DNA of 6,414 bases from DASVDK01 sp036562265 [NCBI: Thermodesulfobacteriota bacterium]. GTDB taxonomy: Bacteria; DASVDK01. Below are positions 1 to 6,414 of the stretch, one piece after another (position 1 is the stretch's first letter; every line of letters starts with the position of its first letter). The stretch spans positions 1 through 6,414 of the forward strand of contig DATCKS010000249.1 of assembly GCA_036562265.1 (NCBI GenBank). The letters run 5' to 3'. Below the pieces are notes generated by a model. The model was not told the origin of the DNA. It did not search any database and saw only the letters and a list, made by a program, of their open reading frames with translations. Made by a program: the position numbers and the translations under genes.

Positions 1-333
1 TTCGCCTTCGACCCGCGGTTCACCGACGAGACGGCGACCTGCATGATCGTGAGCGACGACATCTACGTCATGCTCCTGACCGAGGCGAAGTTCAAGGAGT
101 TCACGCCGAAGCCGATCTCCGACGCGACCAGGAGCACCGAGGTGCTGGTGGCCCTGTCGCGCGAGAGCCGCGCGGCCGTCGACGACCTCGTTCGCAAGGC
201 CGTCGCCGCCGGCGGCAGCACCTATGCCGAGGCCAGGGACTACGGGTTCATGTACCAGCACGGCTTCCAGGACCTGGACGGCCACATCTGGGAGCTGATC
301 TACATGGATCCGAAGGCCGTGCCGCAGGCGTAG
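1..333 (+). CDS. VOC family protein (glyoxalase/bleomycin-resistance fold), 5'-partial
   Basis: The frame is open from base 1, starting FAFDPRFTDETATCMIVSDD, and ends at TAG 331-333, giving 110 visible residues. An internal ATG at 43 exists, but the family pattern continues upstream of it, so the true start lies before the window; I estimate about 25-30 residues are missing. The visible part has VOC features: a beta strand ending in YVMLL, the segment STEVLVALS followed by a helix (AAVDDLVRKAVAAGG), and the C-terminal GFQDLDGHIWELIYMDP. The Glu of HIWEL is the usual metal-ligand position. VOC proteins are metal-dependent cytoplasmic enzymes or binding proteins with varied substrates, and the substrate cannot be told here. 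It converges on the STAS gene, separated by an inverted repeat. Confidence 0.9.
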   Translation, partial: FAFDPRFTDETATCMIVSDDIYVMLLTEAKFKEFTPKPISDATRSTEVLVALSRESRAAVDDLVRKAVAAGGSTYAEARDYGFMYQHGFQDLDGHIWELIYMDPKAVPQA

Positions 334-369
334 TCCTGCGCGCTTCCCGCTCCGTCAGCGCGCCTATTT

Positions 370-398
370 CGAGACCGGGCTGCTCACGCCCGGTCTCG
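370..398. terminator. Perfect 11-bp inverted repeat, likely bidirectional terminator
   Basis: CGAGACCGGGC (370-380) pairs perfectly with GCCCGGTCTCG (388-398) around a 7-nt loop. It sits between the converging VOC and STAS genes. The STAS stop codon (384-386 on the minus strand) lies in the loop. There is no good T-tract on either side; the plus side has only CTCTCTC. Terminator function is therefore inferred from the stem and from the convergent arrangement. Confidence 0.6.
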
Positions 399-653
399 CT
401 CTCTCGAGATCCATTCCCGGATGTAGGGCGGGCAGTTCACCAGCCTCGCGCCGTCGGCCTCGCAGCGCGCAAGGAGGCCCACGGCGTCCCGGTCGGCCAG
501 CGTGAGGTCCCTCAGGTCGAGCACGATGCGACGGCCCGATTCCGGTTCCAGGAGCGCCTGCAAGCCGGCCGCGTCGCCCGCACCGAACTCGCCGCTCACG
601 GTGAAGACGACGGTGTCGTCCTCCCTGGTCGATCGGTCGATCCTGAACGTCAT
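384..653 (-). CDS. Small STAS-domain protein (anti-anti-sigma-like), non-canonical phosphosite
   Basis: The product is 89 aa, about the length of a lone STAS domain. It has the alternating pattern of that fold: TVVFTVSGEF (residues 14-23), a helix AAGLQALLE, the strand RRIVLDLRDLTLADRDAVGLL (41-61), and a last strand ARLVNCPPYIREWI. In SpoIIAA-type proteins the strand-helix turn reads D-S-S-G-L, with a Ser that the partner kinase phosphorylates. Here the matching turn is D-A-V-G-L, with no Ser or Thr, so classic partner-switching control by phosphorylation looks impossible at that site. The start is ATG at 653, preceded by AAGGGG (657-662), which is rather close. The gene is divergent from the exported protein at 725. 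No anti-sigma kinase or sigma factor is visible nearby, so its role is unknown. Confidence 0.82.
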   Translation of the reverse strand: MTFRIDRSTREDDTVVFTVSGEFGAGDAAGLQALLEPESGRRIVLDLRDLTLADRDAVGLLARCEADGARLVNCPPYIREWISRERDRA

Positions 654-673
654 TGGCCCCTTGCTCTACCCGA

Positions 674-694
674 CGGCGTGTGCGGGGCACGCCG
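674..694. promoter_or_regulatory. Perfect 7-bp hairpin between divergent genes
   Basis: CGGCGTG (674-680) and CACGCCG (688-694) form a perfect stem with a 7-nt loop. It lies in the only 71-bp gap between the divergent STAS and exported-protein genes, 17 nt before the SD of the latter. It could be an operator or a 5'-leader hairpin. In DNA this GC-rich it could also be chance. I found no convincing -35/-10 pair around it. Confidence 0.3.
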
Positions 695-724
695 CCCTGA
701 CCCCGGACGCGAAAGGACTGCGCA

Positions 725-1108
725 ATGAAGAAAACCCTCATGGCCGCGGTCGTCGTCGCGGCCCTCACGCTGGTCGGCGGGGCTGCCTACGCGGACGGCT
801 TCATCGAGATGATGACCAAGACGGAGCGCATGATCGCCGACGCGGAGCAGAAGGGCGACATGACGAACGCCGCGGAGGCTCGCCGGCTCACCGCCGAGGC
901 GAAGAGCCTCTACGATCAGGGGCAGAGCGACGCCGCGCTCGTCCGGGTCGTCCGTGGAATGATGCTGGCAGCCGCATCGACGCGACACGGTGGCCCGAAC
1001 GGGAACCGGTCACGGACCCCTCGCAAGGCGTGCCGCTCGCGACGATTCGAAAGCTCGCGGATTACTGGGCGACGGACTACGACTGGCGACGGTGCGAGGC
1101 GAGCCTGA
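725..1108 (+). CDS. Small exported helical protein, C-terminus replaced by out-of-frame epoxide hydrolase DNA
   Basis: The start ATG has a good SD, AAAGGA at 712-717, 7 nt upstream. The product begins with a clear signal peptide: MKK, a hydrophobic core (LMAAVVVAALTLVGG) and AYA at 21-23, so cleavage before Asp24 is likely. The mature part, to about residue 83, is charged and helical (MMTKTERMIADAEQKGD, EARRLTAEAKSLYDQGQSD), like small periplasmic proteins of unknown function. From about residue 84 the composition changes to Arg/Ser/Thr-rich. There the DNA (about 967 onward) encodes an epoxide hydrolase fragment in another frame, so the last ~44 residues are a shadow translation, not native sequence. 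The ORF could still be expressed as a secreted chimera. The native C-terminus and function are unknown. Confidence 0.6.
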   Translation: MKKTLMAAVVVAALTLVGGAAYADGFIEMMTKTERMIADAEQKGDMTNAAEARRLTAEAKSLYDQGQSDAALVRVVRGMMLAAASTRHGGPNGNRSRTPRKACRSRRFESSRITGRRTTTGDGARRA

Positions 1109-1386
1109 ACGCCCTGCCGCAGTTCGTGACCGAGATCGACGGGCTCGACGTTCACGTCGTTCACGTTCGTTCGAAGCACGACGACGCGTTGCTCCTCATC
1201 GTCACGCACGGATGGCCGGGCTCGGTCGTCGAGCAGCTCAGGATCGTCGATCCGCCAACCGATCCCACGGCACATGGCGCGAGCGCGTCGAACGCCTTCC
1301 ATCTCGTGATCCCGTCGACGCCGGGCTACGGGTTCTCGGGCAAGCCGGCCGCCACCGGCTGGGGCCCCGAGCGCATCGCACGCGCC
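967..1386 (+). pseudogene. Epoxide hydrolase N-terminal (EHN) fragment
   Basis: In frame 1 the DNA reads SRIDATRWPEREPV, QGVPLATIRKLADYWATDYD, LNALPQFVTEIDGLDVHVVH, and THGWPGSVVEQL, with HGWP encoded at 1207-1218. It then continues through IPSTPGYGFSGKP and TGWGPERIARA. This is the EHN domain plus the first strands of the alpha/beta-hydrolase core of microsomal-type epoxide hydrolases; the HGWP motif is the family's oxyanion-hole signature. The start of the gene (normally ten or more residues before SRIDATRWP) is absent, replaced by the exported protein's sequence. Everything after RIARA is missing, including the G-G-D-W nucleophile region, the lid tyrosines and the catalytic His. The remnant of about 138 residues cannot be an active hydrolase. 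There is no own start codon or SD. Confidence 0.82.
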
Positions 1387-1566
1387 CTCGACGGACAGCC
1401 GCCCGGCGCCGCCCGCGGGATCGACATCGACGACCAGGGCCGCGGCACCGCCAGCGAACAGCGGCTCTATCAGCTGATCCGACAGCCGAAGCCCATCACC
1501 GATCGACAGTTCGAGATCGAGTTCCTCGATCCGGGCGTGGAGGCTCTCGCCTTCACGTTCGGCTGA
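1387..1566 (+). pseudogene. C-terminal fragment of a DipZ-type thioredoxin-family protein
   Basis: Continuing in the same frame as the epoxide hydrolase piece, the last 59 residues before TGA 1564-1566 read LDGQPPGAARGIDIDDQGRG, then TEQRLYQLIRQPKPI-like sequence (here ASEQRLYQLIRQPKPITD), and end FEIEFLDPGVEALAFTFG. I recognise this as the extreme C-terminus of thioredoxin/TlpA-like proteins of the DipZ type, which carry a beta-rich domain after the thioredoxin domain and end in this FLDPGV...AFTFG pattern. The thioredoxin domain with its CxxC is entirely absent. The preceding residues (WGPERIARA) belong to a different family, so the junction lies near 1381-1390. It has no own start site and is non-functional as a redox protein. 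Recognition is from memory of the family and has not been searched. Confidence 0.72.
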
Positions 1567-1584
1567 TCCGCCGGCACGACTTCC

Positions 1585-1628
1585 GGCGGCTCGGCCGCTG
1601 CCGTCCAACTCGGTTCGAACCGAGTTGG
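1585..1628 (+). repeat. Structured repeat, copy 1 (hairpin plus 24-bp palindrome)
   Basis: Bases 1585-1626 match 4627-4668 at 40 of 42 positions in the same orientation. The unit is a short hairpin (GGCGGC TCG GCCGCT, 1585-1599) followed by the palindrome AACTCGGTTCGAACCGAGTT (1607-1626). In this copy the palindrome extends to 24 bp (1605-1628). It begins 18 nt after the stop of the DipZ-type remnant. The architecture resembles REP/BIME-like extragenic elements, but I do not recognise the family. The GGTTCGAACC centre resembles a tRNA T-arm, yet no tRNA surrounds it. Confidence 0.82.
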
Positions 1629-1831
1629 CCCGCATGGAGAGCGCCGGTCTCGCGGCTTCGGCGGACGCTTCGAAAGATTCCTCGCAGACCGGTTTGCCCG
1701 GCCAGGCCCCCCGAACCGTGGTATGGTGACTCATCGACAGGCCTGTCCCCGCGCGTCCCACCCTGGGGGAACGGGTTCCAAGAGCGTCTGAGACCAGCCG
1801 CTTCTGCCGATACTCGGAAGGAGCGGTACCC
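1629..1831. other. Intergenic leader before the receiver-domain gene
   Basis: About 200 bp without a supportable gene. It should carry the promoter of the downstream cluster. A TATGGT at 1722-1727 could serve as a -10 box, but the nearest -35-like sequence (TTTGCC, 1693-1698) is 23 nt away, too far for a sigma-70 promoter, so I do not assign one. A short inverted repeat GGAAC-GG-GTTCC occurs near 1769-1780. It ends in the strong SD AAGGAG at 1818-1823. Confidence 0.5.
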
Positions 1832-2356
1832 ATGACCCCTCGCGTCCTCGTGCTCGAGCGCAACGCGGACCTCCGGATTCTGCTGGCCAGCATGCTTCGG
1901 CACGCCGGCTACGAGTGCGACGTCGCGGCCGGCGACGCCCTGGACCAGGTCCGGCAAGACCCCACGGGCACGCGCCGCCGGCGGCCAGCGCCCGCCGTGG
2001 TCGTGCTCGGCCTACCGCCGGGTCGAGCTGCCGGCCTCGCCATGTCGCGCGCCGCGAAGGCCCGCTGGCCGGGGATCCCGCTGGTCGTGCTGGTGAGCGA
2101 CCCCGGCTCGGGCCTCCGCGACAGCCATCTCGCAGCCGGCGCAGGCGCGGTGCTCTGCCGCCCGCTCGGACTCCACGTGCTGGGCGACACGATCGATCGG
2201 CTTCTCGGTGACGGTCCGGCCTCGCCGGCACGGCGCCTGAGCGCCGAGGAGCCGCGGCCGAGGCCGAAGCGCATCCTGATCGCGATCGGCGATGCGGCCG
2301 ACCGGCGCCGTTTGTCACGCAAGCACTCGACCCGGAGCGCGCGTCGTGCCGGCTGA
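1832..2356 (+). CDS. Degenerate receiver-domain (pseudo-REC) protein with a truncated second receiver
   Basis: The ATG is placed by AAGGAG at 1818-1823, 8 nt upstream. Residues 4-127 follow the response-regulator receiver fold: RVLVLERNADLRILLASMLR, HAGYECDVAAG, VVVLGLPPG, WPGIPLVVLVSDPGSGLRD, LAAGAGAVLCRPLG. The key residues are changed: the acidic pair of strand 1 is E9-R10, the phospho-acceptor Asp of strand 3 is Gly60, and the conserved Lys is Arg110; Ser89 remains at the Thr/Ser site. Aspartyl phosphorylation is therefore not expected. After a linker (128-144), KRILIAIGDAADRRRLSR (146-163) looks like the first strand and helix of a second receiver. It then breaks into a short Arg-rich end, so the protein appears cut there. 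It overlaps the next ORF by 11 nt. It may be a remnant or a phosphorylation-independent regulator. Confidence 0.75.
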   Translation: MTPRVLVLERNADLRILLASMLRHAGYECDVAAGDALDQVRQDPTGTRRRRPAPAVVVLGLPPGRAAGLAMSRAAKARWPGIPLVVLVSDPGSGLRDSHLAAGAGAVLCRPLGLHVLGDTIDRLLGDGPASPARRLSAEEPRPRPKRILIAIGDAADRRRLSRKHSTRSARRAG

Positions 2357-2534
2357 GCGCGGCTACTGGCGTGGCGTCGAGGGCCTCACCAGGTCGCTCG
2401 GCATGGACCCGTCGGTCACGGAGATCCGCACGGCGCTGCGATGGCGCTCGTTCCTCGATACCGAGGTCGCATCCCGGCGGTTCCCGAATCCGGAGCCGTT
2501 CGAAGTGTGGGTGCGCCAGGGGGCCAGGCCGTGA
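2346..2534 (+). CDS. 62-aa hypothetical protein, translationally coupled to the desaturase
   Basis: The GTG start at 2346 has GGAG at 2334-2337, 8 nt upstream, and lies inside the end of the receiver gene (11-nt overlap). The stop overlaps the desaturase start as GTGA (2531-2534). The protein is soluble and charged, with no membrane segment: YWRGVEGLTRSLGMDPSVTE, RWRSFLDTEVASRRFPNPEP, FEVWVRQGARP. I do not recognise the family. The end (FPNPEPFEVWVRQG) reads like natural protein sequence. Two readings are possible: a complete small gene in a coupled operon, or the 3' tail of a larger gene whose front was lost at the same break that truncated the second receiver. An internal ATG at 2403 is an alternative start. 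Confidence 0.5.
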   Translation: MPAERGYWRGVEGLTRSLGMDPSVTEIRTALRWRSFLDTEVASRRFPNPEPFEVWVRQGARP

Positions 2535-3403
2535 GCGCGCCAGCCGAGGCCCTGGCGACGCCGGCGCAGGTCCGCCGCCGCTTCAACTGGGGTCGCCTCG
2601 CGTTCCTCGTCCCGGTGCACGCGAGCCTGCTCCTCGCGCCGTGGACCTTCTCCTGGGTGAACCTTGGCGTGGCCGTCGGCCTGCACGCGCTCCTCGGCGG
2701 CCTCGGCATCTGCGTCGGCTACCACCGGCTTCTCACCCACAAGTCCTTCACGGCGCGCCGCCCGCTGACGTACCTGCTCGTCACGCTCGGCGCGTTGACG
2801 ATCCAGGGCGGCCCGTCGGCGTGGGTGGCCAACCACCGGCGGCACCACCGAAGCTCCGACGGCCCGGGCGATCCCCACGACGCGAGCCGGGGCTTCTGGT
2901 GGGCGCACATGGGCTGGATCTTCGCCGGCGTGCCGCCGGAGGACGCGCAGCGGTGGCGGCGACGTTACGCTCCCGACATGCTGGAGAACGCGTACTTCCG
3001 CTTCCTGGATCGCTGGTACTGGGCCCTGCAGATCCCGCTGGGCCTCGCGCTGCTGGCGGCCGGAGGCTGGGGCATGGTGGTCTGGGGAGTGGGCGTCCGC
3101 CTGGTCGCGACCTACCACACGACGTACCTCGTGAACTCGGCCGCGCATCGGTTCGGGTATCGGACCTACCGCACCGACGACCGCTCCCGAAACACCTGGT
3201 GGGTGGCGCTCCTGGCGTACGGGGAGGGGTGGCACAACAACCACCACGCGTTCCCCTGGTCGGCCCGGCACGGGCTGCGCCGGTGGGAGATCGACCCCGC
3301 CTACCTCGCCATCCGGCTCTTCCGGGTGCTGGGACTCGTGAGCACCGTGCACGTGCCCTCTCCGGATCGTCGGCGGGCGAGGGCGGGTGTCGAGGAGGCC
3401 TGA
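2531..3403 (+). CDS. Membrane acyl-CoA (delta-9 type) fatty acid desaturase
   Basis: The 290-aa product starts at GTG 2531, supported by AGGGGG at 2518-2523 and the GTGA overlap with the preceding stop. It carries the three histidine boxes of the membrane di-iron desaturases: H65-RLLT-H70 (HX4H), H102-RR-HH106 (HXXHH) and H235-NN-HH239 (HXXHH), plus the NSAAH motif at 202-206 found in the delta-9/SCD-like branch. Hydrophobic stretches at about 22-60, 78-95 and 165-195 fit the usual four-helix membrane topology. Such enzymes introduce a cis double bond into acyl-CoA or acyl-lipid chains, using O2 and electrons from a redox partner, and so adjust membrane fluidity. No ferredoxin, reductase or cytochrome b5 domain is present here. 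Length is typical for bacterial members and all ligands are intact, so it should be functional. A regulator-like gene follows 1 nt later. Confidence 0.95.
   Translation: MSAPAEALATPAQVRRRFNWGRLAFLVPVHASLLLAPWTFSWVNLGVAVGLHALLGGLGICVGYHRLLTHKSFTARRPLTYLLVTLGALTIQGGPSAWVANHRRHHRSSDGPGDPHDASRGFWWAHMGWIFAGVPPEDAQRWRRRYAPDMLENAYFRFLDRWYWALQIPLGLALLAAGGWGMVVWGVGVRLVATYHTTYLVNSAAHRFGYRTYRTDDRSRNTWWVALLAYGEGWHNNHHAFPWSARHGLRRWEIDPAYLAIRLFRVLGLVSTVHVPSPDRRRARAGVEEA
3392..3398 (+). promoter_or_regulatory. Strong SD fixing the MqsA-like start at ATG 3405
   Basis: GAGGAGG lies 6 nt before ATG 3405 and inside the last codons of the desaturase. It favours this ATG over an in-frame GTG at 3387, which would place the SD inside the coding region. 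Confidence 0.75.
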
Positions 3404-3404
3404 C

Positions 3405-3965
3405 ATGCCCGCGGGACGAGGACTCACGACGGGGGCGCTCGAGGCGACGTGCCCGGTCTGCGGGACCGCGATGACCGCGGGCGAGGGGACCATTCCGGAC
3501 GAGGTGGCGGGCCTGCCGGTGACTCTCGTCGGCCTCACGGTGTACCGCTGTACGCGCTGCGGCCAGGTCGAGCCGGTGGTCGAGGAGTGGATGTCGCTGC
3601 TCTGCGCGATCGCCGGGGCGCTGATCCACAAGCGGATCCGGCTGGCGCCCGAGGAGATCCGCTTCCTGCGGCGGGCCCTCGCCCTCTCGAAGAGCGACCT
3701 CGCGGACGGCCTGGACACGACGCCGCAGACCGTCGCGCGCTGGGAGCATGGAGACGAGCCGATCAGTCCTCCCGCGGACCGGCGCCTTCGGCTCATGGTG
3801 GTCGCCGACGCGACGACCGGACACTCCAGGCTCGGCGGCGTCATCCGGGGCGACCTGTCCCTCGATCGCCTGATGGAGATCGACGACGCCGCGCCGCCGG
3901 CCCGCGTCCCGCTACGACTCGCGCGCGACGCGCGCGGCTGGCGCCTGAGCTGGGCCGCCTGTTGA
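3405..3965 (+). CDS. MqsA/YgiT-type zinc-finger and helix-turn-helix regulator (orphan antitoxin-like)
   Basis: The ATG start has GAGGAGG 6 nt upstream and lies 1 nt after the desaturase stop. The 186-aa product has a YgiT-type zinc ribbon at the N-terminus, C16-PV-C19 and C49-TR-C52, then a linker helix (LLCAIAGALIHKRIR). An XRE-like DNA-binding domain at about 80-130 follows, with LAPEEIRFLRRALALSKSDL, ADGLDTTPQTVARWEHG. This order matches MqsA antitoxins, in which the zinc domain binds the MqsR RNase and the HTH autorepresses. E. coli MqsA is about 131 aa; this protein has some 50 extra C-terminal residues (GGVIRGDLSLDRLMEIDD, LRLARDARGWRLSWAAC). No MqsR-like gene is next to it in this window; its neighbour is the desaturase. 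It is more likely a transcriptional regulator of its own operon than half of an active toxin-antitoxin pair, but that is inference. Confidence 0.87.
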   Translation: MPAGRGLTTGALEATCPVCGTAMTAGEGTIPDEVAGLPVTLVGLTVYRCTRCGQVEPVVEEWMSLLCAIAGALIHKRIRLAPEEIRFLRRALALSKSDLADGLDTTPQTVARWEHGDEPISPPADRRLRLMVVADATTGHSRLGGVIRGDLSLDRLMEIDDAAPPARVPLRLARDARGWRLSWAAC

Positions 3966-3993
3966 CAGCGGCGGGATGTACCCCCCTGACCAT

Positions 3994-3998
3994 GGAGG
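3994..3998 (+). promoter_or_regulatory. SD GGAGG deciding between ATG 3992 and GTG 4004
   Basis: GGAGG sits 5 nt before GTG 4004 and within the first codons after ATG 3992. ATG 3992 has no SD at useful distance, so GTG 4004 is the better-supported start of the four-cysteine protein. Confidence 0.55.
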
Positions 3999-4003
3999 CG
4001 ACC

Positions 4004-4195
4004 GTGCCGGAAACCACCAGAGGAACCTGGGTGCGCACGAGCAACCTGCCCGACTGCCGGGGCTGCCAACGGATCGGCCGCGAGTGGCTCTACAAGGTCG
4101 GCCCCCTGATCGTCACGCGCGTCCGTGCCTGCTTCCGCTGCGACGCCGAGGTGAAGGCCAGGGCCCTCGAGTCGATCCCCGAGCGGTACAGGTAG
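4004..4195 (+). CDS. 63-aa four-cysteine (zinc-ribbon-like) small protein
   Basis: Starting at GTG 4004 the product is 63 aa; an in-frame ATG at 3992 would add four residues. It holds two CxxC pairs, C18-RG-C21 and C43-FR-C46, spaced by a short segment EWLYKVGPLIVTRVRA. That spacing suits a treble-clef or zinc-ribbon fold, so it probably binds one zinc ion. The charged tail is KARALESIPERYR. It begins 38 nt after the MqsA-like stop, on the same strand, and may be the last gene of that transcript. I do not recognise the family. Zinc binding is inferred from the cysteines; DNA, RNA or protein binding cannot be told apart. The coding frame is clean and ends in TAG 4193-4195. Confidence 0.6.
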   Translation: MPETTRGTWVRTSNLPDCRGCQRIGREWLYKVGPLIVTRVRACFRCDAEVKARALESIPERYR

Positions 4196-4626
4196 CTCCG
4201 AATCGGTCGTCCTGAGCAGACCTCGAAGACGACGCCTTACGTCGCGGACGATCGTTTCCTGCTGTAGCCCAGGCGGATCGAAGCGATTTGCCGGGGCATC
4301 ACCGACAGCTTCGGACTCGAGAGCGGAATCCGGAAGCACCTCGACCGGCCGAGCGAGGAGCAGACGCCGTCTCCCGCGGCTCGCCTGCTGTAGCAGGCCG
4401 TACTGCACGTTCGGCGAGCGGGCGGGCTCCGCCACGGTGCCCGGCCCTGGCCAGCTCCCCCAGGCCGAAGAGTCTCGGTTGCCTGGCTCGATTCCCTCGC
4501 CGCGAGCCGTGTGGGTTTAGGATGTGCCGCCACTTTGCGGATCGTGATCGCGGCTGCTCAGAGAGGCTCAGCGGCCGTCCCGCTCGTCGCGTGTGAGGCA
4601 CCCTCGTGCCGAGGTCTGCCTCTTAG
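4196..4626. other. Gene-poor stretch, probably decayed DNA
   Basis: About 430 bp with no ORF on either strand that looks like real protein or has an SD. One fragment on the plus strand, following the TAG near 4267, reads GITDSFGLESGIRKHLDRP and has natural-looking composition, but I cannot assign it. An 11-mer CCTGCTGTAGC occurs twice, at 4258-4268 and 4385-4395. The second lies in a perfect hairpin GCCTGC-TGTA-GCAGGC (4383-4398). A weaker 5-bp stem, CGACG-CCTTA-CGTCG, lies at 4230-4244. Either hairpin could end the upstream transcript, but neither has a T-tract. Confidence 0.5.
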
Positions 4627-5149
4627 GGCGGCTGGGCCGCCGCCGTCCAACTCGGTTCGAACCGAGTTCGCTGCCAGCCGGCGCCCCGGCGAGCCGTGAC
4701 GTAGACCGCCGCCGGCTCCCGCACCTGTGACTCGCCCCAAGGGCCGAACACCTGCTCGGCCTCGTACCGGTTGTGCGCCCGGCAGCGCAGCTCGATGTTC
4801 GCCACCGTTGCCGCGCCGCCTTCGGCCCCGCCGGCGAGGTGCTCGAGGAGGACGGGAACCACCGCGCCGCCCGGGCGGCCTCGATGCGGCTGTAGGCGGC
4901 GTGCTCGGCGAGGTGGAGGGCCTGGGTGCAGTAGGCGAAGAGCGGCGGGTAGCCCTCGGCGAGGTAGAGGCGGCGGGTGTCGAGTTCCGCGAGGCGCGCG
5001 ATCAACGCAACGGTCGCCTCGCGCTCGCGCGCAGCGAGCCGGGCGGCCTGCGCGAGGAGTTCGGCATCCGAGAGCTGAAGCGGGAGCAGGAAGGCTGGTC
5101 GGCGGAGCCATGCTCCACTTCTATCACGCGGGTTCGGCAGGCTCTCCAC
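4623..5149 (-). pseudogene. HNH endonuclease remnant with internal deletion and frameshift
   Basis: Reading leftward from GTG 5149, one frame gives the typical N-terminus of a common HNH nuclease family: PLQLSDAELLAQAARLAARE, REATVALIARLAELDTRRLY, LAEGYPPLFAYCTQALHL, RIEAARAARWFP. At about 4853-4856 it shifts. The next frame continues with VLLEHLAGGA and then jumps directly to EGGAATVANIELRCRAHN, RYEAEQVFGP, the family's extreme C-terminal HNH end. Full-length members have a large middle, I recall about 250 residues, including the WxRDGxxCxxC and FHH parts of the nuclease site; it is absent here. The junction is near 4824-4829, within GGCGGG/GGCGGC, which suggests deletion at a short shared sequence. 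The shift fits loss of one G in CCGGTCC. The last residues before TAA (4623-4625) come from the repeat copy. It is inactive as a nuclease. Confidence 0.85.
4627..4668 (+). repeat. Structured repeat, copy 2 (hairpin plus 20-bp palindrome)
   Basis: Matches 1585-1626 at 40 of 42 positions in the same orientation. The hairpin here is GGCGGC-TGG-GCCGCC (4627-4641), a perfect 6-bp stem, followed by the 20-bp palindrome AACTCGGTTCGAACCGAGTT (4649-4668). It lies at the 3' end of the minus-strand HNH remnant and supplies its last codons. Confidence 0.82.
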
Positions 5150-5239
5150 GCGCCCCTGTGCGACGCGTGCCGCCCCGACCGGCTGGTGCGCCTCCGGTCG
5201 CCGAAACGGCGCCTGGCGGCCCGTTCCTGGACCGCCGCC

Positions 5240-6414
5240 TTACGCCCGTGCCGCCGCCGGCGCGCCGGCCGGCGTGCGCTCGCCCGGCTCGGCCCGCCCC
5301 GTCGGCAACCCCGTGGCCGCGCTCGGCACGAGGAGCGCCATGACCGCCGCGGCCATGGCGAGGAGCGCGGCCGAGAGCCAGGTGAACGTGTAGGTGCCGA
5401 AGAGGTCGTACGTGAAGCCGCCGAGCGCGGCGCCGAGCGCGGCGCCGATCTGGTGCGAGAGCGAGATGACGCCGAAGATCGCCCCCACCGACCGGCGGCC
5501 GAAGAGGTTCGCCGTCATGGCGGCGGTCGGCGGAACGGTGGCGATGTAGTTGAGCCCGAAGAGGACGGCCCAGGCGTCGAGGACCGCGATGTTCGGGATC
5601 CAGAGGAGGATGAGGAGCGCGAGCCCCCGGAAGAAGTAGAAGAACGCCAGCGGGCGCTTGTGCCCGAGCCGGTCGCAGAACCAGCCCGACAGCATGGTCC
5701 CCACGATGTTCATGCCGCCCATGAGGAAGAGCGCCAGCTCCGTCTGGGCCTCCGTGAAGCCCTGCCGCGTGGCATGCGGGAAGAGGTGCGTGCCGACGAC
5801 GCCGAAGCTCGTGTAGCCGCAGATGAAGAACGACCCGGCGAGGAGCCAGAACCCGGAGGTCCGCATCGCCGCGCCGACCGGCGTCACGCGCGCGTCGGCG
5901 GCCGCGGCGGCCGCCGACCTCGGCGCGCCGTCGTCCCCGTGGGGCCGAAGGCCGACGTCGGACGGATCGCTGCGGATCAGCCAGGCGGCGAGCGGCAGCA
6001 CCACCGCGAGCATGGCGAGCCCCATGATCAGGTTCGCGGTGCGCCAGTCGGCCAGCCGCGTGAGCGTTCCGGCGATGGGGTACGCGAGCGAGATGCCGGC
6101 CGCCGCACCGGCGCCGGCGATGGAGACGACGAGCGCGCGCCGGTCGGTGAACCAGCGGGCCGCGATGGTGGTCCCGACGGTGATCGAGGCCGCGCCGGCG
6201 CCGGTCCCGACGAGCCCCACCGCCGCCGCCGTGAAGACCCAGAGGCTCGAGGTGCGGGACATGATCACCGCGCCGAGGCCGCAGAGGGCGACGGCCGCGG
6301 AGAGCACGACCCGAGGGCCGAACCGGTCGGCGTAGCGGCCGGCCACCGGCTGCGAGAGCCCGTAGGCGAGGATCGACCCCGACGTCACGTAGGACAGTGT
6401 CGCCAGGCTCCAGC
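5240..6414 (-). CDS. Major facilitator superfamily (MFS) transporter, N-terminus outside the window
   Basis: The frame runs from the right edge (WSLATLSYV...) to TAA at 5240-5242, about 390 residues. A GTG at 6386-6388 is internal, since the frame is open to the edge and a full MFS protein needs TM1 upstream. Motif A between TM2 and TM3 is present as GRYADRFGPRVV, and its second-half counterpart is GWFCDRLGHKRPL. Eleven or so hydrophobic helices follow, with a central loop after the RSDPSDVGLRPHG segment. That segment is common in MFS members near the oxalate/formate-antiporter and monocarboxylate-like branches. The tail (residues after LLVPSAATG) is Pro/Ala-rich. It is an inner-membrane secondary carrier, probably for a small organic anion or an efflux substrate; the substrate cannot be read from sequence. 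The 90 bp between it and the HNH remnant hold no gene; a small CGCCG-AAA-CGGCG stem at 5199-5211 might aid termination. Confidence 0.93.
   Translation of the reverse strand, partial: WSLATLSYVTSGSILAYGLSQPVAGRYADRFGPRVVLSAAVALCGLGAVIMSRTSSLWVFTAAAVGLVGTGAGAASITVGTTIAARWFTDRRALVVSIAGAGAAAGISLAYPIAGTLTRLADWRTANLIMGLAMLAVVLPLAAWLIRSDPSDVGLRPHGDDGAPRSAAAAAADARVTPVGAAMRTSGFWLLAGSFFICGYTSFGVVGTHLFPHATRQGFTEAQTELALFLMGGMNIVGTMLSGWFCDRLGHKRPLAFFYFFRGLALLILLWIPNIAVLDAWAVLFGLNYIATVPPTAAMTANLFGRRSVGAIFGVISLSHQIGAALGAALGGFTYDLFGTYTFTWLSAALLAMAAAVMALLVPSAATGLPTGRAEPGERTPAGAPAAARA

What the first reader, a model, noticed from the sequence alone, without database searches (positions are those of the whole stretch)
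1585..4668. Two-copy 42-bp repeat made of two hairpins, with substitutions that keep the fold
Copies at 1585-1626 and 4627-4668 agree at 40 of 42 bases, same orientation, 3 kb apart. Each has a 6-bp stem (GGCGGC...) and then a perfect 20-bp palindrome, extended to 24 bp in copy 1. The two differences are informative: one is in the 3-nt loop (C/G at 1592/4634), and the other turns a G-C pair into G-U (T at 1599, C at 4641). That pattern suggests selection on an RNA or ssDNA structure, as in REP/BIME-type elements mobilised by TnpA-REP (RAYT) transposases, or in a terminator cassette. Both copies sit next to broken genes.
Basis: partly seen in the sequence, partly recalled or inferred. Interest (0 to 1): 0.7.

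Follow-up and report, generated by a model that had tools for sequence, protein, structure and literature searches.

The report
Palindromic end of an HNH-nuclease element
A short repeated DNA palindrome in this bacterial window appears to be the end-mark of a decayed, probably selfish gene for an HNH DNA-cutting enzyme, and relatives in other bacteria show gene and palindrome linked and changing together, which may add a new kind of repeat-and-enzyme pair.

Summary
In detail: two 42-bp copies agree at 40 of 42 bases. The RAYT and RNA/ssDNA readings do not fit well. The conserved core is the 20-bp palindrome AACTCGGTTCGAACCGAGTT (1607-1626, 4649-4668). Copy 2 begins 75 nt past the last conserved codon of a decayed HNH endonuclease gene on the minus strand. 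In one order of Acidobacteriota, HNH genes of this family carry such palindromes beside them (25 of 28 genes, window included). Inner bases change symmetrically, including the central four, which cannot pair in a hairpin; this points to duplex DNA read by a symmetric protein. Palindrome type follows the HNH tree more than the genome. Similarity between HNH copies mostly stops at the palindrome's outer edge (15 of 20 informative pairs). Solo palindromes occur just after gene ends, as copy 1 does. Among listed matches, full palindromes were 10 of 18 in HNH-bearing genomes and 0 of 57 in others. Best reading: a REP-like repeat whose partner is an HNH endonuclease instead of a Y1 transposase. Binding, cutting and movement are inferred. 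The window's own genome and phylum are unknown.

The parts
1585..1626 (+). Copy 1 of the 42-bp repeat (solo copy), 18 bp after the stop of the ORF ending at 1566
1607..1626 (.). Palindrome core of copy 1, AACTCGGTTCGAACCGAGTT
   Evidence: score 20 of 20
1585..1599 (+).
4627..4668 (+). Copy 2 of the 42-bp repeat, beside the 3' end of the HNH remnant
4649..4668 (.). Palindrome core of copy 2, 75-94 nt downstream of the last conserved HNH codon
4627..4641 (+). Outer hairpin of copy 2, on the side away from the HNH remnant
4853..5083 (-). N-terminal part of a decayed HNH endonuclease gene (query residues 13-89, 69% identical)
4743..4808 (-). C-terminal part of the same gene (query residues 320-341, 73% identical); about 230 residues between the parts are missing

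Best explanation
The repeat is the palindromic end-mark of a small mobile element whose only gene is an HNH endonuclease. Copy 2 is the 3' end of a decayed element (HNH gene on the minus strand with its middle missing). Copy 1 is a solo copy of the same end (palindrome plus outer hairpin) placed just after a gene's 3' end. Shown by computation: linkage of HNH genes and palindromes, symmetric covariation of the palindrome, co-divergence with the HNH protein, similarity between HNH copies ending at the palindrome, solo copies after gene ends. Inferred: an HNH dimer reads the palindrome as duplex DNA, cuts or nicks there, and so spreads the gene, and sometimes the bare end, to palindromes or gene-end sites, in the manner of a free-standing homing endonuclease with REP-like ends.
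For:: the window holds both ends of an HNH gene beside copy 2. HNH in 13 of 161 genomes of the order of G334; of 31 sites scoring at least 16 of 20 among 104,116 positions of 28 HNH loci, 27 lie in the HNH flanks (17,452 positions); 25 of 28 genes have at least one; a dyad of at least 9 of 10 pairs within 110 nt downstream in 12 of 28 genes against 2.0% of control windows, p 8e-14 (two of the 12, L164 and L186, are not of the AACT type); among the matches that one search listed, full palindromes in 10 of 18 in HNH genomes against 0 of 57 in others; 9 changes of site type on the HNH tree (least possible 8; shuffled mean 14.5; 0 of 200 as low); proteins of types 3, 4 and 8 from G452 and G675 group by type; 15 of 20 informative aligned pairs that span the palindrome stop within 7 nt of its outer edge; 15 sites scoring at least 18 in 777,154 bases of G675 (8 of them within 300 nt of an HNH match), 0 in the half-swap control.
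Against: No binding, cutting or movement is shown. Co-divergence is also expected if palindrome and gene are merely inherited as one piece. The window's genome and relatives are not available, so its type (GGTTCGAACC) rests on two copies; it rang in none of the scans that could have shown it. In G334 only 1 of about 10 palindromes is beside an HNH gene. In the window the shared part is palindrome plus outer flank, not palindrome plus HNH tail. The left end of the type-3 group is not a palindrome; upstream palindromes were seen in only 10 of 24 genes, at least one of them a relic of another copy. 5 of 20 informative pairs run on past the palindrome. 3 of 28 HNH genes showed no site at the threshold in the flank searched (L166, L172, L186; L172 has one just outside it). 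Of the 18 listed matches in HNH genomes 8 are not full palindromes, and two HNH genomes (G578, G390) had no match to that pattern. Types 1 and 3 need 5 and 3 changes on the tree.
Confidence: 0.65

Rival explanations
1. The palindrome is a host site (for a chromosome-organising or regulatory protein) after gene ends, and HNH elements use it as a safe landing place; the enzyme has no part in spreading it.
For: Solo copies outnumber HNH-linked ones in G334; they sit after gene ends; duplex symmetry fits any dimeric DNA-binding protein.
Against: Full palindromes were absent from the 57 listed matches in genomes without a found HNH gene; several types coexist in one genome and largely follow the HNH tree.
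Confidence: 0.2
2. A REP/REPIN element moved by a RAYT Y1 transposase.
For: Dispersed palindromes after gene ends; two-hairpin layout in the window.
Against: 0 PF01797 matches in G334 with about 10 copies; no common GTAG at the foot; symmetric central bases.
Confidence: 0.05
3. An intrinsic (perhaps two-way) transcription terminator of the HNH gene and others.
For: Stable hairpins after gene ends, two of them between converging genes in G334 (L119, L124).
Against: No T-run after either window copy on either strand; by eye, only one of the G334 copies has one close by (L122); a terminator needs neither a symmetric loop nor a constant AACT...AGTT foot.
Confidence: 0.06
4. Chance pair or local duplication with no wider meaning.
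For: Only two copies can be seen in the window.
Against: 0 of 200 shuffles; the same palindrome frame beside HNH genes in other genomes.
Confidence: 0.02

Closest known systems
CGTC-tagged REP repeats (PMC3733652; abstract, passages and section 6 seen)
   Same: Short palindromes of 8-9 bp stems with A/T first two pairs and 4-5 nt loops, mostly after coding regions, apparently without a dedicated transposase; both window copies have CGTC one base before the palindrome.
   Different: No CCA tail; a CGTC tag is not general among the HNH-linked sites; the centre is symmetric; an HNH gene is linked here.
REP/REPIN with RAYT (Y1 transposase)
   Same: A repeat with a linked nuclease-type gene, and solo copies between genes.
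   Different: HNH endonuclease instead of Y1/HUH; no GTAG; duplex symmetry.
REP13E12 (DUF222-HNH repeats of Mycobacterium tuberculosis; passages of PMC10589994 seen, other details recalled)
   Same: Multi-copy HNH endonuclease genes listed as repetitive elements.
   Different: PF02720 (DUF222) was not reported for three of these proteins; I recall no palindromic end for REP13E12, and did not test it.
Free-standing HNH homing endonuclease genes of phages (recalled)
   Same: A lone HNH gene that would spread through cutting near its place.
   Different: Chromosomal, many copies, with a palindrome as the end and solo ends.

Membership tests
RAYT-linked REP | Y1 transposase (PF01797) in the genome, beside copies | tested here: not met
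   G334: 0 matches with about 10 copies; G421 has 3 and G572 has 2 matches, on other contigs than their palindromes. Window genome not testable; G675 and G452 not searched.
RAYT-linked REP | GTAG/GTRG at the foot of the stem | tested here: not met
   Window foot is GTCC; no common GTAG in the 17 downstream sites (by eye).
CGTC REP | CGTC tag directly at the foot | tested here: inconclusive
   Window: CGTC then one C before AACTCGG in both copies; L165 has CGTC at the foot; not general (by eye).
CGTC REP | CCA tail | tested here: not met
   Window tails are GGC and CGC.
CGTC REP | 8-9 bp stem, A/T first two pairs, 4-5 nt loop | tested here: met
   AACTCGGT-TCGA-ACCGAGTT.
HNH endonuclease | HNH domain | tested here: met
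   PF01844 E 3e-5 above the cut-off for L125, about 1e-3 and below the cut-off for L160 and L130; PHROG HNH families, best 1.8e-8. The window's own remnant gave no Pfam match and is placed by tblastn only.
REP13E12 / DUF222 | DUF222 domain PF02720 | tested here: not met
   Not among matches at E 0.01 in three proteins.
Homing endonuclease element | Cleaves empty sites and copies itself in | not testable with these tools
   Needs a bench test.
Intrinsic terminator | T-run after the hairpin | tested here: not met
   Neither window copy on either strand.
Described RNA family | Rfam match | tested here: not met
   0 matches at gathering score.

The most novel reading that the evidence does not exclude
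A class of REP-like repeats that owes its spread to HNH endonucleases: each HNH lineage reads, as duplex DNA, its own version of a 20-bp palindrome AACT...CG...AGTT that forms the end of its element, and bare ends spread to gene 3' ends. It would supply an enzyme partner for palindromic repeats that have none.
Probability: 0.5. Interest if true: 0.82.

Novelty: new variant of a known kind. Interest (0 to 1): 0.7.

Why it matters
Many bacterial palindromic repeats have no known mover; the CGTC group is said apparently to lack a dedicated transposase (PMC3733652). A natural series of HNH enzymes, each tied to its own palindrome version and several of them together in one genome, makes the question of enzyme-site pairing directly testable, and could also be a source of rare-cutting nucleases whose sites can be read from the genome.

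Tried and rejected
RAYT: no Y1 gene in G334; a PF01797 search of 58 genomes of another phylum served only to look for handles. RNA family: no Rfam match at gathering score. Outer hairpin as a general part: rejected, mean z near 0 for 17 downstream and 8 of the 10 upstream sites (L173 and L185 left out); it is shared only in the window, in the type-3 group (TGGCAC...GTGCCA) and, by eye, in some solo copies (L118, L119). Viral, phage and plasmid collections: no match, or matches without the palindrome or with an asymmetric centre, apart from one viral contig, L128, with the 18-base core of the type-1 palindrome. 17 diverse genomes with a 22-base pattern gave 2 asymmetric matches at 3 mismatches. 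A pattern with a free centre gave, outside G334 and G421, one asymmetric match (G322) in 396 genomes. No HNH relative on viral contigs; on plasmids only two weak Deinococcus matches covering 19% of the query. Whole-window DNA searches of 199 Acidobacteriota and 148 further genomes (phylum of G007), in which only two candidates per genome were scored, gave only matches to parts of a few genes, at best 80% over about 420 bases; so the phylum stays unknown. Palindromes as ends on both sides: only partly true; sites at the threshold on both sides in 2 genes (L159, L175), and in L175 the upstream one is a relic of another HNH copy.

Rows dropped: of 30 HNH loci, L174 (no 3' end) and L179, L180, L181, L189 (second pieces of genes already counted) were left out; L158, L159 and the window were added, giving 28. 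One search listed 46 matches, loci were given for 30. For the tree L159 and L186 (fragments) and the window were left out, and of the 25 left 22 had at least 250 residues. Site types were assigned by eye (L173 from its upstream, L175 from its downstream site, L172); L166 was kept as its own state. In one search, 22 pairs span the palindrome; the two with L260:19973 are left out because the fetched stretch ends 8 nt after it. regions were chosen on contigs known to hold HNH genes, so densities there are not genome averages. One search uses only the matches that one search listed; G675 (16 places) and G440 (5) were among those not listed. G586 is counted there as HNH-bearing because of its remnant (L159), although one search did not list it; counted as negative, the genome-level comparison gives p 1.3e-4. 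The score was set after the first sites had been seen.

Papers: searches listed no paper that I could see to link HNH genes with such palindromes; only the top of each listing was seen, and no paper but PMC3733652 (abstract, passages, section 6) and PMC10589994 (passages) was opened.

Full report
Observation. The two copies are real, in the stated places, 40 of 42 bases alike, with 0 of 200 shuffles giving such a pair; the ungapped similarity runs 50 nt at 90%. Both fold well as single strands. The two differences are compatible with the fold, but two changes are little evidence, and the 20-bp palindrome itself does not differ between copies.

First relatives. No genome is held for the window. 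Exact scans of viral contigs for 24 bases and of the species-genome collection for 20 bases found nothing. A 24-base pattern with up to 3 mismatches then rang in 1 of 396 Acidobacteriota genomes, G334, three times, and in no reversed control. A palindrome-only pattern gave 10 places with up to 2 mismatches and one more with 3 in G334. There the core is AACTCGGTCCGGACCGAGTT: against the window both T9 and A12 have changed, keeping symmetry. Only two bases lie between positions 9 and 12, so they cannot pair in a hairpin; the symmetry should matter in duplex DNA.

Position. For six of the G334 solo copies a neighbouring gene is supported by Pfam, and in each the palindrome lies 5 to 96 bp past that gene's 3' end, twice between converging genes (ORF ends). 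A seventh (L121) follows an ORF without a Pfam match. Window copy 1 (palindrome) lies 40 bp past the stop at 1566. No Y1 transposase was found in G334.

HNH link. In L125 (G334), L158 (G583) and L159 (G586) the palindrome directly follows the C-terminal motif of an HNH gene. The window turned out to hold the two ends of a gene of this family on the minus strand (69% and 73% identical, middle missing) with copy 2 just downstream. L159 is much alike: HNH ends with the middle missing, between two palindromes. An HNH search found the family in 13 of 161 genomes of the order of G334.

Counts. Over 28 HNH genes (window included) 17 have a site scoring at least 16 of 20 within 230 nt downstream and 10 of 24 within 500 nt upstream; 25 of 28 have at least one; 27 of the 31 such sites in all 104,116 positions lie in these flanks, which make up 17,452 positions. 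The other four are window copy 1, one site each in L162 and L168, and one in L172 just outside the searched flank. The score contains the AACT...AGTT foot, so it was set after seeing the first sites; the foot-free dyad test gives 12 of 28 against 2.0% in control windows, two of the 12 without the AACT foot. Versions seen: GGTCCGGACC, GGTTCGAACC (window), GTTTCGAAAC, GTGCCGGCAC, GTTCCGGAAC and CGTCCGGACG within AACTC...GAGTT, GGTCCGGACC within AACTG...CAGTT, CCGCGCGG within AACTGG...CCAGTT, and CCCCGGGG within CACTCG...CGAGTG (L185, only 10 nt before the first aligned residue, perhaps chance). A pattern that fixes only the outer six bases gave full palindromes in 10 of 18 listed matches of HNH genomes and 0 of 57 of others, p 5e-8; the list was cut short.

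Co-divergence. On a tree of 22 HNH proteins the site types need 9 changes (least possible 8; shuffled mean 14.5; none of 200 as low). In G452 and G675, which each hold several types, proteins group by type across the two genomes (support 100/100 for the type-3 group with L166, 99/96 for type 4, 100/100 for type 8). Type 1 needs 5 changes and type 3 needs 3 on the whole tree, so type is not a perfect marker. Physical linkage alone would give part of this pattern.

Element end. In G675 HNH copies and truncated ends at different places align up to the palindrome and stop: of 20 informative pairs that span it, 15 end within 7 nt of its outer edge and 5 run on; two copies 95.5% alike over 67 nt (L251, L239) also stop there. 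Truncated 3' ends of about 60 and 110 nt, palindrome included, occur without their gene (L239:4797, L256:4411). The pairs are not independent, as few copies are involved. The left end of the type-3 group lies about 215-226 nt before residue 16, near CTTGACA, and is no palindrome.

The window's second hairpin. In the window palindrome plus outer hairpin are shared by the HNH-linked and the solo copy. Type-3 sites share an outer TGGCAC...GTGCCA motif, but over all sites there is no excess of structure.

How it most likely works. An HNH dimer recognises the palindrome as duplex DNA; cutting or nicking near it lets the element, or its bare end, be copied to other palindromes or gene ends. Recognition, cutting and copying are inferred; linkage, symmetry, co-divergence, the end at the palindrome and the gene-end position are what the calls show. 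It works like REP with its enzyme or like a free-standing homing gene; membership in RAYT-REP is not met, in CGTC REP not met for the tail and inconclusive for the tag, in DUF222/REP13E12 not met by Pfam.

Limits. The window's phylum is unknown, its own copy number untested, and the relatives with an HNH gene are all from one order of Acidobacteriota.

Noticed in passing
window 725-1566: A chimeric stretch: start of a small ORF with a signal-like N-terminus (725), then an epoxide-hydrolase piece (968-1386, up to about 81% DNA identity to several phyla) joined directly to a piece of another conserved sequence (1388-1566, 76%; its gene is not named by any search).
   Followed up: partly
G675 loci L239:4797, L256:4411: Short 3' ends of HNH elements (about 60 and 110 nt with the palindrome) without their gene, like miniature derivatives.
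   Followed up: partly
L232:12258, L232:16013, L241:13957 (G675): A longer repeat (44-66 nt aligned) runs through a type-4 palindrome, or a decayed one, away from an intact HNH gene; it may be another repeat using the same palindrome.
   Followed up: no
L112, L120, L122, L130: A second small motif, GCAGAAA-like or its complement, adjoins the palindrome in several copies (by eye).
   Followed up: no
L128 (IMG/VR contig, 3065-3082): A contig classed as viral carries the 18-base core of the type-1 palindrome.
   Followed up: no
window 377-406: An inverted repeat GAGACCGGGC...GCCCGGTCTC after the VOC-like ORF looks like an ordinary terminator stem, unlike the palindromes here (by eye).
   Followed up: no
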